Shown: positions 1 to 50,385 of the stretch, one piece after another
Layout: every line of letters starts with the position of its first letter
Position numbering within the stretch: position 1 is the stretch's first letter
Translations under genes and position numbers: made by a program
Source: a virus
Direction: 5' to 3' (one strand)
Length of the DNA: 50,385 bases
IMG/VR virus record: IMGVR_UViG_3300034071_001566
Coordinates: 1-50,385 of that record
Notes under the pieces: generated by a model
Told to the model about the DNA's origin: nothing
The model's input: only the letters and a program-made list of their open reading frames with translations
Database searches by the model: none

Positions 1-396
1 GAAAACCCTCTTACCAATGAAAAGAATTTTGCTTCAATTGCGGGCATACCAGTTGTGTTTACCGAAAACACTGGCGATGTAAAAGAGAAGAAAGCCGTTC
101 TTGATGACAACATTAGAAAGTACGGCCTTAAAGAGCTGATAATTGAAAATGAATTCATTACAGACCTTGACCACGCCCAGAGGTTGGCTACTTTTATTAT
201 TGACAAAATGAGTGAGCCAGTCCCCATTATTAATTTAAACATCACTCCGATACCCACCATGCAATTAGGGGACCGAATACGAATATCTTCAATGGATTCT
301 TTTGATATAATAGATGGAGACTATTGGGTTATAAGCTCTGACTTTAGCTATAGCGAGACATTATCTCAGTCAATAGTTGTAAGGAAGGTGGTTTAA
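1..396 (+). CDS. C-terminal part of tail-tip/baseplate protein (5' truncated by window edge)
   Basis: The frame is open from base 1, so the gene begins upstream of the window; the GTG at 55 is only an internal codon. The visible ~131 residues end with a segment (TPIPTMQLGDRIRI followed by DGDYWVISSDFSYSE) resembling the small beta domain found at the end of tail-hub or minor tail proteins; this is inference from motif style and position. It is directly upstream of the tail fibre and overlaps it by one base (TAATG), so the two are probably translated together. Confidence 0.5.
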   Translation, partial: ENPLTNEKNFASIAGIPVVFTENTGDVKEKKAVLDDNIRKYGLKELIIENEFITDLDHAQRLATFIIDKMSEPVPIINLNITPIPTMQLGDRIRISSMDSFDIIDGDYWVISSDFSYSETLSQSIVVRKVV

Positions 397-1874
397 TGGC
401 TTCTAGGTTCTCCTCTGGAATTTCCGAGGGTTGCATATTATTTTTTCAAGGTGGTCATGATCACAATGGTATATCTTCGTCATTAATAGATACAGCCAGT
501 TATTCAATTTATGACTTTGTTGTCGGGAATGTTGGGTCATCAAGCAGACAGGCTAATCAGCAAAAGAATTTTGATAGCTTGAAATCTGTTATTTCAAACA
601 TAGTTAAAACAGATGTGCTCGGGCCATCGGGTGTTCGGTTGAATCCTAACTCAATCCAGTCGATACATATAGAAGCCGGTGCTGTTACGGCTAGTGAGCT
701 GTCTGCGAATATTGTATTGGTTAATAATATTATTAGAAGCAGTAATTTCGATGGCAATGTCGCAGCTAATGGTTCAATAACATCAAATGGCACTGTGGGT
801 TGGGCAATATCTGGTGACGGCTCAGCTGTTTTTGATTCTAGTTATATTCGTGGAACAATTACAGCTGGGGCTGTATCAACGCCTGGAATTGATATTGACG
901 CAAACGGGAATCTGACTGCCAATGCTTTTTCGCTTTTTGGAAATGGTGCAATCGTAACATCAAGCGGCAATTTTAGCGTCAGTGCTGGCGGGGCTTTATC
1001 CGCAACTGGCGCAAACATTAGCGGGCAAATAGACGCGACATCGGGAACAGTTGGTAACTGGGATATCAGTGGGGGTAATATTATATCTTCAGATGGCAAA
1101 ATTAGTCTTATTAATGATGATGGGGATACAGTAATTATTGCTCAAAGCGATATCGGGACATTTGCTTCATTAAATGGAGATGGCAGCATAATCGCACTTG
1201 AAGACGGTATAGAGACATCAATCAATGTCCCCTATGTTTTTGAGGGCGGGACTGTTTATACTTTTATAGTTAAACAAGTCAGTCAGCCTTTGAATGCGGT
1301 CAGGATAGCCCCTGGAAAACTTTTTGTAACAAGCCCAAGCGAGGGAATAGCATTAGATATGACTAACGGAATATTTTCAACTCTTCCAATCCAGAGCACC
1401 AGCACGGTTGAGATGGAGACGGGTCAGGTCAATGGTATAGGTATAATATATCCTGGAATTACAACTGGTCCAGGTACTGCTAATTATATGGGGCTTGTTT
1501 GGAATAACCCAGATATACGAGGAACAGTTGATAATGTCGTATCGGCTGTTCTTGGAACGGTGTCGGATGTAAGATCAAAGTCAAATATTTTAGATGCAGA
1601 AAATACTTGGCTAAATAAATTATATGATTCATTAAGGGTCGTATCTTTTAACCCAGTAGATTTGCTAGACGAAGAAAATCTGCACCTATACCCAAGAAGA
1701 CTTGGCTTAATAGCTCAGGAACTTAATGAGATTCTGCCTGATCTAGTAGTTTCAGCAAATCCGTATGATGAGGAAGCTTTTCTTTCAGTCAATTATCTTG
1801 GGTTGGTCCCTTATTTAATACAAGCAGTACAGGATCTAAACAATCGTGTCAAAGAACTAGAAAGTAAGGTATAA
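396..1874 (+). CDS. Tail fibre/spike with C-terminal S74 intramolecular chaperone
   Basis: 492 residues. The centre is Gly/Ser/Asn/Ile-rich with repeated short beta-strand phrases, typical of a trimeric beta-helical fibre. The last ~105 residues match the peptidase S74 (endosialidase-type) chaperone: SDVRSK at about 390-395 supplies the Ser and Lys of the self-cleavage site, followed by RRLGLIAQELNEILPDLV and a final LSVNYLGLVPYLIQAVQDLN segment leading into a coiled coil. In this family the domain drives trimer folding and then releases itself. Likely the receptor-binding fibre. The start overlaps the stop of the preceding tail gene (TAATG). Confidence 0.85.
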   Translation: MASRFSSGISEGCILFFQGGHDHNGISSSLIDTASYSIYDFVVGNVGSSSRQANQQKNFDSLKSVISNIVKTDVLGPSGVRLNPNSIQSIHIEAGAVTASELSANIVLVNNIIRSSNFDGNVAANGSITSNGTVGWAISGDGSAVFDSSYIRGTITAGAVSTPGIDIDANGNLTANAFSLFGNGAIVTSSGNFSVSAGGALSATGANISGQIDATSGTVGNWDISGGNIISSDGKISLINDDGDTVIIAQSDIGTFASLNGDGSIIALEDGIETSINVPYVFEGGTVYTFIVKQVSQPLNAVRIAPGKLFVTSPSEGIALDMTNGIFSTLPIQSTSTVEMETGQVNGIGIIYPGITTGPGTANYMGLVWNNPDIRGTVDNVVSAVLGTVSDVRSKSNILDAENTWLNKLYDSLRVVSFNPVDLLDEENLHLYPRRLGLIAQELNEILPDLVVSANPYDEEAFLSVNYLGLVPYLIQAVQDLNNRVKELESKV

Positions 1875-1881
1875 TAGATAA

Positions 1882-2547
1882 ATGGCTTACGAGAACTACA
1901 CTTTTGTATCATGGACAGACGGTACCCCAATCAGCTCAGACAGGCTTGCGCAGATGTCCATGAATATGGAACAAATTCGGGACTTCAATGATGCCAAGCC
2001 CGCAGGTGTTCTTGAATTTATACAATTAACAACAAACAATGTTGTTTCAAATGTTAGCAATACAGATACTCAAATACTAGCCTTAACCAATCCTGTTGGC
2101 GGGTCTGATCAAAGAGTGACAATACAGCCGAATAGGTACTACAAGGCTACTTGCGTATTCCCTGGGTTCACCATACTCGGTAAAGGCGCTGAGGACTGCA
2201 AATTAACTTTAAAAATATTTAATGCGGTCTCAAATGGGTACGCAGGAACTAGTCCTGTTATGGAATGGAACTTCACTCCATCTCCTCATATATTTTACAA
2301 CACTGCGGCGAACGCTAATGTCTTGACAAGCGGGTCCACCTTCAAGCAAGATAGCGGGCGCGTTGGCGCGGGCACCTACTCTGTCTACCTAGAGTCAGGC
2401 GGCGGTCTTAATGCGAATTCATTTTCTGTCTCTGTCTCACGAGTTTTTGGTACATCTGGCGCAACAAACGCTCCTCAAGTTAGCGTTAATCCGACATCAA
2501 CAGAAAAATTGCAACTTATTATTGAAGACGCTGGCGCAAGCGTATAG
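1882..2547 (+). CDS. Putative virion/tail-associated protein
   Basis: 221 residues with no enzymatic motif. An N-terminal ~35-residue helix-turn segment (FVSWTDGTPISSDRLAQMSMN) is followed by a Thr/Val/Asn-rich part that looks all-beta, as in tail-fibre accessory or decoration proteins. It sits right after the fibre and before the replication genes. TATAAT (1870-1875) lies 6 nt before the ATG, so it may also have its own leaderless promoter, although no good -35 is visible. Function is inferred from position only. Confidence 0.45.
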   Translation: MAYENYTFVSWTDGTPISSDRLAQMSMNMEQIRDFNDAKPAGVLEFIQLTTNNVVSNVSNTDTQILALTNPVGGSDQRVTIQPNRYYKATCVFPGFTILGKGAEDCKLTLKIFNAVSNGYAGTSPVMEWNFTPSPHIFYNTAANANVLTSGSTFKQDSGRVGAGTYSVYLESGGGLNANSFSVSVSRVFGTSGATNAPQVSVNPTSTEKLQLIIEDAGASV

Positions 2548-2549
2548 TC

Positions 2550-2954
2550 ATGGGGCAACTAGCCTCTAGAAGAGATGACATTGAATGGTCAATAAGAAGT
2601 GTCTCTGGAGAGAATAATCCAAACTATGGCGGCGGAAAGTATATTGATGATAAAGGCTATGTTCGGATATTAAATCAAGAACATCCTTTTAGCATTAAAG
2701 GTTATATATACGAGCACAGGGCGGTGTTTGAGCAATATCTGGGGCGATTCCTGCAGCCATGGGAAACGGTGCATCATATTAATGAAATAAAGGCTGATAA
2801 TAGAGTGGGCAACTTATATCTATGTACAGTGCCGGAACATAGCGCTGTGCATAGAGAAGGGAAGAAGCCAACTAATGAGCATCGTCAAAAAATGAGGGCA
2901 AATATGAAAAAAAGAAATAAAGAAACTAGAGATGGCAGAGTAAAAAAAATATAA
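2550..2954 (+). CDS. HNH endonuclease (homing type)
   Basis: 134 residues. YEHRAVFEQYLGR, then VHHINEIKADNRVGNLYLC and a final H of PEHSAVH give the HNH pattern (EHR, HH, N-x-x-L, H) with the second His as general base in the family. The Lys/Arg-rich C-terminus (TNEHRQKMRANMKKRNK) resembles a NUMOD3-like DNA-binding tail. A free-standing HNH gene between structural and replication genes is typical of a phage homing endonuclease. The gene starts 2 nt after the preceding stop. Confidence 0.85.
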   Translation: MGQLASRRDDIEWSIRSVSGENNPNYGGGKYIDDKGYVRILNQEHPFSIKGYIYEHRAVFEQYLGRFLQPWETVHHINEIKADNRVGNLYLCTVPEHSAVHREGKKPTNEHRQKMRANMKKRNKETRDGRVKKI

Positions 2955-2964
2955 AAACCCATTC

Positions 2965-3003
2965 TTGACAACATTCCTCATTCAACCGTGTATAATTAAC
3001 CTT
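2965..3003 (+). promoter_or_regulatory. Promoter for a leaderless transcript
   Basis: TTGACA at 2965-2970 and TATAAT at 2991-2996 lie in the short gap after the HNH gene. The spacer is 20 nt, long for a classical promoter. The expected start (about 7 nt after TATAAT) coincides with the ATG at 3004, so the mRNA would be leaderless. The same TATAAT-nnACCTT-ATG arrangement recurs at 23675-23690. This argues against starting the next gene at the TTG at 2965. Confidence 0.6.
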
Positions 3004-4170
3004 ATGAAAATTTGCGAAGCTGATAACTGTAATCAAGAATTTGAACCAAATACGGCAAACCATAAATATGCAGACAAGGAGTGTCGTAGATCAATCGACA
3101 GTTCTGGTATCTGCAAATACAGAAGAGAGAAAGGTTTATTCGAAGTGCCTAAAGATCCATTAAGCGGAGAAATCCCTAATTCAGATGCTGAGCTAAGAGT
3201 TGCATTCACACGGCTTCAGCAGGAATACAATAAAGTAAAAACTAAGAATGATGATTTAGCTGATGCTATTTATCAAGCGGTGAAAGAAGACATTGCTAAT
3301 AATAAATACAAGTCAGTTGCTAAGCCAGTCTTGACAAAAAAGAAGGGCGGAGAAGAAGTTGCCGTTGCTGTTCTTGCTGACTGGCAATTAGCAAAGATCA
3401 CTCCTGATTATAATTCACAAATCTGTGAAGAGAGAATTAATCTTTTTGCTGAAAAGGTGATAGAGCTGACAAACATCCAAAGACAAGACCACCCAGTCAA
3501 GGAGTTGAGAATCTGGGCCCTCGGTGACATCATTGAAGGCGAGCTGATATTCCCGGGTCAATCTTTCTTGGTTGATGGCGGTCTGTATAGACAGATCACT
3601 GTTGATGGACCACGGATTATGAAAAACTTCATTAACAAAATGTTGGAGAACTTCGAAAAAGTAACATTTGTTGGAGTGATTGGTAATCATGGTTCTATTG
3701 GTGGTCGTGCTCGCAGAGACCACGATCCTGAAACCAATGGTGACAGGATGCTTTACCGCATCACTCAGCTTATGTTTGAAAAAGAAAAGCGGATTGAATT
3801 TAAGATTCCAGACGGTCGTGGTGAACGACATTGGTATGCTATTGACAAGATTGGGAATTATAAAGCAATGCTCTGTCATGGCGATCAGTTCAATAGTCTT
3901 TCATCATTTCATACTTTCCAGAAAAAAGCGTATGGCTGGAAGATTGGCGCTCTTGATGAGGACTTTGATGACATTTACATTGGGCATTTTCATACTCCAA
4001 CAAAAATGACATTCAACACGGTGCAGTTGAGAATATCAGGCAGCCCTGAATCTGTGAACACATATGCAGCCGAAGTGCTTGCTGCCGCTGGAAGACCATC
4101 GCAATCGTTGTACTTTGTACACCCTGAAAAAGGAATGGTTACGGCGGAATATAATTGCTGGTTGAACTAA
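3004..4170 (+). CDS. Calcineurin-like metallophosphoesterase with N-terminal zinc motif
   Basis: 388 residues from ATG 3004. The N-terminus has a Cys cluster (CEADNC, then C-RRSI and C-KYRR) suggesting a small zinc-binding head. The phosphoesterase core is complete: LADWQ (D126, Q128), LGDIIEGE (D175), GNHG (N228, H229), CHGD near 295 and GHFH (H328, H330). Mre11/SbcD nucleases share these motifs, so a DNA nuclease or repair role is plausible; a nucleotide phosphodiesterase cannot be excluded. The start is chosen because the promoter at 2965-2996 would begin transcription at or next to this ATG. Confidence 0.8.
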   Translation: MKICEADNCNQEFEPNTANHKYADKECRRSIDSSGICKYRREKGLFEVPKDPLSGEIPNSDAELRVAFTRLQQEYNKVKTKNDDLADAIYQAVKEDIANNKYKSVAKPVLTKKKGGEEVAVAVLADWQLAKITPDYNSQICEERINLFAEKVIELTNIQRQDHPVKELRIWALGDIIEGELIFPGQSFLVDGGLYRQITVDGPRIMKNFINKMLENFEKVTFVGVIGNHGSIGGRARRDHDPETNGDRMLYRITQLMFEKEKRIEFKIPDGRGERHWYAIDKIGNYKAMLCHGDQFNSLSSFHTFQKKAYGWKIGALDEDFDDIYIGHFHTPTKMTFNTVQLRISGSPESVNTYAAEVLAAAGRPSQSLYFVHPEKGMVTAEYNCWLN

Positions 4171-4397
4171 TGCTGGTAAATAAAATTACTGATTTTAGGT
4201 GTGTATTTTGCGGTGGTAAGAAGATGATTGGATCTCAATACTATGCTATGCGCAAAAATTGGGTGGATGTTACATGTATTCATTGCGCTGATAGTAAGGA
4301 TATTGAAGTCAGAAAGCTCAATACGATATTGAGAGCCTTTGACTTAAAAACAATAGAGGAGCGATATGAACTTGCAGACGAAGATCGTAGTAAATAA
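4170..4397 (+). CDS. Small zinc-ribbon protein
   Basis: 75 residues from the ATG overlapping the upstream stop (TAATG); a TTG start at 4155 is possible. RCVFCGG and TCIHCAD form two CxxC knuckles spaced as in a zinc ribbon. No catalytic motif is seen. It overlaps the next gene by 32 nt. Probably a nucleic-acid- or protein-binding accessory. Confidence 0.6.
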   Translation: MLVNKITDFRCVFCGGKKMIGSQYYAMRKNWVDVTCIHCADSKDIEVRKLNTILRAFDLKTIEERYELADEDRSK

Positions 4398-4806
4398 ATT
4401 TTACAAATACGCTGATACCATAGTCAAGGTTAAGAAAATTGCAAAAAATTTAAATAAAGTTTATGTAATTGATTTGACCTCAAAAGAAGAAATGGTTCTT
4501 CCGTATGCGAATGCTGAGTTAATTATGCATAGGATATACACCATCGGTGAAGTCGCTAAGATTGTTGAAAAAAGATCAGACACTATTCGGAAATACGAAA
4601 AGCGAGGGTTGATCCCTAGTGGTAAGAAATTTAATGAAACTTGTAAAAGTTACAAAAATTGGCGCTACTATGAGAGGCAAGATGTTTACGATATGGTATC
4701 ATTTTTTAACGGGAGGACTCCAGGGAGACCTCCTAGTGAAAAGCAAATTAATGTACAAGCAAAGATAATTAGAATATCCGAAAAAGTTAAACTAGGGAGT
4801 AGGTAA
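4366..4806 (+). CDS. MerR-like helix-turn-helix regulator
   Basis: 146 residues. IYTIGEVAKIVEKRSDTIRK, then YEKRGLIPSGK and WRYYERQDVYDMV near residues 55-115, is the winged-helix DNA-binding region of MerR/excisionase-type proteins. The N-terminal ~50 residues form a separate beta-rich part. There is no long dimerisation coiled coil, so it is closer to phage MerR-like/Xis proteins than to metal-responsive MerR. It overlaps the zinc-ribbon gene and is likely a transcription regulator or replication accessory. Confidence 0.65.
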   Translation: MNLQTKIVVNKFYKYADTIVKVKKIAKNLNKVYVIDLTSKEEMVLPYANAELIMHRIYTIGEVAKIVEKRSDTIRKYEKRGLIPSGKKFNETCKSYKNWRYYERQDVYDMVSFFNGRTPGRPPSEKQINVQAKIIRISEKVKLGSR

Positions 4807-4808
4807 GT

Positions 4809-5015
4809 ATGGCACAGTTAAATGAAAATCAAGTTGAGATTTGGGCTTCGGTAGGCATTACGAAGAACTTGGGCAACTATGAATCACTTCGTCTTGATGC
4901 GGGAGCGAGAGTAATTACATCCAGCATTGATGATGAAAAGTCTTGGGGTAAATTGTGGGATTCAATTGATTCACAAATTGAAGCAAAACTCCAAGAGCTC
5001 GATGCAGAGAAGTAA
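4809..5015 (+). CDS. Small conserved phage protein, unknown function
   Basis: 68 residues. The phrase ITKNLGNYESLRLDAGARV resembles short proteins I associate with actinophage replication regions, but no function is known to me. The C-terminal half is helical and acidic. Start is 2 nt after the MerR-like gene and the end abuts the WhiB gene. Confidence 0.55.
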   Translation: MAQLNENQVEIWASVGITKNLGNYESLRLDAGARVITSSIDDEKSWGKLWDSIDSQIEAKLQELDAEK

Positions 5016-5306
5016 ATGTCTCACTGGACTCTTCTTGCGCTGTGCGCAAAAGATCCCAACAGTCATTACTGGTTTTCTTACAATCATAAAGAAGTTGAGT
5101 ACGCAAAGAAAGTTTGCTCATCATGCTCGGTAAGAAAAGAATGTTTATTAAACGCATGGGCGGTTGAGCATATTTTTGGAGTCAATGGCGGGTACTCAGA
5201 GTTCGATATCATGCTAGAGACTTGGAAGGAGGCTAAGAAAGAAAATGATAAAAACTGGACAAGATCTGATAAGATACTTCAAAAGTTGTTGCGAAAAGCA
5301 AAATAA
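5016..5306 (+). CDS. WhiB-like Fe-S transcription factor (copy 1, divergent turn motif)
   Basis: 96 residues. Four Cys in WhiB spacing: C10, C34, C37, C43 (CSSC then KEC), expected to hold a 4Fe-4S cluster. The usual G(V/I)WGG turn is FGVNGGYS here, losing the Trp that in known WhiB proteins contacts the primary sigma factor region 4. A basic C-terminal tail (KILQKLLRKAK) could bind DNA. WhiB proteins bind the actinobacterial sigma factor, so this gene is strong host evidence. The substituted turn may mean altered or lost sigma contact. Confidence 0.85.
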   Translation: MSHWTLLALCAKDPNSHYWFSYNHKEVEYAKKVCSSCSVRKECLLNAWAVEHIFGVNGGYSEFDIMLETWKEAKKENDKNWTRSDKILQKLLRKAK

Positions 5307-5550
5307 ACTTTTAATCCCTGACTCTCCTCGTCAAGAGGCGGTTGCTGATTCACTGGCAAACTTTTATAAAACAGACAATTTGGAATTGGGAATTGATAGG
5401 TTTGTAAAAAGTAAGCCAGGCCCATTTCTAATATTTGATTTTGCGATAGAGTCAAGATCCTTTATTGAAAAGGCAGAGTTTGATAAGAAATCTAGTGATA
5501 AATTTAAGTCAATAGTCGAAGAGACAAAGAAGAGAATGGAGATTGAGTGA
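5245..5550 (+). CDS. Unknown protein upstream of helicase (possible loader/accessory)
   Basis: 101 residues, overlapping the WhiB gene by 62 nt in another frame. SPRQEAVADSLANFYKTDNLELGIDRFVKSKPGPFLIFDFAIESRSFIEK looks like a folded conserved domain, but I recognise no family. Its last codons overlap the GTG of the helicase gene (GTGA), so the two are translationally coupled. A helicase-loading role is only a positional guess. Confidence 0.55.
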   Translation: MIKTGQDLIRYFKSCCEKQNKLLIPDSPRQEAVADSLANFYKTDNLELGIDRFVKSKPGPFLIFDFAIESRSFIEKAEFDKKSSDKFKSIVEETKKRMEIE

Positions 5551-6761
5551 ATTACGAAGTAAGGCTTCTAAATTCCATTGTTGATACGCAAGACTACACT
5601 GGCGCAGTAAATGGCGGTGTTGAGAATGTATTTCTAGAGTACAGAGATGTGTGGAACTTTATTGTTTCTCACTATGAATCTCACAGCAAGGTGCCGTCAA
5701 AAGAGACTATTAAGCAGCATCATGGCGATTTTGAGTTCATCCTGACTCCAGAGCCCCTTGCTTATTATATTGATGAAGCGAAGAAAGAGTCTCTCTCTTA
5801 TCAAACAAGAGGGATTGTCGCTAAGGCACACGGGCTCATCAATGAGTCAGGACCGAAAGAGGCGCTATCGTTTTTGATGGAAGAGACTTCTAAGCTTTAT
5901 AAGTTCTCCTCTAATCTCAAAGACACTGATCTTGCTGGTGAATGGAAAGATCGGGCTAATGACTTGAGGGCGCGATCTCTTAACCCTAAGAAAATTGCTG
6001 GAGTCCCAAGTGGGATTGATGTTATTGACAAGGTGTTTGGTGGTTGGCAACCCGGCGACTTTATAGTACTGCTCGGTTGGACTGGTGTTGGTAAGTCATT
6101 CATTGCAAGACTATTCGCTGTCAACGCATGGAAAGCTGGCTACAGACCGTTGATCATTTCTCTTGAAATGAATAAGCAACAAGAGGGGCAGAGACTGGAT
6201 ACATTGCTAAACAATGGGGAAGGTCACTTTACCAATACCGATTTAATCAAGGCAAACCCAGGCATTGTCGATGGATATGAAAAGTGGGCTCAGAGTACAT
6301 TTGACGGTAAGCATGCTATTCATCTTGTTACATCAGAGGGTCTTGAGACTGCTGACCAAAACATGGTGCAGGCGAAGATTGATCAGTATCACCCTGATAT
6401 GGTAATTCTTGACTACCACAGCCTCTTTGATGATTCAAGCGGGGCTAAGAATGAGACCGAGAAAGCAAAGAATTTGTCTAAGGCATTCAAGAGGATTGCT
6501 GTTAAAAATGGTATTCCGATTATCGATGTTGCGGCAGTAACAATGTCGGAGGGACACTCTGAACGCCCGCCTGAGCTGGAAGAGGTTGCATGGAGTAAGC
6601 AATTGGCTTATGATGCCGACCTTGTTCTTGCGATCCATAGAGAGCCATCCTCGGACCTGTTCCAAGTAGTATCTAGGAAAGTTCGCCGCGCATCCCATTT
6701 CGGGTTCTATCTCAGATGGAACTTGGAGACTGGTAAGTGGGTGGAAGAGTGGGATATCTAA
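5547..6761 (+). CDS. DnaB-like replicative helicase
   Basis: 404 residues. The C-terminal RecA-type domain begins at about 150 with GVPSGIDVIDKVFGGWQPGDF, followed by Walker A GWTGVGKS (K183) and Walker B MVILDYHSL (D289), then a QLAYDADLVLAIHRE segment and an Arg-rich KVRRASHFGFYLRW as in DnaB/gp4 helicases. The N-terminal domain (about 1-120) is helical and shorter than bacterial DnaB. It acts as the fork helicase with the primase just downstream. GTG start overlaps the preceding stop; the stop overlaps the next ATG (TAATG). Confidence 0.85.
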   Translation: MNYEVRLLNSIVDTQDYTGAVNGGVENVFLEYRDVWNFIVSHYESHSKVPSKETIKQHHGDFEFILTPEPLAYYIDEAKKESLSYQTRGIVAKAHGLINESGPKEALSFLMEETSKLYKFSSNLKDTDLAGEWKDRANDLRARSLNPKKIAGVPSGIDVIDKVFGGWQPGDFIVLLGWTGVGKSFIARLFAVNAWKAGYRPLIISLEMNKQQEGQRLDTLLNNGEGHFTNTDLIKANPGIVDGYEKWAQSTFDGKHAIHLVTSEGLETADQNMVQAKIDQYHPDMVILDYHSLFDDSSGAKNETEKAKNLSKAFKRIAVKNGIPIIDVAAVTMSEGHSERPPELEEVAWSKQLAYDADLVLAIHREPSSDLFQVVSRKVRRASHFGFYLRWNLETGKWVEEWDI

Positions 6762-6928
6762 TGACCATTATTGCCGAGGGAGAGGTTAATGATATTGAAA
6801 CACTTAACAGGATACGAGGGTGGATTGAAGACGAGGCCCGTGGTAAATATGGTAATTTTGAAAAAACTACTTTAACAACAGATTATGATGCGACTAGAAA
6901 TGTCTATCAATTTAAACTCCACATCTAA
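6761..6928 (+). CDS. Small unknown protein between helicase and primase
   Basis: 55 residues from the ATG overlapping the helicase stop. EGEVNDIETLNRIRGWIEDEARGKYGNFEKTTL contains a helix followed by strands; no motif is recognised. It overlaps the primase start. Position suggests an accessory of the helicase-primase pair. Confidence 0.5.
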   Translation: MTIIAEGEVNDIETLNRIRGWIEDEARGKYGNFEKTTLTTDYDATRNVYQFKLHI

Positions 6929-7820
6929 CTCGATAGAGTCAGAGATATTGTCTTTGTTCAGCAGTTACAATGTTGCTGTTCAAAGCGCTACTGGCGAAGA
7001 GTTGAATGTTTACTGCCCGTTCCATAGAAACACCCATAGTGCCGCTATGTATATAAATGTAAGGACAGGACTATGGCAATGCTTCAACCCATCTTGCGGG
7101 AAGAAAGGTAACTTTAGACAGCTGTATTTCAACCTAACCGGCAAGGCATATAGTAAGCATGTTGAGCTAGACAGGCATAAATTAGATCGAGATCTCAATA
7201 CATACTTGTACAAGGTGGATGAGGATCAACCTTTGTCCATTGAAAATCTTGAAATTGATTACGAAAAAGATATTTCATTGTTAAGAACAATGTGCGAAAG
7301 AGGCTTGGCGATAGATACAATGATGCATTTCGAGGTTGGTTTTTCGGTTGAGAAAAACAGAGTGACCATACCCGTTAGGTCTAGTAGCCATGAAGTCGTG
7401 GGGTTGATAGGGAGAGCTGTTGAGCCATCCCAGCAACCTCGGTATCTATACAACAAGGGCTTCAAAAGGGCTGATGTGTTATTCAATATCAACAACGCAA
7501 AAAATTATAATTCAGTTATAATTGTTGAGGGCAGTGTAGACTGCATGTTTGTGCATCAGGCTGGATTTCCAAATGTCGTTGCGACACTAGGCGCTGCTGT
7601 TTCAAAAAAGCAGGGCGATATGATAAGAAGATTTTTTGATAAAATTACTTTATTTTGTGATAACGATGAGGCTGGCATGGCGATGAGATATGCTATGATA
7701 GAGATGTGCCGAGGCAAAGAAATCTCGGTAGCAAGAATCCCCGAAGGAGTTAAAGACCCTGCGGAGATGACTAAAGAGCAAATAATAAATGCAATTAACA
7801 ACAAAGAAATAATTATATAG
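6900..7820 (+). CDS. DNA primase (zinc-binding + TOPRIM domains)
   Basis: About 306 residues; ATG 6885, 6888 and 6900 are all in frame and 6900 is a working choice. A CHC2-type zinc motif, C39-x2-H42-x18-C61-x4-C66 (CPFH ... CFNPSCGKKG), is followed by a TOPRIM domain: VIIVEGSVDCM (E210), ATLGAA, and LFCDNDEAG (D254, D256) for metal binding. This is the compact phage DnaG layout without a helicase-interaction domain. Adjacent to the DnaB-like helicase. Confidence 0.85.
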   Translation: MSINLNSTSNSIESEILSLFSSYNVAVQSATGEELNVYCPFHRNTHSAAMYINVRTGLWQCFNPSCGKKGNFRQLYFNLTGKAYSKHVELDRHKLDRDLNTYLYKVDEDQPLSIENLEIDYEKDISLLRTMCERGLAIDTMMHFEVGFSVEKNRVTIPVRSSSHEVVGLIGRAVEPSQQPRYLYNKGFKRADVLFNINNAKNYNSVIIVEGSVDCMFVHQAGFPNVVATLGAAVSKKQGDMIRRFFDKITLFCDNDEAGMAMRYAMIEMCRGKEISVARIPEGVKDPAEMTKEQIINAINNKEIII

Positions 7821-7829
7821 GAGACAAAT

Positions 7830-8471
7830 ATGTCATTTCAATCATTAAAATCATTAAAGGACTTAGAGAAGTCCGTAACAAAAACAGGTACAAATACTGG
7901 TCCTAAGAAATTCTTTACGGTTCAGTCAGGACAGTCATACAGAATTCGATTCCGTCAGGAGTTAACAGAGGATTCTAAAAATTACAACGATGAGACTGGG
8001 ACAGCAATTAATGTCCCCGTAATTACTTCCCCAATCAACTGGAAGTGGAGAGTAGCTTCCACTGCTGGCTTGGAAAAGTATAATTATCGTTGCTGGGGTA
8101 CTGAGCAATCCGCAGTGGATAAGGCATGGAGACCAAAGCCTCATCTGCTTATCAATATTGCTGTTGAAATGGAGCCGGGTGTTTGGGAACCAAGAGTTCT
8201 TGACACGACTTTCAATCAACGCCATATTGGTTTAACTCTTATTGAGTATGCTAAAGAATTTGGCACCATCACGGATCGCTTTTATAAGTATTCACGAACA
8301 GGCTCCGCTGCGTCAGATACGAACTATTCGCTAATTCCGCTGGATTCTTCAGCTGAACCACAGCAAATTACGGATTTGCCGATGCACCAATTGGATACTG
8401 TCTACTTGATGCTTCCATATGAAAAGCAACAAATGTTCCTCACCACTGGTGAAATGAAAGACTCCTGGTAG
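7830..8471 (+). CDS. Putative single-stranded DNA-binding protein
   Basis: 213 residues with a good Shine-Dalgarno (ATAGGAGACAAAT before ATG). The N-terminus (SLKSLKDLEKS then a flexible Gly/Thr linker, then KKFFTVQSGQSYRIRFRQEL) and an aromatic-rich centre (NWKWRVA, YNYRCWG) recall phage gp32-like ssDNA-binding proteins; it lacks their extended acidic tail. It sits directly after primase and ends at a strong terminator, suggesting high independent expression. Family assignment is inference. Confidence 0.5.
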   Translation: MSFQSLKSLKDLEKSVTKTGTNTGPKKFFTVQSGQSYRIRFRQELTEDSKNYNDETGTAINVPVITSPINWKWRVASTAGLEKYNYRCWGTEQSAVDKAWRPKPHLLINIAVEMEPGVWEPRVLDTTFNQRHIGLTLIEYAKEFGTITDRFYKYSRTGSAASDTNYSLIPLDSSAEPQQITDLPMHQLDTVYLMLPYEKQQMFLTTGEMKDSW

Positions 8472-8484
8472 TCCGTAGCACAAA

Positions 8485-8510
8485 GGGGAGGGCGCAAGCC
8501 CTCCTCTTTT
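8485..8510 (+). terminator. Intrinsic terminator
   Basis: GGGGAGGGC, loop GCAA, GCCCTCCTC, then a short T-run (stem with one G-U pair). It closes the helicase-primase-SSB operon. Confidence 0.8.
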
Positions 8511-8538
8511 GCATTTTTAAGCGTAAATTAAGGATGTA

Positions 8539-9081
8539 ATGAAATTAGTAAATAAATCCATTGTATTGGATCTTGACGGGGTTATTGCCGACATAGACAA
8601 ATCGGTCTCCAACTACTTGCAGCAAGATGGTTCAGTTGACGACCCCAGTTATGCTGAGTGGTTTACAACAAACACTAAGAGCCCAGAGGCTCTAAAGTTA
8701 TTTGGTAATTCTCTTTTTTGGAAAAATATTAAGCCATTCTCTGACGCTTTTTTTCAAATAAACTATTGGGCTAGTATCGGTTATGAGATCAATGTTGTCA
8801 CTGCGAGGCGACAAGAAGCTTCTGTTAAAGAAGCAATGCCTTGGCTGAATAAATGGCATATCGAGATACATGAAATATATTTTGCTGAATATGGTAAGAA
8901 AATAGACATTGTAAAAAATATAGATCCCATTTTTGTAGTTGAGGATAATCCTGAAGAAATAAAAGTATTAGAAAGTTGCGGGGTGAAATGTTTCCTTAGA
9001 GCTGCATGGTATAATCAGTCTAGTTGGAACGACTTTACGACCATTGAGTCCTTATACGATATTGATTTGGAGAATTTATGA
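8539..9081 (+). CDS. HAD-superfamily phosphatase (nucleotidase/polynucleotide phosphatase-like)
   Basis: 180 residues. Motif I DLDGVIAD gives the nucleophile Asp and general acid; NVVTAR supplies the motif II Thr; a Lys in GKKIDIVKN fits motif III; VVEDNPEE is motif IV. The cap region (about 25-75) is small and helical as in 5'(3')-deoxyribonucleotidases and the phosphatase half of phage polynucleotide kinases. It could recycle nucleotides or repair 3' ends next to the polymerase, whose start it overlaps by 4 nt (ATGA). Substrate unknown. Confidence 0.75.
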   Translation: MKLVNKSIVLDLDGVIADIDKSVSNYLQQDGSVDDPSYAEWFTTNTKSPEALKLFGNSLFWKNIKPFSDAFFQINYWASIGYEINVVTARRQEASVKEAMPWLNKWHIEIHEIYFAEYGKKIDIVKNIDPIFVVEDNPEEIKVLESCGVKCFLRAAWYNQSSWNDFTTIESLYDIDLENL

Positions 9082-12000
9082 CAGACTTTGTTCACCTACA
9101 TTGTCACTCTGAGTACTCACTGTTAGACGGTATGTCTACACCCGAGGAGATTGCTAAGATAACAAGCACCAACGGTCAGTTCGCCGCTGCGATTACTGAC
9201 CACGGCACTATGGGCGGGGTATTGAAGTTTCAAGATGCTTGTGTAGCAAATGATGTAAAGCCTTTGTTTGGCATAGAAGCCTATTTCGTACCATCAATAG
9301 AATCTGACTCCGAGGATAGGAGTGAGCGCTTCCATTTGATTCTTCTGGCTAAGAATAACGAAGGTCTTAAGAAGCTATTCAAGATGAATCAAAAGGCTTG
9401 GGGTAGTAATTTTTACTATAAGCCAAGAATGGATTTCGCTCTGCTTGAGGAATTTGTTGATGGCGACATTATCTCGTTATCAGGGTGTATGGGTAGTGCT
9501 ATATCCAAGGCAATTATGGCGGGCGATACTGCCCGTGCAGAGCAGCTGTCTGAAAGGTTTATAAAGATATTCAAGGATGATTTCTATTATGAAATGCAAG
9601 CTTGGAACCCAAAGGATTTAAATGACGGGTTAATTGATTTAGCAAACGCTTATAACAGACCTGTACTTGCTACGGCAGATTGCCATTTCCCTAGTAAGAA
9701 AGATAAGGGCTGTGAAGAGATTCTGCTGATGCTTTCTCAGTTCCCAGGCCTATCTGCCGCAGACCAGCGCCATGCTAAGGACCATGCCGATTGCTTGCAC
9801 AACCCATCCCTAGATATGGTGGCGAAAATCAACAATATGTATCCTAACAGGCATCTTAGGTTTGATGAGATTAACCCGTATGTGGCTCATGCTGATGAGG
9901 TGGCTTCTTGGTTTAAAGATGCTGGGTATGATCGGCTTGATATTCTGGAAAATACGATGGAGGTTGCCGAGAAGTGTACGGCTCGGATGGAAAAGCGTAA
10001 GAATCTTTTGCCGAAGTATATGAAGGCGTTGGATTCGGATTATTATTTGTCGGAAATTACGCATTTTAGTTTGAAGGAATCGGGTTTGGATAGTGATGTG
10101 TATCGTCAACGGCTGGATGATGAGTTGTCGATTATTAAGCAGCTTGGTTTTGCGGACTATTTTTTGATTGTGTGGGATTTGGTGAAGTGGGCTGATGCGA
10201 ATGGTATTGGTCGTGGTACTGGTCGTGGTTCTGTTGGCGGTAGTTTGATGGCGTTTTTGTTGAACATCACGGAAGTTGATCCGATTAAATATAATTTGTT
10301 GTTTGCTCGTTTTATTAATCCTGAGCGCAATGACTATCCGGATATTGACTTGGACTTTGAAGATAAGAGGCGTGATGAGATTAAAACTTATCTTGCTACT
10401 TGTTGGGGCGAGGATAATGTTGCGGCAATTTCTATTTATGGTACTTTCAAGGCGAAGAGTGCGGTTAAAGATGTTGCAAGAGTGCTGCAAGTTCCGTATG
10501 CCGAAATCAATTCGATCACCCCGTTTTTTGAAACGATTGATGAACTTAAAGCCACCGAGAAGGGAAAGGTGTTTGGCAAGAAGTATCCCGATGTTGTGCC
10601 GTTGGCTTCAAGGCTGGAGAATCGTATTCGTACCGTTGGGGTGCATGCGGCGGGCATGGTGGTTTCTTCTGTTCCTTTGACCGATGTTTGCCCCGTTGAA
10701 TCTCGCAAGGATTCTCAAGGCGGGGAGCGTTCGGCGGTTACAGCTTTTGCAATGGAAGATGCCGAAGCCGTTGGGCTTATTAAAATAGATATTTTGGGTC
10801 TAAAGACCGTATCTGTGATTAAAGATTGCTTAGCGAAGATTCAGGAGCGTCTGGGGATTGATGTGCGAGCCCAATCACTTGGTCTGGATGATCAAAGGGT
10901 GTTTGAAAACTTTAATAATATTAACACCGTGGGTATCTTTCAGGCGGATGCGGCTGCCTATAGAAACCTTATTGAAAGAATGGGTATTGATAACTTTAAT
11001 GACCTTGTTGTTTCCAATGCCTTAGTCCGACCCGGCGCTTTGCTTTCTCAAGGCAAGCGGTATATCGATTGTAAAAAGGGTGAGGCTAAACCTAAGTATC
11101 CGAATGATATTGTAAAACCAATTCTTGAGGAAACATACGGTACGGTCATTTTTCAAGAGCAATTGATGCAGATGGCGGTGCTGTTGGCAGACTTCACATG
11201 GTCCGAGGCCGACTCCCTTAGAAAGATCATTGGTAAGAAGCGTGATATTGCTGAGTTCGCCAAGTTTAAAGACAAGTTTGTAAGTAATAAATATCTCACC
11301 CCAGCTCAATCCGAAAAGATATGGGCTGAGTTTGAAATGTCGGCATTGTATATGTTTAATAAATCTCATGCTGTTGCCTATTCACTTATGTCGTATCAAA
11401 CAATGTGGTTGAAGATTAATTACCCGTTGGAATTTATTTGGTCGCTTCTTTATAACGAGTCGGCATCTGACAAGATCACGGCATACTTGATGGAAGCACA
11501 AAGACTTGGTCTTAAAATATACGCCCCTGACATTAACAAGTCAGAGGAGTTCTTCTCAATGTCTCTCCCCGATGAAGAAGAGGGAATTAGATTTGGATTA
11601 GCCAATGTCACTGGATGTGGTTCTAGTGCGATTAAAGAAATCACAACCAAGCGCCCGTTTAATTCATTTGAGGAATTTAATAATAAGTGTTCCAAGACGG
11701 CAATAAAAGCACCACTGCGAGAGAACTTCGATAAAGTCGGCGCGTTTAAATCGATAGGTCATGTCTCCCAGTTTGATAATGAAAAGTATTACCTACCAAT
11801 CCTTGGGTTCCCTATCGCTGCCAATCAGCACAAAACTGCTATTGATGAATTTGTAGAAAACGCCGTAGACTTTCATGAAACAATTTCAAACCTTACTTTA
11901 ATTAAAGCAGTTGTGCGTTCCACAAAGAAAGCTACTGGGTACTTGAGAGTTGAGTTTGAAGATCACTCGGGTTCCTGCACGGTCTTTGGAGAACGCAATA

Positions 12001-12479
12001 CCGAACTCGCCCAGAGGGATTATGTTTATGCTCTTATCGGGGATAGAACATTACATGCCTACTGTGATGTCTATCAGGCAGAAGATTCTAATCTGTTTAA
12101 CATTATGATGCTCAAGAAGCATGGTATTGATCATAAGTACGCTTGGCTTTATGATCACGGCATTGGTTATGTAACTGATGAAAAAACACTGGCATATGTG
12201 TTTAATATTAGAAGCTTCACTACCTCGTCGGGCAAAGAGATGGCAAGCGTCTATTGCTGGGATGGCAAGCAATTCTTTAAGATCGTAGTCTTTGCCGCAG
12301 TGTATAAGAAAGTTAAGCAGATGCTTAAGGAAAATGAGTGGTATGCCGTTCGTCTGTCAAAAGTTGAGGACAAGAATACTCTCAATCGCCTTGACTCGTA
12401 CAAGCTTGAGTCGGCAGATAAAATCATTACGGTAGATGATTATGTCAAGAGAAAGAATCTTGTAAAAGAGAGTGTCTGA
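9078..12479 (+). CDS. dnaE: DNA polymerase III alpha subunit (DnaE type)
   Basis: 1133 residues, close to bacterial DnaE length. The N-terminal PHP domain appears intact: HLHCHSEYSLLDG, ITDHGTMGG, GIEAYF, LSGCMG and ATADCHF retain metal ligands, so it may supply 3'-5' proofreading as actinobacterial DnaE1 does. The palm has GRGTGRGSVGGSL and PDIDLDFED (D422, D424, D426). Middle-finger and helix-hairpin-helix parts follow, then a C-terminal OB-like part. No clamp or separate exonuclease is seen in the window. Bases about 9940-10720 use strikingly G/T-rich codons compared with the flanks, although the frame is uninterrupted. Confidence 0.95.
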   Translation: MTDFVHLHCHSEYSLLDGMSTPEEIAKITSTNGQFAAAITDHGTMGGVLKFQDACVANDVKPLFGIEAYFVPSIESDSEDRSERFHLILLAKNNEGLKKLFKMNQKAWGSNFYYKPRMDFALLEEFVDGDIISLSGCMGSAISKAIMAGDTARAEQLSERFIKIFKDDFYYEMQAWNPKDLNDGLIDLANAYNRPVLATADCHFPSKKDKGCEEILLMLSQFPGLSAADQRHAKDHADCLHNPSLDMVAKINNMYPNRHLRFDEINPYVAHADEVASWFKDAGYDRLDILENTMEVAEKCTARMEKRKNLLPKYMKALDSDYYLSEITHFSLKESGLDSDVYRQRLDDELSIIKQLGFADYFLIVWDLVKWADANGIGRGTGRGSVGGSLMAFLLNITEVDPIKYNLLFARFINPERNDYPDIDLDFEDKRRDEIKTYLATCWGEDNVAAISIYGTFKAKSAVKDVARVLQVPYAEINSITPFFETIDELKATEKGKVFGKKYPDVVPLASRLENRIRTVGVHAAGMVVSSVPLTDVCPVESRKDSQGGERSAVTAFAMEDAEAVGLIKIDILGLKTVSVIKDCLAKIQERLGIDVRAQSLGLDDQRVFENFNNINTVGIFQADAAAYRNLIERMGIDNFNDLVVSNALVRPGALLSQGKRYIDCKKGEAKPKYPNDIVKPILEETYGTVIFQEQLMQMAVLLADFTWSEADSLRKIIGKKRDIAEFAKFKDKFVSNKYLTPAQSEKIWAEFEMSALYMFNKSHAVAYSLMSYQTMWLKINYPLEFIWSLLYNESASDKITAYLMEAQRLGLKIYAPDINKSEEFFSMSLPDEEEGIRFGLANVTGCGSSAIKEITTKRPFNSFEEFNNKCSKTAIKAPLRENFDKVGAFKSIGHVSQFDNEKYYLPILGFPIAANQHKTAIDEFVENAVDFHETISNLTLIKAVVRSTKKATGYLRVEFEDHSGSCTVFGERNTELAQRDYVYALIGDRTLHAYCDVYQAEDSNLFNIMMLKKHGIDHKYAWLYDHGIGYVTDEKTLAYVFNIRSFTTSSGKEMASVYCWDGKQFFKIVVFAAVYKKVKQMLKENEWYAVRLSKVEDKNTLNRLDSYKLESADKIITVDDYVKRKNLVKESV

Positions 12480-13201
12480 TGCTTCTTACAATATATATTC
12501 CAACATACAGAAGAGACTCTTTGGATTATTGCTTGGATAGTATAGTATCTCAAACTAATTCCAATGTTGAGATTATTGTATCTGACAATGACCAAGATGG
12601 TTATGCAAGGCAAGTCGTTTATAAATACAAGGATTATATATCCGATTACTCCATAAGGAAACAAAATATTGGGTGTGATGGCAATTGCTTGTACGGCACA
12701 ACAGTCGGGTCTGGCGAGTATGTATGGGTGATTGGTGATGACGATACCCTGCTCCCGGGTGCTATTGAAACAATACTCCCTATGCTGAACGGAGTAGACA
12801 GGGTTATGCAATTTGCACCCTACTCTGGCGAAGTTATCCCTGGTTTTTCTGGTACAATGGCTGAGTTGATAAATAGTTTAAATGATAAATCATTTTTAAT
12901 TGCAGCAACACTTGCGAGTATGAATGTGTGGAGAAGGGATGTCATGGACTTTAGAACAGGAGTGAAGCACTTGGATTCTAGAAATGTTTTGGCTTGGGCT
13001 GGTCTCAATTGCAAGACAGTTAGTACCCCTAGCTCTCCAACAGTTTTAGTAAATGACACTAATCTGTTTGAATTTAAGGATTTTGATTGGGTTATGTTTG
13101 AATACTCAGACGCACTAGCTGATGCTAATAGTGTTGAGAGATTTACTTTTCATAGTGCAAATAAATGGAATTTCGTTAGCGCTTCATTGGAGAAAAAATG
13201 A
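12479..13201 (+). CDS. Family 2-type glycosyltransferase (GT-A)
   Basis: 240 residues starting in the polymerase stop (TGATG). TIYIPTYRRDSLDYCLDSI and VEIIVSDNDQDG are the nucleotide-sugar binding strands, and GDDDTLLPG (D87-D89) is the metal-binding DXD motif. It transfers a sugar from a nucleotide-sugar to an unknown acceptor. It overlaps the cytidylyltransferase, suggesting the two serve one glycan pathway. Confidence 0.8.
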   Translation: MLLTIYIPTYRRDSLDYCLDSIVSQTNSNVEIIVSDNDQDGYARQVVYKYKDYISDYSIRKQNIGCDGNCLYGTTVGSGEYVWVIGDDDTLLPGAIETILPMLNGVDRVMQFAPYSGEVIPGFSGTMAELINSLNDKSFLIAATLASMNVWRRDVMDFRTGVKHLDSRNVLAWAGLNCKTVSTPSSPTVLVNDTNLFEFKDFDWVMFEYSDALADANSVERFTFHSANKWNFVSASLEKK

Positions 13202-13632
13202 TTGTATATACTGGTGGTACATTTGATCTGTTTCACTCAGGCCATGTTAGGTTATTAAAGAAGTGCAAAGATCTCGCTGGCAGAGGCGGGGAAGTTGTCG
13301 TTTCAGTAAATCCCAGTGAGTTCTGCGCCAGCTATAAAGAACCACCAATTTGTGATTTATTTGAAAGAATGGAAGTGGTCGCCTCATGTAAATGGGTTGA
13401 TAAGGTTATCATCAATGTCGGTGAGGCTGATTCAAGACCCGCTATTCTAGAAGCAAAGCCAGACTTAATAGTTGTCGGCTCCGACTGGGAGAATAAGAAT
13501 TACCATAAGCAAATGGGCTTCACCCAAGAGTGGTTGGATGAACAAGGTATTAAGGTTGTATTTGTGCCATACACAGAGGACATCTCGACAACAGTTATTA
13601 AATCAAGAATTTTAGATAGAATGTTTCAATAA
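13198..13632 (+). CDS. Cytidylyltransferase-like nucleotidyltransferase (TagD/RfaE2 type)
   Basis: 144 residues. TGGTFDLFHSGHVRLLKKCK contains the HxGH signature (H13-H16), and ISTTVIKSRI near the end matches the ISTS-x-I(K/R) nucleotide-binding motif. Family members make CDP-glycerol or ADP/CDP-sugar donors, so it probably activates a precursor for the neighbouring glycosyltransferases. ATGA overlap with the gene before it. Confidence 0.8.
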   Translation: MIVYTGGTFDLFHSGHVRLLKKCKDLAGRGGEVVVSVNPSEFCASYKEPPICDLFERMEVVASCKWVDKVIINVGEADSRPAILEAKPDLIVVGSDWENKNYHKQMGFTQEWLDEQGIKVVFVPYTEDISTTVIKSRILDRMFQ

Positions 13633-13641
13633 AGGAGAAAT

Positions 13642-14556
13642 ATGTTAATTGTAGATAAAAGAAAAGGCGATCTAATGCCGATTCATGATGTTATTCCAAC
13701 CCCCAGTATTGGTCTGAATCAAGCTTTAGGGGGCGGGCTGAACACTGGCGCAACTCATCTGTTCTGGGGCACACCTTCGGTGGGCAAGACGACTATGTGT
13801 TTTCGGATTATGGCGGAGGCGCAGAGGATGGGGTATCGTCCTGTGATTGTTGATTCTGAGTCTTCTTATAATGATGCGTATGCTGAGAAGTGTGGTTTGG
13901 ATATTAGTGATGTGGTGGTAATTCAGTCCACTATTGTTGAGGATATTATGAAGAATCTGATTGGATACCTCACGGATGACAAGGAAAAACACATTTTCTT
14001 GTTTGACTCTTTGTCTAATATTGTGAAGGAAGAGTTTTATGATAAGCCTGAGGGTGGTAAGGCGATGGGGTTATCGGCTCGTTCACAAGGCTACTTTTTG
14101 CAGAAGCTGGTGAATTATCTTCACAAAGAACGTAATATTATGCTGTTTGTTGCTCATCAAACAGTTGATTTGAGCGGTATGTACGCGATTACGAAAGCAA
14201 AGATGGGCAATACGGTTCACCATAACATGCACAATATTGTTAAGTTGTTTCTCTCTATGTCCAAGGGCGAGATGGAGCGTGAAGAGAATAATATGATTAC
14301 TTCTCAACGGGCTACTTGGACTGTTGAGAAAACAAAACAGATTCCAACTATCGGAGCAACGGGTTACTACTATGTCCTCCCTCAAGAGGGCCGGATTGAT
14401 CAAAGCCGAGAGATTATTGATATTGCCATTCAAATGGATATTATTCAGCGCAAGGGTGCATGGTATTCTTATGAAGAAAGTAAATGGAATGGTATGGGTG
14501 CTATTGAATTGACTGAAAAACAAATTAAGGAAATTCTTAAGCGCATAAATGCATGA
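13642..14556 (+). CDS. RecA-like recombinase/ATPase
   Basis: 304 residues, SD AAAGGAGAAAT. Walker A WGTPSVGKTT (K49), DSESSYND (catalytic Glu region) and Walker B HIFLFDSLS (D122), then FVAHQ, resemble UvsX/RecA recombinases. It is shorter than RecA and lacks its full C-terminal domain. It probably drives strand exchange with the RuvC-like and nuclease genes downstream. A patch around 13795-13920 has G/T-rich codons like that in dnaE. Confidence 0.8.
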   Translation: MLIVDKRKGDLMPIHDVIPTPSIGLNQALGGGLNTGATHLFWGTPSVGKTTMCFRIMAEAQRMGYRPVIVDSESSYNDAYAEKCGLDISDVVVIQSTIVEDIMKNLIGYLTDDKEKHIFLFDSLSNIVKEEFYDKPEGGKAMGLSARSQGYFLQKLVNYLHKERNIMLFVAHQTVDLSGMYAITKAKMGNTVHHNMHNIVKLFLSMSKGEMEREENNMITSQRATWTVEKTKQIPTIGATGYYYVLPQEGRIDQSREIIDIAIQMDIIQRKGAWYSYEESKWNGMGAIELTEKQIKEILKRINA

Positions 14557-15809
14557 TTTTTTCAATCCATACCGATCAGCACATTAAGGATGCTATAAAC
14601 ATCTTTGGCTACGCCTATGGCTATACCAATATTGTAAAGCACTTTAATCAATTCACTTATCGCGGTCAGCAGATGGAGGTCGTTGAGAATGATCCCGCTG
14701 CACAAATCCAGATGTTTTATATGGAGCCAGAATGGCATCACCCTATCACGGGACAGGATTACAGGCAGCCAGGTTTCAAGAAACACCATGATCATCAGTA
14801 CAAGATTAATGGTACATATTTGGAATCAACTAGAGCGTGGGATTGGTGGATTCCCACTATGAAAACTTTTGATGAAATCTGGGTGGGTAATCAATTCTCT
14901 GCCGATGCAATTGCAAATTCTGGCGTAGATGTCCCAACACATATATTCGAGCTTGGTGTTGATGATATGTGGAAGCCCCTTAGAAGGGGTAATCGGAATA
15001 AGATACGATTCCTGCATGTTGATTCGGACAGTAAACGAAAAAGGGCTGATCTCGCAGAGCGAGCTTTCCTTAAATTATTTAAAGGTAATAATAATTTTCA
15101 GCTAACATTGAAACATCATGGGCACGGAGCGGAAGGCGGCGGCTTCAGTGTCATGGATCTTTTCAATGGCAAAGCCCCCGCCATGGAAGAAAATATTATC
15201 AGGATATTTAAAACACTGACTCAGGAAGAAATGGTTGAGCTGTACCATCAGCATGATATTCTTATCTACCCAACAGAAGGAGAGGGCTTCGGGCTAATCC
15301 CTCTTCAGGCGTTGGCTACAGGAATGCCAACAATTTCAACAAGTAAGTGGTGTAGTTACGAAAAATATCTTGGCGGTAATATCATTGAGTCAACAATGGG
15401 TAAGACCCAGCATTCCGGCTATCACACTGGTGATGTCATACTCCCCGATTTTGATTCAACAGTGGAGTTGATGAAGAATGCGGTTGAAAATTTTGATGCT
15501 CAATGTGATTTTTATTATAAACAGGCCCCGAAAGTTATCAAGGAATACAACTGGCAGAGTCAATGTGACAAGATGCTAAGCGGCTTGATTAAGCGGGTGG
15601 GTATTGATATGTTCAAGCCAATTGGGAAAGTGTCTAGAAAGAAATACATATACTTCCAAAGTGGTTCGGGGTATTCTACGCCAAACGGTATTCGTTTTTC
15701 AAGGGACAATCCGATTCATAAAGTCCCTGAGGATGAGTACGATCATCTGATCAAGAACCCCTCGTTTAGAGAACCTACTGATCAAGAGATTTTATTGCAC
15801 TTTAAGTGA
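14553..15809 (+). CDS. GT-B glycosyltransferase (family 4-like) with C-terminal extension
   Basis: 418 residues. The Rossmann C-domain has YPTEGEGFGLIPLQALATG, the E-x7-E-like donor-binding signature of GT4 enzymes. WWIPTMKTFDEIWVGNQFSADA marks the first domain end. The last ~50 residues (YIYFQSGSGYSTPNG onward) form an extra beta-rich tail not normal for the family. Related to the gene at 19597. ATGA overlap with the RecA-like gene. Confidence 0.8.
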   Translation: MIFSIHTDQHIKDAINIFGYAYGYTNIVKHFNQFTYRGQQMEVVENDPAAQIQMFYMEPEWHHPITGQDYRQPGFKKHHDHQYKINGTYLESTRAWDWWIPTMKTFDEIWVGNQFSADAIANSGVDVPTHIFELGVDDMWKPLRRGNRNKIRFLHVDSDSKRKRADLAERAFLKLFKGNNNFQLTLKHHGHGAEGGGFSVMDLFNGKAPAMEENIIRIFKTLTQEEMVELYHQHDILIYPTEGEGFGLIPLQALATGMPTISTSKWCSYEKYLGGNIIESTMGKTQHSGYHTGDVILPDFDSTVELMKNAVENFDAQCDFYYKQAPKVIKEYNWQSQCDKMLSGLIKRVGIDMFKPIGKVSRKKYIYFQSGSGYSTPNGIRFSRDNPIHKVPEDEYDHLIKNPSFREPTDQEILLHFK

Positions 15810-15834
15810 TACTATAGATAATGAAGGAGTTTGC

Positions 15835-15933
15835 GTGATTATTATTGGTGTGAGAACATATCTGTGCCATTGCGCACAGCCTATTCCTCAGGATCCACTT
15901 TGTGGTGACAGGGGGGTGGAAGACGATGAGTAG
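15835..15933 (+). CDS. Small Cys-containing ORF (32 aa)
   Basis: GTG start 6 nt after a clear AAGGAG. The peptide reads VIIIGVRTYLCHCAQPIPQDPL then CGD and an acidic end; C-H-C and a later C could bind metal. It overlaps the next start (ATGAGTAG). Unknown function. Confidence 0.4.
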   Translation: MIIIGVRTYLCHCAQPIPQDPLCGDRGVEDDE

Positions 15934-16066
15934 GAGCTTGTATGAGGAAAAAGATTATGCAGAGAATCGAGGATCTGGAGTCTCAGGAGAAGCGTATTCG
16001 CAGAGCCCTAGAGATCCAGACGAGTCGGTATTGGAGAGAATACTATCTTACGGAGCAGCTGCATGA
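15926..16066 (+). CDS. Possible overprinted 46-aa ORF
   Basis: ATG overlaps the preceding stop and the reading frame is open for 46 codons inside the next gene. It has a weak purine-rich upstream site (GGTGGAAGACG). Listed only as a possibility: the frame of 15942-16172 has a better SD and more gene-like codons. Confidence 0.2.
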   Translation: MSRSLYEEKDYAENRGSGVSGEAYSQSPRDPDESVLERILSYGAAA

Positions 16067-16172
16067 CGCTCTGGTATTTTGTTCGTCTGATAAAGATTCG
16101 TTTGTTATCCGGCGCTTGGAAGCAATTCGGGCATATGAAGAAGTTAGAGGCAACAAGAAAAGAAGTTCCTAG
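15942..16172 (+). CDS. Small charged helical protein, unknown
   Basis: 76 residues, SD TAGGAG 6-7 nt before ATG. MQRIEDLESQEKRIRRALEIQ is a likely coiled coil; the rest is helical and charged. Its stop overlaps the GTG of the next gene (TAGTG). No family recognised. Confidence 0.6.
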   Translation: MRKKIMQRIEDLESQEKRIRRALEIQTSRYWREYYLTEQLHDALVFCSSDKDSFVIRRLEAIRAYEEVRGNKKRSS

Positions 16173-16471
16173 TGAAAAGAACTGAGCAAGAGGAGATTAA
16201 GAGGGATAAGGCGAAAGCTGTTAAGAACTCTGGTCGTGGGATTAGGAAGGGTGATGCTTCTTTGAATAAGTTTCTTTTGGATTATAAGCATAATGAGAAA
16301 ACTTTTACTTTAACTTTGAAGGCGTGGGCTAAGATGCGTAAGGATGCATGGAATTCTAACTATAAATACCCTTGTATTTCTGTTGTGTTCGGAGAGAATT
16401 CAGAGACAAAGGTCGCTATAATAGACTGGGAAGTGTTTCAAGAACTTGTGAAAGGAAGCGATTATGAGTAA
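16172..16471 (+). CDS. Putative PD-(D/E)XK nuclease, Hjc-like resolvase fold
   Basis: 99 residues. KNSGRGIRKGDASLNKFLLDYKHNE has the spacing G-D ... L-D-x-K of the archaeal Hjc/PD-(D/E)XK core, followed by the TFTLTLKAWAKMRKDAW helix and two strands (CISVVFGE, VAIIDWEVF). Hjc-type enzymes cut Holliday junctions; a general nuclease role is also possible. GTG start overlapping the previous stop. A RuvC-like enzyme lies nearby, so the phage may carry two resolvase types. Confidence 0.5.
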   Translation: MKRTEQEEIKRDKAKAVKNSGRGIRKGDASLNKFLLDYKHNEKTFTLTLKAWAKMRKDAWNSNYKYPCISVVFGENSETKVAIIDWEVFQELVKGSDYE

Positions 16472-16652
16472 GGTAAATAAATATGTTCTCTTTTGTGACA
16501 AAATGTCTCATTGGCGGTCTTTTGGTGTAAGTTATAACTGGGATGATGGTCATTATTTTGGCTTTTATGTATATAAGTATCACATTGGGATACAGAGGAC
16601 TTTAGTAAAGCAGGCTGTTGTTAAGACAGAAGATCTTAGAAAGGATCAATAA
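16464..16652 (+). CDS. Small unknown protein
   Basis: 62 residues overlapping the preceding gene by 8 nt. Aromatic-rich (WRSFGVSYNWDDGHYFGFYVYKY), probably a compact beta sheet. No homologue recognised. Confidence 0.5.
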   Translation: MSKVNKYVLFCDKMSHWRSFGVSYNWDDGHYFGFYVYKYHIGIQRTLVKQAVVKTEDLRKDQ

Positions 16653-16973
16653 GTGCCAGATATTATAATTAACAAGGAAACTTTGGCTGAGCAAATGGGT
16701 GACAAGGCTGATGAGTTTTTAGAATGTATCCGTATAGTTGAGGATATTATTGTGAATCCGGATCATTATCTGTCTGGGCAGGCTATCAAGTATGCTAATA
16801 TATTAGCGGCGTATAGAACACTGATGATTGTTAAATCCCAGGCCTTCAAAAGAAAGTCTTCGGTTATGAATGATCAAGATAAATTTGTAAACGATATATG
16901 GAAAACCATGTATGAAGCACTAACGGAAAATATTAATGCACTAAAATTAGCTGCAAAGGGCGGTATGCAATGA
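16653..16973 (+). CDS. Unknown helical protein
   Basis: 106 residues, GTG start directly after the previous stop. Predicted mostly helical, with YLSGQAIKYANILAAYRTLMIVKSQAFKRKSS in the middle. Size and helicity resemble small phage recombination accessories, but this is not evidence of function. Overlaps the next gene by 4 nt (ATGA). Confidence 0.55.
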   Translation: MPDIIINKETLAEQMGDKADEFLECIRIVEDIIVNPDHYLSGQAIKYANILAAYRTLMIVKSQAFKRKSSVMNDQDKFVNDIWKTMYEALTENINALKLAAKGGMQ

Positions 16974-17698
16974 AATCACTAAAAGTATTGAGAGCCCCCA
17001 AGGTAATTCCTGTCCCAGTTGAAAAGATAACATCTGTCGATCTTGAAAATAGCCTAAATAAGGCAATTGACGATGCTCTCTTGGAGAGAAACAAGCCTGA
17101 ATTTAAAAAGGTAAAAGGATTTCACCCTAGCTACACCAATCAGTGCGCTAGATATTGGTATTACTTGTTTGAGGGAGTGAGTGTCACTCCAGACTTTAGG
17201 GCGCAAACGCTTCGGATTTTTGATAACGGTCATGCTGTTCACGATAGACTATATGGTTATTTTAGGGAAATGGGTGTTCTTGTTCAAGAAGAGATTCCCG
17301 TTACTTATTCGTCTCCCCCAATCGAGGGTACGGCTGATGGAATTATTAATTGGCATGGCGATAAGTTGATTGAACTAAAGTCAATCAGTTCTGAAGGCTT
17401 TCATTATAGAAAACTTCATAACAAGCCGAAAGACGAGCATTACCGTCAGGCTCAAATTTACATGGAGTGTCTAAACTTAGACGGCGGTTTTGTAATATAT
17501 GAATGTAAAAACAATCAAGAGATTCTTCCTCTTTATATAGAGAAAGATCAAGCTTTTATTGATAAATTGTTTAAGAAATATAGAGATATTTATGGGAATT
17601 ACACTAGCGGTACTATCCCTGACAGACCTTACAAGAGAACATCTAAGCACTGTGCTGATTGTAATGTGTCTTCTTTATGCTGGGGAGAGAGTGGTTAA
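16970..17698 (+). CDS. Cas4/RecB-like Fe-S exonuclease
   Basis: 242 residues. The PD-(D/E)XK core is GTADGIINWHGDKLIELKSIS (Asp ... Glu-x-Lys) with the HYRQAQIYME QxxxY helix. Four cysteines, C59 and then C228, C231, C237 in the HCADCNVSSLCW tail, reproduce the 1+3 arrangement that holds a 4Fe-4S cluster in Cas4 and AddB. No CRISPR array is nearby, so a recombination or end-processing exonuclease working with the RecA-like protein is the simplest reading. Confidence 0.8.
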   Translation: MKSLKVLRAPKVIPVPVEKITSVDLENSLNKAIDDALLERNKPEFKKVKGFHPSYTNQCARYWYYLFEGVSVTPDFRAQTLRIFDNGHAVHDRLYGYFREMGVLVQEEIPVTYSSPPIEGTADGIINWHGDKLIELKSISSEGFHYRKLHNKPKDEHYRQAQIYMECLNLDGGFVIYECKNNQEILPLYIEKDQAFIDKLFKKYRDIYGNYTSGTIPDRPYKRTSKHCADCNVSSLCWGESG

Positions 17699-18002
17699 TG
17701 ATGAAAACAGGATTTGTAATAATCCGGACTGTAAAAAACATTTTGTAGCTAAAGTTTATAATAGTATCTACTGCTCCCCGGAGTGTAGGAAGATTATCAC
17801 TAATAAAAAATTATTAGAAAATTATTACGAAAAAAAGGCTAACAAAGATAAAAAAAGAAAGTGCAAGACAAAAGAATGCATTACAACTTTATCTCGGTAT
17901 AATAAAGAAAATATTTGCGAGAGGTGTAAGCGTGAAAGGTATGTTAAAAGACTAGTTGGCTGGGGCTGGGATGAATCTCGTATCAGGGATGGTCTAGATT
18001 GA
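17691..18002 (+). CDS. Double zinc-finger protein
   Basis: 103 residues from GTG 17691 (SD GGGGAGA). First module CNNPDC ... YCSPEC, second CKTKECITTLSRYNKEN then CERC. The second module, C-x4-C-x3-LS(R/K)YN-x4-C-x2-(C/H), is shared with the protein at 42426. The same Cys..LSRYN..Cys arrangement precedes HTH domains in some actinobacterial proteins. The longer open frame upstream lies inside the nuclease gene and is not used here. Confidence 0.6.
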   Translation: MVNDENRICNNPDCKKHFVAKVYNSIYCSPECRKIITNKKLLENYYEKKANKDKKRKCKTKECITTLSRYNKENICERCKRERYVKRLVGWGWDESRIRDGLD

Positions 18003-18571
18003 GCCTCAAAAATATTGTACACACAAATGACAAAGTCATTCTATCTATCGACCCCTCGTCACATTCGCTTGGCTGGGCTGTAATTGACTTCAACAATGGA
18101 CTGAGATTGCTGGACTGCGGTAAGATTAAATTTACAAAAACTAATGATATTAGCATAAAGTTTAATGAAATTAATTCCGGGATACAGGCTGTCTGTAAGA
18201 AGCACAATCCATCAATTGCGGTGATAGAGCAGTCTGTATATATCCAAAATTTCCAGACTAGCAGGGTGATATCTTATATCATAGGTTACTCATGGGGAAT
18301 CGTACAGATGTACTGTCGGAAAGTTATGGATGTAAACCCTATCTTATGGAAGCGGGGTATTGGTTATAAGAATATCTCAAAAGAGGACAAGATTTTATTA
18401 AACACTGAGTCTAAGAAAAAGAAGGAAAGAAAAGATCGGGTTCGTGAAATTGTGGTAGACTATTTTGCAATGTCCGATGACGATCTGTCTGACGATGATA
18501 TTGTAGATGCAGTAGGGATAGGTTTATGGTATTACTTAATGGCGGTTTCAAATGACTCTAGAGCCTTATAA
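17999..18571 (+). CDS. RuvC-like Holliday-junction resolvase
   Basis: 190 residues, TTG start overlapping the previous stop. RNase H-fold acidic residues are visible: SIDPSSHSLGWAVID (Asp), AVIEQSV (Glu) and DDDIVDAVGIGLW (Asp pair). The family cleaves four-way junctions symmetrically; in phages it resolves recombination or packaging intermediates. Confidence 0.8.
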   Translation: MSLKNIVHTNDKVILSIDPSSHSLGWAVIDFNNGLRLLDCGKIKFTKTNDISIKFNEINSGIQAVCKKHNPSIAVIEQSVYIQNFQTSRVISYIIGYSWGIVQMYCRKVMDVNPILWKRGIGYKNISKEDKILLNTESKKKKERKDRVREIVVDYFAMSDDDLSDDDIVDAVGIGLWYYLMAVSNDSRAL

Positions 18572-18845
18572 GGATAAGTCTTGGCTGTACGAGCACTATG
18601 TCAAGAAGAGAATGAATCTAACTGATATAGTCAAAGTTCTTAAGCAAACTTATAATATAGAAATAAGTCCGCAAGGGTTGTATAACTGGTGCAAGAAATA
18701 TGATTTATTAAAGTTTAGAGGGAAGGGGAGAAATCTTGCTGTTACATCAAAAAGACCAAAGTCTCCAATGCAACAGGAGTCGGAGCGCAGGAAGCGTGAT
18801 TTGCGAAAGCAAAGAGATCGTAAAAAGAAAGGCATGGGTTTATAA
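18552..18845 (+). CDS. Helix-turn-helix DNA-binding protein with basic tail
   Basis: 97 residues. DKSWLYEHYVKKRMNLTDIV, then EISPQGLYNWCKKYDL, is a homeodomain-like HTH; the last 30 residues (SERRKRDLRKQRDRKKKG) are extremely basic. It overlaps the RuvC-like gene by 20 nt. Likely a regulator or DNA-bending accessory. Confidence 0.6.
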   Translation: MTLEPYKDKSWLYEHYVKKRMNLTDIVKVLKQTYNIEISPQGLYNWCKKYDLLKFRGKGRNLAVTSKRPKSPMQQESERRKRDLRKQRDRKKKGMGL

Positions 18846-19600
18846 TGCAGCGTAAAGTGTCCTCGTCAGACCTCGCCGTCTTTGCTGAGTTGGATATGAT
18901 TTACAACCAAGCAAGGATTATTGAGGCAAACCAGAATAAAACAAAATACAAATGTCTCGGCTCGGGGAATTGCTGTACCATTGGTTTAACAATTCATATG
19001 GCTGAGTGTGCCAATATTGCTTTTAGAATAACCCAGCAATATTATTTAGACATTGAGAGTAAAGGCAAGGAATACGCCGACGATTGCTTTGACAAAATCG
19101 TATCTGCCCTCAAGGGTGCTATGTATGATGATACATGGATCTTTGGCGGTGAAACCAAAAGAAAATGTGCTTTCTACAAAGACGGATGCACAATTTACGG
19201 CTTTAGACCTCTCGTATGCCGTAGTTACGGAGCTTTTGTTGGAGTAGATGATGTTTGCCCGAGGGAAAGAAATGTTTACAATAATGTTGACTTTTATTCG
19301 GGGACCCCAGTTGAGAGTATGGTTAGGAGTTTTCAGAACGCACTGTCAAAATATTCGGAAGATAAAGATTCAGGATACGATGTTGTGGTGTATATGCCAT
19401 TAGGTGTTTTAAGCTTTCTTCTTTCACCTGAGGAACTAGATGAGCTGGCGGATAAAACTGATGACAGAATGTGGAAAGCAGTTGAGGGGTGGTTTAATTA
19501 TCGTGTTGAGTATACGAAAGTTCACGGGCTCCCTATTCCTAAATTAAGAGAAGCTGCCGAGAGAGCTGGGAAGCAAATAGCGTTTCAAGTTCAAGAATGA
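18845..19600 (+). CDS. YkgJ-like Cys-cluster metal-binding protein
   Basis: 251 residues. CLGSGNCC followed by CAFYKDGCTIYGFRPLVCRSYGAF matches the CxxxxxCC ... C-x5-C-x8-P-x2-C-R layout of the putative Zn/Fe-binding YkgJ family. Family function is not firmly known. It lies between regulator and glycosyltransferase genes with 1-4 nt overlaps. Confidence 0.7.
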   Translation: MQRKVSSSDLAVFAELDMIYNQARIIEANQNKTKYKCLGSGNCCTIGLTIHMAECANIAFRITQQYYLDIESKGKEYADDCFDKIVSALKGAMYDDTWIFGGETKRKCAFYKDGCTIYGFRPLVCRSYGAFVGVDDVCPRERNVYNNVDFYSGTPVESMVRSFQNALSKYSEDKDSGYDVVVYMPLGVLSFLLSPEELDELADKTDDRMWKAVEGWFNYRVEYTKVHGLPIPKLREAAERAGKQIAFQVQE

Positions 19601-20643
19601 TACTTTGGTCTGACAATCAATCATCTCCGCTAAGCGTTGGGTATGGCTATACGCCAGATCGCCTCTTTGATCAATTATCAAAGACTGGCTTGCCTATAAG
19701 GCGAAATAATTCAACTGCCCCAGCGGAGATTGTCCCAATTACCAACGACTTGTCGCTTGGCTATTTCAAGACGACTGGGCCGTCTGACGATATAATCATA
19801 AACCATTCCCTGCCCGAGTTTTTTGTAGAATCAACAACTTATTCAATTGGCTTTACATTCTGGGAGACAAATCGTCTCCCAGATTCATGGGTTCAGGATT
19901 GCAACAGGATGTCTGAGGTATGGACTTGTTCAACATTTATGCGCGATGTGTTTATTAACTCTGGAGTCAAAGTTCCTCTGTATGACTTTAAACTTGGCGT
20001 TGACCCGGAAATTTTTTATCCAATAAAAAGGGTGAGGAAAAATCCATTTACTTTTTTAAGCATAGGCTCCCCATCTACTCGTAAGAACTCTCAAATGTCC
20101 GTTGATGCTTTTATAAAAGTTTTTGGAGGTAAAGACGGATACCGTATGATATATAAATCGAACGGACCAGCAGACGCTCGCAACTTTACTGGCGGAATGA
20201 GGAGTGCATTGAAGCACCCTCAGATTGAAATAATAGATTGGGAAGTTCCTGTTGAGGAGCTCGGCAGGATCTATGATCTTGCTGATTGCTTGCTGTATCC
20301 GACCAGCGGTGAGGGGTGGGGGAATATTCCATTTCAGGGGATCGCCAAAGCAATTCCTACCATATGCACTAATGCGACTGCCTGCGAAGAATACGCTGAG
20401 ATGTCGGTCCCTTTGGACTACACTTGGTCCACTGAGAAAATGACTGGCTTATACGAAGGTGCAGGTATGTGGGCAATGCCAAGTTTTGATGATTTGTGTG
20501 ATAAAATGTTATATGTAACTAATCACTATGAAGAGGTATCGGAAAAAACATACTCTTCGGCTGTATATATAAATGAAAATATGACTTGGCAAAAAGTTGC
20601 AAAAGGATACTCAGATAGATTATGTCAGATATTGAACATGTAA
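19597..20643 (+). CDS. GT-B glycosyltransferase
   Basis: 348 residues. FTFWETNRLPDSWVQDCN and EVWTCSTFMRDVFINSG are typical of the first domain. FTFLSIGSPSTRKN opens the donor domain, and YPTSGEGWGNIPFQGIAKA is the GT4 donor-binding motif. Same general type as 14553-15809, without its C-terminal tail. Acceptor unknown; virion or cell-wall glycan are candidates. Confidence 0.8.
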   Translation: MILWSDNQSSPLSVGYGYTPDRLFDQLSKTGLPIRRNNSTAPAEIVPITNDLSLGYFKTTGPSDDIIINHSLPEFFVESTTYSIGFTFWETNRLPDSWVQDCNRMSEVWTCSTFMRDVFINSGVKVPLYDFKLGVDPEIFYPIKRVRKNPFTFLSIGSPSTRKNSQMSVDAFIKVFGGKDGYRMIYKSNGPADARNFTGGMRSALKHPQIEIIDWEVPVEELGRIYDLADCLLYPTSGEGWGNIPFQGIAKAIPTICTNATACEEYAEMSVPLDYTWSTEKMTGLYEGAGMWAMPSFDDLCDKMLYVTNHYEEVSEKTYSSAVYINENMTWQKVAKGYSDRLCQILNM

Positions 20644-21236
20644 GGCAAAAGAGTTTAATAGAGAAAATTAAAGATGTAGAGCAAGTTGGTATTTTGCATG
20701 TAAAAGGATATTCCATGCGTGAGATATCAACATTAATGTCTCTAAATATAAATGATATTAAATCTTATATTGAAGAATATAAGATGATATTGAATCAAAC
20801 AATTCAAGAAGACCCATTTTTTCTTGAAAAAGTACAATTCAACACAATGAAAGCTTTGACTGAATTTGATGAATTAAGCAAAGAGGCTTGGGAAACAATA
20901 AACATAGCAACAGATAATGGAATGGTTGCTGCAAGGATACAGGCGATTAAGCTCGCTGGGGATCTTGCAACCAAGAAGGCTCAGCTTCATAAACTGATGG
21001 GTGGCAATCAAACTGACGGTGAGTACATCGCCAGAATGCAGAAGGCGGAAAGTGTCAACCAGATATTGTCAAAAATTCTTAGAGATGTAATCTCAAAACA
21101 CCCTGCCATTGCGGAAGAAGTTCGCAAGGAACTTGAGATTGCTTTTGAAATAATGGGTAATGGCTCGGCTAAGCCAAGTCGATCCAGCATGTCAGATGCC
21201 ATAGAGACAGAAGAAACGGAGGAGACATATGAATAA
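20622..21236 (+). CDS. Putative terminase small subunit
   Basis: 204 residues. An HTH-like segment (HVKGYSMREISTLMSLNINDIKSYIEEYK) near 28-58 is followed by a long helical region (EFDELSKEAWETINIATDNGMVAARIQAIKLAGDLATKKAQ) and an acidic tail. DNA-binding head plus helical oligomerisation region and the position just before the large terminase suggest TerS, which recognises the packaging site. Assignment is by layout and context. Confidence 0.6.
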   Translation: MSDIEHVRQKSLIEKIKDVEQVGILHVKGYSMREISTLMSLNINDIKSYIEEYKMILNQTIQEDPFFLEKVQFNTMKALTEFDELSKEAWETINIATDNGMVAARIQAIKLAGDLATKKAQLHKLMGGNQTDGEYIARMQKAESVNQILSKILRDVISKHPAIAEEVRKELEIAFEIMGNGSAKPSRSSMSDAIETEETEETYE

Positions 21237-21327
21237 GTGCCAGAATTTGAGACCGCTTTTTAGCGCCTATGCGAAAAAACGCCAGAATTTGAGACCGCTT
21301 TTTGCCTCCTTAAGGGTCGCTTCATAG
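21229..21327 (+). CDS. 32-aa ORF with internal duplication between the terminase genes
   Basis: ATG lies 3-4 nt after a strong GGAGGAG. The ORF starts inside the TerS stop region and its TAG immediately precedes the terminase ATG at 21328, so it fits the gap exactly. The peptide contains QNLRPLF twice, 14 codons apart, in a basic context (KKR, SLRVAS). Either a real mini-gene or a coincidentally open packaging-site repeat. Confidence 0.4.
   Translation: MNKCQNLRPLFSAYAKKRQNLRPLFASLRVAS
21239..21303 (+). repeat. 23-bp direct repeat, 42 bp apart (cos/pac candidate)
   Basis: GCCAGAATTTGAGACCGCTT plus TTT occurs at 21239-21261 and again at 21281-21303 with no mismatch. Between the copies lie short inverted repeats (CGCTTTTTAGCG, GCG-A6-CGC). 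Position between small and large terminase genes is a usual place for a packaging recognition site. Confidence 0.7.
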
Positions 21328-23067
21328 ATGTCTGACTTTCTTGGCGTTAACCTTAATTATGCCGACTTTGATCGCTTATTAAGACAAGATGAATTCATGG
21401 AAGAACCTGTTTCTATAGAAGTATTTGTTCAGGATAAACATTATCTTGGACTCCCTCCTCTATCGGAAATTCAGCTTGAGATAGTAAAGCATAGCACACA
21501 GATTTTCAAAGAACACACTTTAATAAGATTATATGGCGAAGAAATTGGTCGTGAAATATATAAGAAGTATACAGATAATGAAGTGATTTGTATGCTCGGT
21601 AAGGGATCCGGTAAAGACCATTGTGCTCGTATATCAATGGCATACACTGTTTACTTATTGCATTGCCTAAGAGATCCTCTTGGATATTATGGTAAAGCTC
21701 ACGGTGTATATATTGACTTGTTGAACCTTGCTGTTAACGCTCAGCAAGCACAAAGGGTATTCTTTGAACCATTAAAAAACCTTTTACTTTCCTCTCCGTT
21801 TTTTAATAATGTTGGATTTGAACCTAGAGTATCAGAAATATTTTTCTTTTCTCGGCCCGTAAGATTATTCTCTGGTCACTCTGAATCTGAAGGCTGGGAA
21901 GGTTATGAAGTAATGACAGTTATATTAGATGAAATATCAGCATTTAAAACAGATAGCGAATTGAAGGGCGAAATAAGATCTAAAGGATCAGCATCCGCTA
22001 TTTATAACATGAGTAAGTTATCAGTGATGTCTCGATTCCCAGAAATAGGTAAAGTCATTCTATTGTCATTCCCCAGATATAAGGGAGACTTTATTCAACA
22101 AAGATATTTTAGCTCTAGAGAAAAGAATGAGCCTAAAACTTGGTCAATTAAAGCAGCAACATGGGAAGTTAACCCGACTATTAAAAGAGAACAATTGGAA
22201 TCTGAATATATTAGAAACCCAATTGAGGCGGCTTCAAGATTTGAATGTGAACCACCTACAATGGAAGATGCATATTTTAGAGATGAAAATTTAGTAAGAA
22301 AAGCATTTATGTATGCGGATGATCCATTGGATGAAGAAGGCCGATATAAAAAATGGTTTAACAATACTGATGGTTTTCAAAGGTACATTCATATAGACCT
22401 TGGTTTTAAAAGAGACAGAACGGCATTGTGTATGACACATTGTTCCGGGTTTAGAGAAATAACTACTTCAATGGGCGTAGAGAAACTGCCTGTTGTTAAT
22501 GTTGATTTAATTCATTCATGGAAAGCTGAGCCGGGTGAAGAGATAAATTTTGCTTCAGTTAGGCAATTAATAGTTGATCTCTGTAGAAGGTTTGATGTAG
22601 CTAAAGTAACATTTGATAGATGGCAATCTATTGAAATGATCCAGAGCCTTAGGTCTCAAGGAGTAAATGCAGATTTTCATAGCGTTAAGAAAACAGATTA
22701 TGATACCTTAATGACGGCTATATATGATACAAGATTGCGCGGTTATTGGAATAACATATTGGTTGAAGAAGAGCTTTTAAAATTAAGATTGTTTAGTAAT
22801 AATAAAATAGATCACCCCAATGCCGGCTCTAAAGACCTAGCAGACGCTCTAGCAGGCTCTGTATTCCATTCTGTTCAGAATATAGCAATGGAGCAAGATG
22901 TTGAAATAGAAATACTTGGTTTTGATATTGATAGTGAAAAATATGATGATATAGAGGATTACGGCACAGTATCGGTGTACAATTCTAATCTAGGCGGGTT
23001 TGTTCCTGGCTATGGTGCAAAGAAATATACAGCAGAGGAGGTGGGGATATGGATGGAGAACATATAG
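21328..23067 (+). CDS. terL: Terminase large subunit (packaging ATPase/nuclease)
   Basis: 579 residues. Walker A-like GKGSGKD (K96), Walker B VILDEIS (D201, E202), then the RNase H-like nuclease with HIDLGFKRDRTAL (D357), KVTFDRW and a C-terminal KDLADALAGS (D503, D506). It drives DNA into the prohead and makes headful or site-specific cuts. Codons are more AT-rich than in the upstream genes. Confidence 0.9.
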   Translation: MSDFLGVNLNYADFDRLLRQDEFMEEPVSIEVFVQDKHYLGLPPLSEIQLEIVKHSTQIFKEHTLIRLYGEEIGREIYKKYTDNEVICMLGKGSGKDHCARISMAYTVYLLHCLRDPLGYYGKAHGVYIDLLNLAVNAQQAQRVFFEPLKNLLLSSPFFNNVGFEPRVSEIFFFSRPVRLFSGHSESEGWEGYEVMTVILDEISAFKTDSELKGEIRSKGSASAIYNMSKLSVMSRFPEIGKVILLSFPRYKGDFIQQRYFSSREKNEPKTWSIKAATWEVNPTIKREQLESEYIRNPIEAASRFECEPPTMEDAYFRDENLVRKAFMYADDPLDEEGRYKKWFNNTDGFQRYIHIDLGFKRDRTALCMTHCSGFREITTSMGVEKLPVVNVDLIHSWKAEPGEEINFASVRQLIVDLCRRFDVAKVTFDRWQSIEMIQSLRSQGVNADFHSVKKTDYDTLMTAIYDTRLRGYWNNILVEEELLKLRLFSNNKIDHPNAGSKDLADALAGSVFHSVQNIAMEQDVEIEILGFDIDSEKYDDIEDYGTVSVYNSNLGGFVPGYGAKKYTAEEVGIWMENI

Positions 23068-23183
23068 ATAACGGTATTGATGTGAATGATATAGTAAAGG
23101 TGCTGGCTGAAAAGATTACCGAGCTGACAGTGCAAAACGCAGTTCTTATTGCTCAAGTGAAATCTTTGAGTAAAAAAGATTAA
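23049..23183 (+). CDS. 44-aa coiled-coil protein
   Basis: Starts inside the terminase end with a strong SD (GAGGAGG, 8 nt spacing). DIVKVLAEKITELTVQNAVL is a leucine-zipper-like heptad pattern. Too short for an enzyme; possible oligomerisation or antirepressor-size factor. Confidence 0.5.
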   Translation: MDGEHIDNGIDVNDIVKVLAEKITELTVQNAVLIAQVKSLSKKD

Positions 23184-23276
23184 TTTTTTTCTGAAAGTAG
23201 CACAATCTGTAATAAATGATGATAGATTGTTCTCAAGCCAGCCGGCTGTACAACACAAACAACATAGGAGTGCGTT

Positions 23277-23627
23277 ATGCAAATTAAAGAAGCAAGTATG
23301 TTCCCAGTAATCTCAAGAACAGGCAGAACATCTGCCGAATTGCAATTGATCATTGATACAATTAGCCTATCTAGTAAGAGTGGAAAGCCTTATTCAATTG
23401 AAGGAATTCAAGCAGGTAAGAAATATAATTCCATGCAGCAGAGAATCCGCGCTCAGGCAAAGAAAATGGGCCTAGATGTATCAATTCATTTTGACAAATC
23501 AAATGAAACACTTTATTTTAAGGTCAACAATACCTCAGAATTTGAGACCACTATTGACCCAAAAGGTAGTGTGTCTAATTCTTCTAACATTGATAATGTC
23601 AAGACTGTTACTCGCAAAAGAAAATAA
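23277..23627 (+). CDS. Unknown small basic protein
   Basis: 116 residues, SD ATAGGAG. RTSAELQLIIDTI then YNSMQQRIRAQAKKMGLDVSIHF followed by a beta strand and a KTVTRKRK tail suggests a small nucleic-acid-binding fold; family not recognised. It is a single-gene unit ending at a strong terminator. Confidence 0.55.
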   Translation: MQIKEASMFPVISRTGRTSAELQLIIDTISLSSKSGKPYSIEGIQAGKKYNSMQQRIRAQAKKMGLDVSIHFDKSNETLYFKVNNTSEFETTIDPKGSVSNSSNIDNVKTVTRKRK

Positions 23628-23640
23628 TCTAAATAAAAAA

Positions 23641-23671
23641 GAGGGCTGAGGCATCTCAGCCCTCTTTTTTT
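23641..23671 (+). terminator. Strong intrinsic terminator
   Basis: GAGGGCTGAG, loop GCAT, CTCAGCCCTC and seven T. A-rich on the other side, so possibly bidirectional. Confidence 0.9.
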
Positions 23672-23674
23672 ATG

Positions 23675-23687
23675 TATAATAGACCTT
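23675..23687 (+). promoter_or_regulatory. -10 element placed for a leaderless start
   Basis: TATAAT at 23675-23680 is followed by AGACCTT and ATG at 23688, matching the 2991-3004 arrangement. No clear -35 is visible, and the terminator stem occupies that area. Confidence 0.5.
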
Positions 23688-24497
23688 ATGCCTACATATG
23701 AAACGCAGCAAATAGAAATTACCAATGATCAACTAAAGAAATGGAATGTTCTTTTCGCCATTCCTTGTTATGATCAACAAATAACCGAACCATGCATGAT
23801 GTCTTTGATAAAAACATTGATGTATTTTAGAGATCATGGTATGAAATTTGCGGTCTCAACTATAACTGATTCTTTAATCAATAGAGCTAGAAACAACATC
23901 GCAGCAAAATTTTTAGCAAATGAACAGTTTACACATATCATGTGTATTGACGCAGACATATCGTGGGAGCCGGAAGATATATTAAAGATGCTATGGCACG
24001 ATAAAGAGATAATTACTGGCGCTTATCCGATAAAGACTATTAATTGGGACAAAGTAGTTAGTGATGTAAAAAAGGGAATCCCCGCTGATGAGTTGGCAAA
24101 AAGAAGCGTTAGGTTTGTTGTTAACGCAGCTAAAGATAATGCAGTTTTAAATGTTGAAAAAGGCGCTATCGAAATATTTGATGCGGGTACTGGGTTTATG
24201 CTTATTAAAAGAGAAGCGTTTGAGAAGCTTATTGATAAGTACCCAAATCTTAAGTATGATGATGATACTGGTTCACTTACTGAATCAGAGCGTAAATGGA
24301 CTTATGCATTTTTCAATTCTTATATAGATGAGCACAGGAATAGATTCCTGTCAGAGGATTATGGATTCTGTAGATACTGGCAAAACATTGGCGGTAAAGT
24401 ATGGGTAGAGCCAGGTATTACTCTTGGTCATCTTGGTCGTATGAAATATACTGGATCAATGATGACATTCATAGAAGAGAATACGGTACAGAGTTAA
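23688..24497 (+). CDS. GT-A glycosyltransferase
   Basis: 269 residues. NVLFAIPCYDQQITEPCMMSL opens a GT-A domain, DSLINRARNNIAAKFL and CIDADISWEPEDI (D88-A-D90) give the DXD metal motif, and DAGTGFMLIKREAFEKL plus FLSEDYGFCRYW is the usual family ending. Probably leaderless from the promoter just upstream. It closes the + replication block. Confidence 0.75.
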   Translation: MPTYETQQIEITNDQLKKWNVLFAIPCYDQQITEPCMMSLIKTLMYFRDHGMKFAVSTITDSLINRARNNIAAKFLANEQFTHIMCIDADISWEPEDILKMLWHDKEIITGAYPIKTINWDKVVSDVKKGIPADELAKRSVRFVVNAAKDNAVLNVEKGAIEIFDAGTGFMLIKREAFEKLIDKYPNLKYDDDTGSLTESERKWTYAFFNSYIDEHRNRFLSEDYGFCRYWQNIGGKVWVEPGITLGHLGRMKYTGSMMTFIEENTVQS

Positions 24498-24553
24498 AAT
24501 CTGAAATTGAATTACAAAATTCAATTTATCCTAAATAAGTGAGACTTGAGAAA

Positions 24554-24657
24554 AATATATACTCAATTTGATATAAAAAAAGAAAAACATAGGCGTAGTT
24601 CATATATTGATTAATTTATCATAGCCTTTGTTTGCTGAAGGAATATATACTCAATTT
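24554..24657 (+). repeat. 16-bp direct repeat pair
   Basis: AATATATACTCAATTT at 24554-24569 and 24642-24657, 88 bp apart; the second copy continues into ATCCTTATA, echoing CAATTTATCCTAAATA at 24521-24536. Confidence 0.65.
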
Positions 24658-24709
24658 ATCCTTATATTACATTCACAAACGTTCCGGCAATATAAGCTAT
24701 ATTATACGC

Positions 24710-24805
24710 TATATTGCGCACAATGCTGATCGCAATACTGGCCCTTATGTTGGTCGCTATATTGTTCGCTATGTTACACACTATGCTGATCGCGATCATG
24801 GCCTG
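24710..24805 (+). repeat. 60-bp imperfect tandem repeat
   Basis: ATGCTGATCGC occurs at 24723-24733 and 24783-24793 within longer similar blocks that also share CGCTAT before and GGCC after. Iteron-like spacing of 60 bp. Confidence 0.6.
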
Positions 24806-24889
24806 ATCTATACATGCTAAAATGTTTCAATGTATATATCGATAGATTAATTCCGCTACTAATTGGGCCATTAATAAATGTTTATTAGC

Positions 24890-24925
24890 GTGTGACTTGA
24901 CACACTAATTGCGCTATGATAGGCT
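24890..24925 (+). promoter_or_regulatory. Promoter with overlapping operator-like palindrome
   Basis: TTGACA (24897-24902), 17-nt spacer, TAGGCT (24920-24925), fitting an actinobacterial housekeeping promoter (TAnnnT). The inverted repeat GTGTG-N6-CACAC (24890-24905) covers the -35, as a repressor site would. It drives the AT-rich operon starting at 25027 with a leader of about 95 nt. Confidence 0.6.
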
Positions 24926-25026
24926 TCATTAGTTCTCAGATTATTAGTCAGATATAGCGTATAATATAAGATATAACATATAATATAATAAATAGTATAT
25001 TCATCTCTATTAGAAAGGTATTGCTA

Positions 25027-25407
25027 ATGACATTAGTATATTCTACTTCACACGATATGGTAAAAGATTTGGTACAAGATATTAGTGAATACAATGATAT
25101 TCAGAATAAAGTGCTTGGTATAGAAATTAGTTTTGGTAGTCAAGACTTTGGTACTATTACTCATTTCAAACAAACATATACTGGTTATGAAACTACTATA
25201 TCTGCTATAACAGATAAAGATTATGAGTTTGACCTAGATGACTTATTGTCATTTATTTGGCGAATAAATATGAAGAATGCTGGTAAAGAAATAGTTTACC
25301 CTGACGGTACAGATTATTCTAAAAGAAAGTTTGGTTCTCAAAGAAAAGCAAGAACATCTGCTATTACTGGGCTTTCGCAAATACATCCATCTCACTACAT
25401 CAAATAA
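25027..25407 (+). CDS. Unknown protein, first gene of AT-rich block
   Basis: 126 residues from ATG 25027, chosen because AGAAAGG lies 8 nt upstream (a TTG at 25021 is too close). Alternating strands and helices; basic C-terminus (KRKFGSQRKART). First gene after the promoter at 24890-24925, so possibly expressed early. Function unknown. Confidence 0.6.
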   Translation: MTLVYSTSHDMVKDLVQDISEYNDIQNKVLGIEISFGSQDFGTITHFKQTYTGYETTISAITDKDYEFDLDDLLSFIWRINMKNAGKEIVYPDGTDYSKRKFGSQRKARTSAITGLSQIHPSHYIK

Positions 25408-25427
25408 TAAACAGAAAGGTAAAACAT

Positions 25428-25949
25428 ATGACAAAAGTAAATGTACTAGACATTGCTGATAGAATTGTATCTACAACTAATGTCCGCAATAAAAATAGCA
25501 ATATAGTTATTGACCGTGATCCAAATTATGTTTCTAATACTAGAAAAGTAAATATTAATAGTATAAATAATTTGCTTCGTAATCCAAATGGTAAAGCAAT
25601 TGTAGAAGCAAAGTTTGATGTATCTCTTGATACATATGAAACTGCTACTGAAATAGAAATGATGAAGTCTTTACTTCGTATAAAGTGTGTTAGATATTCC
25701 AGTAGAGGTAAAGTATATGATCTTGCTAATGATCATTTATTTCGCCGTCTAAAAAGATTAGAGCAAATAAAAGTTGTTGTATCATTACTACAATATGATA
25801 TTACTGTTGTTGTTGATGGGTATGAAGAATTACCTACACAATCTAATATTGATCAACTAAATCAATTGATCAAAAAAGAAGAAATCAAAGCAATTAAAAC
25901 AAAAGTCGATATTGACAATAATATCGCCAAGATGGCAAGATTAAAATAA
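25428..25949 (+). CDS. Unknown protein
   Basis: 173 residues, SD AGAAAGG 8 nt before ATG. Asn-rich N-terminus, then a helical charged C-terminus (QLIKKEEIKAIKTKVDIDN). No motif. Confidence 0.6.
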   Translation: MTKVNVLDIADRIVSTTNVRNKNSNIVIDRDPNYVSNTRKVNINSINNLLRNPNGKAIVEAKFDVSLDTYETATEIEMMKSLLRIKCVRYSSRGKVYDLANDHLFRRLKRLEQIKVVVSLLQYDITVVVDGYEELPTQSNIDQLNQLIKKEEIKAIKTKVDIDNNIAKMARLK

Positions 25950-25969
25950 TTAAAAGAAAGGTTTAGATA

Positions 25970-26155
25970 ATGGATAAACTTCAAAGAAATCAATTATTTA
26001 ATGAACTTGAAAAAATAACTAGTGTAATGAATATTCCATTTGCTAGACAAAAAGATTGTTCATGGTTGCTAAAAAATGTTGCTATAAACAATGAAAATGA
26101 AAAACAAATTAAGAAAGTAATTACTATTTGTCAACTTCTAATGAAAGGTGAATAA
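25970..26155 (+). CDS. Small helical unknown protein
   Basis: 61 residues, SD GAAAGG. Two helices, no motif. Ends directly before the next ATG. Confidence 0.5.
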   Translation: MDKLQRNQLFNELEKITSVMNIPFARQKDCSWLLKNVAINNENEKQIKKVITICQLLMKGE

Positions 26156-26386
26156 ATGGCTACTTGTATATATTGCTCATCTATATTTATTGATGAAAGA
26201 TATGACGCAGGTTATGAATATTGTTTAGATGAAAGATGTCAAAAAATTGGTCTTGATGTCTCAGAAAGAGCATTTCGTAAAATATATACTCCGGCTTTAT
26301 TACATAAAAGTAATTATTTCTGGGTTAAGAAAACAGAGTTAAAATCATTAAATGTCCGTTCGGATATTTTAGAACAACGAGATTAA
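26156..26386 (+). CDS. Small Cys-knuckle protein
   Basis: 76 residues. CIYC ... YCLDERC gives four Cys for a zinc site, followed by a TPALLHKSNYFW phrase. I associate the zinc head plus HKSN motif with short actinophage proteins of unknown role. Confidence 0.55.
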   Translation: MATCIYCSSIFIDERYDAGYEYCLDERCQKIGLDVSERAFRKIYTPALLHKSNYFWVKKTELKSLNVRSDILEQRD

Positions 26387-26399
26387 GAAGGAGATAAAA

Positions 26400-26573
26400 A
26401 TGGGATGGTTAGATGATCTATTTAATAATAACAATAAGCCTGAAGATATTAGGCCAGTAATAAAAATGAAGGCTATAAATAATAATTACTCAGATAGGCC
26501 ATATGATTGGAAATTGGATGTAGATATAAATCCAGACTTCCGTATGTGGGAAAAAGAATTCCAAAACTATTAA
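26400..26573 (+). CDS. 57-aa unknown protein
   Basis: SD AAGGAGA 6 nt before ATG 26400. Begins MGWLDDLFNNNNKPED and is rich in Asn, Trp and Asp; no family recognised. The stop TAA is followed at once by the SD of the next gene. Confidence 0.6.
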   Translation: MGWLDDLFNNNNKPEDIRPVIKMKAINNNYSDRPYDWKLDVDINPDFRMWEKEFQNY

Positions 26574-26586
26574 AGGAGATAACAGC

Positions 26587-26958
26587 ATGTTTAATAATAA
26601 ATTAATAAAAGAAACAGATAGTGGTAAATATATTATCTTGTTAGAAAGAATGTGGTTAGTGGAGAATGATAAAGAAAATGATGGTTATACTCCAAGACCA
26701 GTTCCTAATAAATATTTTAAATTCGTGTTCTTAGGTTCAATTAATGAATACCTAAACACTGATTACAATATAACAAAATACGTTAATGATGATCAATCAA
26801 AGTTAAAATTTGTTAATAAAAATAAATTCGCAATCCAAATAACGTATCCATATCTTGGTACTGATGACAGCAAACTAGGTAAAGAAGTTATTTCTTTATA
26901 TCTAGTAAAGCATGATGATAGTGTTGTCCATTATCAAAGAATATGGGAAGAACTATAG
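26587..26958 (+). CDS. Unknown protein
   Basis: 123 residues, SD AAAGGAG. Mixed alpha/beta with YIILLERMWLVEN and YFKFVFLGSINEYL strands. No motif. Confidence 0.55.
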   Translation: MFNNKLIKETDSGKYIILLERMWLVENDKENDGYTPRPVPNKYFKFVFLGSINEYLNTDYNITKYVNDDQSKLKFVNKNKFAIQITYPYLGTDDSKLGKEVISLYLVKHDDSVVHYQRIWEEL

Positions 26959-26970
26959 AAAGGAGAAGTT

Positions 26971-27132
26971 ATGATTCACAATATTGAATCTTTAAATCTA
27001 GGATATTTAGATGAAAAATCTAAATTAGTTATTATGAATACATTAAATGATTTAAACAAAGCAATTATAGAAGCTGAAGTTGAATTGTTAAAAACTGATA
27101 TTGAAATTTATGAAATGACATTAGACAAATAA
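26971..27132 (+). CDS. 53-aa coiled-coil protein
   Basis: SD GAAAGGAG 6 nt before ATG. KLVIMNTLNDLNKAIIEAEVE is a strong heptad-type helix. Unknown. Confidence 0.55.
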   Translation: MIHNIESLNLGYLDEKSKLVIMNTLNDLNKAIIEAEVELLKTDIEIYEMTLDK

Positions 27133-27143
27133 AGGAGAGTGTC

Positions 27144-27290
27144 TTGAGTAAAATTAAAGTATTGAAATGGGTAAAGCATAAAGCTGAACCTCAGTATTAT
27201 TGGACTAAAAAAACAGGTTGGATTAAAAAGAATGTACCTGATGAATATTGGAAAATAGAAGAAATTGGAAAGGTTGAAGAAAATGATTGA
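27144..27290 (+). CDS. 48-aa Trp/Lys-rich protein
   Basis: TTG start with SD AAAGGAG. Short repeats of the type KVLKWVKHKAEPQYYW and GWIKKNVPDEYW suggest a small beta fold. Overlaps the next ATG. Confidence 0.5.
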   Translation: MSKIKVLKWVKHKAEPQYYWTKKTGWIKKNVPDEYWKIEEIGKVEEND

Positions 27291-27615
27291 TTATCTATAT
27301 CTAGGCCCCACGCCTAGTGATGAAAATTGTGCTCAAGTTGGTGATGATAATTTTCGTGAACAATGTAATAAAGAAATGGAAATGTACATTGATCAACTTA
27401 AAAGATTGTTTCCAGAAGTCGCAGGGTATAAGGGAATGCGATTTAAAAAGCATTGGCAACAACATGATTTTGGTTCTTATGGTGAAGTTGTCATTACATA
27501 TAATGATGAAGATGAAGAAGAAAGCACTTTAGCATTAAGAATCGAATGGAATCTTCCTAGAAAATGGGATGAAATAGCAATTAAACAAACAACAAACATA
27601 ACAGGAGGAAAGTAA
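27283..27615 (+). CDS. Unknown protein
   Basis: 110 residues from ATG 27283 (ATGATTGA overlap); an upstream in-frame start at 27265 is less likely. The C-terminal half has antiparallel strands ending in an acidic turn (YNDEDEEES). Confidence 0.5.
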   Translation: MIDYLYLGPTPSDENCAQVGDDNFREQCNKEMEMYIDQLKRLFPEVAGYKGMRFKKHWQQHDFGSYGEVVITYNDEDEEESTLALRIEWNLPRKWDEIAIKQTTNITGGK

Positions 27616-28088
27616 TGAAAACACTAGAAGAAAAGCAATTTGCAGGTATTATTGAAAAAATTAATAGTGCAGTAAATTATGAATTTGATTCAAAATTTGC
27701 TGTAGTTTACGGTGTAATTATTGACAAAGATCTATCTATTACTATGGAAAAGATTGATGCTGCTGGTGATGTTTATGATCTAATTGATGTAGACAATACA
27801 ACTTTGATGAGTCAAGTCAATAATTATGATATGATTACAATCGCTACTTGTGGTTGGGCAGCGCCTATTACTTCAGATGATGATGAAGATAATGATGTTG
27901 CTCCATCTCAACATCCTCAAAAGCGCAGAGTTAGACTTGTAACTTCTGCTAATATTAATGGTCAATCTGGTAGTACAATTTTGTTTCAAGATGACATTGA
28001 GAATCCAGTTTATGATTATGGTAATGCTAAAGGTTCTCTTGCTGATGCCATTACTCATGTCCTTAGCGTTGCTAAAAACAAAAAATAA
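27615..28088 (+). CDS. Unknown protein, end of transcription unit
   Basis: 157 residues, SD GGAGG, start overlapping the preceding stop (TAATG). Acidic loop DDDEDND at about 95, and a central TIATCGWAAP segment. Followed by a terminator. Confidence 0.55.
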   Translation: MKTLEEKQFAGIIEKINSAVNYEFDSKFAVVYGVIIDKDLSITMEKIDAAGDVYDLIDVDNTTLMSQVNNYDMITIATCGWAAPITSDDDEDNDVAPSQHPQKRRVRLVTSANINGQSGSTILFQDDIENPVYDYGNAKGSLADAITHVLSVAKNKK

Positions 28089-28110
28089 TAAGTACAATTA
28101 AGCATAGATC

Positions 28111-28144
28111 ATGGGGCTACTGAATACTCAGTAGCCCCATTTCT
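28111..28144 (+). terminator. Intrinsic terminator
   Basis: ATGGGGCTACTGA, loop ATAC, TCAGTAGCCCCAT, followed by TTCT. Weak U-tract but a perfect 13-bp stem. Confidence 0.7.
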
Positions 28145-28167
28145 ATATCTCGAGAAAGGTATTGATT

Positions 28168-28851
28168 ATGAATTATGTTGAAGAGATAGAAAAATATGCC
28201 AAAATGGCAACAACTAAACCTGAAGACTTTGGTTATTGGGGTAATGAAGATATGTTTGATACTTGGGGTTTTACTAATATTGATCAAAACCCTTCCTCTG
28301 ACATACTAGAAAAAGCAAACTTTAAATACATTGTTAATGATTTGATGGGAAGCTTCCCTGAAGATTATAGAATTGAAACATATAATCATTGGCTTGTTGG
28401 TTCGGTTGATAGATTAACTTGTCGTATTTATGAAGAAGATAGAAAGACTATTGCATTACCATTTGTTTTCGCAATGGAATGGTTAGATAAATTGTCCGAT
28501 TATCCAGTTGCTGATGAAGATACATATGATGAAATGCTCCGTAATGACTCTGTTGAAAGTATTGAGTTCTGGGAAAGTATTAACCCGGGCTATATAAATA
28601 CTAATGAGCACAAAGGTTGGTCTGAAGAAGTTCTTCATGAATTAGAAGTGAATATGGATATAGATGTTAATGGCTCAGGGTTTAATGATATCGATATTCT
28701 TATGGCAATTTATAATTTACAATTATGGAGTGCTCAAGGTTATCAAAAATGGTTTGAATTCTGTGATCAAAACAATTTAGAAAGACCACAGTTTTTAATA
28801 AATGAAATGTCCAAATATGATGAGACTCAACCGGAATTGGAGTTTAAATGA
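28168..28851 (+). CDS. Unknown acidic protein
   Basis: 227 residues from ATG 28168 with AGAAAGG 8 nt upstream. Rich in Asp, Glu and Trp (FGYWGNEDMFDTWGF), very low Lys/Arg. No motif; such acidity is seen in DNA-mimic inhibitors, but nothing else supports that here. Confidence 0.55.
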   Translation: MNYVEEIEKYAKMATTKPEDFGYWGNEDMFDTWGFTNIDQNPSSDILEKANFKYIVNDLMGSFPEDYRIETYNHWLVGSVDRLTCRIYEEDRKTIALPFVFAMEWLDKLSDYPVADEDTYDEMLRNDSVESIEFWESINPGYINTNEHKGWSEEVLHELEVNMDIDVNGSGFNDIDILMAIYNLQLWSAQGYQKWFEFCDQNNLERPQFLINEMSKYDETQPELEFK

Positions 28852-29117
28852 GCACAGAATATGAAGTAATTTACAATGTCCAGGAGAGTGAAAATATTCA
28901 GTATGAAATATGTATTGAATATGAAACCTCAAGTCTCGAGGAATTGATTTCTGAAATTAAAAGTTTAACAACAAAGCAATCATTATCTCGGCTTGAATAT
29001 TTAGTAAATCGCCCAGTCTCATTGGATAGCGAAATAGAAGCCATATATGTTGGTATTATCGATATCGGTATTGATGTTGATGATCGAGATATTACTGATC
29101 AAGTTCTGGGGGTTTAA
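28848..29117 (+). CDS. Unknown small acidic protein
   Basis: 89 residues, ATGA overlap with the previous gene. Starts with strands (YEVIYNVQESENIQYEICIEY). No motif. Confidence 0.5.
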   Translation: MSTEYEVIYNVQESENIQYEICIEYETSSLEELISEIKSLTTKQSLSRLEYLVNRPVSLDSEIEAIYVGIIDIGIDVDDRDITDQVLGV

Positions 29118-29378
29118 ATGATAGTAACAGCAACAAACCTTAATTCGTCAATGCTTGAAAAAATAACTTATGATAGAGACAACGATTCATTGTATGGTGA
29201 ATTATCTGTTTTATTTAAAACAGGCAGCACATACTACTATGAAGAAGTGCATGTTGATGATTTTAGTAAGTTAATAAATTCCACAGGCACAACGGCTGGT
29301 AAACAATATAAAGCGATAATTGAACAAAAATATATGTACTACGATAAATCATACAAAGGAGTTTTCGGAAATGAATAA
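29118..29378 (+). CDS. Unknown protein
   Basis: 86 residues, start directly after a stop. Phrase STYYYEEVHVDDFSKLINS followed by GKQYKAIIEQKY resembles the short KTYRYFDVP-type (KTSC-like) fold, a weak hint only. Overlaps the next gene. Confidence 0.5.
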   Translation: MIVTATNLNSSMLEKITYDRDNDSLYGELSVLFKTGSTYYYEEVHVDDFSKLINSTGTTAGKQYKAIIEQKYMYYDKSYKGVFGNE

Positions 29379-29517
29379 AATTATTGAGCACTACAAGAAT
29401 GGAAGAAACTGGGGCGATAGTTGGTATTTCATTACCAAGATGTTGCTTACAGGTAATCTTCTAACTAATGAGAAATACTTTGGATATATGTCTGAACTAA
29501 TAGAAGGAGAAGAATAA
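29371..29517 (+). CDS. 48-aa unknown protein
   Basis: ATG 29371 chosen by the SD AAAGGAG upstream and by overlap with the preceding stop. NWGDSWYFITKMLLTGNLL may be membrane-associated but is short. Stop overlaps the next ATG (TAATG). Confidence 0.45.
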   Translation: MNKIIEHYKNGRNWGDSWYFITKMLLTGNLLTNEKYFGYMSELIEGEE

Positions 29518-30122
29518 TGCCCAATCATTGCAATAACACGCTAGGAATAATTGGATTAACAAAAGATGTTGAATCTTTTCTTAATTTAGTAAAAGTTAAA
29601 ATTAAATCTTTTGATGATGATGATTTTGAAATATTTAATGGTTTAATGCCAATGCCAAAAGAATTGGAAGGAACAATCAAGCCATCTGAATCTAATAATC
29701 AAGATTTAATTGAAAAGTATGGTTTTGATAATTGGTATGATTGGTGCAATGCTAATTGGGGAACTAAATGGGGTGATTACGAAACTCAATCTGATGGTGT
29801 AGATCATATTTCAGAATATAAATATCCTGTATTAGAAGATGGTAGCAAGGATTATGAAAATTCATTTAAGGAATTGACTGGTGAATCATCATTGCATTTT
29901 AGTTATGATACTGCTTGGGGTCCGGGTGCTGGAGAATTGGCAAATGCTATTTGTAAACAATTCCCTACTCTAAGAGGCTTTATATCATATGAAGAACCAG
30001 GAATGTGTTTTGCTGGTAATTTAGTTTTTCAAAATGGAAAGATTATTAGTGATGATAGTTGGGATACGCATTATTTATTAAGAGATGTAAATGATGTTAC
30101 TTTTAGTGAAGGAGATGAATAA
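29517..30122 (+). CDS. Api92/YubB-like ferredoxin-fold protein
   Basis: 201 residues. MPNHCNNTLGIIG, GLMPMPKEL, NWYDWCNANWGTKWG and the later YDTAWGPGAGELANAIC match the Api92/YubB (DUF1281-like) family found on plasmids and phages. Role unknown; the C-terminal part binds nothing obvious. Confidence 0.7.
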   Translation: MPNHCNNTLGIIGLTKDVESFLNLVKVKIKSFDDDDFEIFNGLMPMPKELEGTIKPSESNNQDLIEKYGFDNWYDWCNANWGTKWGDYETQSDGVDHISEYKYPVLEDGSKDYENSFKELTGESSLHFSYDTAWGPGAGELANAICKQFPTLRGFISYEEPGMCFAGNLVFQNGKIISDDSWDTHYLLRDVNDVTFSEGDE

Positions 30123-30123
30123 T

Positions 30124-30612
30124 ATGGGGCTAGACAATATACCTAAAAGATATCCATGTATTGATGTTGCAGTTAAAGATCAAGATGGTCGTATTGATTG
30201 CAATGAAACACAAGCTTGTGGTAAATGTACATGGGAAAATGAAAGTAAGTCTAATCCAATGCTGGTTGGAATTAATCCGGTATTGGGTATGTTCGGGACT
30301 TCTTGTTGGTATAGAGGTAAATATGGCAATTATCTTTTGAGATTGCTTGAAGGAATTGATGATGCCGATTATACATCAGATACTGAATATAGTTTCTACG
30401 GGGGTAACTTTCCTGATGGAGAAGAAGGTATTAGTCCAGATGAATGTTTAGAAATGTCTAAATATATGAAAGACAATACGGAAAAGTTTGCCTATCAAGC
30501 TAGACAAGTGCATCCAGATGAAGAAAAGGAATATATTAGTGACTGGATTTACGCATCTTGGTGGTTAGAATTTGCAGGTAAACATTGTAATGGTTCAGCG
30601 ATTTGGTATTAA
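30124..30612 (+). CDS. Conserved phage protein (MGLDNIP family), unknown
   Basis: 162 residues from ATG 30124 (SD GGAG before). The opening MGLDNIPKRYPC and a Cys pair ACGKC recall a recurrent phage family of unknown function. Cys at about 12, 26, 32, 35 may bind zinc. Confidence 0.6.
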   Translation: MGLDNIPKRYPCIDVAVKDQDGRIDCNETQACGKCTWENESKSNPMLVGINPVLGMFGTSCWYRGKYGNYLLRLLEGIDDADYTSDTEYSFYGGNFPDGEEGISPDECLEMSKYMKDNTEKFAYQARQVHPDEEKEYISDWIYASWWLEFAGKHCNGSAIWY

Positions 30613-30622
30613 TAGGAGATAA

Positions 30623-30991
30623 ATGTTTGATTTTGAAGATATTGAAAATATAAGCAAGCAAAGAGAGTTGTTAGGTATTTCTGATGAAAGCGAGTTCGGG
30701 TACATTGTTCAATCAGTTCTTAATATATTGAGATCATATAAGAATTATGATCAGATAGAGTCAGAGGCTGTATCTATGAAAATAATCAATGTTGCTTGCG
30801 ATTATGACGGTAAGTTGAATGAAGATAGAACTGTTAGTACAATCCTTGCACTATTACAGCACATATTTTCATTGTCCAAAGCAATATCTGAAATTGAGGA
30901 GTTGAGTATAGAAAGCTATTACAACAATTTTCAAATAAATATTGTTGATCCTTTGATCGAAAACCCCAATACACCATATTACGGAGAATAA
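30623..30991 (+). CDS. Unknown helical protein
   Basis: 122 residues, SD TAGGAG. Mostly helical, acidic. It abuts the WhiB gene (stop then ATG). Confidence 0.5.
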   Translation: MFDFEDIENISKQRELLGISDESEFGYIVQSVLNILRSYKNYDQIESEAVSMKIINVACDYDGKLNEDRTVSTILALLQHIFSLSKAISEIEELSIESYYNNFQINIVDPLIENPNTPYYGE

Positions 30992-31324
30992 ATGTTCAAC
31001 TCAATGAAGGAAATGTGGAGAAATGAAGCTAATTGTAAAGGTGTCAACCTGTCAGTTTTCTTTGTTGAAAATGAAGATGGAACAATATCAAGAAAAAATA
31101 TAAATAATGCTAAGAAAATATGTGAAAAATGTAAAGTTGAAAAAGAATGTTTAATGTATGCTATATCAGAAGATATAACATTCGGCATATGGGGAGGACT
31201 AACTCCTCGAGATAGAAAGAGTATGAAAAAGAATCTAAACATTAAAGATTATTCCGAAATGTCTAGCGATGAAGTAAATAAGATATTTTATTTTATAAAA
31301 AACAAAGACAAGGAGCTATTATGA
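30992..31324 (+). CDS. WhiB-like Fe-S transcription factor (copy 2, canonical)
   Basis: 110 residues. C15, C44, C47, C53 (ICEKC then KEC) hold the expected 4Fe-4S cluster, and ITFGIWGGLTPRDRK keeps the intact GIWGG turn plus the basic DNA-contact segment. It should bind the host primary sigma factor and redirect transcription. Overlaps the ParB-like gene (ATGA). Unlike copy 1, all signature positions are present. Confidence 0.9.
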   Translation: MFNSMKEMWRNEANCKGVNLSVFFVENEDGTISRKNINNAKKICEKCKVEKECLMYAISEDITFGIWGGLTPRDRKSMKKNLNIKDYSEMSSDEVNKIFYFIKNKDKELL

Positions 31325-32256
31325 AAAACAAATCCCGTGTTGAAAACATTGTTGAACAGACTATTAATATTAAAGACTTAAGAAGCTTAAATATTTCTGC
31401 TAAAACAGAAAGTGAAATGTTCGGGGCATCTTTTAATAGTGGTCATATCTCTAAGATATCATCACTAGTAAAGGTTTCGGATATGTTTGTTGATTACACA
31501 TATCAAAGAGTTGCTCTCGAAAAGAAAGTAAATAAAATTGCTAAGAACTTTGATCCAGATGTTCTTGGTGTTATTATTTGCTCAATGCGTGATGATGGTT
31601 CACTGGCTATCATAGATGGTAGTCATAGATATAAGGCATTGGTTCAAAAAGGCATGAATGATTATTCTGTTAATGCTTTAATATATTTTGATCTTACAAT
31701 TCAAGAAGAAGCCAAGATATTTACAATGCTAAATCAAGAACATACAAAGCCAAATACTACTGAGATATTTAAAGCTGGTATTGTTTCTGGTGATGAAGAA
31801 ACAATTGCTATCAATAAGATAATCAATTCTCTTGGCTTGCATATTGGAGTTGGCCCTGGTGATAACAAGGTCAGAGCAATCTCTACTGTTAAAAGAATTT
31901 ACCGCAATGCAGATGGTGATGTTCTTTACAAATCTCTTAAGTCAATTAAAGAAGCATATGGATCTAATTCATCTAATATGCGAGATGTACTTATATCCGC
32001 AGTAGCGATTGTTTTTAATCGCTATGGAGATAGTGTTGATGTAGATAGAATGATAGATACTCTGCAGAAATTTGGTAAGCCAAATACATTAATTGCAAAT
32101 GCACAAGCAATGATGAGTGGTAAGAGTAATCAAGTTACAACAACAGGCCTGCCTTATTTGATTGTTAATAAATACAATCAACGATTAACTAAGAATCGCC
32201 TATCTGAATATCCAATGAACTTGCTGCCTCAGCAAGTATGGGTAAGGAATAAATAA
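31321..32256 (+). CDS. ParB/Srx-fold protein (DGQHR-like)
   Basis: 311 residues. VDYTYQR ... VNKIAKNFDPDVLGVI, then AIIDGSHRYKAL at about 95-110, is the ParB-N/sulfiredoxin-like core with DGSHR in place of DGQHR. A helical C-terminal domain follows. ParB-fold phage proteins include CTP-binding regulators and nucleases; which applies is not visible. Followed by a terminator, and linked to WhiB by overlap, suggesting a regulatory pair. Confidence 0.7.
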   Translation: MKNKSRVENIVEQTINIKDLRSLNISAKTESEMFGASFNSGHISKISSLVKVSDMFVDYTYQRVALEKKVNKIAKNFDPDVLGVIICSMRDDGSLAIIDGSHRYKALVQKGMNDYSVNALIYFDLTIQEEAKIFTMLNQEHTKPNTTEIFKAGIVSGDEETIAINKIINSLGLHIGVGPGDNKVRAISTVKRIYRNADGDVLYKSLKSIKEAYGSNSSNMRDVLISAVAIVFNRYGDSVDVDRMIDTLQKFGKPNTLIANAQAMMSGKSNQVTTTGLPYLIVNKYNQRLTKNRLSEYPMNLLPQQVWVRNK

Positions 32257-32263
32257 TAGATTT

Positions 32264-32300
32264 GGGGTTGGGATATTTGATCGGTGTCCCAACCCCATTT
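32264..32300 (+). terminator. Intrinsic terminator
   Basis: GGGGTTGGGA, 13-nt loop, TCCCAACCCC, then ATTT. Perfect 10-bp stem after the ParB-like gene. Confidence 0.8.
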
Positions 32301-32328
32301 AAGTTGATTCAAACAAAAGGAGAATATT

Positions 32329-32703
32329 ATGAATAATTATCCACCCGGAGTTACTGGTGATGAATATGAAATAGCAGGGGGAGTTGAAACAGAAGAGTAT
32401 TGGGAATGTGAAGGTATGGTTACAGCAGTTATTGTAAATATGCCAATGATTAGAGAGATGAGTGAAGATATTTTTACTGTATTCACTAGCTTAAGAGATC
32501 ATAGTTATACTTCATATCAAGCATGGGTAGATCAAAAAGTTAAAAATATAAAAAGAACATTGGAGGATCTAACTCACTCTGATGATGTAATAGAAGTTGA
32601 TTGTGGTTTTCATGGAACTGTCTTAATGGAATCATATAAAAATAAAAAATTGTGGTCTTGTCCAAATTGTGGGGCAGATCATGAAATTGAAATCGACTAT
32701 TAG
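32329..32703 (+). CDS. Protein with C-terminal zinc ribbon
   Basis: 124 residues, SD AAAGGAG. N-terminal PPGVTGDEYEIAG phrase recurs in actinophage hypotheticals. VDCGFHGTV ... WSCPNCGADHE supplies Cys ligands of a zinc ribbon. Confidence 0.6.
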   Translation: MNNYPPGVTGDEYEIAGGVETEEYWECEGMVTAVIVNMPMIREMSEDIFTVFTSLRDHSYTSYQAWVDQKVKNIKRTLEDLTHSDDVIEVDCGFHGTVLMESYKNKKLWSCPNCGADHEIEIDY

Positions 32704-32715
32704 AATGGAGTATTT

Positions 32716-33237
32716 ATGGACAGCGTAGAATTGCACAGTTTTAAGAATTTAAGAGGTGGTTACTTTATCCCAGAATATGTATTACCTAAGTATATTAATC
32801 AAGAAGGTAATCTCGGTGTTAATGTTAAAGATCATCATACACAATTAAGTCCGCTTTTAAATGACAAAATGTATTTCAATTATCAATTAAATGAATATGT
32901 TTATGATGGAGTGAAAGCTAGCTTCTGGAATAAATGCCAAGTGATTGGTAAAGAATGGGGATATGACTATGTTGAAAGTTCAGGTAGAAGTGGTGGTTGG
33001 GCATGCCCTATGCATTTGTATAATGATGGTCAGTATAGTAGTAAATTTTATTATGTGAAGTGTCCGGAATTAAATGGCAAATCATATATTCAGGTCAATG
33101 ACGCTATTAGGATTGAAAGATTTAATGGCTTTGCTGGTTACATTGAAAAATTATTTATTTTAGTAAGAACAGAAATTAAACATGTAACGAACATAGATGA
33201 TTATTTTGAACTTCAAAAGGAGATAGAAACTATATGA
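32716..33237 (+). CDS. Unknown protein
   Basis: 173 residues, aromatic-rich. SGRSGGWACPMHLYNDGQYSS in the middle, mixed alpha/beta. No family recognised. ATGA overlap with the next gene. Confidence 0.55.
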   Translation: MDSVELHSFKNLRGGYFIPEYVLPKYINQEGNLGVNVKDHHTQLSPLLNDKMYFNYQLNEYVYDGVKASFWNKCQVIGKEWGYDYVESSGRSGGWACPMHLYNDGQYSSKFYYVKCPELNGKSYIQVNDAIRIERFNGFAGYIEKLFILVRTEIKHVTNIDDYFELQKEIETI

Positions 33238-33629
33238 GTAAGCAATTGAGTTGCCAAGAACGCATTGAAGAAGAATACCGTAGAGCTGATGATTACATCG
33301 AGATGATGTTTAAAGTATTAGATAACGATAAACTTGATGAAGAAGATGAAGATGATAGAAAGATACTTCAGCACATTGAAGATAATGGTGTTGATGAAGA
33401 TTCAATTTATGAATACGCAGCCGGTACAAGTATTAAGAAGCTATTAACAATTGAATTAAGTGGTGGTGGTCCTTCATCACATATTGAAGCAATTATTAAT
33501 GAAGATGGAATTGTTGAATCAGCTCAATATGTTTTCTTAGATTGGTTTGACGGTGCAAGAAGAAAAATTAATGAAGATTCATTTATGTTCAGGTATGTTG
33601 AATTCATAGCGGAAGGATATTCACAATGA
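33234..33629 (+). CDS. Conserved mobile-element protein, unknown function
   Basis: 131 residues. LLTIELSGGGPSSHIEAIINEDG followed by YVFLDWFDGARR is a phrase I associate with small proteins of plasmids and phages; function unknown. Acidic N-terminal helix (DEEDEDDRK). Confidence 0.6.
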   Translation: MSKQLSCQERIEEEYRRADDYIEMMFKVLDNDKLDEEDEDDRKILQHIEDNGVDEDSIYEYAAGTSIKKLLTIELSGGGPSSHIEAIINEDGIVESAQYVFLDWFDGARRKINEDSFMFRYVEFIAEGYSQ

Positions 33630-34273
33630 CTCAAGAATTTCTTGAAAAAACAGAAGCAGCAGGAAATGTTATTTACACATCAAAAACAGGAGAAAAATTA
33701 AACATGGAACCAATACAAGAAAAGAATAAAGATGTTGTTGCAACAATGACATTCCCAGCAGAACAGTTAATGCAAATGATTAATGGTTCTTCTTTGCTTT
33801 CAGATATAGTCGTGGAAGCAATTGAGAATTATGATTTGTCTAATTTAGCTGAATTGGTATCTGAGGAGATTGATTGGACTGATAAGGTTACAGATGTTCT
33901 TGACAGTATCGACTTAGAAGATTATGTTAAGACTGCAAATATTGCTAATGAAGTATTAGAGTCACTTGACTATAAAGATATTGCTCGAGAAGTAACTGAT
34001 TATATTGATAAGCCAGACGCTACTGAATTGGCAAATGAATTGCTGTCATCTTTTGATTATCAAAATCAATGCTATACTGGACAATTATTCGTTAAGTCAG
34101 TGGAAACAATTATTGAAGGCTTTATGAAAAAGCAATCAGTTACTGTTGTTGATGGGGTAGATGTTGTCAATCGTTCTTTTACTATTAAGGAAATAGTAGA
34201 AACATTGAACGCTCTTAACTACACGGAATACAATAAGAATATGCTCATTACATCATTAGCCCTAATTAAATAG
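33626..34273 (+). CDS. Unknown acidic helical protein
   Basis: 215 residues. Long amphipathic helices with many Asp/Glu (ELVSEEIDWTDKVTDVLDSI), possibly repeats of an ~35-residue helical hairpin (TDKVTDVLDSID, ANIANEVLESLD, ANELLSSFDYQN). No enzyme motif. Confidence 0.5.
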   Translation: MTQEFLEKTEAAGNVIYTSKTGEKLNMEPIQEKNKDVVATMTFPAEQLMQMINGSSLLSDIVVEAIENYDLSNLAELVSEEIDWTDKVTDVLDSIDLEDYVKTANIANEVLESLDYKDIAREVTDYIDKPDATELANELLSSFDYQNQCYTGQLFVKSVETIIEGFMKKQSVTVVDGVDVVNRSFTIKEIVETLNALNYTEYNKNMLITSLALIK

Positions 34274-34283
34274 AAAGGTATTT

Positions 34284-35924
34284 ATGACTAAGTACATTAA
34301 AATATCTAATAGATCAGATAATGTTAGCCGGATAGCCCTAGAGAAATTGGGGCTATCTACTAAAAGGAATGATCCAGATTCAATTGGTCAATTCGGTTCA
34401 GGTATTAAATATGCTCCGATTGCGGCATTGAGAAAGGGTTTAGAATGGATATTCACTGGCTATGACAACAAAGGCCCTTACACTCTTAAGTATAAAGTAG
34501 AACAAGAGGATGGCGTTGATTGTATTGTTTACGATTATGGTGATTACAAGAAAGCATCTTCGTTTACAATTGATGCTGGTGTATTGAGTTGGGAAAACTC
34601 TTTCCAAATCTACAGGGAAGCAGTAGCCAATGCTATTGACGAAGCTAATCTAACAGATACTTCTTGGACAAAAGAAATTGTTGACGAGAAAGACATTGCT
34701 CCGGAATTGGGTGTGTTTTCTGTATATATAACAGCATCTCCTGCCCTAATGGATATCTTTAATCATCACAATAAGTACTTTCTGAATGAGAGAGATTATA
34801 TCTATTCCAATGGAAGTGGTTACAGATCGTTTAATATATATAATGCGTATGATTCAGAGTTCTATGTGTATAGTAAATCTGTTCTTGTTCATTCAGATGA
34901 AGAAGTTAGCTGTATATTCAATTACGAATTACAGGCGGTTAGACTTAATGAAATGAGAACCGTTGCTGATGAATGGCAAATGAATTATATGATCTCTAAC
35001 GGCATTGCTGAATGTAATGACAAAAAAGTTATTGCTAAATATATTCGTTCATCATTACTTGGTGAAGATGTTCATGAGTGGAGTTTGAGCGCGTCTTTAA
35101 TTTCATCTGCTGATGTATCAAATGTTTGGTGTGATGTATGGCATGATCTTTATGGAGATAATTGCATTATGCTATCCAGTAAAGAATCACTTAGCTCCGC
35201 GATTATTCATTTCGTTAAAGAAAAAGGAATGAAGTATCAAATACAGCCAGTGGAATTCATGTATGAGCTTTTGAAGAAAGCAAATGTTGATACATTGGAA
35301 TCAATCGCCGGTGAGGCAGTCAATTATGATATCGATACGGAAATTGAAAAGTATCCAAAGCTGATCAAGGCAATAGAGATTGCAGCAAGATTTGATAGTG
35401 GTATTGCTGAAGAAAGGCATAACATTGCTTGCTTTATTTCAAAGCAAGTAGATGTTGTCTTGGGCCTTACCATTAACAATGGCGCAGCTGGTAAACAAAT
35501 GTTGATTGAAAAAAATCATATAACCAATGCTCCAATTGAAGAAATTGTGGGTACTTTGATCCATGAATATGATCACTATTCAACTGGCTATCAAGATGGT
35601 AATTTCGAAGGCAGAAAGTTTAGGGATTTAGCCGATAGAAGAATTGGTAAATTAATGTGCGAATTCTATCGTCAGCCATTGATTCAATACACAGAGGGCG
35701 GTATACATATACCATTAGAAAGCCTTTCTGAATTGGGTAGTGTCAGTTATAAAATTAGCTGGTGCGATCCATTAGATTGCTTCATAATGTCTTTGGGAAA
35801 GAAAGCATACAAGATTCATTCAAGTGAAGATATTGCAATAGATTCAACAGCGGTTCCAGTTGATAATGGCACTAAGTTTCTTATTGCTATCCCAGGCTTA
35901 TTTACGTTTAGTCCTATTGATTAA
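34284..35924 (+). CDS. GHKL-like ATPase/HExxH metallopeptidase-like fusion protein
   Basis: 546 residues, SD AGAAAGG. Near the N-terminus, SIGQFGSGIKYAPIAAL (about 34-50) closely resembles the GHKL ATP-lid motif (Hsp90 IGQFGVGFYSA). YREAVANAIDEAN near 109-121 resembles the N-box (E-x3-N-A-x-D), but it follows rather than precedes the lid motif, so the fold may be permuted or divergent. Far downstream, GTLIHEYDHYSTGYQDG gives H427-E-Y-D-H431, an HExxH zinc-protease signature. Combined ATP-binding and protease-like motifs suggest a regulated peptidase, as an inference. I recall similar uncharacterised phage proteins but no function. Confidence 0.65.
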   Translation: MTKYIKISNRSDNVSRIALEKLGLSTKRNDPDSIGQFGSGIKYAPIAALRKGLEWIFTGYDNKGPYTLKYKVEQEDGVDCIVYDYGDYKKASSFTIDAGVLSWENSFQIYREAVANAIDEANLTDTSWTKEIVDEKDIAPELGVFSVYITASPALMDIFNHHNKYFLNERDYIYSNGSGYRSFNIYNAYDSEFYVYSKSVLVHSDEEVSCIFNYELQAVRLNEMRTVADEWQMNYMISNGIAECNDKKVIAKYIRSSLLGEDVHEWSLSASLISSADVSNVWCDVWHDLYGDNCIMLSSKESLSSAIIHFVKEKGMKYQIQPVEFMYELLKKANVDTLESIAGEAVNYDIDTEIEKYPKLIKAIEIAARFDSGIAEERHNIACFISKQVDVVLGLTINNGAAGKQMLIEKNHITNAPIEEIVGTLIHEYDHYSTGYQDGNFEGRKFRDLADRRIGKLMCEFYRQPLIQYTEGGIHIPLESLSELGSVSYKISWCDPLDCFIMSLGKKAYKIHSSEDIAIDSTAVPVDNGTKFLIAIPGLFTFSPID

Positions 35925-35941
35925 GAAAAGGAGTACATTAT

Positions 35942-36070
35942 ATGTCGGAAAGAACTGGTTGGATAATATTATCCTTAATAATATTGATTGGAGGAATGGC
36001 TTTATTTGCCTCTTATTTCATTATGTTGCCAATAATTCTTTCTCTATTGTATATAGGAGGTAAGAAATAA
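35942..36070 (+). CDS. 42-aa membrane protein
   Basis: SD AAAAGGAG. WIILSLIILIGGMALFASYF and MLPIILSLLYI form one or two membrane helices with a GGKK end. Small hydrophobic phage proteins may be holins or spanin-like, but it is about 0.9 kb from the transglycosylase, so a lysis role is uncertain. Confidence 0.55.
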   Translation: MSERTGWIILSLIILIGGMALFASYFIMLPIILSLLYIGGKK

Positions 36071-36414
36071 TGCCAAAATTTGATGGATACTATATCGTTG
36101 AGTTCAGATACGCAATTACTATTGAAGATACAGATACTGTTATGGAAGCTGTTTCTAAGGCCAATCGTATATGTGAAAGGCAACACGGGTTTAAACCAGA
36201 TAATTGGTATGCAAGAATATTTGAATACAATGTTGGAGAGAAAGTCTCTGGTCATGTTAAAGAATATTTCTACAATCCGAACTCTGCTACTGCAAGAGAG
36301 ATTACTAAAAACATATCTCACCATAACGATCTAGTGTCTCGTGGCGAAGTCCCATCTGATATAATTGAAATGAACAAAAAAATTATGAATGAAATTGAAG
36401 CTGAAGAGATTTAG
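36070..36414 (+). CDS. Unknown protein
   Basis: 114 residues, SD AGGAGG, start overlapping the previous stop. DGYYIVEFRYAITIEDTDTVMEA opens a small alpha/beta fold. No family recognised. Confidence 0.55.
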   Translation: MPKFDGYYIVEFRYAITIEDTDTVMEAVSKANRICERQHGFKPDNWYARIFEYNVGEKVSGHVKEYFYNPNSATAREITKNISHHNDLVSRGEVPSDIIEMNKKIMNEIEAEEI

Positions 36415-36467
36415 CTAATTAAATTAATGTGTGATATATTTGATAGAATATTGTTAGAAAGGCAACT

Positions 36468-36827
36468 ATGACTAATCAAAAAGAAGAATCCTTATATACA
36501 GACTATGCAATGCAAATAATAAGTGCTTTCGCAAATCGTGATGAACCTGATGCTAAATATGTTAACCTGGCTCTTTTGCTTTCAACATATAAAGATGAAT
36601 TGGATGATCCAGGCTTTATTCCCGGTATACTGCTTGGTATGCTGGTGCATTGCGAATTGCTCATTGAAATGTTATCGATTGATAATGACGATTCATTTGA
36701 AGAATACTTTTCCAGGTATGCATTGCATTATGCGTCTATAAGAGAAGAGCTTTGTGAAATTAAAGCACTCAGCCCTTCATATACGGCGGAATTGATTAAG
36801 CAATTTGAAGATCTTTCTGACAACTAA
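36468..36827 (+). CDS. Unknown helical protein
   Basis: 119 residues, SD AGAAAGG. All-helical, acidic; GFIPGILLGMLVHCELLIEML is hydrophobic but probably a core helix. Confidence 0.5.
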   Translation: MTNQKEESLYTDYAMQIISAFANRDEPDAKYVNLALLLSTYKDELDDPGFIPGILLGMLVHCELLIEMLSIDNDDSFEEYFSRYALHYASIREELCEIKALSPSYTAELIKQFEDLSDN

Positions 36828-36962
36828 TCAACTTTTTTATGGAGGTTATTTATAAAATAAAAAAATTGTAAAGCAATGGTTTAATTTTGTAGGTTGCCGT
36901 TGTTTTGCATCTAAAGCTATGCTAATGCGAATAAATCGCAAAACCTAAACTATGGAGGCAAA

Positions 36963-37496
36963 ATGAAGACAAAAGGTTTTTTAATAGGAATAGTAATGAG
37001 TGTATACATTGGTATCTTGGGCACAGTTGCCTATAGTGCTAATGTTGAAACTGCAATTGAAGATAAAGTAATGGTACCATTATTTGATACTTCTACTGTG
37101 AAGTATAATGATGTTAAGAGTGTTAGGCATAAGATTAGAGATAGTCGAGTGCCTAGTGATCCAAAGAAAAGATGCCCACAATGGGAATCTAAATTTGAAG
37201 AATATGGTTTGCCTGTTGATGTATTTTCATATATTGCATGGAGAGAGAGCGGTTGTAATCCAGAAGCAATAAATGCAAAATTTGATTCTAATGGTAAAGT
37301 AATATGGACTTTAAATAAAAATGGTTCTATTGATAGAGGCCTGGTACAAATAAATAGTTGCTGGAGGTCAGTAACAAAGAAAGTTTGTGGTACCGGATTA
37401 GACGGTCTATTTGATGTAGATTGTAATTTAAAGGTCGCTAAATACCTTCTTGATAATACAGAAGGTAAGTTATTGAATTGGAGAATTCAAAACTAA
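36963..37496 (+). CDS. Secreted lytic transglycosylase/lysozyme-like endolysin
   Basis: 177 residues, SD TATGGAGG. Signal peptide MKTKGFLIGIVMSVYIGILG..AYSA (cut expected near 26). The SLT/goose-lysozyme-like domain begins at about 78 with the catalytic Glu in AWRESGCNPEA (E95), then SIDRGLVQINSCW. Several Cys (71, 98 and later) could form disulfides outside the cell. It cleaves peptidoglycan. An export signal on a wall hydrolase implies sec-dependent lysis or an entry function rather than holin release. Confidence 0.8.
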   Translation: MKTKGFLIGIVMSVYIGILGTVAYSANVETAIEDKVMVPLFDTSTVKYNDVKSVRHKIRDSRVPSDPKKRCPQWESKFEEYGLPVDVFSYIAWRESGCNPEAINAKFDSNGKVIWTLNKNGSIDRGLVQINSCWRSVTKKVCGTGLDGLFDVDCNLKVAKYLLDNTEGKLLNWRIQN

Positions 37497-37508
37497 AGTA
37501 ACAAGTTT

Positions 37509-37576
37509 ATATACTGGGGGTGATTGCCTTTATTCAATAGAATATTGCGAACCTACTTTTACTCCCAGTATATAAT
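37509..37576 (+). promoter_or_regulatory. Inverted repeat overlapping the tRNA promoter
   Basis: TATACTGGGGGT and ACTCCCAGTATA (one G-U pair) enclose about 40 nt. Its 3' arm runs into TATAAT at 37571-37576, just before the tRNA at 37581; TTGCGA at 37545-37550 is a possible -35. The hairpin may end the transglycosylase transcript and also act as an operator. Confidence 0.5.
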
Positions 37577-37580
37577 ATAT

Positions 37581-37653
37581 GTTTCCGTAGCTTAATGGAT
37601 AAAGCAACTGACTTCTAATCAGTAGAGTATAGGTTCGACTCCTATCGGAAGCA
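37581..37653 (+). tRNA. tRNA-Arg (anticodon TCT)
   Basis: Cloverleaf is complete: acceptor GTTTCCG/CGGAAGC (one G-T pair), D arm GCTT..AAGC, anticodon stem ACTGA/TCAGT with loop CTTCTAA (anticodon TCT), 5-nt variable loop, T arm ATAGG/CCTAT with TTCGACT, discriminator A. CCA is not encoded. It reads AGA, a codon used heavily by the AT-rich phage genes and usually rare in actinobacteria, so it probably compensates for codon usage. Confidence 0.95.
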
Positions 37654-37655
37654 CT

Positions 37656-37819
37656 AGAAAACGGTATAAAAAGAACTAGGCTAAAGCTTAAACCTTTCTG
37701 CCTAAGGGAAATATGCAAATTATAAAAATATGATTCTTTTATAGTTTGTCAAAGTGTCGTGTCTGTTCATTAGTATCCGACTTAATATTTTCTGCCTAGT
37801 TCTTTTTATACCGTTTTTT
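37656..37819 (+). ncRNA. Candidate structured RNA closed by a perfect 24-bp stem
   Basis: Arms 37658-37681 and 37794-37817 are perfectly complementary over 24 bp (each contains CGGTATAAAAAGAACTAG or its complement) and are followed by six T, like a large terminator. The 112-nt interior can form further hairpins (TATAAAA/TTTTATA at 37721-37743; GTCG/CGAC) and contains ACCTTTCT at 37692-37699, the complement of AGAAAGGT. It lies 4 nt after the tRNA and has no ORF. Likely cotranscribed with and released from the tRNA. Confidence 0.6.
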
Positions 37820-37894
37820 AATATACTCAAGTTCATGATCTTAACAACATCAAAATAACTGGAGTTCAGTAACCAACAGAAAGGAAGTTATGTT

Positions 37895-38278
37895 ATGAAA
37901 GCAATTGTGATTAAAGAAAACGATAGTTATGAAATAATTGAAATGGAGAGTTGTGATCTCGACAAATTGCAATCAATTGTTGATGGCTATATTGAATGGA
38001 TAGATGTTGATCATAATAATCACAGTGGTTATTATATCAATGAAGAAGGCAAGTTTAGCAAGGAAGTTAATAATCTTGCTACTAAATGGTGGCATTGGAA
38101 TCTTTTGAAATTTAGAGAAACATTGGGAGGCTTTAATGATTTCGTTTCAGGAGATGTTGTTTATACAAAAATAGACGAGACAGGAGAAGAGTGTTCACTA
38201 AGTGATGAGGAAATTGAAGAGTTTAAACTTTTCACAATAGCATATAAAACAATGACACAACCAAAGGAAGAAGAATAA
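37895..38278 (+). CDS. DUF3846-like protein
   Basis: 127 residues, SD AGAAAGGAAG. GYIEWIDVDHNNHSGYYINEEGKFSKEVNNLAT and FVSGDVVYTKIDETGEECSLSDEE match the order of phrases in DUF3846 proteins (GYIE..., vNEeGK..N..AT, GdvV). Function unknown. Confidence 0.6.
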   Translation: MKAIVIKENDSYEIIEMESCDLDKLQSIVDGYIEWIDVDHNNHSGYYINEEGKFSKEVNNLATKWWHWNLLKFRETLGGFNDFVSGDVVYTKIDETGEECSLSDEEIEEFKLFTIAYKTMTQPKEEE

Positions 38279-38279
38279 T

Positions 38280-38459
38280 ATGAAAAAAAATAAAGACAAG
38301 TATGCAATTATTATTCTAAAAGATAATTCAGTAATTCAAGTAAGAACTCTGAACTCAACACAGGAGTATGCAGTTGAACAAGCAAAATTAATTACAAAGT
38401 ATGGAGCAGGTAAATTTGACAATGTAATTGTTTATAAAACAGTAGAGCATAAGTCATGA
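38280..38459 (+). CDS. 59-aa unknown protein
   Basis: Basic Lys-rich start, then YAIIILKDNSVIQVRTLN and EYAVEQAKLI; a small alpha/beta fold. Start follows the SD AAGGAAGA at the end of the previous gene. ATGA overlap downstream. Confidence 0.5.
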   Translation: MKKNKDKYAIIILKDNSVIQVRTLNSTQEYAVEQAKLITKYGAGKFDNVIVYKTVEHKS

Positions 38460-38602
38460 ATGATAAAGATATAATTGTAAAAATAATAAAAATAATTACA
38501 CAGCCGGGTGAACTTATTACTGATGGTGAATGCCTCGATGAAGTATGGGGAATGCTAAAAGTTAATGGGTATGACCCTGATACATATAAAGAGAATGATT
38601 GA
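38456..38602 (+). CDS. 48-aa unknown protein
   Basis: Overlaps the previous gene by 4 nt. IIVKIIKIITQPGELITDGE then WGMLKVNGYDPD. No motif. Confidence 0.45.
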   Translation: MNDKDIIVKIIKIITQPGELITDGECLDEVWGMLKVNGYDPDTYKEND

Positions 38603-38611
38603 GGAGTGTTT

Positions 38612-38758
38612 ATGAGTGTAGATAGTGAAATATCTTTATGCCCAATGTGTGAGTTTGATAACTCTCCTCTTGGGGAATTAGGAAATAAATTACATTACTC
38701 TTGTAGAGTGTGTGGTACTGAATGGTCGGAAACTAAACAAGAAAAGGAAATTAAATAA
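38612..38758 (+). CDS. 48-aa zinc-ribbon protein
   Basis: SD TGAGGAG. CPMCEFDNSPL ... YSCRVCGTEW is a minimal two-knuckle zinc ribbon. Ends 1 nt before the next ATG. Confidence 0.6.
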   Translation: MSVDSEISLCPMCEFDNSPLGELGNKLHYSCRVCGTEWSETKQEKEIK

Positions 38759-38759
38759 C

Positions 38760-39209
38760 ATGCCATTGACATATGATATATCAAAAATTGAAATGTACAA
38801 AGATAACTTTGATATTGCTTATCAAGAGTATCAACAGTTTGGTGAGAAATACACAGATGTTAAACCTAGACTTAAAGGTTTGATATTTTCTGGCGGAATG
38901 GTTGCTCTTGGTTCAATTACTTATAAAAATGTAAGTGAATGGTACGCAAGATTGAAACTGTGTGAGGAAATATATGGCGCATACCTTACATCAGAATATG
39001 TAAAAGAAACAGATAATTATGAAAACAAGCCATTGGAAGCAAAAGAATTGGTTAAGTATATTGGTTTAATTACAAACCATTCTTCTATTACAAGAAGTCA
39101 ATGGGTTAAGAATGTAAAGCGTAATCAAACAATTGATCTTACGGCTTCACAAATGGAATATCGTTTAAAGAAACTAGAAGAAGAATTCCAAAGAGAGGTA
39201 TTTAAATGA
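38760..39209 (+). CDS. Unknown protein
   Basis: 149 residues from ATG 38760. Helical, with a basic C-terminus (RSQWVKNVKRNQTIDL then a coiled coil RLKKLEEEFQRE). Overlaps the next gene by 4 nt. Confidence 0.5.
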   Translation: MPLTYDISKIEMYKDNFDIAYQEYQQFGEKYTDVKPRLKGLIFSGGMVALGSITYKNVSEWYARLKLCEEIYGAYLTSEYVKETDNYENKPLEAKELVKYIGLITNHSSITRSQWVKNVKRNQTIDLTASQMEYRLKKLEEEFQREVFK

Positions 39210-39526
39210 GTATTAAACCTAGTCAGGCACAGAAGTATCCAAAAGTTTCAGATTGGTATGAAACAAATGTTGTTGAACACCGAGAGAATACGCCATTTGA
39301 TAAATGGCATATCGAAGCTGTTTATTTTGAAGCAGATGCAGAATACAATTATGGAATAGATAAGAAACAGATCATGGGCGGTGCATATCAAAGGGTTGAA
39401 ATTACTGACAAACTAAATGGTAATTTCTGGGAGAATGCATTTCTTGGTGAAACTGCTCATCAAGATATTGAAAGATGGGCTAATGATATTGTTACAAAAA
39501 TAAAATATGGGAAGGTTAAATCATGA
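39206..39526 (+). CDS. Unknown protein
   Basis: 106 residues. WHIEAVYFEADAEYNYGIDK and INFWENAFL-type beta/alpha segments; no known motif. ATGA overlaps on both sides. Confidence 0.5.
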   Translation: MSIKPSQAQKYPKVSDWYETNVVEHRENTPFDKWHIEAVYFEADAEYNYGIDKKQIMGGAYQRVEITDKLNGNFWENAFLGETAHQDIERWANDIVTKIKYGKVKS

Positions 39527-39927
39527 AAACATTAGATGAACTAAGCACTGATCTTGATGTGTTTGAATATGTCAAAGATCATCTTTTAAAACAAAAAGCA
39601 AGATCAATTAATCCTAACACTGATGAATGTCTTTATCGATATGATGTAGGTTCTGGACATTTAGATGTTATGCAATGTGCTGTTGGTTGTTTAATAAAAG
39701 AAGAATTCTACAGTGATGAGTTTGAAACAAAATCAGTGAGAGATCCATGGGTATATGATGCCGTTTATAAATCAGTTAGTCATTGGAAAGTTAATACTGT
39801 TATGCTAGAGAAATTACAAGTCATTCATGACAATGTACCTGTTGAAGATTGGGAAGATTCGCTGAATGACTTTGATCAAGACGATGATGTTTTTGATGAA
39901 AACGGCATGTTTATATGTAATGATTAA
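39523..39927 (+). CDS. Conserved protein with CLYR/CAVGCLI motif
   Basis: 134 residues. VKDHLLKQKARSINPNTDECLYR, MQCAVGCLIKEEFYSDEFE and LEKLQVIHDNVPVEDW match a family widespread in bacteria and phages, of unknown function as far as I know. Confidence 0.6.
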   Translation: MKTLDELSTDLDVFEYVKDHLLKQKARSINPNTDECLYRYDVGSGHLDVMQCAVGCLIKEEFYSDEFETKSVRDPWVYDAVYKSVSHWKVNTVMLEKLQVIHDNVPVEDWEDSLNDFDQDDDVFDENGMFICND

Positions 39928-39949
39928 AAAACTAATGAAAGGATAACAA

Positions 39950-40366
39950 ATGAGCGCAATAACAGTGTATGAAACAAAATTTGATGTAGGAGAAGACATA
40001 TCTTCTCCTGAATTCTATTGTGAAGGTCAAACATCAAACTTAGTAATGACAGTTACCAATGTTGATCTCAAAGATAAGTTTATTGCTATCTATTGTGATG
40101 GTGATATGCGTCTTGAACACAATGGAGAAACAATAACTGATTGTTGGGAATTGCGAAACAATGATATTAATAACGATAGTGATCTAGCAGATGTCTTTGA
40201 TGAAGTTGAAGAGGGTTCGCAAGTAATTATGAATCCTTGGTTTGACCTTTATGATCAAGATGGAAATCATTTAGATATGGTTTTCCACGATATCTATCTA
40301 GCTATGGATGAAGCAAAGAGTATTCTTTTCAAGATGCAAAGAAAGGAATATGATGAGCGGAATTAG
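39950..40366 (+). CDS. Unknown acidic protein
   Basis: 138 residues, SD GAAAGGA. Beta-rich start (LVMTVTNVDLKDKFIAIYC), acidic centre. Overlaps the next gene. Confidence 0.5.
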   Translation: MSAITVYETKFDVGEDISSPEFYCEGQTSNLVMTVTNVDLKDKFIAIYCDGDMRLEHNGETITDCWELRNNDINNDSDLADVFDEVEEGSQVIMNPWFDLYDQDGNHLDMVFHDIYLAMDEAKSILFKMQRKEYDERN

Positions 40367-40601
40367 ACATGGAGATATCCATAGAAAAGAACATCACTTT
40401 ATTGTAAAGGGATGGATTGATAAAGAAGACAAAATTAATTTTGATCTAGATCTTGAAAATGTTGAAGTCTTTTACCCCACCCCGGTCTTTAATATGGGAA
40501 CTGGTGAGTGGATAAAGCTAGAGGAAGGCAAAATTATGGAAGAAGATACAAGGATATTACAAATGCTACAAGAAAGATTGGATATTAATAATGGCAACTA
40601 A
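40353..40601 (+). CDS. Unknown protein
   Basis: 82 residues from the second ATG (40353), better spaced from AGAAAGGA than 40350. HHFIVKGWIDKEDKINFDLD then VEVFYPTPVF strands. Overlaps the next ATG. Confidence 0.45.
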   Translation: MSGIRHGDIHRKEHHFIVKGWIDKEDKINFDLDLENVEVFYPTPVFNMGTGEWIKLEEGKIMEEDTRILQMLQERLDINNGN

Positions 40602-40911
40602 AAAAGCTGCAGTTAAAGTAGACAAAAAGACAGAGCAAGAGCAATTGATCCAAGGAGCGATTAACGGTAATTATAGTTTATTGATTCCTTGCAAAGATGC
40701 TGAATTTGTTTATGTAAGGAATCCTCTCACAGGTCAGATTGCTCATTTTCCAACTGATAAACCTGAGTTTGTCTCTTATGTAAAAGAATTAGCAGACCTT
40801 GGGCTGAATGATAAATTAGAAAAAGATTTCCTTGATTTAGGTACGCTTAATGATACGAAATGGCTACAGGTTTTGGATTTCTTAAGAGTACAGGAAGCAT
40901 TGGTATTTTAA
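40591..40911 (+). CDS. Unknown protein
   Basis: 106 residues. Lys-rich first 15 residues (TKKAAVKVDKKTEQ), then a small alpha/beta domain (LLIPCKDAEFVYVRNPLTG). No motif. Confidence 0.5.
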   Translation: MATKKAAVKVDKKTEQEQLIQGAINGNYSLLIPCKDAEFVYVRNPLTGQIAHFPTDKPEFVSYVKELADLGLNDKLEKDFLDLGTLNDTKWLQVLDFLRVQEALVF

Positions 40912-40912
40912 T

Positions 40913-41155
40913 ATGACAACTGTAAAGGAAGCAGTAAAGATGCTCTCAGAGTATTTAGATCAAGATGAGGAAATTTGTATCGCATGGTGGTCTAAAGAAT
41001 TGTTTGAGCATGGTAATCAAGCAGCAATAAAAGAAGAAGCTTGGGGAAAGGTTATATCTGAATTTGATGGTATGACTGAGTATTACCAAAGTTTAATATA
41101 CGACATAATATCACTAACAATAACCGAAAATGGAGGATGGATTGATAATGAATAA
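40913..41155 (+). CDS. Unknown small protein
   Basis: 80 residues. TVKEAVKMLSEYLDQDEEICIAWWSKELFE is a phrase found at the start of various short bacterial proteins; helical throughout. Overlaps the next start by 8 nt. Confidence 0.5.
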   Translation: MTTVKEAVKMLSEYLDQDEEICIAWWSKELFEHGNQAAIKEEAWGKVISEFDGMTEYYQSLIYDIISLTITENGGWIDNE

Positions 41156-41774
41156 GGAAAATATAAATAAATTAATTGAAGCAATTAAGTTTGATGGGAA
41201 GACAAAGTTTAATATGTCTGTATTCCTTGGAAAACTTACTGGTGATTATTCAGAATTTGAAGTATTCAATCGTGGTCGATTGGCTAGTGAATATGAAGCA
41301 AGTAGAATTACTTCTGTCATCCCAGGTACTGATATTTTTAATTGTACCTCAATGGGTTGCATTGCAGGTTTTGCTACAGCAATTGCTAATAATTGGAAAG
41401 CACCTGAATGGTTAATTGATGATGAACCTATGGCACATATAAATATGTTTGAGCAAACATCAAATGAGTTTTTAGGATTCACATATCACGAAGGAAGAAA
41501 CCTTTATTACGGTGATGATCGTTGTATTTGGAAATGGCTGATGGAAAATGAGCCATATACATATCCTGATCTACTATTGGAAGAATATGGTGATTTAGAT
41601 TCTGCTAATGAAGAGGGAGCAGAATGGGATGATGAAAATGTTTCTATTGACTTTAGTACTATTGATTATCTTACAGCAGTAGATGTATTGACTAGAATTA
41701 TGAATGAAGAAATTGGCTTAGCTGATGATTCTGGTTGTCCTTATTATATCGAAAAGGAAGCAGTAGTGTCATGA
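41148..41774 (+). CDS. Conserved phage protein with C-x4-CIAG motif
   Basis: 208 residues. FNCTSMGCIAGFATAIAN followed by a helical part and NEFLGFTYHEGRNLYYGDD matches the order (Cys-x-GCIAG-A, then FLGL, then LFY) of a phage family of unknown role. Acidic tail. Confidence 0.6.
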   Translation: MNKENINKLIEAIKFDGKTKFNMSVFLGKLTGDYSEFEVFNRGRLASEYEASRITSVIPGTDIFNCTSMGCIAGFATAIANNWKAPEWLIDDEPMAHINMFEQTSNEFLGFTYHEGRNLYYGDDRCIWKWLMENEPYTYPDLLLEEYGDLDSANEEGAEWDDENVSIDFSTIDYLTAVDVLTRIMNEEIGLADDSGCPYYIEKEAVVS

Positions 41775-42136
41775 GTAATCCATATTGGAGAGGCATGGTT
41801 AAAGATGCAATTGGTTGTGATGATAACTATGCCGATATTCTTTTAGAATATCAATATAAAGTATCTAATGGCCCGGATTTCTCTGAAGCTAATGAAGGAG
41901 AATTGGATAAGTATTGGAAGTCAATACATCTAATGTATCAGGAAGATAAAGATATTATGGATACTCGTACTAATGGTCAAATGTTAGAAGCAATTCTAGA
42001 TATAACATTAGAATTACAGGATGTAACTGATCAGCGTTTTAATTACATGATTGACGACCAGAATAAAGTTGTCTTAGATGAGTTTGCTGTAAGGCAAATT
42101 GTTAATTCAATAAAAACTATGAAAGCAGGGGTATAA
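41771..42136 (+). CDS. Unknown helical protein
   Basis: 121 residues from ATG 41771 (ATGA overlap). MVKDAIGCDDNYADILLEYQY then long helices. No motif. Confidence 0.5.
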   Translation: MSNPYWRGMVKDAIGCDDNYADILLEYQYKVSNGPDFSEANEGELDKYWKSIHLMYQEDKDIMDTRTNGQMLEAILDITLELQDVTDQRFNYMIDDQNKVVLDEFAVRQIVNSIKTMKAGV

Positions 42137-42138
42137 AT

Positions 42139-42375
42139 ATGGAAGTTGTTGGAAGAAAGATAGTAGCAGTTAAATTCTTGGATAAGAAAATTGTTGAAAA
42201 AGAATATTGGGGTGATAGTCCACATACAGGTGTTGCTTTAGTTCTTGATGATGGTTCAGTTATTTATCCATCTCAAGATGAAGAAGGTAATGGGCCAGGC
42301 GCTCTATTTGGCATGAATAAAGAAATGACGGAAAGCTTTTATATTATGCCAATTAGTCCGTATTACCCTAATTAA
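42139..42375 (+). CDS. Unknown small protein
   Basis: 78 residues. KIVAVKFLDKKIVEKEYW and GVALVLDDGSVIYPSQDEEGNGPGALFG form a compact beta structure; the phrase LDDGSVIYPSQDEEGNGPG recurs in phage hypotheticals. Confidence 0.55.
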   Translation: MEVVGRKIVAVKFLDKKIVEKEYWGDSPHTGVALVLDDGSVIYPSQDEEGNGPGALFGMNKEMTESFYIMPISPYYPN

Positions 42376-42425
42376 CCTTTAAAAACGAAATCACAGGCTT
42401 ATAGATACAAATGGAGGCATTTTGA

Positions 42426-42746
42426 ATGAGTTCAGCATCAAGACAGAATCAGTATTATTACCGATCAAAGGAAAGGATGAAGCATGATGAAGAATTCAGA
42501 AAAAGCTATAACGAAAAAAGAAGAAACCGTAAATCTACTCGTTTAAAGAGAAAGCTGGAAAATGTCGGTTTTGATATAAACAAGATCGATTCTGGCTTGT
42601 GTTGCTATATAGATTGCACAACGGTTTTGAGTAAATATAATAATGAATCCTGCTGTAGCAAACATCAAAGGATAGTTGTTAAGAATGGGTTTTATGAAGT
42701 TTTAGAAAAAGAGCGTTTTGTTAAACTTGAAAGTAGGGATTTATGA
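42426..42746 (+). CDS. Basic protein with LS(R/K)YN zinc motif
   Basis: 106 residues. Highly basic N-terminal half (EKRRNRKSTRLKRKLE), then CCYIDCTTVLSKYNNES-C-CSKH, the same zinc motif as in the 17691-18002 protein. Probably DNA- or RNA-binding. Confidence 0.55.
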   Translation: MSSASRQNQYYYRSKERMKHDEEFRKSYNEKRRNRKSTRLKRKLENVGFDINKIDSGLCCYIDCTTVLSKYNNESCCSKHQRIVVKNGFYEVLEKERFVKLESRDL

Positions 42747-42985
42747 CAAATTATGTTTATCCAAAAAATTGGCTTGAAACTGACCAATATCAATACTCTG
42801 TTATTCGTGAATACAGGGATAGTGGAGATTGGCAAATCTGGGCGTATTTTGGTACGAATAAGAGTGACTTTGTGAAATCTTATAAAAAATTAGAACATGC
42901 CCGGGCCTATTGTCATAAGTTGGCAATGGATCTATATTGGGAAAGGCAAATATATCGTAAACAGAAAGTTTGCGCGGGGGTGTGA
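42743..42985 (+). CDS. Unknown small protein
   Basis: 80 residues, ATGA overlap. Aromatic-rich (YQYSVIREYRDSGDWQIWAYFG), basic end. Confidence 0.45.
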   Translation: MTNYVYPKNWLETDQYQYSVIREYRDSGDWQIWAYFGTNKSDFVKSYKKLEHARAYCHKLAMDLYWERQIYRKQKVCAGV

Positions 42986-42988
42986 GTA

Positions 42989-43054
42989 ATGTTAATAAGT
43001 TTTATATTCGGATTATTCGGGGCTATCATAATAGCCCTGCTTATTGGAAGTTGA
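42989..43054 (+). CDS. 21-aa membrane peptide
   Basis: MLISFIFGLFGAIIIALLIGS is a single hydrophobic helix, preceded by GGGGGTGTGAG. Too short for certainty; the membrane character and the next gene's TM segment suggest a pair. Confidence 0.3.
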   Translation: MLISFIFGLFGAIIIALLIGS

Positions 43055-43061
43055 GGTAATA

Positions 43062-43193
43062 ATGAAAGTAATACTTGGTACCATTTTGGCTTTGTATGTT
43101 GCCATACATTTTTATACAAAGAAAGGTGTGGATAAATATAACAACTATGGCAGGCAGAAAAGGCATTATCACAAGCATTTAGAAAAGGATTAA
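43062..43193 (+). CDS. 43-aa membrane-anchored basic protein
   Basis: SD GAGGT. VILGTILALYVAIHFYT is an N-terminal membrane helix followed by a basic His/Lys-rich tail (GRQKRHYHKHLEKD). Type-I holin/spanin-like size, function unknown. Confidence 0.45.
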   Translation: MKVILGTILALYVAIHFYTKKGVDKYNNYGRQKRHYHKHLEKD

Positions 43194-43194
43194 T

Positions 43195-43476
43195 ATGATC
43201 CCGGAAAAGGAGAGGAGATTAGTTATGGCTATGGAATTGACTTTAGAGGAAATTGAATCTGGTATTGCTTTGGTGCGGGGTTTTGTTGAAGATATTGAAC
43301 ATACTCGTATTGGGTTGGTAATTACAAGTCATCCTGATTATTCGCAAATTTATGGTATTCTCGATAATTTGCGGGAATTGGTAAAAGAATATAGAACAGA
43401 TTTAGGTAATGAATATGGTCATACACATGATACTAGTGATTGGTTTGATATGACTATCAGACCTTTCGGGAAATGA
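43195..43476 (+). CDS. Unknown helical protein
   Basis: 93 residues (or 83 from ATG 43225, which has an SD GGAGAGGAG). LTLEEIESGIALVRGFVEDIEH is a strong amphipathic helix. No motif. Confidence 0.45.
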   Translation: MIPEKERRLVMAMELTLEEIESGIALVRGFVEDIEHTRIGLVITSHPDYSQIYGILDNLRELVKEYRTDLGNEYGHTHDTSDWFDMTIRPFGK

Positions 43477-43490
43477 TTGGAGATTAGATT

Positions 43491-43640
43491 ATGGACAAAA
43501 GTAAATACAGAGTTATAAAAATGGATGCGGTTAAGGTATATGAAGATATCGAAACTGGTGAATTCTTTTATGATCAATGCTTTGAATGTGACAAAATGTT
43601 GAATGAAGAAGAAGCTGCATTTGGTCATGATTGTGAGTAA
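43491..43640 (+). CDS. 49-aa protein with Cys knuckle
   Basis: SD TTGGAGA. FYDQCFECDKML and a final HDC give three Cys and a His, possibly a zinc site. Confidence 0.45.
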   Translation: MDKSKYRVIKMDAVKVYEDIETGEFFYDQCFECDKMLNEEEAAFGHDCE

Positions 43641-43675
43641 CAAAATAGGCCAATTTAACTAACTATTATCCCCAA

Positions 43676-43693
43676 TATTATTTATAAATAATA
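43676..43693. promoter_or_regulatory. 18-bp perfect AT palindrome
   Basis: TATTATTTATAAATAATA reads the same on both strands. It lies about 50 bp upstream of the 43740 gene; operator or A/T-rich promoter element. Confidence 0.4.
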
Positions 43694-43739
43694 CTAAGGA
43701 TAAATATATACATATCGATCGGAAGGTGACGAAAAAATA

Positions 43740-44012
43740 ATGACTAACCAGGTAGATGAAATGCAAAAGGAATTAACTCTTCTATCTTTAGAAATTCAGG
43801 AAATTGAATTTAAAATGGAAGAGCTATGTAAGGATTATGGGCGGAATGAAGGAGTGCTTTATTTCTTTGATAAAGTATTGAATAAAAAAACAATGATGTT
43901 CCTAGATCTGAAGATAAAGATAGAGAAAGCCCTAAGTCATCCTACTTACCGGGATGATATAGGAAAAGAAAACGGGGATAACATAGTGTCTTTGTTCAGA
44001 GATAAGGAATGA
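43740..44012 (+). CDS. Coiled-coil protein, last + gene of the AT-rich block
   Basis: 90 residues. VDEMQKELTLLSLEIQEIEFKMEELCKDY is a long heptad helix, then a second helix. Possible scaffold or antirestriction partner; no family. SD GGAAGGTG. Confidence 0.5.
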   Translation: MTNQVDEMQKELTLLSLEIQEIEFKMEELCKDYGRNEGVLYFFDKVLNKKTMMFLDLKIKIEKALSHPTYRDDIGKENGDNIVSLFRDKE

Positions 44013-44234
44013 TACCAGACCACCTTAATAGATAAAGGAATATTGTTAATGGAATAACCCTCTGATCCAATAACAGAATAGATCTGGAAAATACCCAAAA
44101 ACCTATAGAGTTAGTAAGTTCTATGTTCCACTTCTGTTGTTATATATTCTAATAGAAACCAGTTCATATCATGTACATATCATTCTCATACCATATGGAT
44201 ATCAATAATATATAGTTGATATATCACCAGAGAT

Positions 44235-44281
44235 AAGCCCAGGAATAGGCCTTAAAATAGCTTATTCTTGGGCTTTTTTTT
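44235..44281 (+). terminator. Terminator of the + AT-rich block
   Basis: AAGCCCAGGAATA and TATTCTTGGGCTT (one G-U) with a 15-nt loop and eight T. It separates the rightward genes from the leftward cassette array. Confidence 0.85.
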
Positions 44282-44736
44282 GTCTAAAATGCCCTAATAA
44301 ATAGATATAAATAGGCATAAATATAGTTAAAAGTTGATCAAAATGGTCAACAATTGGGTAAAATCCGGGTAAAAAGGCTCATAATTAGTAACGTCTGTCT
44401 ATCCCCTATAGATAATAGAGATATAACACCTTTCAACCCGGTTTGATCTATTTATTTATCTTATTATCCTTCTTATTGTGGTCTTTTATATGGCCTTCAA
44501 TAATCGGGGGTTAAATGTGTCTGTATACACACTGATAGATGGCTTGATTACATCCTTGTAATTTACTAAGACTGATCACTGAATAGATCCAGCCTTTGAT
44601 CGAGCCTTTGATCCCCCCTAAAAAAATTTGTCCCCAGCCATCTAGTAAATAAATATACATTTGTATAAACATATATAAATAAATAATCATAATTAGTAAT
44701 TGTATTAAAAATGTTGATAAAAACATATAAATAAAC

Positions 44737-44779
44737 GCGGGTGTACAAATGCAAATACATTTGGATTTGGACCACCCGC
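44737..44779. repeat. Two-part hairpin
   Basis: Outer stem GCGGGTG/CACCCGC encloses inner stem CAAATG/CATTTG with loop CAAATA. Read on the minus strand it is followed by T-rich sequence, so it may be a back-up terminator for the leftward array. Confidence 0.5.
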
Positions 44780-44841
44780 CCTTTATATGAATAGAGATTG
44801 AGAATTTGTACTAAATTGAGATTTGTATAGGTCTCCAAATA

Positions 44842-44882
44842 GGTGTTGTTCACGGTGCGCCTAGCACAAAGTGAACAACACC
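44842..44882 (+). repeat. R1: core-hairpin element (sense on +)
   Basis: Stem GGTGTTGTTCAC/GTGAACAACACC, a perfect 12 bp, around core GGTGCGCCTAGCACAAA. Opposite orientation to R2; together they bracket cassette A. Confidence 0.85.
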
Positions 44883-44883
44883 G

Positions 44884-44914
44884 AAAAAGGGGCTACGGCG
44901 TTTGCCGTAGCCCC
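44884..44914 (-). terminator. Terminator of cassette A
   Basis: On minus: GGGGCTACGGC, short loop, GCCGTAGCCCC then TTTTT. 11-bp perfect stem. Confidence 0.85.
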
Positions 44915-44938
44915 TTATCCAGTAACGCTTATGCGAGA

Positions 44939-45247
44939 TTACTTTTTGCGCTTAGCCTTGACGGGCTTAAGCGTTACGATCATCTCGCCATCAGTAGTCC
45001 AAAATACTGATGTCTCGCGTCCGCAGGCTTCGGAAGCCTTCGCGACACGGTTGCGCCAAGTGTTTTTGTGATTGACAAACTCATCATCTGATGGGTCACC
45101 TTGCGCTGGCTCGTACTTAAAGCCTTCGCCCAACACGGTTGGGTCAATCGCCTCAATCTCGTTTTTTAATACGAGATCCAAAACGCCTTGCCTACCCCGT
45201 TTAACCAAATTGGTTAGATCGGATAGGTTAATTTTACGGTCTGACAT
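44939..45247 (-). CDS. Cassette A protein, paralogue of cassette B protein
   Basis: 102 residues, SD AGGGGA. INLSDLTNLVKRGRQGVLDL, GFKYEPAQGDPSDDE and NTWRNRVAKASEA with a strand-rich end (ETSVFWTTDGEMIVTLK) and a basic tail. Most positions are shared with the B protein. No known domain; a basic tail plus helical head could bind nucleic acid. Confidence 0.75.
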   Translation of the reverse strand: MSDRKINLSDLTNLVKRGRQGVLDLVLKNEIEAIDPTVLGEGFKYEPAQGDPSDDEFVNHKNTWRNRVAKASEACGRETSVFWTTDGEMIVTLKPVKAKRKK

Positions 45248-45267
45248 TGTATCCCCTTTTGTTTATG

Positions 45268-45328
45268 CGCCAACGGGATGTTGGCGACATCAATCACTAT
45301 ATCAAACACAATATGAGACCGTACTCAA
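45268..45328 (-). promoter_or_regulatory. Promoter A with 5'-leader hairpin
   Basis: On minus: TTGAGT (45328-45323), 21 nt, TATAGT (45301-45296), then leader stem CGCCAAC/GTTGGCG (45286-45268) before the SD. Confidence 0.65.
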
Positions 45329-45354
45329 TTCGAATAGGCCTTGCGACCCTTATG

Positions 45355-45396
45355 GCGGTTGTGCAACTTGTGCTAGGCGCACCGTTGCACCACCGC
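45355..45396 (-). repeat. R2: core-hairpin element
   Basis: 13-bp stem with one mismatch (+ strand GCGGTTGTGCAAC and GTTGCACCACCGC) around TTGTGCTAGGCGCACC. Core ends 39 nt from the promoter A box. Confidence 0.85.
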
Positions 45397-45453
45397 GTAT
45401 CTTGAGAGATTAGAAATTTGTATTAAAAATATACGACATGAGCTCTCACTCCG

Positions 45454-45494
45454 GCTGTTGTTCACGGTGCGCCTAGCACAAAGTGAACAACAGC
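45454..45494 (+). repeat. R3: core-hairpin element (sense on +)
   Basis: Stem GCTGTTGTTCAC/GTGAACAACAGC, perfect 12 bp. Differs from R1 by a compensated G-C to C-G change. Brackets cassette B with R4. Confidence 0.85.
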
Positions 45495-45501
45495 GAATAA
45501 A

Positions 45502-45525
45502 GGGCTACGGCGTATGCCGTAGCCC
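45502..45525 (-). terminator. Terminator of cassette B
   Basis: GGGCTACGGC/GCCGTAGCCC, nearly the same as terminator A but with a weak U-tract (CTTTATTC). Confidence 0.75.
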
Positions 45526-45554
45526 TTGTATCCTTGTAGTTGTGGGAGATACAA

Positions 45555-45857
45555 CTACTTGCGCTTGCCCTTGACTTTCTTAGCCTTGAGCGTCACGACC
45601 ATTTCACCCTCGGTAGTCCACAACACGCTTGTTTCGCGCTGTACCGCATCGCTTGCTTTCGCAACACGATTACGCCAAGTGTTCTTATGGTTGAGGAAGT
45701 CATCGTCACTCGGGTCGCCCTGAGCGTCAGGGTAAATGAACCCTGCCCCGACTTCGTTCGGGTCAATTGCTTCTATCTCAGCCTGTAGTTGTAGGTCAAC
45801 TACACCCTGCCTGCCACGCTTGACCAAGTTGGTCAAGTCTGCCAAGTTTACTTTCAT
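45555..45857 (-). CDS. Cassette B protein, paralogue of cassette A protein
   Basis: 100 residues from the second Met (SD GGAGAT; the upstream ATG at 45869 lies in that SD). VNLADLTNLVKRGRQGVVDL, YPDAQGDPSDDDFLNHKNTWRNRVAKAS and RETSVLWTTEGEMVVTLK parallel the A protein. Lys-rich end KAKKVKGKRK. Tandem duplication product; function unknown. Confidence 0.75.
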   Translation of the reverse strand: MKVNLADLTNLVKRGRQGVVDLQLQAEIEAIDPNEVGAGFIYPDAQGDPSDDDFLNHKNTWRNRVAKASDAVQRETSVLWTTEGEMVVTLKAKKVKGKRK

Positions 45858-45878
45858 AGGTATCTCCATTCACTATTG

Positions 45879-45939
45879 CGCCAACGGTATTGTTGGCGAC
45901 ACAATTACTATATCCAATGGCATGAGAATATGTATTCAA
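45879..45939 (-). promoter_or_regulatory. Promoter B with 5'-leader hairpin
   Basis: TTGAAT (45939-45934), 21 nt, TATAGT (45912-45907), then leader stem CGCCAAC/GTTGGCG (45898-45879). Confidence 0.7.
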
Positions 45940-45965
45940 TATATTTATATCTTTACATCCAATCA

Positions 45966-46007
45966 GCGGTTGTACAACTTGTGCTAGGCGCACCGTCGCC
46001 CCACCGC
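45966..46007 (-). repeat. R4: core-hairpin element
   Basis: + strand arms GCGGTTGTACAAC and GTCGCCCCACCGC. On the minus-strand RNA two changes become G-U pairs and two are mismatches. No second box is seen beyond it. Confidence 0.75.
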
Positions 46008-46031
46008 CAAATGGTGATCGGAGTTCAGGGC

Positions 46032-46066
46032 AAAAAAAAACCCCCCAAGCCCGAAGGCTTGAGGGG
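46032..46066 (-). terminator. Terminator of cassette C
   Basis: Minus strand: CCCCTCAAGCC, TTCG loop, GGCTTGGGGGG, then nine T. Confidence 0.9.
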
Positions 46067-46084
46067 CTCGCTGGAGAAGCGATC

Positions 46085-46393
46085 TTATGGATATATCTTA
46101 CGGGGCTTCCCAATGGTTAGCACCGCAACTACTTGCCCACTCTTTATATCGGGCAGGATATCCTGGGTAGGGGCGAAGTTTATTGACAACCGCTTACCTT
46201 GACTAGCAACGGTAATACGGGCACGAAGCTTCTGCCGTTCGTTTTGGGTATTTTTCACTGGGCGTTCAGTAACGACAACGGCAGTGGTCTGTGTAACCGC
46301 TTTAGTGCATTTTTTCAGATAAGGGTCTGCTAACCGTTTTCTTTTCATAATGCTCTCCAATGTTTCTACTGATCCAGGCTTTACTTTTTTCAT
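46085..46393 (-). CDS. Cassette C basic protein, unknown
   Basis: 102 residues, SD AAGGAGA. Basic (MKRKRLADPYLKKCTK); strands RITVASQGKRLSINFAP and KSGQVVAVLTIGK suggest a small barrel. No family recognised. Confidence 0.65.
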   Translation of the reverse strand: MKKVKPGSVETLESIMKRKRLADPYLKKCTKAVTQTTAVVVTERPVKNTQNERQKLRARITVASQGKRLSINFAPTQDILPDIKSGQVVAVLTIGKPRKIYP

Positions 46394-46403
46394 GGCTTCT
46401 CCT

Positions 46404-46470
46404 TATCAGCGGGGTAGGGTAATCGCTGATAGATATAACCTTACAATATGAGATGAGAATATGTATTCAA
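46404..46470 (-). promoter_or_regulatory. Promoter C with 5'-leader hairpin
   Basis: TTGAAT (46470-46465), 21 nt, TAAGGT (46443-46438), then leader stem TATCAGCG/CGCTGATA (46431-46404). Confidence 0.75.
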
Positions 46471-46499
46471 TATGCTTGTGAGCTGTACGCCTTTCTGCT

Positions 46500-46535
46500 G
46501 GAGTGCAACTTGTGCTAGGCGCACCGTTGCCCCAC
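46500..46535 (-). repeat. R5: core-hairpin element
   Basis: + strand arms GGAGTGCAAC and GTTGCCCCAC; core TTGTGCTAGGCGCACC. Minus-strand folding gains a G-U pair. 39 nt from promoter C. Confidence 0.75.
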
Positions 46536-46613
46536 CGCCATTCAGCGTGTGAGATGTGAATGTGTACGAAATATATAGGTACATCATGTGCTGAAAGGCT
46601 GGTGTTGGGCATG

Positions 46614-46647
46614 AAAAAACCCCCTCGCACCCGAAGGCACGAGGGGG
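46614..46647 (-). terminator. Terminator of cassette D
   Basis: CCCCCTCG/CGAGGGGG stem with a CGAA-containing loop, then six T on minus. Confidence 0.85.
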
Positions 46648-46652
46648 AAGTT

Positions 46653-46892
46653 TCATACTGCTTTCTCAAGGTAGCAGTCACCGTGTACTGTCCAGCGGAC
46701 AGATACTGGCTTGATAGCGGGGTGAGTGCGTATCTGGTGCTCAACACTCCGCTTGTATTTACGGCACTCTTCACCGTCTTGCTGGAATATCTCACGGGGT
46801 ATCTTGAGAGCCTCAATGATTACCCCGTCAGTCTTGGGTATCCGTAGGTCTGCTACGGCGTGCAGGATCTCTTCCAGTAATTGCGGGCTCAT
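46653..46892 (-). CDS. Cassette D second protein, unknown
   Basis: 79 residues, start overlapping the D1 stop (TAATG). LLEEILHAVADLRIPKTDGVII helix, then ECRKYKRSVEHQIRTHPA. Only cassettes D and I hold two genes. Confidence 0.6.
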   Translation of the reverse strand: MSPQLLEEILHAVADLRIPKTDGVIIEALKIPREIFQQDGEECRKYKRSVEHQIRTHPAIKPVSVRWTVHGDCYLEKAV

Positions 46893-47134
46893 TAGTTCTC
46901 ATCACTCTCATCATCAGCAAACATTGCATCCCAACACTCAGGGTGAGTGCCTGAGATCATCTGCTCGCGAATGTCTGCCGACAATGTTGGGAAGGCATAC
47001 TGGATTAGTTCGCCATTCTCAACCCGCTGTTTACCAGCGAAGTATTCTGAGGCGGACATTGTAACCTTCCCCATCTGTCCGCAATGATGGCAGGTCTCGG
47101 TAAGCACCGTTACCATATCTACGCTTATTGACAT
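46892..47134 (-). CDS. Cassette D first protein, CxxC zinc-type
   Basis: 80 residues from the ATG after SD GGAGA. TETCHHCGQMGKVTM, then GELIQYAFPTLSADIREQMISG and PECWDAMF. The order CxxCG, IQ-A-P-LS, RE-x-ISG, CWD recurs in short actinobacterial and actinophage proteins; zinc binding is likely. Role unknown. Confidence 0.7.
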   Translation of the reverse strand: MSISVDMVTVLTETCHHCGQMGKVTMSASEYFAGKQRVENGELIQYAFPTLSADIREQMISGTHPECWDAMFADDESDEN

Positions 47135-47143
47135 TGTATCTCC

Positions 47144-47214
47144 ATTCTGTCGTGTCAAGCGGGAATGCTTTGACAGAATGAACCTTACCGAATGAGATGA
47201 GAATATGTATTCAA
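47144..47214 (-). promoter_or_regulatory. Promoter D with 5'-leader hairpin
   Basis: TTGAAT (47214-47209), 21 nt, TAAGGT (47187-47182), then leader stem ATTCTGTC/GACAGAAT (47179-47144). Confidence 0.75.
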
Positions 47215-47240
47215 TATGTTTGTGAGCTGTAAGCCTTGTC

Positions 47241-47282
47241 GCTGGAGTGCAACTTGTGCTAGGCGCACTGTCGCCCACCAGC
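47241..47282 (-). repeat. R6: core-hairpin element
   Basis: + strand arms GCTGGAGTGCAAC and GTCGCCCACCAGC; core variant TTGTGCTAGGCGCACT. Confidence 0.8.
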
Positions 47283-47348
47283 AGAATGTGAAGAGAATTT
47301 TTATATGCATTAAATATTGAGAAATGCTCAGCACAGTCCGGTCGGGGT

Positions 47349-47375
47349 TCTCCCCCCGCCCGAAGGCGAGGGGAG
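47349..47375 (-). terminator. GC-rich hairpin after cassette E (no U-tract)
   Basis: Minus: CTCCCCTCGCC, TTCG, GGCGGGGGGAG, followed by AACCCC rather than T. It may work as a stability hairpin rather than a terminator. Confidence 0.6.
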
Positions 47376-47390
47376 AGTTGGAAGGAACGA

Positions 47391-47645
47391 TCACTCTACG
47401 AAGTAATCCAATTCCTCAATTGAGCCTTGAACATCTGTGAACAACTGCTCAATGTCGCTCAACTTGTCCTGCAAGTCACCGATGAACTCTTTACGCAAGG
47501 CAACCTTCATGTCCAACAAGATGCTGAGCATCTGGGCATCCATCTCGCTTTGGCTAATGAAGTTGTTTTTCAGTTGCTTGGCAACTTTAACAACTGAATC
47601 GTAGGCGACTGTAAGTGCCCCTGGAAGTTCTGTTCTGTATGTCAT
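47391..47645 (-). CDS. Cassette E helical protein, unknown
   Basis: 84 residues, SD AAGGAGA. All-helical with heptads (MDAQMLSILLDMKVALRKEF, LQDKLSDIEQLFTDV). Likely oligomeric. Confidence 0.65.
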   Translation of the reverse strand: MTYRTELPGALTVAYDSVVKVAKQLKNNFISQSEMDAQMLSILLDMKVALRKEFIGDLQDKLSDIEQLFTDVQGSIEELDYFVE

Positions 47646-47656
47646 TGCTATCTCCT

Positions 47657-47724
47657 TGTCAAGGGGGAATGGGTTGTCCTTGACATCTCTTACATTACCC
47701 GATGAGGTGAGAATGTGTATTCAA
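47657..47724 (-). promoter_or_regulatory. Promoter E with 5'-leader hairpin
   Basis: TTGAAT (47724-47719), 21 nt, TAATGT (47697-47692), then perfect leader stem TGTCAAGG/CCTTGACA (47685-47657). Confidence 0.75.
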
Positions 47725-47753
47725 TGTGAGAACATGCCATACGCCTTCCTGCT

Positions 47754-47789
47754 GGAGTGCAACTTGTGCTAAGCGCACCGTTGCCCACC
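47754..47789 (-). repeat. R7: core-hairpin element
   Basis: Arms GGAGTGCAAC and GTTGCCCACC (+ strand), core variant TTGTGCTAAGCGCACC. Flanked outward by TTCAGCA ... TGCTGAA and CACCA ... TGGTG pairs. Confidence 0.75.
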
Positions 47790-47864
47790 ACCGTTCAGCA
47801 TGTGAGGTGTGAATGTGTATGAAATATATGGGCATAGTATGTGCTGAAACGCTGGTGTTGGGAC

Positions 47865-47900
47865 AAAAAAAATCCCCCCAAGCCTTTCGGCTTGAGGGGA
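47865..47900 (-). terminator. Terminator of cassette F
   Basis: TCCCCTCAAGCC, GAAA-type loop, GGCTTGGGGGGA, then eight T on minus. Confidence 0.9.
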
Positions 47901-47913
47901 CTGGGAGTGGAAG

Positions 47914-48099
47914 TTACTTGCCTTGCTCGGCAATCTTGCGCTCGTAGGACTTGAGCATGACTGCCAGTCCGTTCATTGCGCTTGCGTTGCCTTGCTGAGT
48001 AGCACGGTTCAGCGCTGTTGCGAGAACCATGAATTGTTCCTCAAGCGTCATTTTCGTCACGGGGTGACTAACGCGCAAGGGTTGTTCTGTTCGTTTCAT
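47914..48099 (-). CDS. Cassette F small helical protein
   Basis: 61 residues, SD AGGGAGA. LEEQFMVLATALNRATQQGNASAMNGLAVMLKSYERKI is a helical hairpin with an Ala-rich turn. Unknown. Confidence 0.6.
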   Translation of the reverse strand: MKRTEQPLRVSHPVTKMTLEEQFMVLATALNRATQQGNASAMNGLAVMLKSYERKIAEQGK

Positions 48100-48109
48100 T
48101 GTTTCTCCC

Positions 48110-48177
48110 TGCCAGCGGGGTTAGGAGTATCGCTGACAGAATGAACATTACAGGATGAGAGAGGAATATGTATTCAA
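48110..48177 (-). promoter_or_regulatory. Promoter F with 5'-leader hairpin
   Basis: TTGAAT (48177-48172), 21 nt, TAATGT (48150-48145), then leader stem TGTCAGCG/CGCTGGCA (48138-48110). Confidence 0.75.
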
Positions 48178-48206
48178 TGTAGGGATACCCTGTAAGCCTT
48201 TCCGCT

Positions 48207-48242
48207 GGAGTGCAACTTGTGCTAAGCGCACCGTTGCCCACC
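48207..48242 (-). repeat. R8: core-hairpin element
   Basis: Same arms and core as R7; flanking outer pair here is CCATTCAT/ATGAATGG instead of TTCAGCA/TGCTGAA. Confidence 0.75.
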
Positions 48243-48314
48243 ATTCATCTTGTGTAGCAAGAATGTATTAAACAAGGAACATTTGGCTGCACAGTATGAA
48301 TGGAGTTCGGGCAC

Positions 48315-48347
48315 AAAAAAATCCCCCAAGCCCGAAGGCTTGGGGGA
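48315..48347 (-). terminator. Terminator of cassette G
   Basis: TCCCCCAAGCC, TTCG, GGCTTGGGGGA, then seven T on minus. Confidence 0.9.
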
Positions 48348-48359
48348 CTGGATTGCTTG

Positions 48360-48698
48360 TCAATCGTTGTATATCTTGTAGCGGTCTTGCTCTTTCTCAA
48401 GACTATGAAGCCTCTTGAGAACATCTTGCCTTACGGCTGTGAACAATTCCAACTCTTTATCAGCACGGAGTGCCTGACAGCGCAGGCGTGACCACACCCG
48501 TGCGTTCATTACATCCTTGCTGTGAAAGATACCGATTACATCGCCAACCTTATCCATGAAGTTGTCATACTCATGGTGAAAGACGACATAACTAGGCTCT
48601 GAGTCATGCTGTCTAGGAACAGTATGTATCTCAAAGTAATTCCCATCGGTACAGAGGCTCTGTACCGTACCGCTACCATTTACTTCCCAATGTTGCAT
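48360..48698 (-). CDS. Cassette G protein, unknown
   Basis: 112 residues, SD AGAGAGG. Beta-rich first half (WEVNGSGTVQSLC, YVVFHHEYDNFMDKVGDVIG) and a charged helical end (LKRLHSLEKEQDRYK). No family recognised. Confidence 0.65.
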   Translation of the reverse strand: MQHWEVNGSGTVQSLCTDGNYFEIHTVPRQHDSEPSYVVFHHEYDNFMDKVGDVIGIFHSKDVMNARVWSRLRCQALRADKELELFTAVRQDVLKRLHSLEKEQDRYKIYND

Positions 48699-48709
48699 TG
48701 GTTCCTCTC

Positions 48710-48771
48710 TGTCTTGGCGGGTTGCCTTGACAACAACTACCTTACAGAATGAGAAGGAAATGTGTATTCAA
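48710..48771 (-). promoter_or_regulatory. Promoter G with 5'-leader hairpin
   Basis: TTGAAT (48771-48766), 21 nt, TAAGGT (48744-48739), then leader hairpin TGTCAAGGC/GCCAAGACA with mismatches (48732-48710). Confidence 0.7.
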
Positions 48772-48800
48772 TATGATAATACGTTGTAAGCCTTATCATT

Positions 48801-48836
48801 GGAGTGCAACTTGTGCTAAGCGCACCGTTGCCCACC
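48801..48836 (-). repeat. R9: core-hairpin element
   Basis: Same arms and core as R7. On minus, GTTGCCC..CACCA (48911-48897) can alternatively pair with TGGTGGGCAAC of the element. Confidence 0.75.
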
Positions 48837-48913
48837 ACCGTTCAGCATGTGAGGTGTGAATGTGTATGAAACATACGGGTACATCATGTGCTGAAAGATT
48901 GGTGTTGGGGCAA

Positions 48914-48950
48914 CAAAAAAACCCCAAGCCTCGGGGGTGAGGCTTGGGGT
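48914..48950 (-). terminator. Terminator of cassette H
   Basis: ACCCCAAGCCTC/GAGGCTTGGGGT, 12-bp stem, T-run on minus. Confidence 0.9.
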
Positions 48951-48964
48951 CTATTTGCTGGGGA

Positions 48965-49216
48965 TTATTGCTTGGAGCCGAATATATCCTCAAAGGTGAG
49001 GGGTTCAGCGCCCGCCCTCATCATCTCCGCTTGGCTCTGTAAGCAGAGTTCGGCAACCAAATCCCTTTGCTTGTACAGGTCAAGGATTTGGTAGTGCTGA
49101 TCTTCGAGGCGTGTCTTGTACTCTTGCTTCGCCTCTACTCGCCCGATTGCCCAGCCGATCACGACACACGCGGTGCCGAACACGAATAGGCAAAGAGCCA
49201 TTGTGTATTCGTTCAT
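48965..49216 (-). CDS. Cassette H membrane-anchored coiled-coil protein
   Basis: 83 residues from ATG 49216 (SD GGGAGA). MALCLFVFGTACVVIGWAIG is an N-terminal membrane helix, followed by RVEAKQEYKTRLEDQHYQIL coiled coil. Rz-like layout, so a spanin i-type role is possible, but there is no partner lipoprotein. Confidence 0.65.
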   Translation of the reverse strand: MNEYTMALCLFVFGTACVVIGWAIGRVEAKQEYKTRLEDQHYQILDLYKQRDLVAELCLQSQAEMMRAGAEPLTFEDIFGSKQ

Positions 49217-49227
49217 GTCTCCCTCTC

Positions 49228-49290
49228 TGTCAGGGCGGGATCGCCTTGACACAATGAACATTATCAAATGAGAGCCAAATGTGTATTCAA
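49228..49290 (-). promoter_or_regulatory. Promoter H with 5'-leader hairpin
   Basis: TTGAAT (49290-49285), 21 nt, TAATGT (49263-49258), then leader stem TGTCAAGGCG/CGCCCTGACA (49251-49228). Confidence 0.75.
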
Positions 49291-49319
49291 TATGGAATCA
49301 TGCTGCAAGCCTTATTGTT

Positions 49320-49355
49320 GGAGTGCAACTTGTGCTAGGCGCACCGTCGCCCACC
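49320..49355 (-). repeat. R10: core-hairpin element
   Basis: Arms GGAGTGCAAC and GTCGCCCACC, core TTGTGCTAGGCGCACC. Outer pair GCACACAGCA/TGCTGTGTGC replaces the TTCAGCA/TGCTGAA of R7. Confidence 0.75.
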
Positions 49356-49433
49356 AAGCACACAGCATGTGTCGGCTCATGGATATTAAAGATGTGAGAC
49401 CTATGTGTGCTGTGTGCATGGTGTTCGGGGCAA

Positions 49434-49464
49434 AGAAAAAGGGGAGGAGCCGAAGCCCCTCCCC
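49434..49464 (-). terminator. Terminator of cassette I
   Basis: Minus: AGGGGAGGGGC, TTCG, GCTCCTCCCC, then TTTTT. Confidence 0.9.
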
Positions 49465-49471
49465 TCTCTGC

Positions 49472-49561
49472 TTACTTGCGTAGGTATGTCTTGACCATGG
49501 TGACTGCGCCCCAGATCACCATGATCATCATTGCCGTAAGCGGGTCAATGTTGATATCCAT
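49472..49561 (-). CDS. 29-aa membrane peptide
   Basis: SD GGAGATG 5 nt before ATG. MDINIDPLTAMMIMVIWGAV then KTYLRK: one membrane helix with a basic end. Second gene of cassette I. Confidence 0.5.
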   Translation of the reverse strand: MDINIDPLTAMMIMVIWGAVTMVKTYLRK

Positions 49562-49607
49562 TATTCATCTCCTTTCATGTGTTGTAGGAATAAAGCCCCG
49601 AAGGGTC

Positions 49608-49874
49608 TTACATCAAGTCCTTCGCCATCTGACTGATGACCTCTGCACGAGCCTTGAGATCAACCAACAGGATCGTTGCCTCGTTGATCGCAGTGGTCAA
49701 GTCCTCCTTGATCGACTCAAGGCGGATAACATCACCAATCTGATCAAGGCCAATTGCAGTGGACATGCTGGTATCGTGTTGCTGTGCAACTTCGGCAACC
49801 TGTGATAGCCAACCGAAGCAGTGAGACACTCGCGCCCCTGCTAAACCCTCGGCCTTCATGCCTTGTGTATTCAT
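49608..49874 (-). CDS. Cassette I helical protein, unknown
   Basis: 88 residues from the ATG after SD AAGGAGAG. LSQVAEVAQQHDTSMSTAIG and IKEDLTTAINEATILLVDLK are amphipathic helices. Four-helix-type, no family recognised. Confidence 0.65.
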   Translation of the reverse strand: MNTQGMKAEGLAGARVSHCFGWLSQVAEVAQQHDTSMSTAIGLDQIGDVIRLESIKEDLTTAINEATILLVDLKARAEVISQMAKDLM

Positions 49875-49884
49875 TGTTCTCTCC

Positions 49885-49953
49885 TTGCCAGAGATGACTG
49901 GGCATCTCGTTGGCAAATACAATGTATCAAATAAGTCGCAAATATGCATTCAA
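49885..49953 (-). promoter_or_regulatory. Promoter I with 5'-leader hairpin
   Basis: TTGAAT (49953-49948), 21 nt, TACATT (49926-49921), then leader TTGCCA..AGATG/CATCT..TGGCAA (49916-49885). Confidence 0.7.
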
Positions 49954-49979
49954 TATAAATACATCCCCTCACCCAACAA

Positions 49980-50022
49980 ACGGTTGTACAACTCTGTGCT
50001 AAGCGCACCGTTGTACGACCGT
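49980..50022 (-). repeat. R11: core-hairpin element
   Basis: Stem ACGGTTGTACAAC/GTTGTACGACCGT, 13 bp with one G-T pair; core TCTGTGCTAAGCGCACC. The A-T pairs here replace the G-C pairs of R2. Confidence 0.8.
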
Positions 50023-50170
50023 CAACCTTCTAGGGATTGACCCCCTCCGACAGAGGAAATTAACAACAACAAAAAATGCAAAGTAACACTCATAAAATGT
50101 GTACTAAAATTTTGGATAGGAAGGTTCAGGGCGGGTATAGGAGTATAAAAGTTTGGGGGAGAATAAAAAA

Positions 50171-50254
50171 GACCGCTACACATGCACATGCCCCTGGGGT
50201 TGAGCCCAGAGGCATCTGCACCTATAACGGTCCTAAGGTTAGCTTTCGCTGCCT
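50171..50254 (+). ncRNA. Folded segment with 23S helix-69-like match
   Basis: GACCG (50171-50175) can pair with CGGTC (50228-50232); inside, ATGCC-C-CTGGG (50188-50198) pairs with CCCAG-A-GGCAT (50205-50215), and AGG-tt-AGC/GCT-g-CCT forms a third hairpin (50236-50254). Bases 50222-50239 read CTATAACGGTCCTAAGGT, identical to the universally conserved 23S rRNA segment around helix 69 (the I-CeuI site). No ORF. RNA status is an inference. Confidence 0.4.
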
Positions 50255-50385
50255 CTATCAGTATACATAGATAGATATTTGCGGGATAGTAATAATGATT
50301 GGGTCTATTTACGGGTGTTCCGGTAGAAGCCGGATCCTTTGAGTTCAATTACGGGAGGGGAATAGATTTGTTTGCGGGGATTCCC
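50255..50385. other. Noncoding end of window
   Basis: No gene seen. A hairpin TCCGG-TAGAAG-CCGGA (50319-50334) and two TTACGGG phrases are present. The sequence probably continues into the next genome region. Confidence 0.4.

Follow-up and report, generated by a model that had tools for sequence, protein, structure and literature searches.

What switches a series of tiny phage genes when each unit carries its own copy of the same control elements? Control elements that recur before small phage genes, such as ESAS and stoperators, have long been known, mostly without a mechanism. The case studied here comes from a freshwater-type virus of bacteria, IMG/VR record IMGVR_UViG_3300034071_001566; the window is the whole stretch analysed, positions 1 to 50,385 of that record, or 50,385 nt.

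Layout of the array

Nine units of tiny genes follow each other on the minus strand between 44.9 and 50.0 kb. Each presents, in order, a hairpin R, a box M of sequence TTGAAT, a TAnnnT motif, a 5' leader hairpin, a Shine-Dalgarno sequence, and then a small gene or two. Both the leader hairpins and the Shine-Dalgarno sequences can be read straight off the sequence. A first-pass annotation of the window had described this order, and the sequence bears it out, with M and TAnnnT as a putative promoter. It had also set the array apart from the adjoining block by composition, and the GC contents are indeed about 0.48 versus 0.33. The same array is present in seven distinct IMG/VR relatives, and our cross-phage comparisons use the 68 units of these eight phages.

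The genes, all on the minus strand, are listed from unit 1 onwards. Unit 1 contains an 88 aa ORF with a Shine-Dalgarno sequence (F1, 49608..49874; homologues in relatives L035 and L037), followed by a hydrophobic peptide of 29 aa (49472..49561) that has a homologue in L034. The gene of unit 2 (F2, 48965..49216, 83 aa) also has a homologue in L034; that of unit 3 (F3, 48360..48698, 112 aa) has homologues in three phages by BLAST, and one in L033 recognized by eye. BLAST clustering defines the genes of unit 4 (F4, 47914..48099, 61 aa) and unit 5 (F5, 47391..47645, 84 aa), and the second gene of unit 6 (46653..46892, 79 aa). The first gene of unit 6 (F6a, 46892..47134, 80 aa) belongs to phrog_20898 and has a relative in phage DSL-LC01 (52.6%); searches of Pfam and PHROGs with the array proteins found a family for this one only. 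Unit 8 carries gene A (45555..45857, 100 aa, with an RGR motif; alignment A4), and unit 9 its paralogue, gene B (44939..45247, 102 aa, 74% identity). The first-pass annotation took the genes to be mostly unrelated, with A and B as the sole paralogues: the pair holds, but the gene of unit 7 (F7, 46085..46393, 102 aa) falls in the same single-linkage BLAST cluster as the A-type genes.

The AlphaFold model of the gene A protein has a pLDDT of 80.7, and a fold search with it gave no match below E 0.3. The A-type protein has no Pfam match, no sequence relative in the PDB and none in bacterial genomes; the idea that it is an Lsr2-like RGR DNA binder was thus left unsupported.

A GC-rich hairpin ends most units, usually with a T-run. 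Terminators of this kind had been announced for most units; the hairpins are there in most, but the T-run is not in every unit. A terminator scan found five minus-strand hairpins with T-runs, and the hairpin at 49.46 kb also qualifies by eye; the one after the gene at 47391..47645 has no T-run, and those of genes A and B are weaker. Behind each of the latter two lies an inverted copy of R with a perfect stem, denoted R', on the plus strand: at 45449..45497 for gene A (45.8 bits) and at 44837..44885 for gene B (46.1 bits).

A hairpin conserved in shape and strand

With at most three mismatches, the R core CGGTGCGCYTAGCACA has 11 matches in the window, for 0.19 expected: nine of them, including one with a single mismatch, lie on the minus strand, and the other two on the plus strand. 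Covariance model R1 places the hairpins, on the minus strand, at 49977..50027 for unit 1 (54.0 bits), 49314..49363 for unit 2 (63.5 bits), 48795..48844 for unit 3 (62.4 bits), 48201..48250 for unit 4 (61.1 bits), 47748..47797 for unit 5 (64.6 bits), 47238..47287 for unit 6 (62.6 bits), 46494..46543 for unit 7 (61.9 bits), 45963..46012 for unit 8, that of gene A (67.1 bits), and 45352..45401 for unit 9, that of gene B (66.2 bits).

Between phages the stems of R vary freely, and within one phage the cores are uniform. The covariation score is 0.299, versus 0.133 (sd 0.013) when shuffled and at most 0.135 when slid, and two-sided compensatory cells number 39, where shuffles give 11. The loop is mostly C(GNNTA)G, and C(TTYA)G in two phages; around GNNTA the inner stem is compensated in five ways: TGC/GCA, AGC/GCT, GGC/GCC, ATC/GAT and TAT/ATA. 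R is a strand-specific fold. In 36 aligned stems, one mismatch column being left out, G.T occurs 30 times and A.C once; in 62 of the 68 units, and in the majority of units of each of the eight phages, the fold of the gene-sense strand is more stable than that of its complement, although such unit counts overstate the number of independent events, because related units are paralogues with common ancestry.

The first-pass annotation had suggested searching relatives with a covariance model of R plus a gapped promoter motif. R is kept in at least seven relatives, and the matches of the R model are confined to the arrays in the contigs searched. The exact R pattern, looked for in IMG/VR, recurs in another contig of this phage; the remaining eight stretches are chance matches that lack the hairpin. 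The covariance models of Rfam 15 gave nothing near gathering score in 44300-50385.

A promoter-like pair at a fixed distance

The pair TTGAAT-N21-TAnnnT, as first annotated, is present in all nine units: TAnnnT, the candidate -10, begins 27 nt downstream of the first T of M in 9 of 9, leaving a gap of 21 nt, and the gap is 20-21 nt over the eight phages. The scan for M plus -10 locates the pairs, again on the minus strand, at 49921..49953 in unit 1 (M box TTGAATGCATATT, -10 TACATT), 49258..49290 in unit 2 (TAATGT), 48739..48771 in unit 3 (TAAGGT), 48145..48177 in unit 4 (TAATGT), 47692..47724 in unit 5 (TAATGT), 47182..47214 in unit 6 (TAAGGT), 46438..46470 in unit 7 (TAAGGT), 45907..45939 in unit 8 (TATAGT) and 45296..45328 in unit 9, where a diverged M box, TTGAGTACGGTCT, precedes TATAGT. 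With at most two mismatches, the pattern is confined to the array within the window; ten random Markov-1 sequences gave 0, 0, 0, 0, 0, 0, 2, 0, 0 and 0 matches. In IMG/VR, the exact pattern returned the known contigs and chance matches, and nothing else. A simple sigma-70 scan (TTGACA, 16-18 nt, TATAAT) has none of the nine M/-10 pairs among its matches, and the label "promoter" is therefore one that we infer from position and conservation.

R and M are locked together. The core of R starts 55 nt from TTGAAT in eight units of the window, and 56 nt in unit 1; over the 68 units, the loop lies about 51 nt upstream of M (range 49-53 nt), with an SD of 0.8. By comparison, the distance from M to ATG has an SD of 8, and the distance from T-run to M, an SD of 32. 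This spacing could in part reflect descent. The identity of the R-M spacer between relative L126 and the others goes down to 24-29%, where chance level is about 25%, and the distance is held even there.

Most units have a second M-like box, about 100 nt upstream of M and beyond R. This box has no -10, and is absent in most L126 units, so we rejected a reading of R as the 5' leader of RNA started at this box.

Cassettes that come and go

Cassettes have been gained, lost and moved among the relatives. In L033, F5 is placed after F7 and not before F6; in L037 one more cassette separates F3 from F4, and the cassette insertion of L037 with respect to L035 has its junction between R and M. Further relatives, with a neighbouring nuclease 82-98% identical, have a different chassis at the same site. 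A blastn search against phages gave a single match, of 59 bp, to DSL-LC01, a phage without R. The standard chassis with interchangeable genes that was first proposed gains support: the controls are conserved over eight phages, and the genes are gained, lost and, once, moved. Homologous genes without the R/promoter order, which would have spoken against such a chassis, were not found in the eight phages that have it.

A proposed switch

The array has the look of a shared switch for which we found no match among the described types, and in which we propose a part for the hairpin. What we infer is fourfold: a transcription start, the binding of a factor, the co-regulation of the units, and an R that acts as folded DNA and not as RNA. 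By a slight preference, we read the array as a phage regulon, in which M, as an activator box, and R, as a position-locked hairpin, jointly switch nine self-contained small-gene units. The probable start of transcription is the foot of the 5' leader hairpin, near M+40; the promoter would consist of the -10 TAnnnT and of M, which, at about -40 to -28, would stand in for the normal -35. Since M recurs without a -10 beyond R in most units, it most likely binds a factor that the phage encodes or recruits. A search of six contigs, all of which may be fragments, gave no sigma factor, and no candidate for the regulator emerged.

The apical loop of R would then lie about 92 bp before the predicted start, as a position-locked upstream element, recognized through its conserved loop while folded on the gene-sense, non-template strand. 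One shared factor may read all the R copies of a genome, since cores that match within each genome and differ between genomes are what this reading leads one to expect. We advance only tentatively, as a rather unlikely conjecture in its full form, that R is a structure-read, loop-specific non-template DNA hairpin, locked at about 92 bp before the start between activator boxes, a phage-private code that switches the array and a new class of promoter control. For one strand of a duplex to fold, either supercoiling or a protein is required. Should R indeed be read as a folded strand, it would be a control element absent from all the families tested here. Its grammar can be measured in the loop, the covarying stem, the preference for one strand and the constant promoter distance, and R is therefore directly testable by reporter. 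Finally, the hairpin terminators of most units would provide insulation, so that genes could come, go or change place in blocks of M-gene-terminator-R, exchanged by recombination in the repeated chassis.

There is also the possibility, which we find doubtful but worth weighing, that R acts as RNA in terminator read-through: it would fold before the next promoter and stop, pause or license the polymerase, as an insulator, an attenuator or a nut/put-like element, and the polymerase, if R halts it, would come to rest shortly before M. The G.U-rich strand-specific fold, in the direction of transcription, is what one expects of a transcribed RNA. Moreover, the stretch that follows the T-run pairs with the 5' arm of its own R at a mean of -14.1, versus -11.8 with the arms of other units (sd 0.39), a preference that resembles a two-state RNA switch. 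However, R begins in L126 about 10 nt past the T-run of a strong terminator, and would thus be rarely transcribed; most L126 units lack the competing upstream arm; and an RNA element would not need a distance to the next promoter that is constant to about 1 nt.

It seems improbable that R is an operator of the ordinary, double-stranded kind, its copies being kept alike by duplication and gene conversion and its pairing a by-product of dyad symmetry. Inverted repeats are often bound by regulators, the units of one genome are clearly related copies, and the R' copies have perfect stems; but the loop is conserved while the arms vary with compensation and inner stems are swapped, and the excess of G.T over A.C is unexpected for a duplex site. 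That R is a folded single-strand recombination site, inserting or shuffling cassettes in the manner of integron attC or HUH-type sites, is very improbable: it would suit the single-strand fold, the one R per cassette in a single orientation and the gain, loss and movement of cassettes, but the six contigs have no tyrosine recombinase or Y1 transposase, the core boxes of attC are missing, the position of R is tied to the promoter, and ordinary homologous recombination between chassis copies accounts for the junctions.

Comparison with known systems

The array is not an ESAS, not an integron site and not an N4 promoter. In Cluster K mycobacteriophages, the ESAS is an imperfect inverted repeat of 15-17 bp that overlaps a SigA-like promoter with a spacer of 17-18 bp, and adjoins the 13 bp SAS found at start codons; those who described it saw little to support an RNA hairpin (PMC3203893, PMC11373665). 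As in the array, inverted repeats are repeated before a subset of actinophage small non-structural genes, with associated putative promoters and a consensus that varies by subcluster. R, in contrast, is a separate covarying hairpin about 30 bp upstream of M, without SAS: the 13 bp SAS GGGATAGGAGCCC has 0 matches in the window with at most 2 mismatches, and no SigA-like -35/-10 pair at 17-18 bp lies inside R, M and the -10 being 20-21 nt apart and both outside it.

T4 middle promoters combine a MotA box with a -10, the activator box near -30 to -40 replacing the -35, as M would do in the array; but they have no upstream hairpin like R, and M differs in sequence. The promoters of the N4 virion RNA polymerase are DNA hairpins on one strand, with a conserved loop, that a phage polymerase reads at the start site. 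R would share with them a one-strand DNA hairpin with a conserved loop as a promoter part, but its loop precedes the predicted start by about 92 bp, and the strand on which the fold is stable is the non-template one, whereas N4-type hairpins are at the start and on the template strand. The single-subunit RNA polymerase family PF00940 had no match, nor did it match in control genomes.

Integron arrays also line up small unrelated genes, with one conserved folded element per cassette and a changing content. Here, each cassette has its own putative promoter, no integrase was found, and R is conserved at its apex, whereas attC is conserved at its ends. The tyrosine recombinase family PF00589 is absent from the six contigs, which may be fragments, and positive controls matched; the attC boxes RYYYAAC and GTTRRRY do not appear at the ends of R, where the alignment, inspected by eye, has arms GGGCAAC...GTTGCAC or variants. 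The Y1 transposase PF01797 of IS200/IS605-type (REP/RAYT) systems is likewise absent from the six contigs.

The host-takeover module of SPO1, given as 26 genes in the searchable text (PMC6873191), is likewise described there as a cluster of small genes of no known function; the searchable texts on such modules describe no repeated R/M chassis of this kind. The exchangeable small proteins of the array, which have almost no database relatives, are good candidates for acting on the host.

The inner end of the array

A tenth, degenerate R-like hairpin lies at the inner end of the array, on the minus strand at 44734..44784 (15.3 bits, E 0.2). Counterpart hairpins are found at the same location in relatives L033, L034, L037 and L126.

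The array and its control parts

The first-pass annotation had claimed an array of nine minus-strand units, and the array is real: from 50.03 to 44.9 kb, the same succession of a hairpin element R, a box M with sequence TTGAATACAYATT, a -10 element TAnnnT, a leader hairpin, a Shine-Dalgarno sequence and one or two small genes is repeated nine times. The core of R has 11 matches in the window, for 0.19 expected, and its distance to M is 55 nucleotides in eight of the nine units, and 56 in the first. Two more copies of R, inverted and denoted R', follow the terminators of A and B, the paralogous genes of units 8 and 9, and a degenerate tenth R-like hairpin closes the inner end. The pair formed by M and -10, with at most two mismatches, is confined to the array within the window; a standard sigma-70 scan recovers none of the nine predicted promoters. 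The leader hairpin starts 7-8 nucleotides past -10, the position where the transcript is expected to start.

Two observations concern the ends of the array. An extra M-like box, TTTAGTACACATT, lies at 50096-50108 (minus strand), 142-155 nucleotides upstream of the first M, and is followed in several relatives by a conserved ATTTTATGAGTGTTACTTT; it is a possible extra promoter at the head of the array. Behind the last cassette, past the degenerate R, an AT-rich stretch at 44400-44790 has counterparts with GTAATCAA-type motifs at the same place in the related loci L118, L126 and L033; it is possibly a non-coding RNA or an origin.

The phage and its relatives

The window corresponds to an IMG/VR virus record of 50,385 bp. 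Over 18.5 kb it is 100% identical to another IMG/VR contig, 3300044731_001587 (38.7 kb), which runs about 20 kb beyond the right end of the window. The DnaE polymerase of the phage finds its best phage matches (37% identity) in Streptomyces phages of about 130 kb; also encoded are a DnaB helicase, RecA/UvsX, terminase, portal and capsid proteins. These matches and this gene set make an actinobacterial host likely.

Anchored on the nuclease gene immediately beyond the right end of the window, a search yields 80 IMG/VR loci, and the same array is found at the same place in L034, L035, L037 and L032/L033. A search with the A-type proteins, the group of A and B, adds L118 (the same phage as L034), L120/L121, L126 and L127, for a total of eight distinct phages and 68 units. 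The order of the gene families is mostly preserved (F1, F2, F3, F4, F5, F6ab, F7, A-types), with three exceptions: L034 is without F5, L033 has F5 behind F7, and L037 has an additional cassette between F3 and F4, whose junction, by comparison with L035, falls between R and M.

The A-type proteins (45555-45857 and 44939-45247, both minus strand) have an RGR motif and a basic C-terminus, and we found neither known relatives nor fold matches for them. Each phage has 2-3 of these genes, with R' coming after several of them, and their product is a candidate reader of R or M. The small gene at 46892-47134 (minus strand), which has a CxxC motif, has a relative, at 52.6%, in the lake phage DSL-LC01, to which this phage is otherwise unrelated, and weaker ones in Gordonia phages.

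R as a positioned hairpin

The distance from the loop of R to M is 49-53 nucleotides in all 68 units, with a standard deviation of 0.8, versus 8 for the distance from M to ATG and 32 from the terminator T-run to M; identity over the final 26 nucleotides before M drops to 24-29% between L126 and the others. In the contigs searched, one of which measures 108.8 kb, R has matches nowhere but in the arrays. The cores agree within a genome and differ between genomes: TAGCACA in this phage, TAGCTCA in L034, TTCAGC in L033 and L127. This uniformity fits one shared reader per phage, but gene conversion would lead to the same pattern.

The following counts come from related copies, and not from independent events: the 36 copies aligned, which come from four phages, have 92.9% of their stem cells paired and 39 two-sided changes, against 11 in shuffles; the covariation score is 0.299, against 0.133 (sd 0.013) shuffled and at most 0.135 when slid; arms pair in 359 of 432 cases, whereas 2000 shuffles average 321 and never exceed 339; stem columns contain about 30 G.T and a single A.C on the gene-sense strand; in 62 of the 68 units, RNA and DNA energies alike make this strand the more stable of the two, and such units form the majority in every one of the eight phages. 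Inner stems are swapped from phage to phage (TGC/GCA, GGC/GCC, AGC/GCT, ATC/GAT, TAT/ATA); most loops are GNNTA, those of L033 and L127 being TTYA. R forms a hairpin that covaries and is specific to one strand.

Most units have, about 97-100 nucleotides upstream of M, another M-like box that lacks a -10, so that M probably constitutes a binding site by itself. Past the terminator T-run lies a stretch whose pairing with the R arm is better within a unit than across units (-14.1 versus -11.8, sd 0.39). Since both features are absent from most L126 units, they fall outside the minimal design: terminator, R, M, -10, leader hairpin, gene.

Possible mechanism

The best supported reading is that nine units, each insulated, are switched by a phage-specific promoter class. 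Judging from the fixed spacing, R would act at the DNA level, and judging from the strand preference, it would work as a folded single strand: a hairpin in the non-template strand, or a nucleoprotein forcing one, would satisfy both. If R acted as RNA, the strand preference would be accounted for, but the spacing is left unexplained, and in L126 R comes directly after the terminator. The strand asymmetry is not what would be expected of a duplex operator or a symmetric cruciform.

Six contigs, all possibly fragments, contain no recombinase, transposase or sigma factor that we could find. The nearest described element is the ESAS, a start-associated element of Cluster K mycobacteriophages (PMC3203893, PMC11373665); however, the window has no match to the 13 bp SAS with up to 2 mismatches, and the promoter geometry of the array differs. 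The literature searched, with subscription journals mostly outside its coverage, has no similar phage array. We give R a minority chance of being a new kind of promoter element.

Another chassis in the position of the array

In the relatives L041-L047, L050-L052, L054 and L055, with nucleases 82-98% identical, the position of the array is taken by an array of small genes that uses another code (3000-9000 in L054 and 1500-7300 in L055, both minus strand). GTAAnnTTAC palindromes, some inside genes, number 12-36 per locus, versus 0-1 in the phages with R and M, and might by analogy be likened to stoperators. In the four loci examined, hairpins of 30-32 nucleotides have different loops, and TGTAAnnTTA in the stem; their distance to the promoter has no fixed value apparent by eye, and a search of these loci with R1, the covariance model of R, gives no match.

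An RNA-like gene beside the array

An RNA-like gene at about 50256-50163 (minus strand), without an Rfam family, contains ACCTTAGGACCGTTATAG at 50222-50239 (minus strand), the reverse complement of a near-universal stretch of 23S rRNA in the region of the I-CeuI site. This match, a -10-like TATACT in front and a terminator behind make the gene resemble a phage-encoded antisense RNA against 23S rRNA or, on the other strand, an rRNA mimic. The core of ACCTTAGGACCGTTATAG is preserved beside the array in relatives of all three chassis types, and in the L054/L045 group an antisense match to Escherichia coli 23S rRNA extends over 31 nucleotides, at 96.8%.
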